From Myxococcales bacterium (GTDB lineage Bacteria; Myxococcota; B64-G9): a DNA stretch of 53,124 nucleotides. A program made the translations under genes and the position numbers. This document shows positions 1-53,124 of the stretch, piece by piece (positions within the stretch are counted from its first letter, which is position 1; each line of letters starts with the position of its first letter). The DNA lies in the NCBI GenBank assembly GCA_012798435.1, contig JAAZNF010000058.1, positions 1 through 53,124 on the forward strand, read 5' to 3'. The notes under the pieces are model-generated. The model was not told the DNA's origin. It was given only the letters and a program-made list of their open reading frames with translations, and did not search any database.

Positions 1-67
1 ATACAAATAAAAACAAACAACTATAAAGACACAAAATCAGCAGACAATCTGTGAAAATTGGCCTTCT

Positions 68-102
68 GTCCGGATTTCGAACACCGTGTCCGAAATCCGG
101 AC
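68..102. repeat. 35-bp near-perfect palindrome in gene-free DNA
   Basis: The two 17-bp arms pair at 16 of 17 positions around a single central base at 85. Each arm begins GTCCGGATTTCG when read from its own outer end. It lies in AT-richer, gene-free DNA. It could be a dispersed repeat, a protein-binding site or a transcription terminator, but there is no T-run beside it. Function is unknown. Confidence 0.6.
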
Positions 103-146
103 GGAGGAAACCGGGGGAAACCGGGGTGGGTGGAACCAAAAGCAAG

Positions 147-190
147 CAAACCAAAAGCAAACCAAAAGCAAACCAAAAGCAAACCAAAAG
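147..190. repeat. Tandem 11-bp repeat, four perfect copies
   Basis: Four exact copies of CAAACCAAAAG lie head to tail, preceded by a degenerate copy at about 135-146. Each unit carries an A4 run, so A-tracts recur every 11 bp, close to one helical turn. That phasing is expected to give intrinsically bent DNA. The possible reading frames through it give only low-complexity peptides, so I do not call a gene. Confidence 0.85.
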
Positions 191-296
191 CAGAACAACA
201 CCTGAAGCAGTGTCTCAGGTAGAGAAACACCACCAGACACAAAAAACCCACCGAAAATAAGAAATCATCAGCTCGTTGGATCGTTCGCTGCGGCGT

Positions 297-1034
297 CTAC
301 TGCGACGCGAGCGCAGCGTCCGCCACCGGCCCGTTCGAGAGCACAAGCCAGGCCGAGCCGAGCCAGGTGCGTAGGGCCGAGCCTTGATCGTTCTGACCCT
401 GGATCTCGATCGTGTACTCGACCATGGTGTCCGGGCTCTGCGCCTCGGGCAATCCGCTGATGGTAAGCGGGAACGGGTCTGGGTGCAGCTCCGGCTCGTA
501 CACCACGAACCCCGAGCGCACCAGCTGGTAGTCCGCCGCGCGGCGTACGGAAAAGGCCAGACGGGTGATGCCGCCCACCCGGCCCCAGTCGGCCGGGGCG
601 TTGCGGGCGATGATGGTGCCGGGGGCGAGGTTCGAAGTGCGCACGAGCCGAAGCTCGATCTGCTGGTTGGGCGAGCTCTTTCCCACGGAGAAGGGCGCGC
701 TGGTAGCCTGCGACAGGATCCCCTTCACGTCAGTGGACGAGTCCCACATCACCACGCTCACCGTGATTCCGTCGTCTGGAGGAAGGTCGGGGTAGGCGAT
801 CTGGCCGATGGCGCAGGCGTTGCCGCCGGAGTCGGTGAAGAACTGGCCGAACTGGTCGAACTTCCTGCGCTGGCCCGTGAGTTGCACGAAGAACTCGAGG
901 TGCGAGCCGCCCAGGCAGGGCCGGGAGCCGTCCTCGGTGATCTCCAGCCGCACCTCGGGGTGGTTGGCACCGCAGGCGCCGAGGAATCCCGTGGTGGCAA
1001 TCAGCGTAAGGAATGCGAGGCGCAGGTGCGTCAT
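297..1034 (-). CDS. Predicted lipoprotein of unknown function
   Basis: A 245-residue protein starting MTHLRLAFL, with a signal peptide ending in a lipobox (LGAC), so it is predicted to be lipid-anchored. The ATG at 1034 is preferred because it overlaps the TGA of the upstream PEGA gene by 4 nt (ATGA), indicating translational coupling; the longer frame to 1136 lies inside that gene. The mature part is rich in beta-strand-like sequence and carries no catalytic motif I recognise. Coupling to the PEGA protein suggests a shared envelope role. This is inference. Confidence 0.75.
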   Translation of the reverse strand: MTHLRLAFLTLIATTGFLGACGANHPEVRLEITEDGSRPCLGGSHLEFFVQLTGQRRKFDQFGQFFTDSGGNACAIGQIAYPDLPPDDGITVSVVMWDSSTDVKGILSQATSAPFSVGKSSPNQQIELRLVRTSNLAPGTIIARNAPADWGRVGGITRLAFSVRRAADYQLVRSGFVVYEPELHPDPFPLTISGLPEAQSPDTMVEYTIEIQGQNDQGSALRTWLGSAWLVLSNGPVADAALASQ

Positions 1035-2410
1035 GGCTGGATCACCAACGTCCAGGTGGTCTTGGGCTGGAGCAGCCACACCGTGAGCCCGGTCGCGCCG
1101 CCGGCCACCACCGCGCCGGCGATGGTCCAGAACCACCAGCTCTTGTACCAGGGCGTCGAGGGACCGCCGTCCTCCGCGCGCGAGCGGGATTCATCATCGA
1201 GCTTCGGCACGGCCGGGCCGGCGATCCCCGAAGGCGGCAGGGGGATGAAGTCGTCGCCGCCCGTCTTGCGCGGGGGCGGTACGGTCACCGGTCCCGCGGG
1301 CGAGGCCGGGCCCGCCGCGGCTACGGGCGCTCCCTCGAAGGTGCGCAGCGTTCGCAGCGCATCCAGGATCCTCACCAGCGCCTCGAGCTTCTTCTCGTAG
1401 CCGTCGGGGCGGTTGCCCAGGTTGAATATGCGCGCTCGTGCCACCGACTCGGGTGCGATGGAGACGAGCCGCATGCCCAAGAGCAGGTTGGGGCCCTCGC
1501 GCGAGAGCTGGACGAACAAGAACCCCGAGCTGGCGAGGTGCCGCCCGAGCTCGCGAAGCTCCTGCCACAGGCTCGGGGGCAGGGTCTCGGCCGGCCCGAT
1601 GATCTCCAGAAGCTCCGCCGAGGGCTTTTTCTTCCACTCGGGCACGAGCTGAGCGCGCACCGTTTCGGGAGCGATGCCGTCGGGGATGTGCAGCGTCCAG
1701 GGGGCGTAGCCTGGGAGCTCGAGCCGCACGAAGTGGTGGCCCGGATACACGGGGATGTCCGCGGCCGGGGTGCGCCCCGCGGCCGCGCCGTCCAGGTACG
1801 CCACCGCGCCTTCGGGCCGCGAGACGATCTGGAGCCGCACCGGCCGTCCCGACAGGATCTCGCGCCGGGACTTGTCGAAGGCGGCCAGCGTGTCGGGCGG
1901 GTACTCCTTGGGAGAGAGCGCGAAGTTGGGGTCGTGCGCGGCCAGCCAGCGGAACTGCTCGGCCGCACCGCGGAGGTCGCCGCGGGCGTACAGCGAGAGC
2001 CCCAGGAAGAGGTGGAGGTCGCGCAGCGCCGCGGCGGAGCGCACTTCGGCCCCGCAGTATCCCTCCAGTGCCGAGGCCTCGCGCAGCCGGTCCAGGGCAC
2101 GGTTGATCTGCAGGCCCAGGTAGGCCTTGCGCCCCTCGGCCACCTTGCGCTCGAACTCGGCGGCGCACTCCTCCAGCCCGGTGCCGCGCGCGCCGAACAC
2201 GGCCCGGCCCACGCAACGCCCCGATAGCACCTGTACCTCGTACTTGCCGCGGATCTGGCGCGCCAGCGTGGCCAGCACCCGGTCCTGATCCTCCAGGGCC
2301 ACGTCGCGGGACGGGAGCAGGATCACGCTCAGCTTGGGCCTCTGCTGCGGGGCGGCCTGGACAGCCGCCCCCGACAGGATGAGCCAAAGGATGAGCAGCC
2401 GCCGGTGCAT
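1031..2410 (-). CDS. PEGA-domain envelope protein with C-terminal membrane anchor
   Basis: 459 residues. An N-terminal signal peptide (about 1-19) is followed by an alpha-helical, TPR-like stretch (about 90-170) with alternating A/L/Y positions. A PEGA domain follows at about 190-260 (RPEGAVAYLDG, then AGRTP and PGHHFVRLELPGY). After a Pro-rich linker there is one transmembrane segment near residues 425-448 (WWFWTIAGAVVAGGATGLTV). PEGA proteins of this layout are common in myxobacteria and are thought to have surface or cell-wall-related roles; the exact role here is unknown. It is first in a two-gene operon with the lipoprotein at 297-1034. Confidence 0.8.
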   Translation of the reverse strand: MHRRLLILWLILSGAAVQAAPQQRPKLSVILLPSRDVALEDQDRVLATLARQIRGKYEVQVLSGRCVGRAVFGARGTGLEECAAEFERKVAEGRKAYLGLQINRALDRLREASALEGYCGAEVRSAAALRDLHLFLGLSLYARGDLRGAAEQFRWLAAHDPNFALSPKEYPPDTLAAFDKSRREILSGRPVRLQIVSRPEGAVAYLDGAAAGRTPAADIPVYPGHHFVRLELPGYAPWTLHIPDGIAPETVRAQLVPEWKKKPSAELLEIIGPAETLPPSLWQELRELGRHLASSGFLFVQLSREGPNLLLGMRLVSIAPESVARARIFNLGNRPDGYEKKLEALVRILDALRTLRTFEGAPVAAAGPASPAGPVTVPPPRKTGGDDFIPLPPSGIAGPAVPKLDDESRSRAEDGGPSTPWYKSWWFWTIAGAVVAGGATGLTVWLLQPKTTWTLVIQP

Positions 2411-2422
2411 GCGTCCTTCCCT

Positions 2423-2437
2423 GCCGATAATATCGGC
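2423..2437. promoter_or_regulatory. Perfect 15-bp palindrome upstream of the PEGA gene
   Basis: GCCGATA-A-TATCGGC is an exact inverted repeat with a single central base, 13 bp before the PEGA start codon in the 117-bp divergent spacer. It could be an operator, or it may overlap a minus-strand -10 element (TATTAT). No known regulator site is recognised. Confidence 0.35.
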
Positions 2438-2527
2438 GCCCCGCCGTGCCCGTCAAGAAATCCCGCGCCTTCCGTCGCCGAAAGAAAATTGCATGCGGCA
2501 AACGCGAGACTGGGTTACACTCCACCG

Positions 2528-3382
2528 ATGAGTTCGAACATGTGCAAGAGCGCCGCCGCCTCCGAACGCCCCGAGCCCGCCTCGCTCGATCCGCGCCAGG
2601 TCGAGCCCGGCGAGACCCGGCGGAATGTGCTACGCTGGCTCTACCTGCCCTACGCCTGGCTGGTGTTCATCCCCTTCCTGGCGGTGAGCACCATCTTCTG
2701 GGGCACCATGGCCGTACTGACCAGCCTGGTGAGTCAGCGCCTGGCCTTCCATTGCGGCACCGTGTGGTCCTTCTGCCTGTGCCTGGTCAACTTCACCTGG
2801 GTCCGCGTGCGGGGACGACAGCACCTCGTCCCGGGCCAGAGCTACGTCATCGTGAGCAACCACCAGAGCCACTTCGACATCCTGGCCTTCTACGGATTCT
2901 TCGGCCGGCAGTTCCGCTGGGTGATGAAGCAGGAGCTGCGCAAGGTCCCCGGCCTTGGCTGGGGCTGCGCCGCGGTCGGGCACATCTTCATCGATCGAGC
3001 GGACCGCGAACGCGCCATCGCCAGCCTCAACGCGGCCCGCGAGAAGCTCAAGGGCGGCGTGTCGGTGATGTTCTTTCCCGAGGGGACGCGCAGCCGGGAC
3101 GGGCGCATGCGGCCCTTCAAGAAGGGCGGTTTCGTGATGGCGCTGGAGATGGGCTTGCCCATCCTGCCCGTGACCATCTCCGGCTCGCGGCGGGTGCTCC
3201 CCGGACACACCCTGCGCCTGCTGCCGGGCCGGGTCGACATCACCATCCACCCGCCGATCCCGGTCGCCGGGCGTACTCTGGAATCCCGCGACGAGCTCAT
3301 GCAACGGACGCGGGAGGTGGTCCGCTCGGCGCTCACGCCCTGGGAGCGTGAGGAGCCCGGTTTGACACAAGCGCCGGGGTGA
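2528..3382 (+). CDS. 1-acyl-sn-glycerol-3-phosphate acyltransferase (PlsC family)
   Basis: 284 residues, starting at ATG 2528; a longer frame from 2405 overlaps the divergent PEGA gene. It carries the two hallmark acyltransferase blocks: the catalytic HX4D motif as NHQSHFD near residue 110, and the phosphate-binding FPEGTRSR near 183. A hydrophobic N-terminal region (about 38-85) anchors it to the inner membrane. The family transfers an acyl group from acyl-ACP or acyl-CoA to lysophosphatidic acid to make phosphatidic acid. It stands alone, 40 bp before the propeller lipoprotein. The acceptor specificity is not shown by the sequence. Confidence 0.9.
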   Translation: MSSNMCKSAAASERPEPASLDPRQVEPGETRRNVLRWLYLPYAWLVFIPFLAVSTIFWGTMAVLTSLVSQRLAFHCGTVWSFCLCLVNFTWVRVRGRQHLVPGQSYVIVSNHQSHFDILAFYGFFGRQFRWVMKQELRKVPGLGWGCAAVGHIFIDRADRERAIASLNAAREKLKGGVSVMFFPEGTRSRDGRMRPFKKGGFVMALEMGLPILPVTISGSRRVLPGHTLRLLPGRVDITIHPPIPVAGRTLESRDELMQRTREVVRSALTPWEREEPGLTQAPG

Positions 3383-3422
3383 TGGTATGCACCGAACAAC
3401 TCCTTTCCTGCGAGGGGGAATC

Positions 3423-4784
3423 ATGAAAGCAAGGATTCCCGTTCGGTCGCCCCTGGCTGCGCTGGTTTTCCTGCCGCTCATCGTCGCCTGCGGCAAGCCC
3501 GTGGATAAGCTGTGGGAGTTTCCCACCAGCTCCCCGCTGTACTCGACCCCGCTGGTGGTCGGCGACTTGGTGATCTTCGGCTCGGAGAGCGGTGTGCTCC
3601 ACGCGGTGGACAAGAAGGGACAGGCGCGCTGGCAGTTCCAGGCGCCCAGCGCCCAGATCTTCGCCCACCCGCAGAGCGACGGCAAGCTCGTCTTCTTCGG
3701 CACCACCAACCAGACCTTCTACGCGGTGGACCTCAAGGGGCAGCTCCGCTGGCAGGTCGCCGCCCGAGAGCGCATCAAGTCGGATCCGGCGGTGGTCGAG
3801 GGCGTGGCGTACTTCACCAGCTACGACGGCCACGTCTACGCGGTGAACGCCGAAAACGGCAAGCGGCGCTGGCAGTTCCCGGCCGCCGATGCCAGCCCGG
3901 CCGCCGAGGAGAGCCTGATCCTGACCGTGGCCAAGGCCGGGGCCTGGCTGAACGCCGCGGCGTTCGAGGTCAAGAACCTGGAGGCCAGGCTCTCCGAAGC
4001 CATCAAGGGGCGCAAGGACAAGGCCCTCACCCTCAACCTCGAGCCCGGCTTGCCCGCCGCCCAGGTCGCCAAGGTGAAGGCCGCCGCCGCCAAGGCTGGC
4101 TTCGACCCGGTGGCGGTGCTGGCCCTGCGCGAGGGGGAAAGTTTCCAGGCGCCCCTGGTGCCGCCGCCGCCCAAGCCCGTCGAGCCGGCCGTGAAGCCGG
4201 CCGAGTTCTCCTACGCCGCGCCGGTCATCCGCGATGGCGTGCTGTACGTGGGCAACCTCGACGGATTCATGTACGCCCTGCAGACCGCCGACGGCACGCT
4301 GAAGTGGCGCTTCCAGGCCGGCGAGGGGATCACCTCCACCGCCTGGGTCGAGGGCGGGGTGGTGTACTTCGGCTCCAAGGACGACCACGTGTACGCGCTG
4401 GAGGCGGCCAGCGGCGTGCAGGTCAAGTGGAAGAAGAAGACCAGCGGCGACGTGCTCAGCTCCCCCCGCGTCCGCGACGGCGTGCTGGCCATCGGCAGCA
4501 ACGACGGCAACTTCTACCTGCTGGACGCCGCTACCGGCCAGGAGAAGTGCCACTTCACCGCCGCCGGCCCGATCATCTCCTACGGGGTGTTCTGGGAGGA
4601 CTGGATCTTCTTCGGCGCCGGGCAGGGCGACGGCTCGGTGTACGCCATCGACCACAACTGCCAGAAGGTCTGGTCGTACAAGACCGGTTACAAGATCGAG
4701 AGCGACCCGGTGATCGACGGCGACACCATGTTCGTGACCTCCGGGGACATGAAGCTGTACGCCTTCAAGCTCAAGAAGCCCTGA
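3423..4784 (+). CDS. PQQ-like beta-propeller lipoprotein (BamB-like)
   Basis: 453 residues. The start at 3423 is chosen for a GAGGGGG ribosome site just upstream and a signal peptide with lipobox (LIVAC). The rest is built of repeated propeller strands with YAVD, RWQF and VYALE blades typical of PQQ/BamB-type folds. Unusually, an insertion of about 95 residues (about 163-258; alpha-helical, then PPPPKPVEPAVKPAE) splits the blades into two groups. Propeller lipoproteins of this type scaffold outer-membrane complexes. Nothing here proves a Bam role, and no other bam gene is nearby. No PQQ-dehydrogenase partner is seen. Confidence 0.8.
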   Translation: MKARIPVRSPLAALVFLPLIVACGKPVDKLWEFPTSSPLYSTPLVVGDLVIFGSESGVLHAVDKKGQARWQFQAPSAQIFAHPQSDGKLVFFGTTNQTFYAVDLKGQLRWQVAARERIKSDPAVVEGVAYFTSYDGHVYAVNAENGKRRWQFPAADASPAAEESLILTVAKAGAWLNAAAFEVKNLEARLSEAIKGRKDKALTLNLEPGLPAAQVAKVKAAAAKAGFDPVAVLALREGESFQAPLVPPPPKPVEPAVKPAEFSYAAPVIRDGVLYVGNLDGFMYALQTADGTLKWRFQAGEGITSTAWVEGGVVYFGSKDDHVYALEAASGVQVKWKKKTSGDVLSSPRVRDGVLAIGSNDGNFYLLDAATGQEKCHFTAAGPIISYGVFWEDWIFFGAGQGDGSVYAIDHNCQKVWSYKTGYKIESDPVIDGDTMFVTSGDMKLYAFKLKKP

Positions 4785-4933
4785 TCCATCCTCGCGCGCC
4801 CGCCGCCACCCGCCCACCACGCCGGTCTCCTTTTGGGGAGCCGGTGCGGGATGCTGCTTGTTGATGTCTTCTGCGCGTGGATAAAGCCGTACACGCGGGA
4901 CGTTGCTTGGTCTGTTTTTGCCAAAGCCCGGCT

Positions 4934-4967
4934 GCCGTCAAGGGCGAGTGTGGCGAGTCGCGAAGCG
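4934..4967. repeat. Left half of dispersed repeat, matches 44060-44093
   Basis: It begins GCCGTCAAGGGCGAG and ends CGCGAAGCG. Over 34 nt it differs from 44060-44093 at only five positions, and all five are transitions. The partner right half lies at about 5133-5165. Confidence 0.7.
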
Positions 4968-5132
4968 CTCCCGAATCTCCCGGGTAAGATTCGGCCCCAC
5001 TGATTCCGCGATAGGTTTTTTACGCGAAGGGGTGACGCCGAGGGGGTCCCCGGCGAACGATCTTTCGGGAGAGAGCCGGGGGAAGAGGCGGCAGGACCCG
5101 TTCGCGTTATCCGAGCATTAGGGAAGCGATCG

Positions 5133-5165
5133 CAGACCCTTGACCGCGTAAGCCGAGCGAAGGCC
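5133..5165. repeat. Right half of dispersed repeat, resembles 44098-44129
   Basis: It contains ACCCTTGACCGCG followed by GCCGAGCGAAGGC, corresponding to GCCCTTGACGGC and GCCGAGTGAAGGC at 44101-44129. In the 44-kb copy the two halves are 29 nt apart; here they are separated by about 170 nt, as if a segment had been gained or lost. Confidence 0.6.
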
Positions 5166-5196
5166 ATGGGAGCGCTAGAAAAAAAGGAAAGGCGCG

Positions 5197-6435
<1,239 letters not shown>

Positions 6436-6528
6436 GGGTTTCTCCTGGTGAAAGACGACCTGCCGCCTGCGCAATCTAGGCACAGGGTCTCAGTGCGATC
6501 AAGCGAGCGGCGGGAAGGGAGAGAAGGA

Positions 6529-7665
6529 TCAACCGCCAGGGCACTGGGGTGCGGCCAGCGCATCCAGACGGCTCTGCGAGGGGGCGGCGCCGAGATCGCA
6601 GGCGACACCCGGCGCGGGTCCACCCCGGTCGTCCAGCGCCGTGACCCCCGGGCACGGGCGCCCCGCCAACACCGAGGCCGCCTGCAGTAGGGCCTGCTCG
6701 GTCTGCTCTCCGACCAGACGCGCGGTCTCCCGGCCCTGGGCATCCAGGAACACGAACGTCGGCACGCCCAGCAGGCGGTAACGCTCGCGGTAGTGCGAGT
6801 TTTCCGGCGCGGTGACATCGATGATCCGCATCGAGACGGAGTGACTTACGCAACGCCGCGCCAGGTCCTCGACGAGCGGCTTCATGCGGCGACAGACGGG
6901 GCAGTCCGGAGAAGAGAAGAAGATCATCTCCGGCCCGGCGGCCGCGGGCGCTGCCGCTTGCGCGAGGGAGTGCTCGCAGGGGCCGGCCTGGCCTGACGGC
7001 GTCAAGGCGCTCTGGCCCATGCCGACGGCGATGACGAGCAGTATCCCGCCGAGCGCGATCTCGACCGGCCGAAAATACTTTCCGGCGCGGGAGACGAGCC
7101 GTTGCATCCGGTCGGCGAAGGCGGCGATGGCGACGAGCGGCGTGGTGAGGCCGAGGCCGAACACGCCCAGGTAGAGCGCCCCCTCCAGGGGATTCGATGT
7201 CTCCAGCGCGGTGTAGGTGAGGACCGCTCCCAGCACGGGGCCGATGCAGGGCGACCAGCCGGCCGCGAAGGCCGCACCGAGAAGAAGCGACTTCGTGGCC
7301 ACGGCGCCACGGCTCATGTCCGGGCCCCTGGCCGAGAGCGACCTCTCCAGGATGGGGATCTCGATGACGTGGAGGAACTTGAGCCCGAAGAGCAGGATGA
7401 GCACGGCGCCGATCCCCATGAACACGGAACGGTTCTCCGCGATGAACCCGCCGGCGAATGACGCCGACATGCCCAGGGCCACGAACACCAGCACGAAGCC
7501 GAGAGAGAACAGGACGGCGCGGGTGACGAGCCGCGACTTCTGAGCGGCGCTCGCTGCCGATCCACCCATCAAGGTCGCAAGGTAGATCGGCACGAGCGGC
7601 AGTACGCAGGGAGTGAAAAGCGCGAGGAATCCAGCTCCAAATATGCCGAGAAGTCCTATGTCCAT
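6529..7665 (-). CDS. CcdA-type thiol transporter fused to a thioredoxin domain
   Basis: 378 residues. The N-terminal two thirds is a six-helix CcdA/DsbD-beta domain with the two conserved transmembrane cysteines, in FTPCVLPLVP (C20) and WSPCIGPVLG (C140). A linker leads to a thioredoxin-like domain with a CPVC active site (C255, C258) in FFSSPDCPVCRRMKP, and a GVPTFVFLD cis-Pro region. It is predicted to carry electrons from cytoplasmic thioredoxin across the inner membrane to its thioredoxin domain and on to periplasmic or envelope disulfides. The ATG at 7665 follows GAGAGGA. A sigma54 promoter lies upstream and a sigma54 activator is encoded divergently, so it is probably the regulated target. 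Confidence 0.88.
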   Translation of the reverse strand: MDIGLLGIFGAGFLALFTPCVLPLVPIYLATLMGGSAASAAQKSRLVTRAVLFSLGFVLVFVALGMSASFAGGFIAENRSVFMGIGAVLILLFGLKFLHVIEIPILERSLSARGPDMSRGAVATKSLLLGAAFAAGWSPCIGPVLGAVLTYTALETSNPLEGALYLGVFGLGLTTPLVAIAAFADRMQRLVSRAGKYFRPVEIALGGILLVIAVGMGQSALTPSGQAGPCEHSLAQAAAPAAAGPEMIFFSSPDCPVCRRMKPLVEDLARRCVSHSVSMRIIDVTAPENSHYRERYRLLGVPTFVFLDAQGRETARLVGEQTEQALLQAASVLAGRPCPGVTALDDRGGPAPGVACDLGAAPSQSRLDALAAPQCPGG

Positions 7666-7709
7666 ATCGTTCCTCTCGTTGCAAAAAGATTCTCCAGTCC
7701 CGAGGCACA

Positions 7710-7725
7710 TTCAATCCTCGTGCCA
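7710..7725 (-). promoter_or_regulatory. Sigma54 (-24/-12) promoter for the CcdA-thioredoxin gene
   Basis: Read on the minus strand it is TGGCACG-AGGA-TTGAA. The -24 block matches the consensus TGGCACG exactly and the 4-bp spacer is right. The -12 block TTGAA differs from TTGCA at one base. The start site would be near 7699, about 34 nt before the ATG. A divergent sigma54 activator gene next door makes the call much stronger. Confidence 0.8.
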
Positions 7726-7826
7726 AAACCGGATTTGTCTTTGTGGGTAAAACGTACTAATATCATATATTTATTGATTAAACGGGATTTTTGCTGGCGT
7801 CATTTTGAACGAGAGCAGAATTGAAA

Positions 7827-7874
7827 GTGTTGCAGTGTTGCGTATTTATGAATATGCAACACAAGGACGTTGCA
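7827..7874. promoter_or_regulatory. Enhancer-like cluster of GTGTTGC half-sites
   Basis: A 28-bp imperfect palindrome at 7835-7862 has GTGTTGC at one end and GCAACAC at the other, pairing at 12 of 14 positions. An extra GTGTTGCA half-site lies at 7827-7834 and GTTGCA at 7869-7874. The cluster sits about 125 bp upstream of the -24 element of the CcdA promoter, the usual distance for a sigma54 activator enhancer. It also lies just before the activator's own start, so it could mediate autoregulation. Confidence 0.65.
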
Positions 7875-7884
7875 AAGGTGGAAC

Positions 7885-9687
7885 ATGTCGGGAAACGCAT
7901 TCTCCCTCGTAGATTTTCTTTCGAAGAACCCGTCCAGGCTCGCCGAGGTCCTGGAGCGCGCCGGGGACGCGACCTTCGCGGTCGACGCCGCCCAGAACGT
8001 GGTTTTCTGGAGCCGGGGTGCCGAGAACCTCACCGGCTTTTCGGCCGCCGAGGTCATGGGGCGTCACTGTCTGTCGGGCTTCCGCTGCGAAAACTGCCTC
8101 TCCGGCTGCGGATTGCTGGCCGGTGGCGCGGTAGCCGAGGAGCGCGTGCGGCTGGTTGCGCGTGACGGGCGGGTGCTCCAGATCCGCCGTGACAGAGTGG
8201 CTCTTTTGGACGAGCAGGGGAACACGGTGGGCGGGCTCGAGATCCTGCATGACGAGACGGCCCTCTCGACTCAGGTGGCGACGTGTTGCGCGCAGAAAGA
8301 GGAAATCCGCGCTCGGGAGCGCCTCCAGGCGGCGGTGCTGGGCAGCATCCGCGAGGGCGTGATCACCATCGACGGGGAGTATCGCATCACCAGCTTTTCG
8401 CGTCGTGCCGAGGCACTCACCGGGATCCGCGCCGAGCGGGTGCTGGGCCGGTTCTGCCACGAGGTGATCGGCTCGCGCCTGTGCCAGGAGGACTGCCCGG
8501 CGCGTCACTGCCACGCCACCGGCGAGGCCGAGGCCTCGCGCGAGACCGAGATCGCCCTCCCCGACGGGATCCTGCTCCCGGTAGGGGAGATCGCGGTGCC
8601 GCTCCAGGGCGAGCAGGGCCAGCCGCTCGGGACGGTGATCATCCTGGAAGATCGCCGGCCCTTCCTGGGTGCCGACTCGGAGGGGGACGGCACCTCCTTC
8701 GAGGGGATGATCGGGCGCTCGAGCGCCATGCGGCGCGTCTTCCACATGATCGAGCAGGTGGGCCCGACGGACGTCACCGTGCTGATCGCGGGCGAGAGCG
8801 GCACCGGCAAGGAGATGGCCGCCCGGGCCATTCACCAGCACTCGCCGCGGAGTAGCCGGCCCTTCGTGGCGGTGAACTGCGCGGCGCTACCGGAGAACCT
8901 TCTGGAGAGCGAGCTGTTCGGGCACGTGCGGGGCGCGTTCACCGGCGCGGTGCGGGATCGCGCCGGACGGATCGAGGAGGCTGAGGGCGGCACGTTGTTT
9001 TTGGACGAGATCGGCGAGCTGCAACCGGCGCTGCAGGCGAAACTGCTGCGCTTCCTCCAGGAGCGCGAGTACCAGCGGGTGGGCGAGAGCCGCACCCGGA
9101 CCGCCGACGTGCGCATCCTGGCGGCCAGCAACCGGGACCTGTCGCGAGACGTGGCGGAGGGGAGGTTCCGCGAGGATCTCTATTACCGCATCCGGGTGAT
9201 CCCCATCACCCTGCCGCCGCTCCGTGAACGTCCCGAGGACATCCCGCTCCTGGCCGTCCGCCTGTTGGAGAAGATCGCTGCTTCGCGAAAGCGCCCCGGC
9301 ATGACCTTCACGCCGCAGGCACTGCAGCGCCTGATGCGCCACGCCTGGCCGGGCAACGTGCGAGAGCTCGTCAACGCCCTGGAATACGCGGTGGCCCTCT
9401 GCCCCGCGCGCCGCATCCGCGCCGAGGATCTCCCCCCGGAGACGGCCGCCGCCCGCGGGCGGTATCGCATCGCGGCCGCGGCGCCACAGACCGAGGAGGC
9501 GCGCATCCGCGAGGCGCTCGAGCGCGCCGGCGGCAACCGCACCCGGGCCGCGGCCTCCCTGGGAATGGACCGAGTCACCCTGTACCGGAAGATGAAGAAG
9601 TACCGGATCGAGCCGGCGCTCAGTAGATCCCGAACTTCTCGCGCAGCACGGCCTGCTGGCGATCGAGATCCTTCACGCGGCTCATGA
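7885..9687 (+). CDS. Sigma54-dependent activator with two cysteine-rich PAS domains
   Basis: 600 residues. PAS1 (about 15-125) carries cysteines 62, 68, 71 and 75. PAS2 (about 145-265) carries 191, 200, 204 and 209. Both follow C-x(5-8)-C-x(2-3)-C-x(3-4)-C directly after a GRHC or GRFC turn. The AAA+ domain (about 275-510) is intact, with Walker A GESGTGKE near 303, GAFTGA near 350 and Walker [14 protein letters not shown] Fis-type helix-turn-helix ends it ([20 protein letters not shown]). ATG 7885 has AAAGGTGG before it; a TTG at 7870 is the alternative. The cysteines suggest redox or metal/Fe-S sensing, matching the divergent thiol-transfer gene. The last 68 nt overlap the convergent gene. 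Confidence 0.88.
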
Positions 9688-10453
9688 GCACACGGGCCCG
9701 GCCCTCGAGCGCCTGGAGCTCGGAGATGTTCCTCTGCACCACCGCGTCGCGGAGATCCCGCAGGATGTCCACGCTGTCCTTCATCACACCAAGCGTCGTT
9801 TTGTGGATCTCCCGGCACGGCTCCGGCACCGAGAGCTTGCGGACCTCTTCGTAGGCCTTCTCGGCATCCGAAACCAGCTCGTCGAAGTCGGCAGTGTTGC
9901 CCTGGGCCAGGTTGCCGGTCAGCCGTTCCGCGAACTGCTGCGGCCCCACGCCCACCGGGCCTCGCTGCAAGGTGGCCAGCCTCAGGAAATACTCGCGCAC
10001 GGCCTCCGCCTCGCTGACCCCGGCCTTCCCGGGCGCGGCCGGCGCCGGCGGCGCCGCCGCCGGGGGTATCGTGGGCGGGGGTGAGGCCGGCGGCGGGCCC
10101 TTCTCCTGGTGCAAAAGGAGCAGGATCTGATTGCCTTTCCGGATGATGCTCCCCTCCCGATTGCCGTCGGTGATGACGACGCCATCCGGGCCGTCCTCGA
10201 TGCGTAGCGCTCCTTGCGGAGCCGGGGCCGGCGCTTCCGGTGCCGGCTTCTCGACGAGCGCGGGCTTTTCGGGCGCGGCGGGCTCGTCGGACGGCGCCAT
10301 GACCGGGCCCGCCACGGGAGCGGCGCTCTCTGGCTTGGCCTGCTTGCCCAGAAGATAACCGACGACCCCGATCGAGCCCATCAGCGCGAGGAGCAAGACG
10401 ATCGCCGCCACCCAGAAGCCCTTGCCCATGCCTGTTGCGTGTCTCCGATCCAC
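9620..10453 (-). CDS. Membrane-anchored protein of unknown function
   Basis: 277 residues from GTG 10453, chosen because GGAGGA lies just upstream; the ATG at 10429 is the alternative. One transmembrane helix (about 13-35, [20 protein letters not shown]) is followed by a long Ala/Pro/Glu-rich linker, a short beta segment ([20 protein letters not shown]), a Pro-rich stretch, and a helical C-terminal domain of about 130 residues. This suggests an inner-membrane-anchored periplasmic protein. I recognise no family. It shares a divergent promoter region with the DUF362 gene. Confidence 0.7.
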
Positions 10454-10491
10454 GGAGTCCTCCCATGTGTGAAGCACCGCTCGCGCAGTGT

Positions 10492-10527
10492 AGCACAATC
10501 GGTGCAACCTCCCAATCTGATTGTGCT
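10492..10527. promoter_or_regulatory. Inverted repeat in divergent spacer, possible operator
   Basis: AGCACAATC (10492-10500) and GATTGTGCT (10519-10527) are exact reverse complements separated by 18 bp. They lie between the divergent genes at 10453 (minus) and 10581 (plus). The arrangement fits a dimeric regulator site or a looped pair, but no regulator is assigned. Confidence 0.4.
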
Positions 10528-10580
10528 CGGCTGAATTCTCCGCTAGGATTCCTGCGTCGGATTGTCCGAAAGGAGATCGC

Positions 10581-11510
10581 ATGAGCCATCGCATGACCCG
10601 CCGTGAATTCCTGGCCACGAGCGCCCTGGCCGGCGCGGGTCTGGCGCTTTCCCGGACGCCGCTTTCGACGGCCGCCGAGACTCCGCTCGCCGTGAAGGTC
10701 TCCGGCGCCGGCGTCCCCGGGGACCTTTCGGCAGCCGTCAAGGCCGCCCTCGATCCGCTGGGAGGCATCGGCGCCTTCGTGAAGAAGGGCCAGACGGTGA
10801 TGCTCAAGCCGAACATGGGTTTCCCTACCCCTCCCAGTCAGCGGGCCACCACCTCGCCCGAGCTGGTCAAGGCGGTAGCCCGCCTGGTCCTCGAGGCCGG
10901 CGCCAAGCGCGTCACCGTGATCGACAACCCGGTGCGCCGCCCGGAGGCCTGCCTGGAGCTGGTGGGCATCAAGCAGGCCTGCGAGCCGCTGGGTGTCAAG
11001 ACCTTCCTGCCCACCTCCGAGAAGCTCTTCATGGAAAAGGACATCCCGCGGGGCGTGGTCCTCAAGAAGACCGACGTGTTCCGCGAGGCGCTGGAGGTGG
11101 ACGTCCACATCGCCCTGCCCATCGCCAAGTCGCACATGGCCACCGGATACTCGGGCACCCTCAAGGGGATGATGGGGCTCATCCTGGACCGGGAGAGCTT
11201 CCATTCGCGCTTCGACATCAACCAGGCCATCGCCGACCTGAACACGCTCCTGCGCGCGAACCTGGTCATCCTGGATGGCCTTTCGGTCATGACCACCGAT
11301 GGCCCCGCCGGGCCCGGCGAGCTGGTGACCTGCAACGCCATCGTGGCCGGCACCGATCCGGTGACGGTGGACGCCCTGGGCGTGAAACTCGCCCCGCTCT
11401 ACGGCCGCAACGTGAAACCCACCCAGGTCAAACACCTGCTGGCCGCCGAGAAGCTCGGCCTCGGCGCCATCTCTCCGCCGGCGGGCCGGATCCTCGAAGT
11501 GACGCTGTAG
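10581..11510 (+). CDS. Tat-exported DUF362 protein
   Basis: 309 residues. The ATG at 10581 follows AAGGAG. A twin-arginine signal (TRREFLATSALAGAGLAL) predicts export of the folded protein, often a sign of a cofactor. The body matches the DUF362 family by its blocks VMLKPNMGF, VTVIDNP, ALPIAKSH, GYSGTLKGMMGLI, DGLSVMTTDGPAGPGE and VAGTDPVTVDALG. No CxxC ferredoxin motifs are present, unlike DUF362-ferredoxin fusions. The family's biochemical function is not settled, so no reaction is proposed. Confidence 0.85.
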   Translation: MSHRMTRREFLATSALAGAGLALSRTPLSTAAETPLAVKVSGAGVPGDLSAAVKAALDPLGGIGAFVKKGQTVMLKPNMGFPTPPSQRATTSPELVKAVARLVLEAGAKRVTVIDNPVRRPEACLELVGIKQACEPLGVKTFLPTSEKLFMEKDIPRGVVLKKTDVFREALEVDVHIALPIAKSHMATGYSGTLKGMMGLILDRESFHSRFDINQAIADLNTLLRANLVILDGLSVMTTDGPAGPGELVTCNAIVAGTDPVTVDALGVKLAPLYGRNVKPTQVKHLLAAEKLGLGAISPPAGRILEVTL

Positions 11511-11615
11511 GCCGGCCGCGCTCTCCGATGATGGCCATGCTCGTCTGTGCGGGGTGGGGGGCAGTTTTTTTCCGGCGGCGATCGGAATATCATAGGGGAG
11601 CATTGGAGGCCGTCC

Positions 11616-14285
11616 ATGCGCTACCTGTGCCTGGGACTATCGATCCTGACCGTCGGCCTGGCTGGTTGCGCCGATTCGATCGGCGGGCCCAACCGTCCGC
11701 CGCACGCCGAGGCCGGGCCGGACATAGGCATTCTCATGGGCCAGACGGCCACGCTGGACGGGACCGGCAGCGTCGATCCCGATGGGGACACGCTCGCGTT
11801 CTCCTGGCGCCTGCTGGCAGCCCCGCCGAGCGCGTTCAGCGGCGGCGCTCTGCAGCAGGGACCGGAGGCAGAGCTGCCGGCGGGCCTGGCGCGGCTTACG
11901 CCGACACGGGAAGGGCTGTGGCTGGTCGGGTTGCAAGTGAGCGACGGCCGGGCCGAGTCGGACCTGGACACGGTCGCGGTCGCGGTGGCCGGCCAGAGTT
12001 GCGAAAGCGACGAGGAGTGCGACAACCACCTGGCCTGCGACGGCCTCGAGCGCTGCGTGGACCTGCGCTGCCGCTCGGGGACGCCGGTGGACTGCTCCTC
12101 CCTCGACGGTGTTTGCGTGGTGGGCGCGTGCCGCGAGCCCGCCGGAAGCTGCGGCGTGGCGAACCGCGAGGACGGCACGGGTTGCGACGACGGGTTGTTC
12201 TGCACAGTCCGCGACGCCTGCACGAGCGGTGTGTGCACCGGGGAGGCGCGGGAATGCGCGAGCTTGAACCCCTGTCTGGAGGGCTTCTGCGACGAGGACA
12301 AGAAGTCGTGCGACACTCGCGCCCGGCAAGAAGGAGCCGCCTGCGAGGATGGGAAGTATTGCACCGTGAACGAAACCTGCCAGCAGGGCCAGTGCCAGGG
12401 CGGCACTCCGCGCGATTGCAGCGCCGCCGGGGGGGCCTGCGTGGACGGCTCCTGCGACGAGAGCCAACAGAGGTGCGTGGGCGATCCGCTTCCCGACGGC
12501 GCGCTATGCAACGACGAGGACCGCTGCACGGAAAACGACGCCTGCGGCGGCGGTGTTTGCTCGGGCACGCCCATCGACTGCTCGGCGCTCGCTGACGACT
12601 GCCACACGGCATTCTGCGACGGCGCGACCGGCGAGTGCCGGGTCGATCCATTGACCGACGGTACCCCCTGCCAGACGGGCCTCTTCTGCGTCCAGGGCAA
12701 GACCTGCCAGAGCGGCGTGTGCCAGGGCGGCACCCTGAGGGATTGCTCTTCTCTGGCCGACTACTGCAACGCCGGTGTCTGCGACGAGGGCTTGCGCGAC
12801 TGCCGCAAGCAACCCGATCGCGAAGGCGACGCCTGCCAGGACGGGCTGTTCTGCACCATGGCCGAGGTCTGTGACGATGGGTTGTGCACCCACGGTATAC
12901 CGCGCACCTGCCCGCCGTCGGACGTCCCCTGTCGGGAGACTTTTTGTAGCGAGTCGCTCGGCGGCTGCGACGTGCGGATCGCGCCCGACGGGGCGGTGTG
13001 CGATGACCCTTCGCGTTGCGCGACCGGCGGCGTCTGCCAGGCCGGCGTTTGCGTCGGGGGCACGGACACCTGTCCGCTGGGGTGCAACACCTCGGTCCAG
13101 CCCGCCCGCTGCAACCACCTGGACGTCTCCAACCTGGGCCAGGTCCCGCTCTGCCAGGTGGGTCTGCCCGTCTTTCAGGGAGCGCCCGGTGTGACGGTGA
13201 CCTTCGACACCGGGACGGGCCAGATCGACGGCCAAGCCGTGCCGAACTTCTTGGCCGTGCCCCAGGCCGACCCCGATGCTCCGGAGTTGGGTGTGTTCGC
13301 CTTCAACTCGTTTTCGCTCCCGGCGACCGCCATCCTCCGGGTGCAAGGTTCGCGCGCGCTGGTGCTCCTCTCCTGCGGTCCAGTGGACATCCAGGGGGTG
13401 ATCCGGGCCACGGCGTCGGGGCGGACACCGGGGCCGGGCGGCTTCCTCGGCGCGGCGGCGGCGTATGAGGCGATCAATGCCGGCCAGGGCTACGAAGCGG
13501 GAGCCGGTGGGGCGGGCCGGCGCGAGGAAAGCTATCCCTACCGCCAGAGCGGCGGTGGCGGCGGCGGGTTCGGCGCGGCCGGAGGCAAGGGTGGCGACGG
13601 CGTCAACGGCGGCGATCGTCTCGCCGGTGGAAGCGCCGGACAGCCCAACGGGACCCCCGAGCTCATCCCTTTGCTGGGCGGCAGCGGCGGTGGTGGCGGC
13701 GGCAGTTTCGCCACCTCAGCGCCGGGTGGCGGCGGGGGCGGCGCAGTCCAGGTGAGCAGCGAAAGCACGATCACCATCGGCCCGCAAGGCGGGATCTGGG
13801 TGGGCGGTGGTGGCGGCGGTCTGAGCTCGGCCAACAACTACGGCGCTGGCGGCGGCGGAGGCGCGGGCGGGGGCATCTTGCTCGAGGCGGCGCTGGTCGA
13901 AGTCCAGGGCACGTTGGCGGCCAACGGCGGCGGGGGCGGTGGCGGCCGGACCGAGTATACGCCCTGGGGACATTACTGTTCCTCGAACACGCCGCAACCC
14001 GGACAGGCCGGCCTGTTCTCGGATGAGCGCGCACAGGGCGGCGCGGATTGCTCGGGAACGGGGACGGCACCGGACGCCGGCGAGGGCGGCGATGGCGGTG
14101 CGAGCGTGTTCTTCGCGGGAGATGCCGGTCAGGACGAGGGCGTGGGGGGTGGGGGCGCCGGCGGGGTGGGCCGCATCCGGCTGAACAGCAGGAACGGAAC
14201 CCAGGTCAACTTGACCGGGATTTCGAGCCCCGCCTGCGGCGCACAGAACAGTCCCTGTACCACGGGTGCTGTCTCCATCTGGTAG
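11616..14285 (+). CDS. Large cysteine-rich and glycine-rich surface lipoprotein
   Basis: 889 residues. ATG 11616 follows GGAGG. A lipobox (LAGC) anchors it. Next comes a PKD/Ig-like block (NRPPHAEAGPDI ... DGTGSVDPDGDTLAFSW, about 25-110). Six to seven cysteine-rich repeats of about 45 residues follow (about 125-500), of the type DGxxCxDGxFC...CxxGxCxG, probably disulfide-knotted. After a beta-rich domain, the C-terminal 280 residues are extremely Gly-rich (GGGGGGFGAAGGKGG and similar). This mosaic is typical of myxobacterial and related surface or adhesin-like proteins. No enzyme motif is seen. It faces the other cysteine-rich lipoprotein across the knot-protein gene. Confidence 0.85.
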   Translation: MRYLCLGLSILTVGLAGCADSIGGPNRPPHAEAGPDIGILMGQTATLDGTGSVDPDGDTLAFSWRLLAAPPSAFSGGALQQGPEAELPAGLARLTPTREGLWLVGLQVSDGRAESDLDTVAVAVAGQSCESDEECDNHLACDGLERCVDLRCRSGTPVDCSSLDGVCVVGACREPAGSCGVANREDGTGCDDGLFCTVRDACTSGVCTGEARECASLNPCLEGFCDEDKKSCDTRARQEGAACEDGKYCTVNETCQQGQCQGGTPRDCSAAGGACVDGSCDESQQRCVGDPLPDGALCNDEDRCTENDACGGGVCSGTPIDCSALADDCHTAFCDGATGECRVDPLTDGTPCQTGLFCVQGKTCQSGVCQGGTLRDCSSLADYCNAGVCDEGLRDCRKQPDREGDACQDGLFCTMAEVCDDGLCTHGIPRTCPPSDVPCRETFCSESLGGCDVRIAPDGAVCDDPSRCATGGVCQAGVCVGGTDTCPLGCNTSVQPARCNHLDVSNLGQVPLCQVGLPVFQGAPGVTVTFDTGTGQIDGQAVPNFLAVPQADPDAPELGVFAFNSFSLPATAILRVQGSRALVLLSCGPVDIQGVIRATASGRTPGPGGFLGAAAAYEAINAGQGYEAGAGGAGRREESYPYRQSGGGGGGFGAAGGKGGDGVNGGDRLAGGSAGQPNGTPELIPLLGGSGGGGGGSFATSAPGGGGGGAVQVSSESTITIGPQGGIWVGGGGGGLSSANNYGAGGGGGAGGGILLEAALVEVQGTLAANGGGGGGGRTEYTPWGHYCSSNTPQPGQAGLFSDERAQGGADCSGTGTAPDAGEGGDGGASVFFAGDAGQDEGVGGGGAGGVGRIRLNSRNGTQVNLTGISSPACGAQNSPCTTGAVSIW

Positions 14286-14368
14286 TTTTCTGGTAGTTAT
14301 CGGAGAATTCGGGCGTCAGTGGGCGACAGGGGAATCAGTGGGGAATCACCGTAATCACCGAATCACCG

Positions 14369-14526
14369 GGGCCTGTCCCCAAGTTTTTCCCTTGTGATTC
14401 AATCGGCTGCAGACGCAGAGACCACCCCTCGAAAAAAACCATTATTTGTCATAAAGTTACGCTTGTGCGCCACCCGCTGTCCGCATAACGGCTTGATTTG
14501 TAATGATAATAATTGGGGACAGGCCC
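14369..14526. repeat. 158-bp element with perfect 14-bp terminal inverted repeats
   Basis: GGGCCTGTCCCCAA (14369-14382) and TTGGGGACAGGCCC (14513-14526) are exact reverse complements bracketing 130 bp of AT-rich DNA. Just before it, AATCACCG occurs three times (14344, 14353, 14361). The core GGGGCCTGTCCCC recurs at 40809 and 40855, with a variant at 23719. It looks like a REP-type or MITE-like non-autonomous element. No transposase is inside. Confidence 0.7.
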
Positions 14527-14575
14527 TGTTGCGGCTCCGGCTGGGGACTGACTATTATTGCCTTTGTGAAAAAAA

Positions 14576-14896
14576 TCAGGGCACGCCGGGGAACGAGTCG
14601 ACGTACTGGATCTTGATGTCGGGGAAGGAATCCACGAGCTGGATCTTGAAGTCGGGGAAGGAGTCCACGATTTGCCACTTGCCGCACGAGTCGGGGAAGG
14701 ATGTCACCTTCTGGACCTTGAGGTCGGGGAAGGAGCTCACCACCTGCACCTTGATGTCCGGGAACGAGGTCACGATCTGCACCTTGCCCTGGAGCTTCTT
14801 GCCCTTGAAGGTGCAGTCCTTGCCCACGTTGCCGGCAAACGCCGTCGTGGAAAGCGCGAACAACAGAAGAACCGCCAACGCCACGATCCGCTTCAT
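14576..14896 (-). CDS. Small secreted repeat protein, probable 7(1) septoil-knot (Septknot) family
   Basis: 106 residues. A signal peptide ends at AFA, so the mature protein is about 86 residues. It starts CTFKGKKLQGK, then consists of six near-identical 11-residue strands built on V(Q/K)xVxSFPDxK (VQIVTSFPDIK, VQVVSSFPDLK, VQKVTSFPD, then IVDSFPDFK, IQLVDSFPDIK, IQYVDSFPGVP). A SCGKW insert falls after the third. This pattern matches, from memory, the Septknot family, whose members are predicted or shown to form a 7(1) protein knot; their function is unknown. Two cysteines (in DCTFKG and DSCGKW) could pair. AAGGAGGG precedes the ATG. It lies 30 nt after the large cysteine-rich lipoprotein gene, so co-transcription is likely. 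Confidence 0.85.
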   Translation of the reverse strand: MKRIVALAVLLLFALSTTAFAGNVGKDCTFKGKKLQGKVQIVTSFPDIKVQVVSSFPDLKVQKVTSFPDSCGKWQIVDSFPDFKIQLVDSFPDIKIQYVDSFPGVP

Positions 14897-14926
14897 GAAA
14901 CCCTCCTTAGGTTGTGGTTGCCTCGC

Positions 14927-17776
14927 CTAGAGGCAACCGAAAAGCATATTGCAGCTTTGCCCTTGCGAGCAGCACTGGTTCGGGAACAGGAGCGAGGCGC
15001 AGTAGAAAGACGGCGCGTTGCACACGCACACCTGCTGGCTGTTACAGGTGCTGCCCGGTCCGTAGCTCGAGGTGCAACTGGGGCAGCTCCCGCCGCACGA
15101 ATCCGCGCCGCAGGTGAAGGGGTCGCTCGAAGTCCCACTGCCGCATTGCTTATCGCAACAACTCCCCTGGTAGCAGCGCTGGTCGCTCGAGCAGCACACC
15201 GTCCCGCAGGTGTCGTAGGCGCACACGCAGTAGCCGGAGGTGTTGCAGGTTTCGTTCTCGGGGCAGGTGCCGCAGGAGCCGCCGCAGCCGTCGGAGCCGC
15301 ACTCGGTGTAGCACCAGGGGTAGCAGCACTGGCCATCGTAGCAGGTGTAGTTGCTATCGCAGGAGCCGCAAGAGCCGCCGCAGCCGTCCGAGCCGCACTC
15401 CCTGCCGGTGCAGTTCGGGACGCACACACACTGGCCATTCTGGCACACGTCGCCCGGGTAGCAGGTGCCGCAGGTGTGGCCGCAGCCGTCCGGCCCGCAT
15501 TCCTTGCCGGTGCAGGCGGGCGTGCAGCAAGAGCCGGTGGTGGCGTTGCACACCTGGCCCGAACCACAGCATACCCCGTTGCACTCGGCGTAGTCGCACA
15601 CGCACACGCCGTTCTCGCAGTGCTCGAGCGACCCGCACAGGTTAGGGCACGTTCCGCCGCAGCCGTCGGTGCCACACTCCTTGCCGGCGCAGGAAGGGGT
15701 GCAGCGGCACACCCCGTTCTCGCAGCGGTCGTTGGGGTACTCGCAGGTGCAACTTCCGCCGCAGCCGTTGCTGCCGCAGGTGCGCGCCGGGCAGCTCGGC
15801 ATGCAGCAGACGTCGTTCGGCCCGCATAGCTGGCCTTCGGCGCAGCAGGCTCCGCCGCACTCCTCGTAGGTGCACTCGCAGCGGTTGCTTATGAGGATGT
15901 CGCAGGTCGAGAAGGCCGGGCAGGTTTCCAGCGACCACTCCAGGCACGGGTCGGTGTCGGTGTTGCGGCAGACGTAGACCCGGGTGTTGTCGAGGAAGGG
16001 GCACTTGGTCTGACCCGTCTGGCAGTCGCTGGTGCAGGAGCCGGCGTACACGCACTGGCCGCTCTGGCACACGTAGTAGTTCTGGCAGTTGAGCTGGAGC
16101 CCCTCGTCGCCGAAGCCGTCGCAGTCCGAGTCGAGCCCGTCGCACACCTCGGTGCCGAAAGAAGGCCCATAGTTGGTGGCGTCGCAGGGTGCGAAAAGGC
16201 CGTTCACGCACTGGTCGGCGCGGTGGCGGCTGCCGGCGCACACCCCATCCTGCCGCTCACAGAGCGTCAGGGACAGGTCGGAGTCCTGGGCGTCGGTGAG
16301 CCCGTCGCAGTCGTCATCGAGGCCGTTGCACGACTCGGGGCCGGTGGGCACGCACACCGTGCGGCACTGGCCCCCCTGGCAGGTCGAGCCCACGGGGCAG
16401 TCGCGGTCGGACTCGCAGCCGGGGACGCACACGAAGTCGCGGCACAGGTTGCCGAGCGGGCACTGATCCTTGGTGAGGCACTGGACGCACACGCCGTTCT
16501 GGGTATCGCACACCGGCGCGGGGGGGGTGCAGTCGCTACTTTCCCGGCAGGAGAAGACGCACACCCCGTCGCGGCACACCTGGTTGTTCTGGCAGTGGCT
16601 GTTCTGGAGGCATGCCACGCAGCGGCCGGTGGCGCCGGCGTCTGTGTCGCAGTGCAGGGGCTGGGGGCAGTCGCGGTCGGATTGGCAACCCTCGATACAG
16701 TGTCGCTCCGAGCAGATGTAGCCGAGCGGGCAGTGCTCGTTCGCCAGACAATCGACGCAGGAGAACGTGTCCAGGTCGCAGTGGCCGCTGATGCAAGCCG
16801 AGTCCTGGCGGCAGCCCGAGACGCAGGCGTTCTTCTCGCAGATGGTCCCGGATGGGCAGTGGCCGTCTTCCAGGCAGGGGACGCACTGGCCGCTCGAGGT
16901 GTCGCAGTGCAGCGGCAGACAGTGCGCCTCCTCGGTGCAGAAGAACTCGCAGCGCAGCTCCCGACAGCGGAACCCCGCCGGGCAGTCGTCGTCCTGTTGG
17001 CACTCGGCGCACACCCGGGCGTCTCCCACCCCGCTGGGGATGCACTCCCAGCCGCTGGGGCAGTCCCGGCTGCTGCGGCAACCCGTGATGCAGGTGCCGC
17101 CCTCGCAGATCATGCCGGGGTCGCACTGGTCGTCGGTGGTGCAGGTGGGGCCGGCCTCGCAACTCCCGTCGCGGCACACCTCGTTCGGTCCGCAGCCGGC
17201 GTTGTCCAGGCACTCCACGCAGGTGTGGTCCGACTCGCGGCACAGCGGCAGGGTGCGGGTGCAGTCGCTGCCGGAGAGGCACTGGACGCACACGCCGCTC
17301 GCGGTGTCGCAGCGGCCGGTGGGCGACGAGCAATCGCCATCGCTCTGACAGGCGGTCAGGCATTTCTTGTCGACGCAGCGGCCGGCCGGGCAGTCGCCGT
17401 CCACAAGGCACGGAACGCAGCTATGGCTCGCCGGATCGCACACCGGCGTGGGGGCGGCGCAGTCGTCGTTGCTCTGGCAGCCGGTCTTGGGAACGCAGCA
17501 CCCCTGGAGGCACTCGTGCTGCTGTGGACAGTCGCTGTCCGTGACGCACGCATTCACCTGCGAGCACTTGCCGTCCAGGCAGACATCGAGGCAGCTCGTG
17601 CCGCAGTCCGTGGCGGCGAGGCACTCGACGCACAGGCCCTTTGTGGTGTCGCAGCGCGGCAGCGACTCGGGGCACTGGGCGTCGCTCTCGCAGCGGGTGG
17701 TCGAACTGGTCGAGCAGCCGGCCAGCCAGGCGAACGCCGCCACGGCCGCCATCCCGAACGCGTTTGCCATCCTCAT
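14927..17776 (-). CDS. Large cysteine-rich lipoprotein with MopE-type motifs
   Basis: 949 residues. ATG 17776 follows GGAGGA; a signal peptide ends in a lipobox (WLAGC). The N-terminal half (about 25-470) is a string of short cysteine modules of the form CxSDxDCPxPxxCD...CVxCL. Two calcium/metal-type motifs, CNGLDDDCDG (near 482) and CDGLDSDCDG (near 542), resemble those of MopE-type proteins. The C-terminal part (about 655-905) has about six modules of the form C.GKECGxDGCGGxCGxC. It is predicted to be surface-anchored and held by many disulfides. Function is unknown. The divergent FHA-sigma54 activator may control it, and the septoil-knot gene follows in the same operon. Confidence 0.85.
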   Translation of the reverse strand: MRMANAFGMAAVAAFAWLAGCSTSSTTRCESDAQCPESLPRCDTTKGLCVECLAATDCGTSCLDVCLDGKCSQVNACVTDSDCPQQHECLQGCCVPKTGCQSNDDCAAPTPVCDPASHSCVPCLVDGDCPAGRCVDKKCLTACQSDGDCSSPTGRCDTASGVCVQCLSGSDCTRTLPLCRESDHTCVECLDNAGCGPNEVCRDGSCEAGPTCTTDDQCDPGMICEGGTCITGCRSSRDCPSGWECIPSGVGDARVCAECQQDDDCPAGFRCRELRCEFFCTEEAHCLPLHCDTSSGQCVPCLEDGHCPSGTICEKNACVSGCRQDSACISGHCDLDTFSCVDCLANEHCPLGYICSERHCIEGCQSDRDCPQPLHCDTDAGATGRCVACLQNSHCQNNQVCRDGVCVFSCRESSDCTPPAPVCDTQNGVCVQCLTKDQCPLGNLCRDFVCVPGCESDRDCPVGSTCQGGQCRTVCVPTGPESCNGLDDDCDGLTDAQDSDLSLTLCERQDGVCAGSRHRADQCVNGLFAPCDATNYGPSFGTEVCDGLDSDCDGFGDEGLQLNCQNYYVCQSGQCVYAGSCTSDCQTGQTKCPFLDNTRVYVCRNTDTDPCLEWSLETCPAFSTCDILISNRCECTYEECGGACCAEGQLCGPNDVCCMPSCPARTCGSNGCGGSCTCEYPNDRCENGVCRCTPSCAGKECGTDGCGGTCPNLCGSLEHCENGVCVCDYAECNGVCCGSGQVCNATTGSCCTPACTGKECGPDGCGHTCGTCYPGDVCQNGQCVCVPNCTGRECGSDGCGGSCGSCDSNYTCYDGQCCYPWCYTECGSDGCGGSCGTCPENETCNTSGYCVCAYDTCGTVCCSSDQRCYQGSCCDKQCGSGTSSDPFTCGADSCGGSCPSCTSSYGPGSTCNSQQVCVCNAPSFYCASLLFPNQCCSQGQSCNMLFGCL

Positions 17777-17898
17777 GGATCTCCTCCTGCAATACAGGGT
17801 TTTCGCGGTAGCATACGGAAAAAGGGCCGACATTGCCACACAAAGCTGGAACGGCTCGAAAGTTGATAACTTTTCCGCCCGAGGGTAAGAAACAACCG

Positions 17899-19254
<1,356 letters not shown>

Positions 19255-19288
19255 GCGGCGCGTTCTCGGGAGAGAGCACGACACGCAC

Positions 19289-20212
19289 ATGGCGGACGAT
19301 CGGCACAGCAAGGCGCTCGCGTCGCCGGCGTGGCTGTGGGCTCTTTTTTGTGCCACCCTGGCCGCAGCGGGCGTCTTGCTGTGGCACACCTGGGACCGGG
19401 TCCAGCTCGCCGAGCGACCACCTGCCGCAGTGGATCCCCGTGCCGCCGGCACAGCCACCAAAGCCTCCGCCATGCTTTCGCTGGCGGGCTCGGGAAGCAA
19501 CCTTCCGCTCACCCGACGGCTCCTCGATGCTTTCGCCAAGGATCGGCCTGGCGCTATGTTCGTGCTCCACGACAGCATCGGCTCGAGCGGCGGGGTGCGC
19601 GCCGTCCGCGATGGCGCAGTCGACATCGGACTGATATCTCGCGGGCTGAAGCCCAAAGAGCCCGGGGATCTCCAGATCATTCCCTACGCGCGCACCGAGG
19701 TGGTGCTGGTGGCGCACCCGTCCGTTCCCGAACAGGAACTCGACCAGGCGTCGCTCCTCGAACTCTTCGCGGGCCGAAAGAGCGCCTTTGGCAACAGCCG
19801 GAGCGCCGTGGTCTTCTTGCGGGAGCCGGGCGACTCCAGCCACGCCGCGCTGGAACGGGCCTGGCCCGAGTTCGCCGCGTCCTGTCGCGCCGCCCACGCT
19901 GAGAGGCGCTTTCGCGTGTTGTTCTCCGACCAGGCCTTGCTCCGGGCGGTGGCGGACACGCCCGGCGCGGTGGGCCTTTCGGATCGGGGGCAGGTCCGGC
20001 TCTTCGCCCCCGGACTGCGGATGGTCGAGATGCGGTCGGGACGGGGGAGAGAGGCCGCGCCGGTCACCAAGGACCTCGCCTTCGTGGTGCGACCCGAGCC
20101 GTCCGACGCGGTTCGCAAGTTTCTAGACTTCGTGTTCTCCGATGAGGGGCGCCGGGTGATCGAAGACGCGGGGTACTTTTTCCTCGCGCCGGGAGCGCGG
20201 CCGTGGGAATGA
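19289..20212 (+). CDS. Membrane-tethered PstS-like substrate-binding protein
   Basis: 307 residues. An N-terminal signal anchor (about 13-33, WLWALFCATLAAAGVLLW) has no lipobox or clear cleavage site. The rest is a periplasmic-binding-protein fold of the PstS type (LSLAGSGSNLPLTRRLLDAF, HDSIGSSGGVRAVRDGAVDIGLISR, and a KFLDFVFSDEGRRVIEDAGY C-terminus). No ABC permease or ATPase is nearby. The gene's end overlaps the histidine kinase start, so it is more likely a ligand sensor feeding that kinase than a transport component. The ligand is unknown; phosphate or another oxyanion is possible. Confidence 0.8.
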   Translation: MADDRHSKALASPAWLWALFCATLAAAGVLLWHTWDRVQLAERPPAAVDPRAAGTATKASAMLSLAGSGSNLPLTRRLLDAFAKDRPGAMFVLHDSIGSSGGVRAVRDGAVDIGLISRGLKPKEPGDLQIIPYARTEVVLVAHPSVPEQELDQASLLELFAGRKSAFGNSRSAVVFLREPGDSSHAALERAWPEFAASCRAAHAERRFRVLFSDQALLRAVADTPGAVGLSDRGQVRLFAPGLRMVEMRSGRGREAAPVTKDLAFVVRPEPSDAVRKFLDFVFSDEGRRVIEDAGYFFLAPGARPWE

Positions 20213-21546
20213 CCGAGCCACTGCCAGACCTGGCGCGGCACCTGCGGCGGCGTCTGCTCCCCTTGTGCGCCGCGACGCTTTCGGCGATCGCCCTGGGCGT
20301 TCCGCTCGCCTACCTGGCGCTGGGGATGCGCGCGACGCGCGCGCTGGGCGAGGCCACCGCGGCGCAGGCGGCCCGGGACATGCAGCAGGCGGACTGGTTC
20401 GGCTCGCCCCTGTGGACCTACAACACCCAGAAGTTCCTGGATCACCTGCGCGCCTTCCGCGAGCGGCCCGGCATCGTGTGCATCGAGGTCGAGCGGGCGG
20501 GCCAGGGCTTGCTGGATAGCGGAAGCGAATGCCGCGGGCAGGCGCCTTCGCTTCTGTGGGCGTCCGCCGAGCTTCGCCGCGGCGAGGGCGTGGCGGGGCG
20601 CCTGTGGGTCGCCATGGACGCCGGGCCCGTCTGGCGCGGCGCGATGTTCGTGTCGCTGCCCGCTTTCTTGCTCGGCCTCTTCCTCGCCGGAGCGCTGTTC
20701 TGGATCCCGCTGCGGACCATCCGCGGGGCGCAGGCCCGGCTGGCGGAGTTGTTCGTTGAGCTGCAAGCCTCGCGCGACGGGCTGGCGCGGCTGAATGCCC
20801 GGCTCGAAGGAGAGGTGGCCGAGCGCACGGCCACCCTGGCGGACACCGTGACGGCGCTCGAACAAGAGCGGAGCCGGATGCGCGAGCTTTCGCAACGCTG
20901 GCTCTCGCTACAGGAGGTCGAGCGGCGCGCCGTCGCTCGGGAGCTTCACGACGGTGTGGGACAGGCGCTCACCGCCCTGCGCCTGGACCTCGAGGTGCTG
21001 GGTGCGGCAGGTGGCGAGGACGCGAAGGCGCGCCAGACCGTGGCCCGGGCCCGCGCGCGCGCCGACGATGCCATCGAGGAGGTCCGCCGGGCCGCGGCGC
21101 GGCTGGGGCCGGCCATGCTGGACGAGCTGGGCCTGGTCGAGGCGGTGCGCCGGTACCTTGCCGACTTTCGGGAGCGGACCGGGACGCGCGCCGAGCTTGC
21201 GCTGCCGCCGCTTTCGACGCGGTTTCCACCGGAAGTGGAAAGCGCGTGTTTTCGCTTCATCCAGGAGGGTCTCACCAACGTCTCGCGCCACGCCGGCGCT
21301 TCGACGGTGCGGATGGAGATGGCAGTCCGGACGGGCGAGCTCGATGTCCGTTTGGAGGATGACGGGCGCGGTTTCTCGCCAGGCGAGAGCGAGGGCCGCG
21401 GTCTCGGCCTGCGTGGCATCCGCGAACGGGTGGCCTTGCTCGGGGGGAGTTTCTCCATCGAGTCCGCGCCCGGCCAGGGCACCCGGCTCCGGGTGCGCCT
21501 GCCGCTGCCGGCGGCGAGCGCCGATGCAGGGGAGAGGAAGACATGA
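20203..21546 (+). CDS. NarL-family sensor histidine kinase
   Basis: 447 residues from GTG 20203 (GGGAG 7 nt upstream); ATG 20209 is the alternative. Two transmembrane helices (about 20-42 and 146-168) flank a periplasmic loop of about 100 residues. A coiled-coil linker leads to a HisKA_3 dimerisation domain with the phospho-accepting His in RELHDGVGQALT (near 249). The HATPase domain follows (EGLTNVSRHAG, DDGRGF, GRGLGLRGIRERV). It overlaps the binding-protein gene upstream and the regulator downstream by 4 nt (ATGA). It is therefore one member of a three-part sensor system. Confidence 0.9.
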   Translation: MGMTEPLPDLARHLRRRLLPLCAATLSAIALGVPLAYLALGMRATRALGEATAAQAARDMQQADWFGSPLWTYNTQKFLDHLRAFRERPGIVCIEVERAGQGLLDSGSECRGQAPSLLWASAELRRGEGVAGRLWVAMDAGPVWRGAMFVSLPAFLLGLFLAGALFWIPLRTIRGAQARLAELFVELQASRDGLARLNARLEGEVAERTATLADTVTALEQERSRMRELSQRWLSLQEVERRAVARELHDGVGQALTALRLDLEVLGAAGGEDAKARQTVARARARADDAIEEVRRAAARLGPAMLDELGLVEAVRRYLADFRERTGTRAELALPPLSTRFPPEVESACFRFIQEGLTNVSRHAGASTVRMEMAVRTGELDVRLEDDGRGFSPGESEGRGLGLRGIRERVALLGGSFSIESAPGQGTRLRVRLPLPAASADAGERKT

Positions 21547-22205
21547 CATCGAGAAGACCCATCCGGGTGATGCTGGTGGAGGATCATCTCATCGTGCGCC
21601 AGGGGTTGCGCGCGCTCCTCGAGACCCAGGAAGGCATCGAGGTGGCGGGCGAGGCCGGCGACGGCGAGGAGGCGCTCGCCTCGTGCCGCAAGGTGCGGCC
21701 GGACGTCATCGTCCTCGACCTGGGCCTGCCCGGGAAGGACGGCATCCGGGTGGCCGAGGAGCTGCGCGACGAGCTGCCCGGGTGCCGGGTGCTGGTGCTC
21801 TCCATGCACTCCGGCGAGGAGTACGTGCGCTCCGCATTGCGCGCCGGGGCCGCGGGTTTCCTGGTCAAGGGAGCGGGGCTCACGGATCTGGTGCGGGCCA
21901 TCCGGGCGGTGGCGGCCGGCGAGGCCTTCTTCTGTGGGGCCGCGGCCGAGGTGCTGGCGCGCGATGTTCGCCATGGCGGCGTGGCAGTTGAAGGCGCGCG
22001 GGCGTCCCTCACCGAGCGGGAGCGCGAGGTGCTGCGGTTGGTGGCCTCGGGGAAATCCAGCCGCGAGATCGCCGCCATCCTCGGGATCAGCCCGAAGACC
22101 GTCGAGGGCCACCGGGCCAACATCATGGAGAAACTCGGCATCCACGACCTGGCCGGGCTGGTGCGCTACAGCGTGAAGTCCGGCCTCGTCCCTCCCGAGC
22201 CTTGA
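21543..22205 (+). CDS. LuxR/NarL-family response regulator
   Basis: 220 residues. A receiver domain has the phospho-acceptor D59 in DVIVLDLGLPG, acidic residues in LVEDH, and the conserved Lys in GFLVKGA. The C-terminal LuxR helix-turn-helix is LTEREREVLRLVASGKSSREI followed by GISPKTVEGHRANIM. It is the cognate output of the upstream kinase, coupled by a 4-nt overlap. Targets are unknown; the barrel-protein gene 130 bp downstream is a plausible one. Confidence 0.93.
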   Translation: MTSRRPIRVMLVEDHLIVRQGLRALLETQEGIEVAGEAGDGEEALASCRKVRPDVIVLDLGLPGKDGIRVAEELRDELPGCRVLVLSMHSGEEYVRSALRAGAAGFLVKGAGLTDLVRAIRAVAAGEAFFCGAAAEVLARDVRHGGVAVEGARASLTEREREVLRLVASGKSSREIAAILGISPKTVEGHRANIMEKLGIHDLAGLVRYSVKSGLVPPEP

Positions 22206-22335
22206 ACGTCACCCGCGAGCTGACAGGGGTATTTCCGGGTTCGGGGCAGGGGATCCTACGGATTGCGCGCCGACCCGCGGGTTGGTAGCGTGCCCGCCCG
22301 GACAATTCGCTGCCGCGCCTCGATCAGGAGGACGA

Positions 22336-23262
22336 ATGAAATTCACGGATCCATTGTTGTGCATCCTGTTTTCTTGCTCGCTCGCGTTCGCCGACGACGC
22401 CATGCCGGGCGTCGGGCAGAAGCCCATCGCCAAGGAAGACGAGGCCAAGGAAAAGGGCAAGGACAAGGGCACGGCGTCCGGTGAGGAGGAGATCACCGTC
22501 CTGGGCCAGCGCATCGTGCGCGAGTCCGAGATCGTGGGAAGCTACAACCAACCCTTCTGGACCGCCTCGCGCCGCTTTCCCACCACGCGAGTGTACGTGA
22601 TGCCCGCGGGTTCGGTGACCTTCGAGTACTGGGTGCGCGCGGACGGCCTGCTCCGGTCCGGCGACCGGGCCCGGTTCCGCAACCAGTACGAGCTCGAGTT
22701 CGGCCTGGGGCACCGCTTGCAGCTCGACCTCTACCTGGAGACCCGCCAGTCGAGCGGCTACGAGCCCATCGCCATCAAGAAAGAGAAGATCGAGCTGCGC
22801 TGGGCCTTCGCCGACTGGGGCGTGATCCCGGGCAACCCGACCCTGTACCTGGAGTGGGTCCGCGCGAGCGATGATCCGCAGGCCATCGAGGCCAAGATCC
22901 TGCTCGGCGACGCCATCTCGCCCCGCCTGTTCTGGGGGTTCAACCTGGTGTACGAGCGCGAGCTGGGGGGTGAGTCCACCGGCGAGTACGCGGCCTCCTT
23001 CGGCGTGGCCTACGCACTGGTGGACGGCGTGGTCTCGGTCGGGCTGGAGGGAGTGGTTGAGCTGGTCGACGTGAGCGGGAGCCGGTTCGACTTCGTGGAG
23101 AAGAACTTTCTCGTCGGCCCCTCCCTCCTGGTCCGGCCCATCTCCGGTGTGCACATCGACATCCTGGCCATGGCCGGCGCCGCCATCGAGGACGAGACGG
23201 AACCCGCCTACCGGGTGTTCTTTATCCTCGGCAAGCACTTTGATACCATCGGGCTGCGTTGA
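22336..23262 (+). CDS. Predicted outer-membrane beta-barrel protein
   Basis: 308 residues. ATG 22336 follows AGGAGGA. The signal peptide ends at AFA. A charged, flexible stretch (AKEDEAKEKGKDKG) precedes EEITVLGQRI, a segment like the start of a TonB-receptor plug, but no full receptor follows. The rest alternates aromatic and polar residues in strand-like blocks (SVTFEYWVRAD, QYELEFGLGHRLQLDLYLETR, FNLVYERELGG, VVSVGLEGVVELV), consistent with a medium barrel of about 12 strands. Function is unknown. It lies after the sensor operon. Confidence 0.7.
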   Translation: MKFTDPLLCILFSCSLAFADDAMPGVGQKPIAKEDEAKEKGKDKGTASGEEEITVLGQRIVRESEIVGSYNQPFWTASRRFPTTRVYVMPAGSVTFEYWVRADGLLRSGDRARFRNQYELEFGLGHRLQLDLYLETRQSSGYEPIAIKKEKIELRWAFADWGVIPGNPTLYLEWVRASDDPQAIEAKILLGDAISPRLFWGFNLVYERELGGESTGEYAASFGVAYALVDGVVSVGLEGVVELVDVSGSRFDFVEKNFLVGPSLLVRPISGVHIDILAMAGAAIEDETEPAYRVFFILGKHFDTIGLR

Positions 23263-23298
23263 GGCCGGGACCGTTGGGTCGCCGGCGGGAGGTGTCTC

Positions 23299-23673
23299 AT
23301 GCGCCGGCGGTCGTTGGGGGTCGTGCTGATTTGTAGCCCGTGGGTCGCTTTTCTGTCATTTCCGGCCAGCGCCCACCACCAGAAGCAGGTCTCCTGCGAG
23401 GTGTACTCTTATCTGGACGAATCAGGGGTCTTCACGCAGACGGTGGACGCCGACCGCATCCCCGCGAAGGCTCGCGATCGAGTCCAGATCGAGCGCAACT
23501 GCCAGCTTGCGCACGATATTTCCCATGCAGGAGGACTGGTGCACCCGTTGTCGGGCGGGCAGCTCCACGCCGATCGAGGATGGATTCCGTGGGTGGCGGG
23601 TGCGGGGGGTCTTCTGGTTGTCTCGGTTGCAATCATCATTTTATACAGATTGAGAAAATCACGTCAGGGATGA
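23299..23673 (+). CDS. Small envelope protein, unknown function
   Basis: 124 residues. ATG 23299 follows GGGAGG. A signal peptide ends at ASA, followed by HHQKQ. The soluble part has cysteines in VSCEVYSY and ERNCQLAH, which could form a disulfide. A C-terminal transmembrane helix (WVAGAGGLLVVSVAIIILY) ends in RLRKSRQG. The likely topology is periplasmic domain, membrane helix, basic cytoplasmic tail. No family is recognised. It follows the barrel gene by 36 bp. Confidence 0.6.
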   Translation: MRRRSLGVVLICSPWVAFLSFPASAHHQKQVSCEVYSYLDESGVFTQTVDADRIPAKARDRVQIERNCQLAHDISHAGGLVHPLSGGQLHADRGWIPWVAGAGGLLVVSVAIIILYRLRKSRQG

Positions 23674-23718
23674 AGCGGTTTTCTGTCGTAACCACCCTGA
23701 AATCATTACACATTCAAT

Positions 23719-23730
23719 GGGGACAGCCCC
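23719..23730. repeat. REP-like core, variant GGGGACAGCCCC
   Basis: This is a one-base-shorter variant of the GGGGACAGGCCCC core, on the opposite strand to the copies at 14368, 40809 and 40855. It lies in AT-rich DNA just after the small envelope protein gene. It marks the gap between two convergent genes. Confidence 0.5.
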
Positions 23731-23788
23731 CTGCTTCGCACCCCGGAAACCCGGATAGCGGAAAACCAATCGGGAGGGCCGGAAAGGA

Positions 23789-24808
23789 TCAGCGGGGACG
23801 GCGGCGGCCGAGGAGCCGGCGCACGAAATGCCGCGCCCTGGTCCGGCGGGTCTGTCGCGCCGTGGGTGCGCGAGCGGTGTACTCCTCCAGCGAGGGCAGC
23901 TCCACCGTCTGCCCGATCGATTCGCGGAACAACTTGCGAAAGCGCATCTCGAGCCCGTCGCCGTTCGTCATGCGCGATTCGCGCGAAAGCGCTCTGAGGC
24001 CGCGGCGGACCGAGCGGGCCAGCACCAGGTTGCGCTGCCCCGTGGGATCGGCATGCAGGCAGTCTGCCTCGCGGCCGCGGGCCAGCAGATCCCGCATGAG
24101 CGCGACCGCGAGGGTCTTCACGTCCGCGATCTCCTCGGTGGTGAGCGCCAGGGCGGAGCGCCGCGCGTTGGCCTCGCGCACGCGGCGCAGGCGGGACAGC
24201 CGGTTGAGAAAGAACACCCCGTCGAAGATGCGCCGGTTGATGCGGAAGGGCAGCACCGTCCCCGAGAGCATCCGCGAGAGCAGAGCGTCGTGCCGGGGAA
24301 AGCCGCGCCGGGCGAGTTCCCGGGCCTCTTCCCAGCGCCCGGTGGGCATGGCGTGGTCGAAGCGCACCTCCCAGTACACGTGCGGCAATCCCCGGTGGGC
24401 GAAATCCGCCACTGTCTTCCAGGGGATGAAGTAGTTGTGCGCCACCACGTCCGCGGCCAGGTGCAAAAGGTAGCCCCAGGCGAAGGCCCGCCCGGCGTCG
24501 TCCTCGGCGGCGTCCAGTATCTGAAATCCCACCCGCCAGTTGTGGCAGTGCTCGCGGTAGGGGGTCAGGTTCTTGGCCACGGTGATGTCGGCGGCGATGG
24601 CCCCGTACAAGAAGTCGTCGGCGAAGCGGCGCAACACCGCGGCCAGCGCCGGTGCCAGCCACACCAGGTCGGCCAGGATCTCGCGCGAGAACTCCAGGTG
24701 CGCGGCCGGCCCGAAGGCCAGCGCCGGCGCCGGAAACAAGAACATCGTAAGCAGAAGGCCCCACCCGATTTTTCGCAGCCGAGAGCGTCTCCGGCAATCC
24801 GCTTCCAT
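23789..24808 (-). CDS. Zinc-dependent phospholipase C family protein
   Basis: 339 residues from ATG 24808, chosen because it gives a clean signal peptide (GWGLLLTMFLFPAPALA). An ATG at 24898 with AAGGT upstream is possible. The body has the Zn-PLC pattern: FGPAAHLEF (H37), LYGAIAADI (D74), REHCHNW (H87/H89), and LLHLAADVVAHNYFIPW (H116, D120, H124). These residues would bind the catalytic zincs. The family hydrolyses phospholipids, but bacterial homologues with this layout are mostly uncharacterised. The basic C-terminus (RRTRARHFVRRLLGRRRPR) is unusual. It is divergent from the lipoprotein at 25017. Confidence 0.78.
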   Translation of the reverse strand: MEADCRRRSRLRKIGWGLLLTMFLFPAPALAFGPAAHLEFSREILADLVWLAPALAAVLRRFADDFLYGAIAADITVAKNLTPYREHCHNWRVGFQILDAAEDDAGRAFAWGYLLHLAADVVAHNYFIPWKTVADFAHRGLPHVYWEVRFDHAMPTGRWEEARELARRGFPRHDALLSRMLSGTVLPFRINRRIFDGVFFLNRLSRLRRVREANARRSALALTTEEIADVKTLAVALMRDLLARGREADCLHADPTGQRNLVLARSVRRGLRALSRESRMTNGDGLEMRFRKLFRESIGQTVELPSLEEYTARAPTARQTRRTRARHFVRRLLGRRRPR

Positions 24809-25016
24809 CGGCCGGATGCTACCCGCGGAAAGTCCAAGAATCAACATGACCGCTTGCTGGCCGTACATCACAAACACTGCGCAATTCGTTTGAGGCATGG
24901 CGGACCTTCTCGTGGCGCGCCACGCCTGAAGGAAGTATTCTTGAAAAAAGTGAGGTGCGCTCGGGGCGCTTGCCTTGCGGGCGGCTCTTCTGCCAAGCTC
25001 TCGCTGGAGGGCGGAC

Positions 25017-26666
25017 ATGAAGGCGACTGTCTTTGTTGCGGTTGTCATCGGCGCCGTTGGACTTGGCGCTTGCTCCGGCTCGTCCGACTGCGGCTGCCAC
25101 GGCTACGACTGGCAGGCGCTCATCCCCGGCCCGCAGGAGGCGGGGTACGACGCCGCGCTGGAGGCCAAGGCCAGACGCTACGACCGCGGCTTCGCGGCCA
25201 TCTTCACAAACGGCACCGGCCTCAACCAGGAGTTCAGCGTCCCGCTCGCCGACGAGGCCGCGCGCGCGGCCCTGCGGCGCTTCTTCGAGGAGGACGACAG
25301 CTTCGACTTCGAGGCCTTCTCGGGGCTCTCGCTCGCCGGCATCGGCGCCTTCCACAAGGTGGCCGGCGGCTACGCCGGGCCGGGGGTGGCGGCGGACGCC
25401 TTCCGCTACGGCGTGCTGCGCGACCAGCGCTACCCCGCCGCCGAGATCGAACAGGCGCGCGCGCAGCTTTTGCGCGGCCTTTCGGGCTTGCATCTCGTGG
25501 CCACCATCCCCGGCGTCCCCGGCGTCATCGCCCGCGGCATCGCCCGCAAGGACGTGCCCGGCGACGGGCAGAGCGTCGTCACGGTGCCGCTCTTCGACGG
25601 GCAGGGGAACCCCTTGCCCGCGGAGAAGAACAACGGCACCTGGCGCGAGGACAACTCGGGGCTCTACCCCCAGTACGTGTGGGAGGACTCCTGCAGCCGC
25701 GACATGTACATCGGCTGGGTGATCGGCATGGCCGGGGCCTGGGAGGTCGTGCGCGACGACCCCGAGATCCCGCAGGCGGCGAAGGACCTTCTGCGCCAGG
25801 ACGCCCGGCTCATCCTGCGCGAGCTCATGAAGACCCGGGAGAGCGGCTACGACCTCGAGGTCATCGACGCCGATGGGCGCACCACCTACCACGGCTACAT
25901 GAACGAGAACAACGTCGACCGCGCCTACCTGCCCGGCGCGCGCAACGGCTTCTACTCGCTCATGGCCCTGGGCTGCGTGGCGGGCCTGGTGTTCGTCTCG
26001 GGCGACGAGCAGGGCCAGGCGTACCTGGCAGAGCAGCTCATCGCCGCGCGCGATCTCCCCGGCATCTGCCGGGAGAACCTCATGATGGTGGACATGGGGG
26101 TGTACAGCAACTACTCCAACTACAACATGGCCTTTGACGGGGCGCATCTGGCGCTTCGCTACCTGGACAACCCCGCCGCGCTCGACCCGCTGTGGGACTC
26201 TCTCCAGAACATCCTCTACGAGCGGCCCGGGGCCGAACGCCAGCCGTCCGAGATCGCCCAGTCGTTCTTCGACTTCGTCTACGTGGCCGGGCATGCCGGG
26301 GGCGGCGTCAACCGGGTCCCGCGCACGCCGCCCGACGAGGCCGCCCTGGCGCGGGGCCTGGGCACGCTGCGCGACTTCCCCGATTGCCCCTACTGGGACA
26401 CCCTGCGCGAGAACTGCGACGAGGGAGAGGTGGCCGCCCTGCACTGCGTGGCCGACGACGGCACCGTCCTGGAGCTCCTGGGCGACGTGGGGCGCGGCGA
26501 GAAACTGGTGGCGGCCCGCCCGGTCCCCATGCGGGTCCGGCCGCCCTCCAATTACCACTGGCGCAGCAACCCCTACGCCCCCAACGGCGGCGGCGACGGC
26601 GCTCAGCTCCTGCCCGGGGTGGACTTCCGATTCGCCTACTGGCTGGGGCGCTGGGTGCGTCGCTGA
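25017..26666 (+). CDS. Large predicted lipoprotein of unknown function
   Basis: 549 residues. ATG 25017 follows GGAGGG. The signal peptide ends in a lipobox (LGAC), with CGCHGYD soon after. The protein is soluble and mostly helical, rich in Trp, Tyr and Asp (WEDSCSRDMYIGWVIGMAGAWE, HGYMNENNVDRAYLPGARNG, NYSNYNMAFDGAHLALRYL). These alternating helix and aromatic-loop blocks resemble an alpha/alpha-barrel, as in some glycosidases, but I cannot assign catalytic residues. It is followed at 30 bp by the membrane esterase, suggesting an operon. Confidence 0.75.
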   Translation: MKATVFVAVVIGAVGLGACSGSSDCGCHGYDWQALIPGPQEAGYDAALEAKARRYDRGFAAIFTNGTGLNQEFSVPLADEAARAALRRFFEEDDSFDFEAFSGLSLAGIGAFHKVAGGYAGPGVAADAFRYGVLRDQRYPAAEIEQARAQLLRGLSGLHLVATIPGVPGVIARGIARKDVPGDGQSVVTVPLFDGQGNPLPAEKNNGTWREDNSGLYPQYVWEDSCSRDMYIGWVIGMAGAWEVVRDDPEIPQAAKDLLRQDARLILRELMKTRESGYDLEVIDADGRTTYHGYMNENNVDRAYLPGARNGFYSLMALGCVAGLVFVSGDEQGQAYLAEQLIAARDLPGICRENLMMVDMGVYSNYSNYNMAFDGAHLALRYLDNPAALDPLWDSLQNILYERPGAERQPSEIAQSFFDFVYVAGHAGGGVNRVPRTPPDEAALARGLGTLRDFPDCPYWDTLRENCDEGEVAALHCVADDGTVLELLGDVGRGEKLVAARPVPMRVRPPSNYHWRSNPYAPNGGGDGAQLLPGVDFRFAYWLGRWVRR

Positions 26667-26696
26667 CGGGGCGGCGCCTCCGGCGAGATACGACGC

Positions 26697-27548
26697 ATGG
26701 GCATCGTTCTGCTCATCTTGCTTTCGCCGCTGTGGCTGGCGCTGCCCTTCGTGGGGCTGACCTTCGCCCTGGCCGCCTGGGTGTTCCCGGGCACCTCCGG
26801 CGGGTCGCGCGCGCGCCCGGCGGCGCAGGCGCTGGGCCTTTTCGCCTGCGTGCTCATGGAGTGGCTGGCCACGGCCTGGGTGATGGTGGCGTTTCCCTGG
26901 CGCGGATTTCGCTACGCTATCCCCGCCGCCGGCGCGGGCCGCCGCACCGCGCTGGTGGTCATTCCCGGCCTGTGCGAGAACGCCCTCACCCTCTCCATTC
27001 TGGCGCGCCGCCTGAGCCGGCGCACCGGCGCGCCCGTCCTGGTCATCACGCCCCGCCGCTACTTCGACTCGCTGGAGAACTTGGCCGCCGCCTGCCGGCA
27101 GCAGATCGAGGCGTTCTTGCGGGAGACGGGTTGCACGCGGGCGGACCTGGTGGGCCACAGCATGGGCGGCATCCTGGCGCGCCTGCTTTCGCAGCCGGCC
27201 CAGCTCGGCGAGCGCGTGCGTTCCATCGTCACGGTGGCCTCGCCCCACCTGGGCTCGGCGCTGTCGGCCGTCGGCATCGGCCGCAACCTGCGCCAGATGC
27301 GGCGCGGCAGCGCCTTTCTGGAGAGCCTGAACGCGCAACCGCCGCCGGAATCCGTGCGCATCGCCGGCATCTGCTCCATCCATGACAACCTGGTGCTCCC
27401 CTGGAACTGCGCCCTGTCGCCGCACGGCGAGAATTTGCTGCTGCGCTTCCGCGCCCACCTCACGCTGATCCTCTCCGCCGAGGTGGCCGACCGGGTAGCC
27501 GAGCGTCTGGCGGCGCCGCGGCGGACCTTAGCGCCACCGAAACTTTGA
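26697..27548 (+). CDS. Membrane-bound alpha/beta-hydrolase (lipase/esterase)
   Basis: 283 residues. Two N-terminal hydrophobic segments (about 3-30 and 43-68) anchor it. The hydrolase core starts with ALVVIPGLCENALT (oxyanion region) and has the nucleophile elbow GHSMGG (S155). SIHDNLVLP supplies a candidate acid, and AHLTLILSAEVADRV a candidate His. It resembles triacylglycerol lipase or PGAP1-like esterases by its VASPHLGSAL block. The substrate is unknown; neighbours suggest membrane lipids. The ATG has only a weak ribosome site. Confidence 0.8.
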   Translation: MGIVLLILLSPLWLALPFVGLTFALAAWVFPGTSGGSRARPAAQALGLFACVLMEWLATAWVMVAFPWRGFRYAIPAAGAGRRTALVVIPGLCENALTLSILARRLSRRTGAPVLVITPRRYFDSLENLAAACRQQIEAFLRETGCTRADLVGHSMGGILARLLSQPAQLGERVRSIVTVASPHLGSALSAVGIGRNLRQMRRGSAFLESLNAQPPPESVRIAGICSIHDNLVLPWNCALSPHGENLLLRFRAHLTLILSAEVADRVAERLAAPRRTLAPPKL

Positions 27549-27579
27549 CAGGCCCGGCGCGAGCGGGCATACCGGAGCC

Positions 27580-28572
27580 ATGGAACCGCGACGCATGCTG
27601 ATCATCCGGACCGGCGGGTTGGGGGACAGCCTGCTCCTGTGGCCGGCCGTGACGGCCGTCCGCCGGCGTTTCCCCGCCGCGCACATCTCGCTGATGGGCG
27701 CGCGCGCCCGCCTGCTCCCCCTGGTCTGTCCGGGCGGCGCGGACGCGGCGCACGAGGGAGAGGGCTCCGGGCTGCATCTCTTGATGTCCGCGCAGCCGGT
27801 CCTGTCCCTGGAGGCGCAGCGCTTCTTCGGCGGGTTCGACACGGTAGTCGCCTTCTCGGCCGCGAGCGACAACCAGCTTGCCGAGAACCTTTCGCTGTGC
27901 GGGGCGGCCGAGGTGCACGCCTTTCTGCCGCTGCCCCCCGCGGGCGAGCCGCGCCACCTGGCCGACCACCTGCTCGACGCTCTGCGCGGCGTCGACCTGG
28001 CGCGGGAGGGGCAGACGCCGCCGCTGCCGGTGACGGCGGCGGCGCGGGAGGCGGCCGCGCGCCGGCTCGGCGAGCTGGGCCTGGAGAACCGCGAGCTTCT
28101 GGCCATCCTGCCGGGCAGCGGCAGCGCCGCCAAGAACTGGGACGCGGCACACTTCGCCACGATGGCCGCGACGCTGCGCGAGGAGGGGCTGGCCCCGATC
28201 CTGTTCGAGGGGCCGGCCGATCGGGCCGCGGTGGCCGAGACCCTGGCGCATCTCCGCCCGCCCACGCCACCGGTGCTGCGGGACGACCCGCCGCTCACCC
28301 TGTCCGGGCTGTTCGAGCGTTGCCGGCTGGTCATCGGCAACGACAGCGGGCCGACGCACCTTGCGGCGCTCTTGGGCCGGCCCACCCTGGTCGTCTTCGG
28401 CCCGACCGACCCGCGGCGGTACGCTCCGCGCGGGGCGCGGGTGGTGGTGTTGCGCGCGGGGTTGCCGTGCTCGCCGTGCGCCGATGAGCAGATGCACGAC
28501 TGCCCGGAGCGCGAGTGCCTGCGGCGCGTCACCCCGGCCGAGGTGCTTGAAGCCGCCCGCCGCTTCCTGTAG
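27580..28572 (+). CDS. Glycosyltransferase family 9 (heptosyltransferase-like)
   Basis: 330 residues. The N-terminus MLIIRTGGLGDSLLLWPAV and the C-terminal VIGNDSGPTHLAALLGRPTLVVFGP are GT9 signatures. ILPGSGSAAKNWD is the family's nucleotide-sugar region. GT9 enzymes add ADP-heptose during LPS inner-core synthesis, so this implies an LPS-type envelope. The acceptor cannot be told. The C-terminal cysteines (CSPCADEQMHDCPEREC) resemble the loop seen in several family members. It is 31 bp after the esterase gene. Confidence 0.88.
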   Translation: MEPRRMLIIRTGGLGDSLLLWPAVTAVRRRFPAAHISLMGARARLLPLVCPGGADAAHEGEGSGLHLLMSAQPVLSLEAQRFFGGFDTVVAFSAASDNQLAENLSLCGAAEVHAFLPLPPAGEPRHLADHLLDALRGVDLAREGQTPPLPVTAAAREAAARRLGELGLENRELLAILPGSGSAAKNWDAAHFATMAATLREEGLAPILFEGPADRAAVAETLAHLRPPTPPVLRDDPPLTLSGLFERCRLVIGNDSGPTHLAALLGRPTLVVFGPTDPRRYAPRGARVVVLRAGLPCSPCADEQMHDCPERECLRRVTPAEVLEAARRFL

Positions 28573-28653
28573 ATTCGCGCCTACGACGGGGGTGCCGCAA
28601 AGAACCAACCCCGGGGTGCGCTGCTGGCCCTCGGGAAAACCAAGGGGTCGATC

Positions 28654-29229
28654 ATGAGAAGAGTTGCGTTGGGAATCGCCTTGCTGCTCGTGCCCGCGCT
28701 GGCGTTGGGGATCACAGTGGAGGGGCACGACTACCCGGCCACGGTCACCATCGACGGCAAGACCATGAAGCTCGTCGGGGCCGGCAAACGCAAGAAGTGG
28801 TTCGTGGGGGTGTACACCATGGGCGCCTACTCCGAGTCCGGCAAGTGCGATCCCAAGGCCCTGGTGGCGGCGGACGAGCCCAAGTACCTCAAGCTCAAGA
28901 TGCTGCGCGACGTCTCGGCCGAGAAGATGGCGAACACCATCTCCGAGTCCTTCAAGGAGCACATGCCCAAGAACCCGTCGGCCGAGCTCAAGAAGCAGTC
29001 CGACGTGTTCATGAACTACTTCAAGGACGAGTGCAAGGAGGGGACGGTGCTGGAGTTCTTCTACCTGCCCGGCACCGGCACCAGCCTCAAGCAGAACGGC
29101 AAGGAGCTCGGCCCGGTGCTGGCGGGGGCGGAGTTCGCCCGCGTGCTGTGGGACATCTACTTCGGCGAGGACACCTGCTGCAGCGGGCTCAAGGAGCAGA
29201 TCTTCGAGTGCTGCGGCCTGAAGCTGTAG
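28654..29229 (+). CDS. Secreted chalcone-isomerase-like protein
   Basis: 191 residues. ATG 28654 follows AAGGGG. The signal peptide ends at ALG. The domain begins TVEGHDYPATVTIDGKTMKL and continues KKWFVGVYTMGAY, the bacterial chalcone-isomerase-like pattern. In bacteria this fold is usually not a flavonoid enzyme; a fatty-acid or other ligand-binding role is often proposed. The C-terminus is odd: DTCCSGLKEQIFECCGLKL carries two Cys-Cys pairs, which may form disulfides. It converges on the TonB receptor gene with only 3 bp between stop codons. Confidence 0.82.
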   Translation: MRRVALGIALLLVPALALGITVEGHDYPATVTIDGKTMKLVGAGKRKKWFVGVYTMGAYSESGKCDPKALVAADEPKYLKLKMLRDVSAEKMANTISESFKEHMPKNPSAELKKQSDVFMNYFKDECKEGTVLEFFYLPGTGTSLKQNGKELGPVLAGAEFARVLWDIYFGEDTCCSGLKEQIFECCGLKL

Positions 29230-29232
29230 CCT

Positions 29233-31563
29233 TCAGAACCAGGCGCGCGCGCCGATGAAGGGGATGATGGGCAGCTCGAAGATGGGCCCGAAGCGCGGCT
29301 CCTGCTCGGGCGGGCGGCCGCGGGTGGCCGAGTACACCACCACGTTGCGGCGGTACTGGGCGTTCATCAGCTCGAGGTAGAGCTGCAGGCGAAAGCGCGA
29401 CCAGGCGAAGGTCCAGGCTGCGCGCAGGTCGGTCTTGAAGTAGAACGGGGCGCGCAGGCCGTTCAGCCGCGCCATGTCGGGGTTGACCTCCCACACCGGC
29501 TGGCGGGTGTTGGCGTCGAGCTCCAGCCGGAACGGCTGCTCGGGATCCAGCGGCGTGTAGGGGTTGCCGCTGTGGGCCAGCAGGCGCAGTGAAAGCTCCA
29601 GCCGGGGGTGCGGCCGGTAGAACACCACCAGCGCGGCGGAGAGCGGGATGTCCTGGCCCGGATCGAGGTTGGCGGCCGCGGCAAACTCCCCGGTGAGGCG
29701 CGGGTTGTGCCGGGTGACGGTGAGGTAGCCCAGGCTGAGCCAGCCGGAGAGCACGCTGCCGCGCTTTTCCAAGAAGAGCTCGCCGCCCCAGGCGAAGCCC
29801 GAGCCCTCGCTGGTGTAGGGCTCGACCCAGCCGGAGAGGAACCCGGTCACGTCGTCAGTGTTGGCCGGCATGTGGAAGTAGCGCTTGGCGAATCCCTCGA
29901 CGCGCAGCAACCAGCCCCGGCCGAAGGTCCACTCCAGGCCGCCGATGAAGTGCAGGGCGCGCTCCGAGGCGAGGCGCGGGTTGCCGAGGTCGGGATCGGC
30001 CATGACCGGGTTGAGCACCGGCTGGAGGAAGAGCCCGATCGCCAGCCGCGCCTGGAGATTGGGCAGCAGGCGCAGGCGCAGGTTGGCACGCGGCTCGACC
30101 AGGAACTCCTGCGCCGGCTCCTCGAACGACAAGCGCAGCCCCGGCTCCAGCACCAGCCGCTCGGAGAAGAACGAGGCGCTGTGCTTGAAGTACACCCCGG
30201 TCATGAAGAACGGGAAGCTGAGGTCGAACTCCAGGTTGGGGATGTTGCGGTAGCCGCCGAAGCGCACCCCGGCGATGAAGCGCCGGATGTCCGGGCCGTC
30301 GGCCAGCAAGGTGGCGCGGGTGCGGTTGGCGAAGGCGCCGAACATGAGCGCGTCGTCGCCGCGCAGGCGCACCAGCCAGTCCGAGCGCAGGGTGAAGCTC
30401 TCGATGCGCGAGTTCACCGCCAGCGGGTTGAGCCCGGTGGCCGCCGCCTCGAGCTGGTTGTTCACCATGGAGAACACCGCGGTGTGCAGCACGTCCCGCC
30501 GCATCTCGCCCCGGTAGTTGGCGATGAGGGCCAGCGTCTCGTTGCGGTAGAAGAAGCTGCCCGCCCCCATCCCCTCCACGTCCTCGGGAGTGAACTCGAT
30601 GAGGTCCAGCCCGTCGCGCACGTACAGGGCGGACAGGCGCAGGGTGTGCCCGCGCCCGAGATCCTGGCGCAGCCGCGCGTACAGATCCCAGAAGGCCGGG
30701 GCGGCGAAGCGGTCGGAGACCAGGTCCAGCGCCTGGGCCACCAGGAGCGGGATCTCGAAGTTGGAGCGGCGGAACGAGGCCAGGAAGGAGGGGCCCTTCT
30801 GGAAGGTGGGGCCCTCCAGGGTGAGGTTGGTGCTGATGAGCGACAGCTCGGCGTCGCCGTGCAGGGCGTCGGCGCGCGGATCGCGGTAACGGATGTCCAG
30901 CACTCCCGAGAGCGAGCCGGGGTACTCCACGCCGTGGCCCCCGGCGTAGAACTTCACGTCCTCGATCAACGCCGGGTTGAAGATGGTGGCGCCGCCGCCG
31001 AGCTGGAAGGGGTTGTAGATGATGGCGTCGTCCAGGTAGAAGAACGACTCGTGGGCCGCGCCCCCACGCACGAAAAAGAGCGGGGTGATCTCCGACAGCC
31101 CCACCACCCCTGGCAAGCTGGCCACCACCCGCACCGGGTCCTGCAGCGTCCCGGCGCTCTGCAGGATGTCCTCGCGCGAGACCAGCACGGTGGACACCTC
31201 GGCCCGGCCCGTCGCCTGGCGCTCCTCGCGCCGGCTGCGCACCACGATCTCCTCCTGCTCCACGTCGCGCTCGCTCGATACCAGCCACAGCTCGAGCGGT
31301 TGATTCGCGCGTGCCGCCTGCTCCAGCGGCTCGAAGCCCGACATCTCCACGCGCAGCCGCAGCGGCCCCGCCGGGACCGAGGTGAAGAAGAAGGCGCCGT
31401 TCTCGTCGGTGACCGCGGTGCGGCCGCCCGGCAGCAGCGAGACTTGCGCTCCCCACAGCGGCCGGCCGTCCTCCACGCTGCGCACCGTTCCCGTCAGCTC
31501 GCCGGCCCGCGCGGCGGCACACAGCCCCAGCGTGGCCAGCGCAAGAAAGACGCGCGCGCGCAC
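29233..31563 (-). CDS. TonB-dependent outer-membrane receptor
   Basis: 776 residues from GTG 31563 (GGGGAG 6 nt upstream). After a signal peptide comes a carboxypeptidase-regulatory-like domain (GTVRSVEDGRPLWGAQVSLL, about 22-90). A plug domain follows (EEIVVRSRREE, then SAGTLQDPVRVVASLPGVV and FFVRGGAAHESFFYLDDAIIYNP). A 22-strand-type barrel follows, ending in an aromatic C-terminal residue (GARAWF). The substrate is unknown. It lies 3 bp after the PocR regulator's stop, so the two are almost certainly one transcript and the regulator may sense the same ligand. Confidence 0.9.
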   Translation of the reverse strand: MRARVFLALATLGLCAAARAGELTGTVRSVEDGRPLWGAQVSLLPGGRTAVTDENGAFFFTSVPAGPLRLRVEMSGFEPLEQAARANQPLELWLVSSERDVEQEEIVVRSRREERQATGRAEVSTVLVSREDILQSAGTLQDPVRVVASLPGVVGLSEITPLFFVRGGAAHESFFYLDDAIIYNPFQLGGGATIFNPALIEDVKFYAGGHGVEYPGSLSGVLDIRYRDPRADALHGDAELSLISTNLTLEGPTFQKGPSFLASFRRSNFEIPLLVAQALDLVSDRFAAPAFWDLYARLRQDLGRGHTLRLSALYVRDGLDLIEFTPEDVEGMGAGSFFYRNETLALIANYRGEMRRDVLHTAVFSMVNNQLEAAATGLNPLAVNSRIESFTLRSDWLVRLRGDDALMFGAFANRTRATLLADGPDIRRFIAGVRFGGYRNIPNLEFDLSFPFFMTGVYFKHSASFFSERLVLEPGLRLSFEEPAQEFLVEPRANLRLRLLPNLQARLAIGLFLQPVLNPVMADPDLGNPRLASERALHFIGGLEWTFGRGWLLRVEGFAKRYFHMPANTDDVTGFLSGWVEPYTSEGSGFAWGGELFLEKRGSVLSGWLSLGYLTVTRHNPRLTGEFAAAANLDPGQDIPLSAALVVFYRPHPRLELSLRLLAHSGNPYTPLDPEQPFRLELDANTRQPVWEVNPDMARLNGLRAPFYFKTDLRAAWTFAWSRFRLQLYLELMNAQYRRNVVVYSATRGRPPEQEPRFGPIFELPIIPFIGARAWF

Positions 31564-31566
31564 GGC

Positions 31567-33093
31567 TCACTCCCCGGCGGGACGGGAACGCTCTAGCCCG
31601 TAGCGTTTGAGTTTGGCCAACAGGTTGGCGCGGCTGATGCCGAGCTGGCGGGAGAGCAGCGACTTGTTGAAGTGGGTGCGCGCCAGGCCCTGCTGGATGA
31701 GGTCTCGCTCCAGGGCGCGCACCGCGATCTTGAGGTTGAAGGAGCCGCGTATTCCCGCGCCGCCCGCCAGCAGGCCCCCGCCCGCCGCTTGTCGCACCTT
31801 CTGGGACAACGCCGCCGGTGAGAGCGGGCCGGGCCGGGACGGCAGCGCGAGCATGTGACGGATCTCGTCCTCGAGCTCGCGCGCGTTGCCGGGCCAGTCG
31901 TACTGGTGCAGCGCGTGCCGCACGGCGGCCGAGAGGGTTGGCGGCGTGGCGCCGTCCGGGGCGTGGCGCAGGAGGAAGCGATCGGTGAGCGGCTCCAGGT
32001 CCTCGGGGCGCTCACGCAGGGGAGGGATGGCCACCAGGCCGGGACGCAACAGATCGGCCAGCTCGCGGCGCAGGCTCCCCTCGGCCGCCTCCAGTTCCAG
32101 GTCTCCCTCCAGCCCGAAGACCAGCCGCACGTCGCAGCGGCGGGCCCGGGCCTCTCCCAGGCGCACGAAGGTCCCCTCCTGGAGGAAGCGCGTGAGCTTG
32201 AGCTGGATCGGCAGCGGCAGCCAGGACCCCGGCGCCAGGTACAGCGTGCCCTCGCTGGCGTCCTCCAGCAGCCCCTTGCGCACGGTCTCGGCCCCCTGGC
32301 CGAACAGCAGCAGCTCGCCCGCCGGCGAGTCGGGCGAACTTTCGAACACGATGAAGGGACGCTCCCGCCGCGGGCCGCTCAGGTGCAAAGCGCGCGCCAG
32401 CGTGCGCCGCCCCGTCCCCGGCTCGCCGCACAGGGTCACCGGCTCGCTCGAGGCCGCCAACGCACGCAGGCGCCGCAGCGCCTTCACCATGGCCGGCGCG
32501 CGGGCGATCACCTCGCCGAAGCCGCCGCTGGCCACGCTCGTCGGCGGCGGGCGCGGGGCGCGCTCCTCCTCGAAGGCGCCCATCTCCTGCGCCCCGTAGC
32601 TCAGCAGGTCGCGCAGGCGCTCCAGGTCCGTGTTGGAGATGACCGGCACCCGCTCACCCGCGAGCGCGCGCCCCTCCGGCAGCGTCTCTCGCAGCGCGCC
32701 GCGCAGCCGGTGCAGCAAGGCCCGCCCCGGCGGCCGGCGCACAAAGCCGCAGGCGAAGAAGATGCCCGCGAAGCGGCTGCCGCAGAACATGGGTTGCGTC
32801 GCCAGCGTCAGGCCCAGATGGCAGGTGTGCAGGCGTGTGGCGCGATCGCGCTGGGAGGCACGGTGGCGCAGGTAGGCCTCGTGGACGCTGCGTTGGCAGC
32901 GCAGGCGCCCCTGCGGCGAGAGCCACACGCCGCGGCAGAAGTCGCAGCCCGTGCCGCCATCCGCCTCGTGGGGGAACTCCACCGGCCGGCCGGCGCTGTC
33001 GGTGAAGTACAGGTCGAGCTGCCACCAACGGCGGCCGAGCTCGCGCAGCATCTCCACGGTGTGCAGGGCGAGATAGCGGCGAGGGTCTACCAT
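31567..33093 (-). CDS. PocR-domain regulator with degenerate sigma54-type AAA+ domain
   Basis: 508 residues. An N-terminal PocR-like sensor (about 20-130) has cysteines 50, 53, 66 and 91 and the pattern LHTCHLGLTLATQP...GIFFACGF. The AAA+ domain (about 190-415) keeps the fold's blocks ([28 protein letters not shown]). It has lost key parts: Walker A is GEPGTGRRT with Arg for the Lys (R229), GAFTGA is absent (FGQGAET there instead), and Walker B is GTLYLAPGS without the acidic pair. A Fis-type helix-turn-helix (about 465-500, NKSLLSRQLGISRANLLAKL) remains. It probably binds DNA without activating sigma54. It directly precedes the TonB receptor. Confidence 0.85.
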   Translation of the reverse strand: MVDPRRYLALHTVEMLRELGRRWWQLDLYFTDSAGRPVEFPHEADGGTGCDFCRGVWLSPQGRLRCQRSVHEAYLRHRASQRDRATRLHTCHLGLTLATQPMFCGSRFAGIFFACGFVRRPPGRALLHRLRGALRETLPEGRALAGERVPVISNTDLERLRDLLSYGAQEMGAFEEERAPRPPPTSVASGGFGEVIARAPAMVKALRRLRALAASSEPVTLCGEPGTGRRTLARALHLSGPRRERPFIVFESSPDSPAGELLLFGQGAETVRKGLLEDASEGTLYLAPGSWLPLPIQLKLTRFLQEGTFVRLGEARARRCDVRLVFGLEGDLELEAAEGSLRRELADLLRPGLVAIPPLRERPEDLEPLTDRFLLRHAPDGATPPTLSAAVRHALHQYDWPGNARELEDEIRHMLALPSRPGPLSPAALSQKVRQAAGGGLLAGGAGIRGSFNLKIAVRALERDLIQQGLARTHFNKSLLSRQLGISRANLLAKLKRYGLERSRPAGE

Positions 33094-33175
33094 GGGTCCC
33101 CTATCTTATGTCATAGCTTGGAGATGGCAAGCGGCGGCCGGCGCCCTGGCGCCCCGCCAATCGCGGGAGTGGGTC

Positions 33176-36100
33176 ATGAACGCTCGCATCGCAGTTGGCG
33201 TATTCGTCTTGTGGCTGGCGTCCCCCGTCGGCGCGCAGAACCTCGTTCCCAACGGGGACTTCGAGGGTGGCCTGGCGGGCTGGACGGGTGGCGTCATCGA
33301 TGCGGATCGCCCGCACGGCGGTGCCTCCTGCCTGCGGGTGGACGACCTCGATAGCGCCGGTAGCATCGATGCTCACACCAGCGCGCTCATCCCCATCGAA
33401 CAGGGCCGCGCCTACCGCCTGCGGGTGTGGATCCGGGCGGCGCTCGAGGGCCAGGCGCTGCTGGTGACGCTGAACCAGCACGACGCCGGTGGCGCCTGGA
33501 TCTCGGGCAACAACATGGACTTTCTGACGAACGCGGGGACGGGCTGGACGCTCTTCGAGAGAGTCATCCGCTCCTTCCATCCCCAGGCGGGGGCGGTACG
33601 CCTGTACTTGCGGCCCGTCCCCTGGAGCGAGGCCGGCGAGGCCACCGGCACGGCCTGGTTCGACGACGTGGTCTTCGAGACGGTGCCGGATCAGGCCGAG
33701 CCCCGCGGCGAGTGGCTGCGGCGCGCCGGTCCGGTGCGGGCGTGGAGCGCCCCGGTCGAGCACAAAGTGCGGCGCGAGACGGAGCTTTTGCCAGAGGCCG
33801 CGGACGGAGCGGCCTTGCGCCTCGAGCTCGCGGCCGGGGAGACCGAGGCCGTGCAGCTCGTGCTGTGGCCAGAGCGAGACAATGCGCTCTCTGCGCTGTC
33901 GATCTCGCCGCTCTCCTGTTCAGGCGGCGGTGCCGTCGCTCCTGAGCACTGGAGCGCGCGCGAGGTGGCGTACCTGGAGGTCACCCAGCCCTCGGATCAC
34001 GCCTCCTACCTGGGCTGGCTGCCCGATCCCCTGCCGACGCTTACACCCCCGCTGAACCTCCCCGCGGGGCGCGCGGCGCCGCTCTGGTTGAGCCTGGCGC
34101 TCCCGCCGAGCGCTCCGGCGGGAACCTGCGCCGGGACACTCTCGCTCGAGTTCGCCGACGACACCCGGTTCTCGATCCCTGTCGAGGTGCGGGTCTTCGG
34201 CTTCGACGTGCCGCGGGAGCACCACCTGCAGACGGCGTACGGCCTGTGGCTCTACGATCTCGATCGTTATCACCACTTGAACGGCGACCCGGCGTTGCGC
34301 CGGCAGGTGTTCCGTTTGTACCTGGAGGCGCTGGCGGCGCACCGGATCAGCGTGTACGATCCCATGGGCGACGACGGCATCGGCATTTCTTTCGCCGCGA
34401 TCAACTGGCCCCTCTCCGGCGTGGTGGCGGATCCCGAGGACCCCGGCAACCGCGTGCTCCGGGTCGAGGACGACCGCACGGACGCCAACGTCTCGGCGGA
34501 CGGGGAGGCCTTCATCCCGGTCGGGCCGGGGACGGGCTACCAGTTGAGCTGGCGCGCCAGGACCGACACCTCCCGCAACTACCTCGTGGCGGCCACCCAG
34601 CACCGCGCAGACCGCAGCTGGATCTCCGGGCGCAACCTGGACTTTGTGCGCGGTGGCGACGGCACCTGGCTCCCGGCGAACGCCCTCATCGACGGCGGAT
34701 CGCTCGACCCGCAGGCGGCCTTCTTGCGCATCCATCTGTACGCCTGTCCCTGGACCTCGGCGGGCGAGCTCGTCGGGACCGCCTGGTTCGACGACGTGCG
34801 GCTCGTCGCCTCCGGGAGCGACCAGAACCTCGTTCCCAACGGCGATTTCGAGATCCGCGCCGAAGACTCGCCGGTCGAGGCGGACTTCTCCGCGGCCGAC
34901 CCGGCGCTCGAGTATGCGCTGGACACGCTGGGCATGGACGCCTTCCGGCTGTACCTGCCGTACTTCGCCGGCGGCGACTGGACCGGGCACACCCTGCCCA
35001 CGCTGCTGGGGCTTGCGTGGGGCACGCCGGAGTACGAAGCGCTCTACACCCGCGTGATCCAGGCCATGACCTCGCACCTCGCTTCGCGCGGCTGGCTGGA
35101 GAAGGCCTACGCCTACTGGTACGACGAGCCGCAACCGGCGGACTACGAACTCGTGCGCCAGGGCATGGATCTCATCCGGCGGGCCGAGCCCCGGCTGCGG
35201 CGCCTGCTCACCGAGCAGTTCGAGCCCGAGCTGGCGGGGGCGGTGGATATCTGGTCGCCGCTGCTCGACTACTTTTCGACGAACTGGTCGCGCGCGCGCC
35301 AGTCGCTGGGGGAGGAGGTGTGGTGGTACGTGTGCACCTGGCCCCCGGCGCCCTACCCCGGCAACTTCATCGACCACGAGGGCCTGGAGCATCGGATCCG
35401 CTACTGGATGGCCTGGCAGTACGGGGTGCAGGGCGACCTGTACTGGGCGGTGAACTACTGGACCTGCGACGGGGCCTTCCCGCCGGGGACGCTACAGGAT
35501 CCGTGGGCCGATCCCATGGCCTACAACTTCTACCAGGGCCAGGTCGGCACCTGGGGCAACGGCGACGGGCGGTTGCTGTACCCGCCGCGCGACTTCGCCG
35601 ACGGGCGCACGCGTCTGGAGGGCCCGGTGCCCTCGCTGCGGCTCGAGCTCATCCGCGACGGCATCGAGGACTTCGAGTACTTTTGGCTCCTGCGCGACGT
35701 GGCCGGGCGTGTCGAGGCGCGGGGGCTGGCGCCCGAGCGGGTGGCCGAGGCCCGGGCGCTGCTCGATTTGCCCGCCACGCTGGTCGCCTCCACCAGCCAG
35801 TTCGGCTCCGATCCCGGCGAGCTGCACGCTTACCGGCGGGCGGTGGCGGAGATGATCGAGGAGCTGCTCGGATTGCTCTCCGGCGTCGAGCCGGACGGCG
35901 GGGTGGATGGCGTGGACGGGGCGGACGGCGCGGATAGCGGCCGGCCGGACGAGATGGCGGACAGCGCGGCCGACGCGGACGGGGGCCGGGACGGTGGCGG
36001 CGACGATGGTGGCGAGATGGGCGGCGGGTGCGGTTGCGGGATCGCAGGGCCGGAAGGCCTGGCGCTGATGCCGCTGCTTTTCGCCCTCAGGCAAAAGCGC

Positions 36101-36208
36101 CGGCGGCCTCGCCGCCGTGCGGCCTGCGTCACTTCTGGAACATCGGCGTGCGGTCCAGGAACTCCTGGAACTCGCGGATCATGTGCTTCCAGCTCTTGTG
36201 GTAGATGA
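33176..36208 (+). CDS. Secreted GH123-like (DUF4091) glycosidase with two CBMs and MYXO-CTERM-like tail
   Basis: 1010 residues. ATG 33176 follows GGGAG. A signal peptide is followed by a CBM4/9-like module (NLVPNGDFEGGLAGW ... AWFDDVVFE, about 21-170). A second similar module (about 400-560, again AWFDDV then NLVPNGDFE) appears nested inside the catalytic region. That region has the DUF4091/GH123 pattern, including AYWYDEPQPADYEL (candidate catalytic Asp-Glu, near 648) and RDGIEDFEYFWLLRD (near 830). An Asp/Gly-rich linker leads to GGGCGCG, a hydrophobic stretch and RRRPRRR, a MYXO-CTERM-like sorting signal. About 30 odd residues follow, where the frame runs 80 nt into the convergent gene. 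The likely substrate is a surface or environmental glycan. Confidence 0.8.
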   Translation: MNARIAVGVFVLWLASPVGAQNLVPNGDFEGGLAGWTGGVIDADRPHGGASCLRVDDLDSAGSIDAHTSALIPIEQGRAYRLRVWIRAALEGQALLVTLNQHDAGGAWISGNNMDFLTNAGTGWTLFERVIRSFHPQAGAVRLYLRPVPWSEAGEATGTAWFDDVVFETVPDQAEPRGEWLRRAGPVRAWSAPVEHKVRRETELLPEAADGAALRLELAAGETEAVQLVLWPERDNALSALSISPLSCSGGGAVAPEHWSAREVAYLEVTQPSDHASYLGWLPDPLPTLTPPLNLPAGRAAPLWLSLALPPSAPAGTCAGTLSLEFADDTRFSIPVEVRVFGFDVPREHHLQTAYGLWLYDLDRYHHLNGDPALRRQVFRLYLEALAAHRISVYDPMGDDGIGISFAAINWPLSGVVADPEDPGNRVLRVEDDRTDANVSADGEAFIPVGPGTGYQLSWRARTDTSRNYLVAATQHRADRSWISGRNLDFVRGGDGTWLPANALIDGGSLDPQAAFLRIHLYACPWTSAGELVGTAWFDDVRLVASGSDQNLVPNGDFEIRAEDSPVEADFSAADPALEYALDTLGMDAFRLYLPYFAGGDWTGHTLPTLLGLAWGTPEYEALYTRVIQAMTSHLASRGWLEKAYAYWYDEPQPADYELVRQGMDLIRRAEPRLRRLLTEQFEPELAGAVDIWSPLLDYFSTNWSRARQSLGEEVWWYVCTWPPAPYPGNFIDHEGLEHRIRYWMAWQYGVQGDLYWAVNYWTCDGAFPPGTLQDPWADPMAYNFYQGQVGTWGNGDGRLLYPPRDFADGRTRLEGPVPSLRLELIRDGIEDFEYFWLLRDVAGRVEARGLAPERVAEARALLDLPATLVASTSQFGSDPGELHAYRRAVAEMIEELLGLLSGVEPDGGVDGVDGADGADSGRPDEMADSAADADGGRDGGGDDGGEMGGGCGCGIAGPEGLALMPLLFALRQKRRRPRRRAACVTSGTSACGPGTPGTRGSCASSSCGR

Positions 36209-36506
36209 TGAGCAGCGGGATGAGGCCCATCCCCAGCATGCGCACGCCGGCCGAGGGGGACATGGGGTTGTAGAGCAACGTGGTCTTGTCGTTGTCCTGC
36301 TTGATCTTGACCGCGATGCCACTCCAACCGCTCTTCTTGATCACCAGGTCCGCGCCGACCAGCTTGGTCGGGTAGACCTCGTATTTCCCAGCCGCGAACC
36401 CCTGCTCGATGGCCCGCTTCACCGTATCCACTGTGAGCTCGGGCCGCTTGGGCAGCACCCGCTTGGAGCGGCTCCAGAACCCGCCGCCGTCACCGTTCGT
36501 CGCCAT
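36129..36506 (-). CDS. Small membrane-associated protein, unknown function
   Basis: 125 residues. The ATG at 36506 is preferred over 36524 because AAGGAG lies 6 nt before it. A soluble N-terminal domain (ELTVDTVKRAIEQGFAAGKYEV ... ADLVIKKSGWSGIAVKIKQDN) is followed by one hydrophobic helix (VRMLGMGLIPLLIIYH) and a short C-terminus. I do not recognise the family. Its 3' end overlaps the glycosidase frame by 80 nt on the other strand. Confidence 0.65.
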   Translation of the reverse strand: MATNGDGGGFWSRSKRVLPKRPELTVDTVKRAIEQGFAAGKYEVYPTKLVGADLVIKKSGWSGIAVKIKQDNDKTTLLYNPMSPSAGVRMLGMGLIPLLIIYHKSWKHMIREFQEFLDRTPMFQK

Positions 36507-36694
36507 GGAATTCTCCTTTTCCATCCGGTTTGGAGGTTGTTAGACGGATCTTCTATCTCTTTTCGCTCGCCTTGTGCAATCTTTCGGCATGCGGTTTTCG
36601 GGAGGCCGACGGCGCGGCGTGGATTGACGGTGCCGGCAGGGGGTGGTACAGTGCGCGGGCGAAAGCGACAACATTCGCGCAAGGAGGTGCGACC

Positions 36695-37555
36695 ATGAAA
36701 GGGATTGGAATTCTCGTCGGGGCCGTCGTGGCGGGGCTTTTCCTGCTGGCGGGAGGCTGTGGCATCCCCGAGGAGCAGCACAACAAGGACATCGCCGCGC
36801 TGAAGCAGCAAATGGCCGACGCCAAGAAAAGCTGCGATGAGGCCAAGGCGCAGCTCGGCAAGGAGAAGGAGGAGCTCGCTGGCCAAAAGAAGTCCTGCGA
36901 CGACTCGCTGGCGGTAGCCCTGGACCAGAACCACATCCTGGAGACCAAAGTCTCCTCCATGGGGCAGAACGTGCAGCAGCTCCTGGGCGAGAAAGGCGAG
37001 CTGGCGCGCGAGCGCGAGCGCCTCTCCTCCGAGATCGAGGAGCTGAAACGCATGCGCGCCGCGGCCGAGGCCCGCAACGCCGAGTTCCGCTCCCTGCTGG
37101 AGAAGCTGCGCAAGATGATCGACGCCGGCACGCTCCAGGTGAAGCTCCGCAACGGGCGCATGCTGGTGCAGATGTCCTCGGACGTGCTCTTCCCGCCGGC
37201 CTCCATCCAGCTCAAGAAGGAGGCCAAGGCGGCCATCACCGAGCTGGCGGAGACGCTCAAGACCTTCCCCGACCGCAAATTCCAGGTGGTGGGCCACAGC
37301 GACTCCGACCCCATCCGCAACGAGCGCTTCCCCTCCAACTGGGAGCTCTCCACCCAGCGCGCGGTGGAGGTGGTGAAGATCATGATCCAGGCCGGCGTTC
37401 CGCCCGAGATGATCAACGCGGCGGGCTCCGCCGAGTTCGATCCGCTGGTCCCCAACGACAGCCCCGAGAACAAGACCATGAACCGGCGGGTGGAGATCAT
37501 CTTCATGCCCAAGATCGACGAACTGCCGGGCTTCGATCAGGTGCTCGCCAAGTAG
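36695..37555 (+). CDS. OmpA-family lipoprotein with coiled coil
   Basis: 286 residues. ATG 36695 follows AAGGAGG. A signal peptide ends in a lipobox (LAGGC). A long coiled coil (about 30-135; LKQQMADAKKSCDEAKAQLG and following) joins the membrane anchor to an OmpA-like peptidoglycan-binding domain (about 145-275). It contains VQMSSDVLFPPAS, VVGHSDSDPI, WELSTQRAVEVVK and NRRVEIIF. It is predicted to tether a membrane to the cell wall. It is divergent from the small membrane protein gene. Confidence 0.88.
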   Translation: MKGIGILVGAVVAGLFLLAGGCGIPEEQHNKDIAALKQQMADAKKSCDEAKAQLGKEKEELAGQKKSCDDSLAVALDQNHILETKVSSMGQNVQQLLGEKGELARERERLSSEIEELKRMRAAAEARNAEFRSLLEKLRKMIDAGTLQVKLRNGRMLVQMSSDVLFPPASIQLKKEAKAAITELAETLKTFPDRKFQVVGHSDSDPIRNERFPSNWELSTQRAVEVVKIMIQAGVPPEMINAAGSAEFDPLVPNDSPENKTMNRRVEIIFMPKIDELPGFDQVLAK

Positions 37556-37629
37556 ACCTCGCGCGGTATCGGCCCGCTCCCTTCTCCGTCTCCTGCTCTC
37601 GTTCCCCGGACAGGCGAATCATCGAGGTG

Positions 37630-37648
37630 CGCCATCCCGAGGATGGCG
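37630..37648. terminator. Hairpin downstream of the OmpA lipoprotein gene
   Basis: CGCCATCC and GGATGGCG form a perfect 8-bp stem with a 3-nt loop (CGA), about 75 nt after the stop codon. No T-run follows, so it is at best a weak or Rho-assisted terminator. Confidence 0.3.
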
Positions 37649-37823
37649 TGGGGGGATCTGGTAGTTGTGGGCCGAGCTGAAAACATGGGCCGCGGCGAAG
37701 AGGGGCGAAGAACGCCCGCATGGTGTCTTGGAACTCCCCGGGAAATCGTTCCGAGAGAACGCTGGTGAGGTTCGTTCAGGTCGTCCGGGCCGAGGGGGGT
37801 GGGCCTGGTCTTGGTTGCCGGCG

Positions 37824-38702
37824 CTACTGGAACATGCGCACGGCCACGCCGAACGTTCCGTCGTAGCCGTGGTGGATGGAGCCGCGGTAGCCGGCGTCGA
37901 TGGCCAGGGTCTCCGACACCCAGCCCAGCCCCGCCGACCAGTACTGTTCGGACTCGCCGGGACGGGCCTTGTCGATCCAGTAGCCGGCGCGGATGGTCAT
38001 CTGGCCCAGGACCAGGTACTCGGCGCCGAAGTGGTAGCCGAAGGCGGTCTCCTTGGCGCCGGCGAGGTCGGTCAGATCCTTCGGACGCTGGAAGTTGATG
38101 AACCAGTCGAAACCGATCACCAGCGAGCGGAACGGGGAGTACGCGACGGCCGCGGCCATCGACAGCGGGTGCTCCTGGTAGTCGGCGGGGTTGGTGAGGG
38201 CGTACCCTACCACCCCGAGGCTCAGGCCGAAGTCGGTGCGCAGCAGCATTCCGACGTCCACGGTGACCGCGTCCAGGTAACGGTCCTTGGGGTCGGACTC
38301 GAAGTTCAAGTAGTACACGTCGAGGCCGAGCAGCAGGTTGTCGCTCAGGGGGAAGGAGAAGGCGAGGTCCACCCGGTTTCCCTGCTTGGAGTCGCCGCGC
38401 TCGATCCGGGTGTAGGCCAGCCCGGTGGCGAACTGCTGGGTCTGGTTGTCTACCACCGAGGCGTGGATCACGTGCTCGTATGGCCCGTCCTCGGCGCGCC
38501 ACTTCGGTGTGCCCAGGTAGTGGGCCTCGATGGAGTAGTGCCGAAACAAGCTCATGCCGGCGGGGTTGAGCTCGATGGCGTCATTGCCGGTAGCGATGGC
38601 CCGGAAGGCGCCACCCATGCCCAGGGGGCGGGTGCCGTAGAAATCCTGAGCCGATCCCGCCGCCGGAGCGAGGAGCAGCAGGGCCACAGCGAGTATTTTC
38701 AT
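37824..38702 (-). CDS. Outer-membrane beta-barrel protein, PorV/FadL-like
   Basis: 292 residues from ATG 38702 (GAGGTG upstream). After the signal peptide comes DFYGTRPLGMGGAFRAIATGNDAIELNPAGMS, the typical N-terminal plug-like motif of FadL/PorV-type barrels (GMGGA...NPAG). Strand-like blocks follow (VDLAFSFPLSDNLLLGLDVYYLNF, SAGLGWVSETLAIDAGYRG). The last residues are RMFQ rather than a terminal Phe. Its role could be uptake of hydrophobic compounds or a secretion-associated barrel; the sequence alone does not decide. Confidence 0.75.
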   Translation of the reverse strand: MKILAVALLLLAPAAGSAQDFYGTRPLGMGGAFRAIATGNDAIELNPAGMSLFRHYSIEAHYLGTPKWRAEDGPYEHVIHASVVDNQTQQFATGLAYTRIERGDSKQGNRVDLAFSFPLSDNLLLGLDVYYLNFESDPKDRYLDAVTVDVGMLLRTDFGLSLGVVGYALTNPADYQEHPLSMAAAVAYSPFRSLVIGFDWFINFQRPKDLTDLAGAKETAFGYHFGAEYLVLGQMTIRAGYWIDKARPGESEQYWSAGLGWVSETLAIDAGYRGSIHHGYDGTFGVAVRMFQ

Positions 38703-38823
38703 GCACACCTCGGGTCGCAGAACGCGCTCCAGGGGAGGACGCTTGCAAGAATCTAGCCTTCCCCTACAGCGCTGTCAAACACCTCGCTTGACCGCGAAAG
38801 AGCCGGTTGATAAGGTGCCACTC

Positions 38824-39099
38824 ATGAGCGACACCGAAGCCAAGCAACCCTCGAGCAAGACCGAGCTGGCCCTGGAGTTTCTGGGGGAGCTCGCCGACAT
38901 GCCGCGCGATCGGCTCCAGCACGTCATCCGTCAGGTGGTGGGAGAGGAACTGGCCTCGGTGATGTTCAACTATGCGCGACAGGTCATGCAGGCGAGCCCG
39001 GACAAGATCCTGGAGAACGCCTCGTCCTTCCTCATCCTGGGCTACCTGATCCGGGCCTTCGAGCGGGGAGAGATCCCCGAGGACCTGCCGACGGCCTGA
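38824..39099 (+). CDS. Small helical protein, unknown function
   Basis: 91 residues from ATG 38824 (AAGGTG upstream). It is entirely helical in character (LALEFLGELADMPRDRLQHVI), without a signal peptide, so probably cytoplasmic. A hydrophobic patch (SSFLILGYLIRAF) may be a dimer or membrane contact. I recognise no family. It converges on the acyltransferase gene with 3 bp between them. Confidence 0.55.
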   Translation: MSDTEAKQPSSKTELALEFLGELADMPRDRLQHVIRQVVGEELASVMFNYARQVMQASPDKILENASSFLILGYLIRAFERGEIPEDLPTA

Positions 39100-39102
39100 G
39101 CC

Positions 39103-39984
39103 TCAGCCGAACACCGGCCACTTGCGGCGGGCGGCGATCTCGTCCATGGCCTGCTGCATGCGCTCCGTGACCCGCTGGTAGATCTCCTCGAGCACGCGGG
39201 AGTCCTCGGCGTCCTCCGGCCGGTAGGCGTCGAGCGGGATGGGCGGGAGGAAACGCACGGTGCTCTTGGCGGGGAGCGGCAGGTGGAAGATGGGCCCGAC
39301 GCCGAGCCCCCAGGGGAGGCCCAAAAAAACCGCGCAGGTTTCGGAGCGCAGGAGCTTCTTCAGGCCGAGCAAGCGGGCCAAGCGCTGGCCGTCGTGGAGC
39401 ACGAAGAACGTCTCGTGCCCGCCCGCCACCACCATGGGCACGATGGGGACGCCGTGACGCAGCGCCAGCCGGATGAAGCCCTTCTTGCCGCCGAAGACGA
39501 TCTTATAGCGGTCCTTGTAGGGGCGGAAGGCGTCCAGGTTCCCGCCCGGGAACACCACCACCTTCTTGCCCTGGGCCAGGAGCGCGTCCGCGGTCTTGTG
39601 CGAGGCCCGCACGCAGCCGGTGCGGACCAGGAACTGCTTGAGCCCGGGCAGGGCCACCATGGCGTCGTGGACGAGAAAGTGCAGCGTGTCCTGAAGGCCG
39701 CGTTCGAGGTACCAGCGGGCCCCGATGCCGATGGGCTCGAGGTAGGTGATGCCCGCGTTGTGGTTGCCCACGATGAGGCAACGCTCGCGCGGCACGTTGT
39801 CGAGGCCCTCGACCTCCATGCGGAAGTACAAGCGCGCCAGCCGGTCCACGGCGCGGGCCAGCAGGCGGACGACCTCCGGCTCGAACATGTCCACCCGGTC
39901 GGGGTCGACCCGGGAGAGCAGCGACCCGGCGACGGCCTTCATCGCCCGCAGGCGGGGGGAGTTCAGTTTTTCTGAAAGAGCCAT
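39103..39984 (-). CDS. Lysophospholipid/diacylglycerol acyltransferase-like protein
   Basis: 293 residues. It belongs to the PlsC/LPLAT superfamily by CLIVGNHNAGITYLEP (H75) and the VVVFPGGNLDAFRP block (about 143-154). These resemble the subfamily with FPGG rather than FPEG. The usual Asp of HX4D is Thr here (HNAGIT), a variation seen in related subfamilies. It may acylate a lipid acceptor such as lysophospholipid or diacylglycerol. It overlaps the upstream lipase gene by 22 nt, so the two are translationally linked. Confidence 0.78.
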   Translation of the reverse strand: MALSEKLNSPRLRAMKAVAGSLLSRVDPDRVDMFEPEVVRLLARAVDRLARLYFRMEVEGLDNVPRERCLIVGNHNAGITYLEPIGIGARWYLERGLQDTLHFLVHDAMVALPGLKQFLVRTGCVRASHKTADALLAQGKKVVVFPGGNLDAFRPYKDRYKIVFGGKKGFIRLALRHGVPIVPMVVAGGHETFFVLHDGQRLARLLGLKKLLRSETCAVFLGLPWGLGVGPIFHLPLPAKSTVRFLPPIPLDAYRPEDAEDSRVLEEIYQRVTERMQQAMDEIAARRKWPVFG

Positions 39985-40688
39985 GCGTTCACCTCCGTGG
40001 CGGTGGCCTGGACCCTCGCCTCCTCGCCCACGATGAAGTCCATGTGTTGAAAGCCGCGCATCACCGTGGTCCGCTCCGGCGCAAGGGACTGGCGCGAAAG
40101 CGGGATGAGCGTGTCGCGATCGGCCGCCAGCGCCCGCGCCACCAGGTGCTGCATACGGCCTGCGCGCCTAAGCGTCTCGCAGCCGGACACCAGATCGCGG
40201 CAGAACGGCAGGACCACGTGCAGCGGGCGCGCCAGGGGAAACCCGCCGAAGGGCGTGGCCATGGTGACGATCCGGCCGACCCGGGATGGCTCGCCGGCGT
40301 CTTCTTGCATGGCGGCGGCGAGCAGAGCGATCAGGCCGCCGTTGGAGTGCCCGGCGAGATCGAAGGAACTAACGCCTCGCTCGGCGGACAGCGTCTCGAG
40401 GAAGCGAAGCAGCCGCGTGGCCGCGTCCTGGATGCGGCAGGTGTTGGCGGCGGCGGAGAGAAAGTACGGGAAGGTGGGCGCGACGACGATCGGGCGGCCC
40501 AGGCGTTCGATGGCCCGGCCCAGGCGGTTCATGACCGAGGCGGTGCAGAAGGCGCCGGGCACGAGGACCAGCGGCGCATCCGTGCCCGGCGCGAAGCGCC
40601 TTGATGGGATCAGCGTGGCCAGGGTCTGCTTGACCGAGCCTTTGATGTACGAGGGGATGGTCTTGGCGTATGCGATTGATTGACGCAT
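39963..40688 (-). CDS. Alpha/beta-hydrolase (lipase-like)
   Basis: 241 residues from ATG 40688 (GGAGG 8 nt upstream). LVLVPGAFCTA is the oxyanion region and GHSNGG the nucleophile elbow (S115). HMDF near the end supplies a candidate catalytic His. No signal peptide is seen, so it is probably cytoplasmic or membrane-peripheral. Paired with the acyltransferase in one operon, it may act in acyl-lipid turnover or storage; this is inference from context. Confidence 0.78.
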   Translation of the reverse strand: MRQSIAYAKTIPSYIKGSVKQTLATLIPSRRFAPGTDAPLVLVPGAFCTASVMNRLGRAIERLGRPIVVAPTFPYFLSAAANTCRIQDAATRLLRFLETLSAERGVSSFDLAGHSNGGLIALLAAAMQEDAGEPSRVGRIVTMATPFGGFPLARPLHVVLPFCRDLVSGCETLRRAGRMQHLVARALAADRDTLIPLSRQSLAPERTTVMRGFQHMDFIVGEEARVQATATEVNAWLFQKN

Positions 40689-40790
40689 GGAGTCAGCCTC
40701 CAGGCATGATCTAACAGCCACAAACTTACCCTCGTTGACGCGCCACGTCAAGCCCGATGACGCATTATGGCAAATACGATTCTCTTGAAA

Positions 40791-40867
40791 GAAACATCGG
40801 GAAACATCGGGGCCTGTCCCCAATGTTATTGTTTTCTTTTCAGGATGTTAGGTAGGGGCCTGTCCCC
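40791..40867. repeat. REP-like repeat pair with tandem GAAACATCGG
   Basis: GGGGCCTGTCCCC occurs twice in the same orientation, at 40809-40821 and 40855-40867. Directly before the first, GAAACATCGG is repeated exactly (40791-40800, 40801-40810). The 14-kb element has the same design: short tandem repeats running into GGGGCCTGTCCCC. The surrounding DNA is AT-rich. Confidence 0.65.
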
Positions 40868-40927
40868 ACCGGTGGCGGGGGAACGGCTTTTCGGAGCGCA
40901 AGGATTACGAGGGCGGGGAGATGCCGG

Positions 40928-41407
40928 CTAGCTGGACTTGTTCATTTTCATGGAATCCGGGGCCACCACTGCCACCACCCGTCCCTTGGCGCACACGACG
41001 CCCTGGACCAACACCTCGGACTCGACGACGACCTTCTTGCCCTTGACCTCGACGGGCTTCGCCACGAGCAGGATCTCGGGCCCAAGCGGAGTGGGCTTCA
41101 AAAAATCGACGTGCAGCGAGGCGGTGACGAACCTAAAGTCGGACTCCGTCCCCGCTTTCGCCCCCGCCGCCCGGAAGGCCGCCGCCGCCGCCGTCCCCGT
41201 CGAATGGCAGTCCACCAGCGAGGCGATGAGCCCCCCGTACACGAAGCCCGGGATGGCCGTGTGGTGCGGGCGAGGAACGAAGCGGCACACGCAGGTCTCG
41301 CCCTCCCAGAAGCTCTTGATCTGGAGCCCTTTTTCGTTGAGCCGGCCGCAGCCGTAGCAGTGCGAGCACCATTCGCCGTAGAGATCCTGAACGGCCTGAT
41401 TTTTCAT
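40928..41407 (-). CDS. PaaI-like hotdog thioesterase
   Basis: 159 residues from ATG 41407 (GGAGG 7 nt upstream; an in-frame GTG at 41413 is too close to it). The hotdog fold is shown by GFVYGGLIASLVDCHSTGTAAAAA and SLHVDFLKPTPLG...VVVESEVLVQG. The N-terminal CSHCYGCGRLNEKGL resembles the leader of many thioesterase-superfamily proteins. It probably hydrolyses acyl-CoA or related thioesters. It sits next to the lipase-acyltransferase operon. Confidence 0.82.
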   Translation of the reverse strand: MKNQAVQDLYGEWCSHCYGCGRLNEKGLQIKSFWEGETCVCRFVPRPHHTAIPGFVYGGLIASLVDCHSTGTAAAAAFRAAGAKAGTESDFRFVTASLHVDFLKPTPLGPEILLVAKPVEVKGKKVVVESEVLVQGVVCAKGRVVAVVAPDSMKMNKSS

Positions 41408-41539
41408 TTCCACGCCTCCTCGTTGCCACCTTCGCTATCAGACCCGATCGGCCTTGTAAAGAACCTCCTGCCCATTTGACAACCGTGCCGCCGAGCCTAA
41501 GGTTGTCAGCGTTCGGTGATTCAACCCAAGGAGGATGCC

Positions 41540-41965
41540 ATGAAACGCAAGGCTTCGGCTCGCTGGGAGGGAAACCTCAAACAAGGCAAAGGAACCATCA
41601 CCCTGGGCAGCGGGGTGCTGAAGGACACCAAATACTCGTTCTCTACCCGCTTCGAGGACTCGCCGGGGACCAACCCCGAGGAGCTCATCGCCGCGGCACA
41701 CGCGGGGTGCTTCGCCATGGCCCTGTCGGCCCAGCTCGAGGCCGCTGGCATGACCGCCAGGAGACTGGACGCCTCGGCCACGGTGACGCTGGAGAAGGTC
41801 GGCGACGGTTTCGCGGTCACCGCCTCGCACCTGGTTCTTGCCGCCAAGGTGCCGGGCGCAGACCGGGAGAAATTCGAAAAGGCCGTCGAGGCCGCCAAGA
41901 CCGGCTGTCCCATCTCGAAACTCCTCAACGCCAAGATCACGCTGGACTTCTCGCTCGAATCGTAG
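41540..41965 (+). CDS. osmC: OsmC-family organic hydroperoxide reductase
   Basis: 141 residues, typical for the family. ATG 41540 follows AAGGAGG. The two reactive cysteines are in HAGCFAMAL (C57) and KTGCPISKLL (C123), and the N-terminal GKGTITLGSG strand matches OsmC. The family reduces organic hydroperoxides with thiol donors, so it offers oxidative-stress protection in the cytoplasm. Confidence 0.92.
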   Translation: MKRKASARWEGNLKQGKGTITLGSGVLKDTKYSFSTRFEDSPGTNPEELIAAAHAGCFAMALSAQLEAAGMTARRLDASATVTLEKVGDGFAVTASHLVLAAKVPGADREKFEKAVEAAKTGCPISKLLNAKITLDFSLES

Positions 41966-42051
41966 AAGGTCCCCGACGCCGCGCTCGATTGACACGGTAC
42001 GCGGCTGCCTTGCCTTGCTTCGCCGCGCCGGTGCCGTGTACACTCGGGCGA

Positions 42052-43851
42052 ATGGTGGCGCGACGAATGAACCCGACGCGGGGCGCTTGGCTCGCCCTTT
42101 CGGTTTTTCTCCTCTGGCCGCTTCTGGCCGGAGCGGCCGATGCGCCGCCGAAGATCGAGGCCTACGACCCCGCCGAGTTCTACCGGGCGCTCTCGCCCCA
42201 CTACCGAAAGCTCTTTGCATCGGGCCCCCGCAAGCTCGCGGACCTTCCCCTGTACCAGCTCGAGCTCAAGATCGACCTCTTGCTCGGCACCGTCGAGGGG
42301 AGCGAGGGCGTGATCCTCAAGAACCCCTCGGCGGCCCCGCTCTCGAACGTGGTCTTCCGCGTGTACCCCAACAGCGCCCACCTGGTGGCCGAGGGCGGGC
42401 GCAACCTCACCGTCTCGGAAGCCAAAGTGAACGGCCGGCCGTGCGCGGCGCGCGAGGTCGATCCCACCGTGCTCGAGATCCCGCTCGATCCGCCGTTGCC
42501 GCCCGGCGAGCGAGCGCGCATCGAGCTCGGCTATCGCCTGGTCGTGCCGCGGCTTCGCGAAAACCCGGGCGCCTCGGGCCTCGACCAGCTGCTCGCTTCC
42601 GGCGGGGGCGGGGGCTACGGCATCCTCTCCTTCGGCGAGGGCATCCTGAGCCTGGGCTTCTCCTACCCCATCCTGGCCGCCTGGACCGCTCAAGGGTGGG
42701 ACACGCCGGAGCTCTCGGGCATGGGGGATCCTACCCACTTCGAGCCGGCCAACTACCTGGTGAAACTCAACCTGCCCAAGCTGGCCGCGGTGGCCTCGAG
42801 CGGGATCCAGCTCGGCGAGCAGCCGCTCGGGCCCGGCCCGGAGCACCCGCGCGAGGTGTTCCTGCTGGCCGCGGCGGCGCGGCACTTCGCCATGCAGATC
42901 TCGACCCGCTACCAGCACAAGGCGCGCGACGTCGGCGGGGTCGCGATCCGGGCCTTCGTGGTCGAGGAGCAGGAGGCCACCGCCGAGGCCCTGCTCGACC
43001 AGGCCGGCGCGGCGGTGGCGCTGTACCAGAAGATGTTCGGCCCGTACCCGTACGCCGGGCTTGCCGTGGCCCAGGCCCCGCTGCAGAACGGCGCGGGCGG
43101 CATGGAGTATCCCGGGCTCATCACCGTGGCGCTCTCGCTGTACCAGCCCCCCGCGGGCGGGCCCATGGGCGCGCTGCTCGGAAAGCTTGTCGAGCAGACG
43201 CGCACCCCGGAGTTCGTGGTGGCCCACGAGGTGGCCCACCAGTGGTGGCACGCCCTGGTGGGGAGCGACTCGCTGCGCCACCCCTTCCTCGACGAGGCGC
43301 TGGCCAACTACTCGGCGGTGATGTACTTCGAATCGCGCCACGGCGGGGCCGCGGGGACGCAGCAGATCGAGCTCGAGCTGTCCATGCCCTACCAGATGTG
43401 GCGGGTGATGGGCGGGGCGGACGGCCCGGTCAACCGGGGGCTGGACAAGTTCGCAAACCCCCTCGAGTACGCCGCCATCGTGTACGGCAAGGGCGCGCTG
43501 TTCTTCCACGCGCTGCGCCGCGCCATGGGAAAGCAGGCCTTCCTGGGCCTGCTGCGGGCCTACGCCGCCGAGTTCGCCTTTCGCGAGGCCACCCCGCAGG
43601 ATCTTGTGCTCCTCATCCGGAAGAAGGCCTCGGGCAAGAAGGCCGAGGCGTTGTACCGGCGCTGGATCGAGGAGGCGCACGGCGACGAGGACATCGGGGT
43701 GCCGGCCGCCGGCGATCTTACCGGCTGGTTCCAGCTCCTGGCGCGCCAGGGGGGCCTGGGCGGGCCCGGCGGCAACGTCCAGCTCCCGCAGCTCGATCCG
43801 GCCATGCTCAAGCTCTTCCAGGACGCGGTGCGCCAGCTCTCCGGGCCATGA
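42052..43851 (+). CDS. Secreted M1-family metallopeptidase
   Basis: 599 residues from ATG 42052 (ATG 42067 possible). A signal peptide ends at AGAADA. The catalytic zinc site is complete: HEVAH (near 392), then 18 residues, then Glu in LDEALANYS. The upstream substrate-binding motif is GGMEYPG (near 349), the family's GAMEN equivalent. An N-terminal beta-rich domain (about 60-270) matches the M1 layout. It is predicted to cleave peptides in the periplasm or outside the cell. The C-terminus ends in a Gly/Pro-rich stretch rather than the usual helical C-terminal domain. Confidence 0.9.
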   Translation: MVARRMNPTRGAWLALSVFLLWPLLAGAADAPPKIEAYDPAEFYRALSPHYRKLFASGPRKLADLPLYQLELKIDLLLGTVEGSEGVILKNPSAAPLSNVVFRVYPNSAHLVAEGGRNLTVSEAKVNGRPCAAREVDPTVLEIPLDPPLPPGERARIELGYRLVVPRLRENPGASGLDQLLASGGGGGYGILSFGEGILSLGFSYPILAAWTAQGWDTPELSGMGDPTHFEPANYLVKLNLPKLAAVASSGIQLGEQPLGPGPEHPREVFLLAAAARHFAMQISTRYQHKARDVGGVAIRAFVVEEQEATAEALLDQAGAAVALYQKMFGPYPYAGLAVAQAPLQNGAGGMEYPGLITVALSLYQPPAGGPMGALLGKLVEQTRTPEFVVAHEVAHQWWHALVGSDSLRHPFLDEALANYSAVMYFESRHGGAAGTQQIELELSMPYQMWRVMGGADGPVNRGLDKFANPLEYAAIVYGKGALFFHALRRAMGKQAFLGLLRAYAAEFAFREATPQDLVLLIRKKASGKKAEALYRRWIEEAHGDEDIGVPAAGDLTGWFQLLARQGGLGGPGGNVQLPQLDPAMLKLFQDAVRQLSGP

Positions 43852-44009
43852 CCGCAGCTGGATGCGAGGTTTTCACGTTGCGCCCGCGGGTAGGCTCTGC
43901 GGGGCCCGAGTTCGCGCGGCAAGCCGGCAGATCGCCGCCGGCCGCGCTTGCTCGTGGGGCATCGCGGCATCCGCACCGATACATTTGTAAGATCTTCCTG
44001 GAACAGGAT

Positions 44010-44027
44010 GAGCATGCTGGCATGCTC
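44010..44027. repeat. Perfect inverted repeat GAGCATGC-TG-GCATGCTC
   Basis: Two 8-bp arms are exact reverse complements with a 2-nt centre. There is no T-run nearby. It could be a protein-binding site or part of a repeat element. Confidence 0.5.
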
Positions 44028-44059
44028 GCCTTGTCAGCCGATTCAGCCGGAGCTCGGCC

Positions 44060-44129
44060 GCCGTCAAGGGCGAGCGCAGCGAACCGCGAAGCGACCGAAG
44101 GCCCTTGACGGCACAGGCCGAGTGAAGGC
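44060..44129. repeat. Compact copy of the dispersed inverted repeat
   Basis: GCCGTCAAGGGC (44060-44071) and GCCCTTGACGGC (44101-44112) are perfect 12-bp inverted repeats around 29 nt. Flanking bases on both sides match 4934-4967 and 5133-5165. It would fold into a stable stem-loop, and its duplication within 40 kb suggests a genome-wide repeat. Confidence 0.7.
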
Positions 44130-44204
44130 TAGCTTTCGTAAGAAGGGCCTTGTCGCGTGGTGTGTAGGAATGGCTCGGACGATGGCGCACGAAAGGAGAG
44201 AGCC

Positions 44205-44703
<499 letters not shown>

Positions 44704-44717
<14 letters not shown>

Positions 44718-47196
44718 CCCAGAAGGCGCGCAGCGCCGCTGAAAGATCCTCGGGAAAGTGCACCTCGAGGTCCGGGCCGAGCCAGTGCTCCGGCAGCGCC
44801 CCGAGGACACCCTCCCAGGCGAAACGCCGGTCGGCCAGCACCAGCACCCCCACGTCCGACTCGTCGCGGATGACCCGGCCCGCCGCCTGGATGACGCGTT
44901 GCAGGCCGGGGTAGAGCATGGCGTAGGCGAAGCCGTGTTCGGTGGCGCGCTCGAAGTACACGCGCATGCGCTCGCGGGCGAAACTCACCTGCGGCAGGCC
45001 GAGCCCGACCACCACCGCCCCGACCAGCGCCTCGCCGGGGAGGTCGAGCCCCTCGCCGAAGGCGCCGCCCATCACCGCGAGCAACAAGAGCGGGCCCGCT
45101 TCTGCCCGCATCCGCTCGATCACGGTGCGGCGCTCCTCATCGCTCATGCCGGGGCGCTGGACCAGCACCCCAAGCCGCGGGTCCAGGCGGCGGCGCACCT
45201 CCTCCAGGAAGGCGAAGCTGGGGAAGAACGCCGCGTAGTGCCCGGGCCGGGCGGCGGCGACCTCCTCGACCAGGCGCGCCACGCGCTCGTAGAAGCGGCC
45301 GCGCGCGCGCAGGGTGGTCTCGATGTCGCGGCAGAAGAACACCCCGAAGTTCTCGCGCGGAAAAGGCGAGGGCAGCGACAGCGTCTGGCAATCGAGCGGG
45401 GCCAGCCCCAGCACCTCGGCCCAGTAGGGCAGCGGCAGCAGCGTGCCGCTCATGGCCACCACGCCGAGCGCCTGGCGGTGCCGCGCCTCGAGCTGCGCGG
45501 CGGGGTTGGTGCACAGCACCCCGAACCCTGCCCCCGACGGCGCGGCCGGCCCGGCGTGGTAGGGCACGAACTCGGCACCGCCGATGGAGAGCCCCAGCCG
45601 CAGCCGCTGCAGCCGGCCCAAGAGGTCGCTCAACGGGTCTTCGCGCAGCGGCAGCCCGAAGGCCTGGCGGTAGGCGTGGTAGCGGAGCATGAGCAGCGCC
45701 GCCTCGGCGCACAGCCGCGACAGCGCCTCGCGGTCGGGCTCGATCACCCGGCAGTCCTCGAAGGCCGGCTCCTCGGGCAGGGCGCGCCCGGCCAGCTCGG
45801 GCTCGGAATCGGCCAGCCGGGTGAGCAGCCTGGAGAGGTCCGAAAACAGCCGCGTCGAGTCGATGGCCGAGAGCACGCCGGCGAAGGCGAGCTGGGCGGT
45901 GTTCTTGGGCGCGGCGGCGAACTCTCCCCGCTCCAGGCGGGCGGCGAGCGAGCGCAGCTCTTCGACGGACACGAAGGCCGAGTGAGCCTCGCGCGAGCGG
46001 TCGAAGAGCGAGTGGGCCTCGTCCAGCACGATCACCGCCCGGCCGGGGGCCTCGTCGCCGAAGAAGTGGAGCAACGCCGCGCCGGGGTCGTAGGCGTAGT
46101 TGCTGTCGCCGACCAGCAGGTCGGCGCCGGGCACCAGCCACTGGGTCAGCGCGAAGGGGCACAGGTTGGCGCGCTCGCCCTCGGCCACGATGTCGTCGGC
46201 GCGCACGAAGGCGCGCCCGCGCAACCGCTCCTCGATGCCGACGTTCGCGAGCCGGCGCTCGAAGTCGGCCAGGCGCTCGCAGGCGCGCGGGTCGCACAGC
46301 ATGCTGCGGGTGGGGCACAGCCGCTCGCGCGAGCCGAGCTGGAGGCCGAGCAGCGAGCCCGGCGAAAGCGTCGAGGCGGCCACGGTCTCCTCGAAGGCCC
46401 GGGCCACCTGTTCCTGCTGGGTGGTGCGCGAGGTGAGGTAGAGCAGGGCGGCGTCGTTCTCGAGCGCAAAGCGAAGCCCCGAAAGCAGCGCCGCCGCGGT
46501 CTTGCCGGTGCCGGTCGGCGCCATGGCCAGGAGCGGCCGGCCCGCCGCCCAGGATTCGCGCAGGCTCTCCATCAGCACACGCTGGGCGGGGCGGACCTGC
46601 GGGTAGGGGAAGCGCAGCGCATCGGCCAGCTCGCGCCGGCGCAGGCTTCGTTCGCGCTCGGCGCGGGCCTGCTCGATGCGCTCGCGCACGGCCTTCTCGA
46701 GCTGCTTTTGCGTATGTCCGGCGTCGAACGGGACGATGAGCTCGCGTACGCCGTCGTCGAGCAGCGAGAAGAGCAGCAGGCGGCACGCCAGGGAGCCGGG
46801 CGCGCCTTCCCCGGAGAGCGCCAGCGCGTACAGCCGGAGCTGGAGCGCCCAGTCGGGGAAGGTCTCGGGCGCGACGCGGGCCAGGTCGGCCCGCCCCAGC
46901 ATGACCGACTTCACCTCCTCGATCAGCACCTCGCCGCTCGCCCGGCGGCGGCCGTCCAGGCGGCCGCGCAGCTCGACCGCGAAGCCGTCCACGCTGGTTC
47001 CGAGCCGCACCGGCACTTCGAACTCGAACCCCGGCACGGCCGCGCGCGCCTTGCGGTAGGCCTGGTGCACGCGTGTCCCCAGCTCGGCGCGCAGGCGCGA
47101 GAAGGCGCCGCTGGAGACGGCCGCGCCGGCCGAGGCGGCCAGCTCGGTGATCGAGGCCTGCACGGTGCGCTTTTCGAGATCGACGCTCACCGCCAT
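44704..47196 (-). CDS. XPD/DinG-type helicase fused to a PD-(D/E)XK nuclease-like domain
   Basis: 830 residues. The N-terminal about 130 residues match a Cas4/AddB-type nuclease: GRLDG (D81), EEVK (E94, K96) and QLRLY (Q119, Y122). The helicase core has Walker A APTGTGKT (about 226-233), DEAH (392-395), and a C-terminal motif QAAGRVIRDESD. Cysteines 294, 301, 306 and 346 sit where the XPD-like Fe-S cluster lies. It is predicted to unwind DNA and perhaps cut it, in repair, recombination or defence. Many bacteria carry stand-alone homologues of this fusion, so it need not be novel. No ribosome site is clear at ATG 47196. It is 51 bp after the Fic gene on the same strand. Confidence 0.85.
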
Positions 47197-47247
47197 GATG
47201 TGTTTCGAGCACGGCGGCGCGCTCGGGTCAATTGATTTCGGGGGTGC

Positions 47248-47982
47248 TCACGCGCCCAGGGCGCGGATGGCCGCGTCGAGCTGGCGCTCCATGCACTCGA
47301 CGATGAGGGAGTGGATCACCTCGGGGCTCACCCGCAGCGCCTCGTAGTAGCGCTGGCGCTCCACGTCCGGTATGATCACCGGGTAGTAGCCGGCCCGGAT
47401 GAGGTACAGGTTCATGAGCAGCCGGGCCACCTTGCCGGTGTCCTCGTCGAAGGGGAAGATGCTCATCAGGCGGAAGTGGGCCTCGGCGGCCTGCCGGAAG
47501 GGGTGGAACTGGCGGAACTCCTTGCCCTTGAGGTCCTGCACCAGCTTGGTCATGTGCGCCGGGATGCGCTGGGGCGGGATGATGTCGTGGAAGTACGAGC
47601 GGTGGATGGGGATCTCCTTGCGGTAGGCGCCGCCCTGCTGCCCGGCCAGGCCGTGGGTGAGGATGATGTGGAGGTCCTTGATGAACTTCAGCGCCGGCGG
47701 GCGATTTCCGGCGGCGGCCGCCTCGCGCACCTTGTCGATGGCGTTCTTGTGGTTGCGGATGCGCTGGTAGGTGGGGATGAGGATGCCGTCGTCCCCGGCG
47801 GCGTGATCCAGGGCCGCCTTGAGGTCGAACACGTCCATCACCTGGCCCTCGATGGCGTTCTCGTGGAAGATCCACGACACCTCGAAGCGCTCGGTGAAGC
47901 GCGCCGCCTCCTCCTTGTCGCGCGAGAGGCGGTGCTTGAGGTCCTCGGTCTTGTCGTCGATGTCGAAATATACCGTGCGCAT
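47248..47982 (-). CDS. Fic-fold protein with degenerate active site
   Basis: 244 residues from ATG 47982; a GTG at 48030 would add a dubious leader. The Fic fold is recognisable from IEGQVMDVFDLKAAL (about 44-58, like the inhibitory-helix region), the helix before the active site (EAHFRLMSIFPF) and VARLLMNLYLIRAGYYP after it. The catalytic HxFx(D/E)GNGR motif reads FPFDEDTGK: His is Phe176, Gly is Asp, Asn is Thr, and Arg is Lys. AMPylation by the known mechanism is therefore unlikely. It may be a pseudoenzyme, a regulator, or do different chemistry. It lies upstream of the nuclease-helicase gene. Confidence 0.78.
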   Translation of the reverse strand: MRTVYFDIDDKTEDLKHRLSRDKEEAARFTERFEVSWIFHENAIEGQVMDVFDLKAALDHAAGDDGILIPTYQRIRNHKNAIDKVREAAAAGNRPPALKFIKDLHIILTHGLAGQQGGAYRKEIPIHRSYFHDIIPPQRIPAHMTKLVQDLKGKEFRQFHPFRQAAEAHFRLMSIFPFDEDTGKVARLLMNLYLIRAGYYPVIIPDVERQRYYEALRVSPEVIHSLIVECMERQLDAAIRALGA

Positions 47983-48030
47983 GAAGCCGACGGCCGCCTT
48001 TGCCCCCCAAAGAACGGTTTCGGCTAGCAC

Positions 48031-48423
48031 AACGCAGCGCGCAAGTCAAAGATTTGTCACACCACGGCCCGAGCGCTCAATTCTCCGCTGCGGCATGCCC
48101 TGCCTGCTCCGGGAAGATCTCAACGATCGCTTGCTGCATCTGGCCGCGGAGCCGCCAGAGCAAGCGCGGCCAGACGCGATCCACCTCACCCCCGAGATCG
48201 TTTTCGTGTAAGCCCATTCCCTCGCTCCACAGTGGAAAGAGGGGTAGGGGGTGAGGTGCATTCGAGAGTGGGAGAGTGGACGAGGTAGATCTTGCAATCG
48301 CATGTTTCAACCCGTAAACTGCCTGGCTGTGTCATTAACACCCCGTGATATCGGCATGTTGCGGGGTGGCCGGAGGCGTTCCGGACGAGGTCGGCGATCA
48401 ATTCATGCCGAGAAAATTCAATC
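48031..48423. other. Intergenic region with a palindromic element
   Basis: I see no gene in about 390 bp; a 77-residue minus-strand frame (48077-48310) runs through the palindromic element and has no ribosome site. The only structure is the inverted repeat at 48182-48258. Promoters for the divergent Fic and polysaccharide genes must lie here, but I cannot place them. Confidence 0.5.
48182..48258. repeat. 77-bp palindromic element with 12-bp terminal inverted repeats
   Basis: CACCTCACCCCC (48182-48193) and GGGGGTGAGGTG (48247-48258) are exact reverse complements. Inside, CCCTCGCTCCAC and GTGGAAAGAGGGG form a second, imperfect palindrome centred at 48231. Elements of this look, with CCTCACCCCC ends, recur in many bacterial genomes as dispersed repeats (recalled, not checked). 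Confidence 0.6.
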
Positions 48424-48842
48424 ATGAATTCAATCGGTTGCGTGCAGCGATGTAACCGACGGGGCCGGAGGCTGTCTCGTTTTCGCGCCATCGTTGGCGC
48501 CGTGGCGGCCGTTCTCCTTTCGGCCTGCGCCGCCACGGACGACCAAGTCCTGCGGGTGGAGCCCCCCATCGAGCACAAGGGCCGGCCCGTCGCCTCCGGT
48601 GCCCCGGCCGCCCCCGCGAGCGGTGAAGAGCCCATCTACTCGACCTCCACCGCCATCACCCTGGCCGAGCTCTCCCTGAAGGCGGCCGGGGCCGAGCCGC
48701 GCGACCGCAGTGTGCAGGTCTCGTTCTGCGACGGGCTCTACACCGTGACCTTCGAGCGTCCCGAGAGCGAGGCCGGCGCTTGCGACTTCGTGGTGGTCAT
48801 CGACGGCAAGACCTCGCGCGTGGTCAAGGTGGTGACAAGGCC

Positions 48843-48846
<4 letters not shown>
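48424..48846 (+). CDS. Small predicted lipoprotein
   Basis: 140 residues. A long basic N-terminus (about 1-22) precedes a hydrophobic stretch and lipobox (LLSAC). The mature part is Pro/Ala-rich and then has a short domain (DRSVQVSFCDGLYTVTFERPE ... DFVVVIDGKTSRVVKV) resembling a PepSY-like fold only weakly. The ribosome site is weak. Its stop overlaps the aminotransferase start by 4 nt (GTGA), so it is co-translated with the polysaccharide genes. Confidence 0.6.
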
Positions 48847-49939
<1,093 letters not shown>

Positions 49940-49958
<19 letters not shown>

Positions 49959-51040
49959 TGTGCGTGGCCGGGGCCCGGCCGAACTTCATGAAGGTGGCGC
50001 CGCTTCTTCGCGCCTTCGCGGACTCGCCGCGCATCCGCGCCACCCTGGTCCACACCGGCCAGCACTACGACCCGAACCTCTCGCAGGTGTTCTTCTCGGA
50101 CCTGGGCATCCCGCCGCCCGACATCCACCTCAACGTGGGCTCGGGCTCGCACGCGCAACAGACCGCGCGCATCATGCAGGCCTTCGAGCCGGTGCTCGAG
50201 GAGAAAAAGCCCGACTTCGTCGTCGTGGTGGGGGACGTCAACTCCACCGTGGCCTGCTCGCTGGTGGCCGCCAAGCTGTGCTACCGCGTGGCCCACGTCG
50301 AGGCCGGGCTGCGGTCGTTCGATCGCACCATGCCCGAGGAGATCAACCGCCTGCTCACCGACCAGCTCTCGGATCTGCTCTTCGTGTCGGAGGAGAGCGG
50401 CCTTGCGAACCTCGCGCGCGAGGGCGTGCCGGCGCGTGCGGTCCACTTGGTGGGCAACGTGATGATCGACACGCTCGCGCGTTTTCTTTCGTCCGCCCGC
50501 GCGCGAAAGACCCCGGAGCGCCTGGGCCTCTCACCGAAGAACTTCTGCCTGGCCACGCTGCACCGGCCGGCCAACGTGGACGGGCGCGAGGGGCTCCTGC
50601 GAGTGCTCGCGCTGCTGGAGGCGGCGGGGCAGCGGCTTTCGGTTGTGTTCCCGGTCCACCCGCGCACCCGGGCCCGGCTCGAGGAGCACGGCCTGTGGGA
50701 GCGGCTCTCCGCCGCGCGCGGGGTGCGTCTGTGCGAGCCGCTGGGCTACCTCGACTTCTTGTCCCTCATGGACGAGGCGGCGGCGGTGGTCACCGACTCG
50801 GGCGGGGTGCAGGAGGAGACGACGTATTTGGGCGTGCCGTGTCTTACCCTGCGGCCGAACACCGAGCGCCCGGTCACGGTGGAGCTCGGCACCAACGAGC
50901 TGGTGCCGCTCGACCCCGTGCTCGTCGGCGAGCGGCTCGAGCGCATCCTGCGGGGCCAAGGCAAGCGGGGCAGCGTCCCGCCGCTGTGGGACGGGCACGC
51001 GGCGGAACGGATCCGGGACGTGTTCCTGAAGATCTTCTGA
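49940..51040 (+). CDS. wecB: UDP-N-acetylglucosamine 2-epimerase (non-hydrolysing)
   Basis: 366 residues, normal for the family. It converts UDP-GlcNAc to UDP-ManNAc. Signatures: GARPNFMKVAPL, HTGQHYD, VVVVGDVNSTVACSLVA, HVEAGLRSFDRTMPEEINR, LATLHRPANVD, and VTDSGGVQEETTYLGVPCLTLRPNTERP. It sits between the aminotransferase and the flippase, and its stop abuts the flippase start with no gap. Confidence 0.93.
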
Positions 51041-52402
51041 ATGAGCGTCCGCGCGAGGATCATCAAGGTCGGGGTGGCCAAGTCGGTCGAGATGGGCATC
51101 ATCTCGCTGGCGCGCTTCTTCTCGGTGCCGCTGTTCCTCTCGGCCTGGACGCCCGACCTCTACGGCGAGTGGCTCATCCTGTACACCCTGATCTCCTACT
51201 TCACCCTGGGCGGGCTCGGCTTCGGTCAGGCGGCCGGCAACCAGATGACCATGGCCCTGGCCGCCGGGGACGAGGCCCGCGCCGATCGCGTGTACCAGAC
51301 GACCTGGGTCATCGTGCTGATTTTATCGGCGCTGCTCATGGCGCTGGCGGCGCTGGTGGCGTGGTTGCTACCGCTCAACCGCTGGATGAACATCGCCCTC
51401 ATTCCCGAGTCGTCCACCGACGCCATCGTGTTCCTGTTCGCCGGCTACGTGGTGCTGGGCTTTCTCACCTCGCCCGCCATGAGCGCCTACCGGGCCGTGG
51501 GCATGCTCCACCGCGGGCTGTTTTGGACCAACGGCGGCCAGTTGCTGGAGTTCGGTGCCATGGCGCTCGCGCTCGCCCTGGGCGCGGGCACGCTGGGCGT
51601 GGCCGCGGCCATCACGGCCTCGCGCCTGCTGCTGCTGGCCGGCCTGCAGCTCGACCAGCTTCTCGTGGTGAAGCGGTTCCGCCCCTGCCTGCGCCAGGCG
51701 AGCCGCCAGGAGTTCGCCGCCCTCCTTTCGCCGGCGCTGTCGTTCGCCGCCTACCCGGTGGGCAACACCGTCATCAACCAGGGCATCGTCATGGCCATCG
51801 GGGGCATCGTGGGGCCGGTGGCGGTGGTGCTGTGGAGCTCGCTGCGCACGCTCACCAACCTGGTGACGCGCCTCTTCGACCTCGTCAACCAGGCCTTCTA
51901 TCCCGAGGTGAGCATGGCCTTCGGCGCGGGCAACCGGGAGCTGGTGCGCCGGCTCCACCGCGTATCGTGCCAGACGTCGTTCTGGCTGGGGGTTCTCTCC
52001 GCCGCCGGCCTGTTGCTGCTCGGGCCCTGGCTCTTCCGGGTATGGACACACGGCAAGGTGGAGCTGGACATGGGGCTGTTCTTGGGTTTCGTGGCGCTGG
52101 TGGTGCTGCGCTCGCTGTGGTACACCAGCTTCGTCGTCCCCTCGGCCATCAACCAGCACCAGCGGCTCACGCTCGGCTACCTCTTCGCCTCGGTGCTGGG
52201 GCTGGGCCTGTCGGTCGGGCTGCTCTACCTCGGGCTGCTGCCCTCGCTGGCCGGTTTTGCGCTGGTGGAGGTGGCCATGACCTACCTCGTCATCCCGAAG
52301 TCGCTCTCGCTGGCGCAGGAGACGCTGCCCGCGCTGGTGGCCGGGGTGCTGACCCCGCCCAACCCCCTGGCCGTGGCCCGCATGGCGCTGGGGCGAGGTT
52401 GA
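51041..52402 (+). CDS. Polysaccharide flippase (Wzx/MOP family)
   Basis: 453 residues with about 12-14 hydrophobic segments throughout and a family-like start (GVAKSVEMGIISLARFFSVPLFLSAW, WLILYTLISYFTLGGLGFG). It probably moves undecaprenyl-linked oligosaccharides across the inner membrane. The ATG directly follows the wecB stop. The substrate is not evident; the neighbouring enzymes suggest an amino-sugar glycan. Confidence 0.85.
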   Translation: MSVRARIIKVGVAKSVEMGIISLARFFSVPLFLSAWTPDLYGEWLILYTLISYFTLGGLGFGQAAGNQMTMALAAGDEARADRVYQTTWVIVLILSALLMALAALVAWLLPLNRWMNIALIPESSTDAIVFLFAGYVVLGFLTSPAMSAYRAVGMLHRGLFWTNGGQLLEFGAMALALALGAGTLGVAAAITASRLLLLAGLQLDQLLVVKRFRPCLRQASRQEFAALLSPALSFAAYPVGNTVINQGIVMAIGGIVGPVAVVLWSSLRTLTNLVTRLFDLVNQAFYPEVSMAFGAGNRELVRRLHRVSCQTSFWLGVLSAAGLLLLGPWLFRVWTHGKVELDMGLFLGFVALVVLRSLWYTSFVVPSAINQHQRLTLGYLFASVLGLGLSVGLLYLGLLPSLAGFALVEVAMTYLVIPKSLSLAQETLPALVAGVLTPPNPLAVARMALGRG

Positions 52403-52429
52403 GGCGCGAAGCGTGCCGAAAGGATTGTC

Positions 52430-53104
52430 ATGGGTAAACCGTTCGTGATCGGCGTGGCCGGCGGCACCGGCTCGGGCAAGACCACCTTCACCAAGAACAT
52501 CCTGCAGGCGCTGCGCCCTCACCATGTCTCGGTCATCCAGCACGACTGGTATTACCGCGACCGCTCGGGCATCCCCGAGGACGAGCGCGCCGCCATCAAT
52601 TACGACCACCCCAACGCGCTCGAGACCACCCTGCTCATCAAGCACCTCAAGGCCCTCAAGGCCGGCCGGCCGGTCTGCCCGCCGCGCTACAACTTCGTCA
52701 CCCACACTCGCATGCCCGGGGGCGAGGAGGTGCGGCCCACGCCGGTGATCATCGTGGAAGGCATCCTGCTGTTCGCCGAGGAGGCGCTGCGTAACCTCTT
52801 CGACCTCAAGATCTTCGTGCAGACCGAGGCGGATCTGCGGCTGCTGCGGCGGTTGCAGCGGGATCTATCCGAGCGCGGGCGCTCGTTCGAGAGCGCGGTG
52901 GCGCAGTACCTCGACAGCGTGCGCCCCATGCACGAGATGTTCGTGGAGCCGAGCAAGGGCTACGCCGACATCATCGTGCCGGCCTCGCGCGAAAACCAGA
53001 AGGCCATCCGCATGATCGTGGACCTCATCCGCCGCCAGGCCGACCGCACCCGGCGCGCCAAGAAGAAGCGAGCCGGGTCGAGAAAGAGCCGGCCGGAGCC
53101 ATGA
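52430..53104 (+). CDS. udk: Uridine kinase
   Basis: 224 residues from ATG 52430 (GAAAGGA upstream). The P-loop is GGTGSGKTT (11-19), followed by VIQHDWYYRD, INYDHPNALE, PPRYNFVTHTR and VIIVEGILLF, all uridine-kinase motifs. It makes UMP or CMP for UTP pools and so could supply UDP-sugars for the upstream genes. The C-terminus is unusually basic (RRAKKKRAGSRKS). Its stop overlaps the next start by 4 nt. Confidence 0.92.
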   Translation: MGKPFVIGVAGGTGSGKTTFTKNILQALRPHHVSVIQHDWYYRDRSGIPEDERAAINYDHPNALETTLLIKHLKALKAGRPVCPPRYNFVTHTRMPGGEEVRPTPVIIVEGILLFAEEALRNLFDLKIFVQTEADLRLLRRLQRDLSERGRSFESAVAQYLDSVRPMHEMFVEPSKGYADIIVPASRENQKAIRMIVDLIRRQADRTRRAKKKRAGSRKSRPEP

Positions 53105-53124
53105 GCGAGGTTTTTCGAGAGGAC
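53101..53124 (+). CDS. Start of a gene cut by the window edge
   Basis: ATG 53101 overlaps the uridine kinase stop (ATGA) and opens a frame reading MSEVFRED to the window end. The overlap suggests a translationally coupled gene. Its product cannot be named. Confidence 0.5.

Follow-up and report, generated by a model that had tools for sequence, protein, structure and literature searches.

What does a small, exported repeat protein of a Myxococcales bacterium have in common with the most complex natural protein knots, and does its gene neighbourhood say anything about what such proteins do? We know of no function for knots of the type formed by the Ureaplasma protein Q9PR55. The question arises from a short open reading frame within the window, the whole stretch of 53,124 nucleotides that was analysed, which a sequence-only reading had described as a secreted member of a Septknot family. 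Two related proteins serve as points of reference. A 7_1 knot was predicted for Q9PR55 together with a 5_1 knot for its homologue P73136, which is 48% identical to it (PMC9278004), and the 7_1 knot of Q9PR55 was confirmed by X-ray crystallography (PMC13352647, PMC11223836).

The gene and its product

The reading frame occupies positions 14576-14896 of the minus strand, begins with ATG and encodes 106 amino acids, consisting of the leader MKRIVALAVLLLFALSTTAFA followed by GNVGKDCTFKGKKLQGKVQIVTSFPDIKVQVVSSFPDLKVQKVTSFPDSCGKWQIVDSFPDFKIQLVDSFPDIKIQYVDSFPGVP. It is present as one copy in the source genome. The following features can be recognized:

14576..14896, stop codon included, minus strand: gene of the exported knotted-family protein (106 aa), with matches to Q9PR55 in the PDB and to phrog_6462
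14834..14896, minus strand: predicted Sec signal peptide, residues 1-21 (MKRIVALAVLLLFALSTTAFA), AxA cleavage before G22, without a lipobox, by inspection
14579..14833, minus strand: mature 85-residue domain with six strand repeats, three in each half, and a CGKW turn between the halves, as modelled by AlphaFold2 and matched by Foldseek
14813..14815, minus strand: Cys28, predicted disulfide partner of Cys71
14684..14686, minus strand: Cys71, in the CGKW turn, predicted disulfide partner of Cys28
14902..14908, minus strand: Shine-Dalgarno sequence AAGGAGG, 5 nt ahead of the ATG

The mature domain is built from an 11-residue unit, SFPD-I/L/F-K-V/I-Q-x-V-x, repeated at a spacing of 11 residues that is broken at the CGKW turn. 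The sequence-only reading had claimed six nearly identical SFPD strands for it; the repeats are real, and the count is slightly too high, there being five SFPD motifs and one terminal SFPG. The SCGKW insert that had also been pointed out lies between repeats 3 and 4. Export, likewise proposed from the letters of the sequence, is the expected fate of the protein, for which a signal peptide with an AxA site is plain by inspection. The repeat register is common to 57 homologues from many phyla and differences among the closest relatives are mostly synonymous, which argues that the repeats are not a product of chance. In the comparison with the copy of genome G006, 42 of 82 codons carry synonymous-only differences and 8 carry amino-acid-changing ones, thus indicating purifying selection on the protein there; comparisons with the other relatives, from which locus L109 was left out, are less one-sided. 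Rfam returned nothing within positions 14200-15200. A 178-residue antisense frame (14394-14930, plus strand) matches frames that lie opposite other knot genes, an apparent homology that is an artefact mirroring the conserved knot coding sequence.

Relationship to known knotted proteins

The family assignment is carried by both sequence and predicted fold. A single-sequence phmmer search of the PDB gave Q9PR55/UU089.1 as its sole significant match (E 9.7e-14), and a profile of 54 sequences found the same protein (E 1.2e-16). The AlphaFold2 model (mean pLDDT 92.6, pTM 0.78) contains six strands (16-20, 27-31, 38-42, 52-55, 62-66 and 73-77). When it was compared with the PDB by Foldseek, four matches were obtained at E<=0.001, all of them Q9PR55 entries, the best being 8iwa (E 4.9e-6, probability 1.00). 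The alignment to 8iwa is moderate, with TM-scores of 0.58/0.63, an rmsd of 3.3 A and about 44% identity over 68 columns; these TM-scores are uncalibrated, since the AlphaFold2 control on a Q9PR55-like homologue (L172) reached a pLDDT of 35 and was unusable. A fold search of a viral structure library gave no match.

The traits of the Q9PR55 type are thus present in the protein: sequence similarity over the repeats, SFPD-like turns, two halves with a distinct turn between them, and the fold of 8iwa. Strand repeats with SF(P)D turns arranged in two halves are common to the window protein and to Q9PR55 (PDB 8iwa, 8iwb, 8iwc, 8jrm, 8w68). In comparison with its Ureaplasma relative, the window protein has an added AxA signal peptide, the paired Cys28 and Cys71, and an extra C-terminal SFPGVP, and it has the CGKW turn where that of Ureaplasma is longer. 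P73136 of Synechocystis, a protein of 112 aa described as homologous to Q9PR55, can be likened to the window protein by description only. Taken together, the sequence and Foldseek matches place the protein in the Q9PR55-type family, and it is very probably both a true relative of this record-holding knotted protein and exported.

The name under which the family had first been proposed fared less well. Membership stood as kinship with Q9PR55 and failed as a Pfam assignment: Pfam-A gave nothing at E<=1 for the knot protein save two sub-threshold chance matches, with no consistent match among 57 homologues, NCBIfam held no matching model, and a family named Septknot appeared in no database output. 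PF19647, which we had taken to be its accession, is named DUF6150 in the database and finds nothing in the source genome.

The moderate fold match, at an rmsd of 3.3 A, leaves room for another winding number, and the knot type is predicted to be 7_1 or 5_1, the two being equally possible. A domain of trivial topology, that is an unknotted beta-solenoid, with the knot specific to Q9PR55, would agree with a TM-score of only about 0.6 and with the finding that AlphaFold may misjudge topology (PMC10672856). We consider it quite improbable since the protein shares six-strand order, register and 44% identity with one whose 7_1 knot has been crystallised, and since a 5_1 knot is predicted for another homologue (PMC9278004).

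Distribution of the family and the paired cysteines

A scan of one genome per species located 191 loci, of which 80 were kept and a few lie in proviruses. They are distributed among Myxococcota, Pseudomonadota, Spirochaetota, Bacteroidota, Ignavibacteriota, Acidobacteriota, Bacillota and Synergistota, along with a bin labelled Anaerolineae. Within the window's phylum the gene is found in 28 of 195 genomes, and in seven of the nine of its own family. Phyla are intermingled in the protein tree, in which the position of the window protein is not resolved. Hydrophobic leaders are encountered in most homologues; some members from Bacteroidota are without an evident one, yet keep both cysteines. A leaderless homologue from the window's phylum (L172:7225-7476, minus strand) is closer to Q9PR55 than to the exported group.

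Cys28 and Cys71 are kept or lost together, which makes a disulfide between them likely. Both are present in 91 and neither in 22 of 114 distinct sequences (related, not independent), and among representatives below 80% identity the corresponding counts are 48 and 6. The sole nominal exception, L091, has its cysteine in the leader, and L103 and L081 have a lone cysteine nearby. Those that have lost the pair are anaerobic selenomonads with their allies and, separately, a group of KTRVDV type, a loss that fits a disulfide. From sequence comparison, therefore, Cys28 and Cys71 are probably joined. Glycine, valine, proline, aspartate and tryptophan occupy the invariant positions among homologues and phenylalanine is also conserved, with no conserved catalytic set among these residues. 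In these respects the window copy is an ordinary member of its family.

The lipoprotein neighbour and the carD locus

The gene context in the window had been regarded as rare and as a possible hint at function, owing to a neighbouring 949-residue cysteine-rich lipoprotein. This is a real open reading frame, and two features are relevant here:

14927..17776, minus strand: 949-aa cysteine-rich lipoprotein, an incidental neighbour, with lipobox LAGC and matches to Myxo_Cys_RPT and, in part, to TraA
14916..14938, minus strand: perfect 9-bp hairpin over the lipoprotein stop codon, with no T-run and a fold z-score of -2.7

The lipoprotein gene, with about 18% cysteine in its product, is on the same strand as the knot gene and 30 nt upstream of it, and co-transcription of the two is possible. 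The hairpin stands just ahead of the Shine-Dalgarno sequence of the knot gene, and was not reported by the terminator scan. Farther along, a convergent Cys/Gly-rich lipoprotein (11619-14285, plus strand) weakly resembles part of a model for a myxosortase-dependent M36 metallopeptidase.

That the knot protein makes up a functional unit with the cysteine-rich lipoprotein, both encoded in one operon, is a reading to which the shared strand, the short gap and the good Shine-Dalgarno sequence would lend themselves, although a hairpin separates the two genes. It becomes highly improbable when the relatives are surveyed for the same neighbourhood. Orthologues of the lipoprotein in genomes G001, G002 and G006 (51-54% identity over about 750-900 residues) have no knot gene beside them; these genomes carry both genes on different contigs, and their knot genes are next to carD. 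In addition, the family of the lipoprotein is much expanded, with 37 matching stretches in the source genome and 84 in G001. The adjacency is private to the source genome, not being conserved in relatives that hold both genes, and the lipoprotein, a chance neighbour, is therefore no clue to function.

All six same-family relatives with a knot gene (G001, G002, G004, G006, G007 and G008; loci L104, L105, L106, L107, L108 and L109) have it directly behind, and co-directional with, a CarD-family gene, at a distance of about 30-190 bases. The source genome has the orthologous carD on another contig (C42; L173:6721-7209) with no knot gene beside it, and in G005 carD is present and the knot gene absent. 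It would appear that the position behind carD is ancestral and that the knot gene moved away from it in the source lineage, the direction of this change being unproved.

Phage-borne relatives

Members of the family are also carried by phages. In PHROGs v4 the protein has a near whole-length match (E 3e-37) to phrog_6462, a group of unknown function whose members are phage-borne, in contrast to the window copy, which is without phage context. Family members occur on 13 viral contigs. On a plasmid of Leptospira weilii (NZ_CP092209.1), a leader-bearing knot-family gene (L176:5944-6258) is situated within the baseplate operon of a prophage, where it and the baseplate J gene overlap by 4 nt; the match for this Leptospira member of phrog_6462 is 1e-48. 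In other proviruses the knot-family gene is oriented opposite to the tail genes.

These occurrences could be accounted for by an envelope protein of the lysogenic-conversion or superinfection-exclusion type that was spread by phages and later domesticated. Such an origin is, to our judgement, unlikely: a search of 50,697 phage records gave no match, almost all of the members located are chromosomal, phage genes were not noted near the window copy, and the stable carD and miaB loci resemble ordinary vertically kept genes. None of the baseplate, tail or miaB contexts is shared with the window locus.

A protease-rich locus in a sister family

The best functional lead is offered by the locus of a sister family (f8) in the same phylum, not by the lipoprotein neighbour. 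The knot proteins of this family are 70-79% identical to the window protein in the mature domain and have the leader and both cysteines in the same way, whereas their genes lie in a conserved protease-rich neighbourhood that the window locus does not have. In 15 genomes of the sister family miaB precedes the knot gene, and two arrangements are found:

L157:4156-12033, with equivalents L156, L158, L160, L161, L162, L165 and L168 (genomes G177, G134, G176, G178, G172, G180, G173 and G175): miaB, knot gene, HtrA-like trypsin, caspase-like C14 protein and mostly then a CsgG-like protein, on one strand
L163, L164, L159, L166 and L167 (genomes G105, G103, G102, G101 and G104): miaB, knot gene and then directly a CsgG-like protein

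In the first arrangement the gap between the knot gene and the protease gene is 3-10 nt. The HtrA-like trypsin begins with a leader like that of a lipoprotein, and its TNHHV, DLAVL and GDSGGP motifs (His-Asp-Ser) are intact. ABC transporters and GGDEF proteins, which came up as neighbours when 99 loci were clustered, were set aside, as they proved to be unrelated representatives of very large superfamilies lying at varying distances.

This order of genes raises the prospect that the knot protein partners or regulates a protease system of the periplasm, in that it guards, inhibits or is a ligand of the HtrA-like protease, and that this applies to exported members in general. The conserved one-strand run in eight genomes and its narrow knot-to-protease gap, along with the five further genomes in which the knot gene is followed by the CsgG-like gene, speak for such a role. 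It is nonetheless doubtful, as the run is absent from the window's own lineage and from the other phyla sampled, the C-terminal part of the protease differs strongly between genomes, and gene order alone does not show an interaction. More speculative, and somewhat less probable again, is the proposal that exported knot proteins are dedicated partners in periplasmic proteolysis, in which knot and disulfide would together make an indigestible ligand, inhibitor or guard of the HtrA-like protease that acts alongside the caspase-like and CsgG-like proteins.

Proposed role and significance

As a whole, these observations are best explained, with somewhat more than even confidence, by an exported knotted beta-repeat protein of the Q9PR55/P73136 family that serves as a rigid partner-binding module; the mechanism assigned to it is tentative. 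The chain would be exported by the Sec pathway, as its leader suggests on inspection. By winding, its two three-repeat halves may form a knot of the two-strand torus type, 7_1 or 5_1, and the Cys28-Cys71 disulfide, lost in some lineages, would fasten the N-terminal arm to the turn that joins one half to the other. The product would most likely be a small, rigid, protease-resistant module of the envelope or of the secreted fraction that binds a partner; a non-enzymatic role is suggested by conserved residues that look structural and lack a catalytic set. A periplasmic protease system as this partner is a speculation drawn from gene order in the sister family; it is the most attractive specific version of the partner-binding module and also an improbable one on present estimates.

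The exported form constitutes a large family for which Pfam and NCBIfam hold no matching model, and in two lineages its gene has fixed neighbours, namely carD in one, and miaB with the protease-caspase-CsgG run in the other. A large family, a probable disulfide and fixed neighbours make function testable in culturable relatives, and a role in proteolysis, if true, would give the most complex knots of natural proteins their first function.
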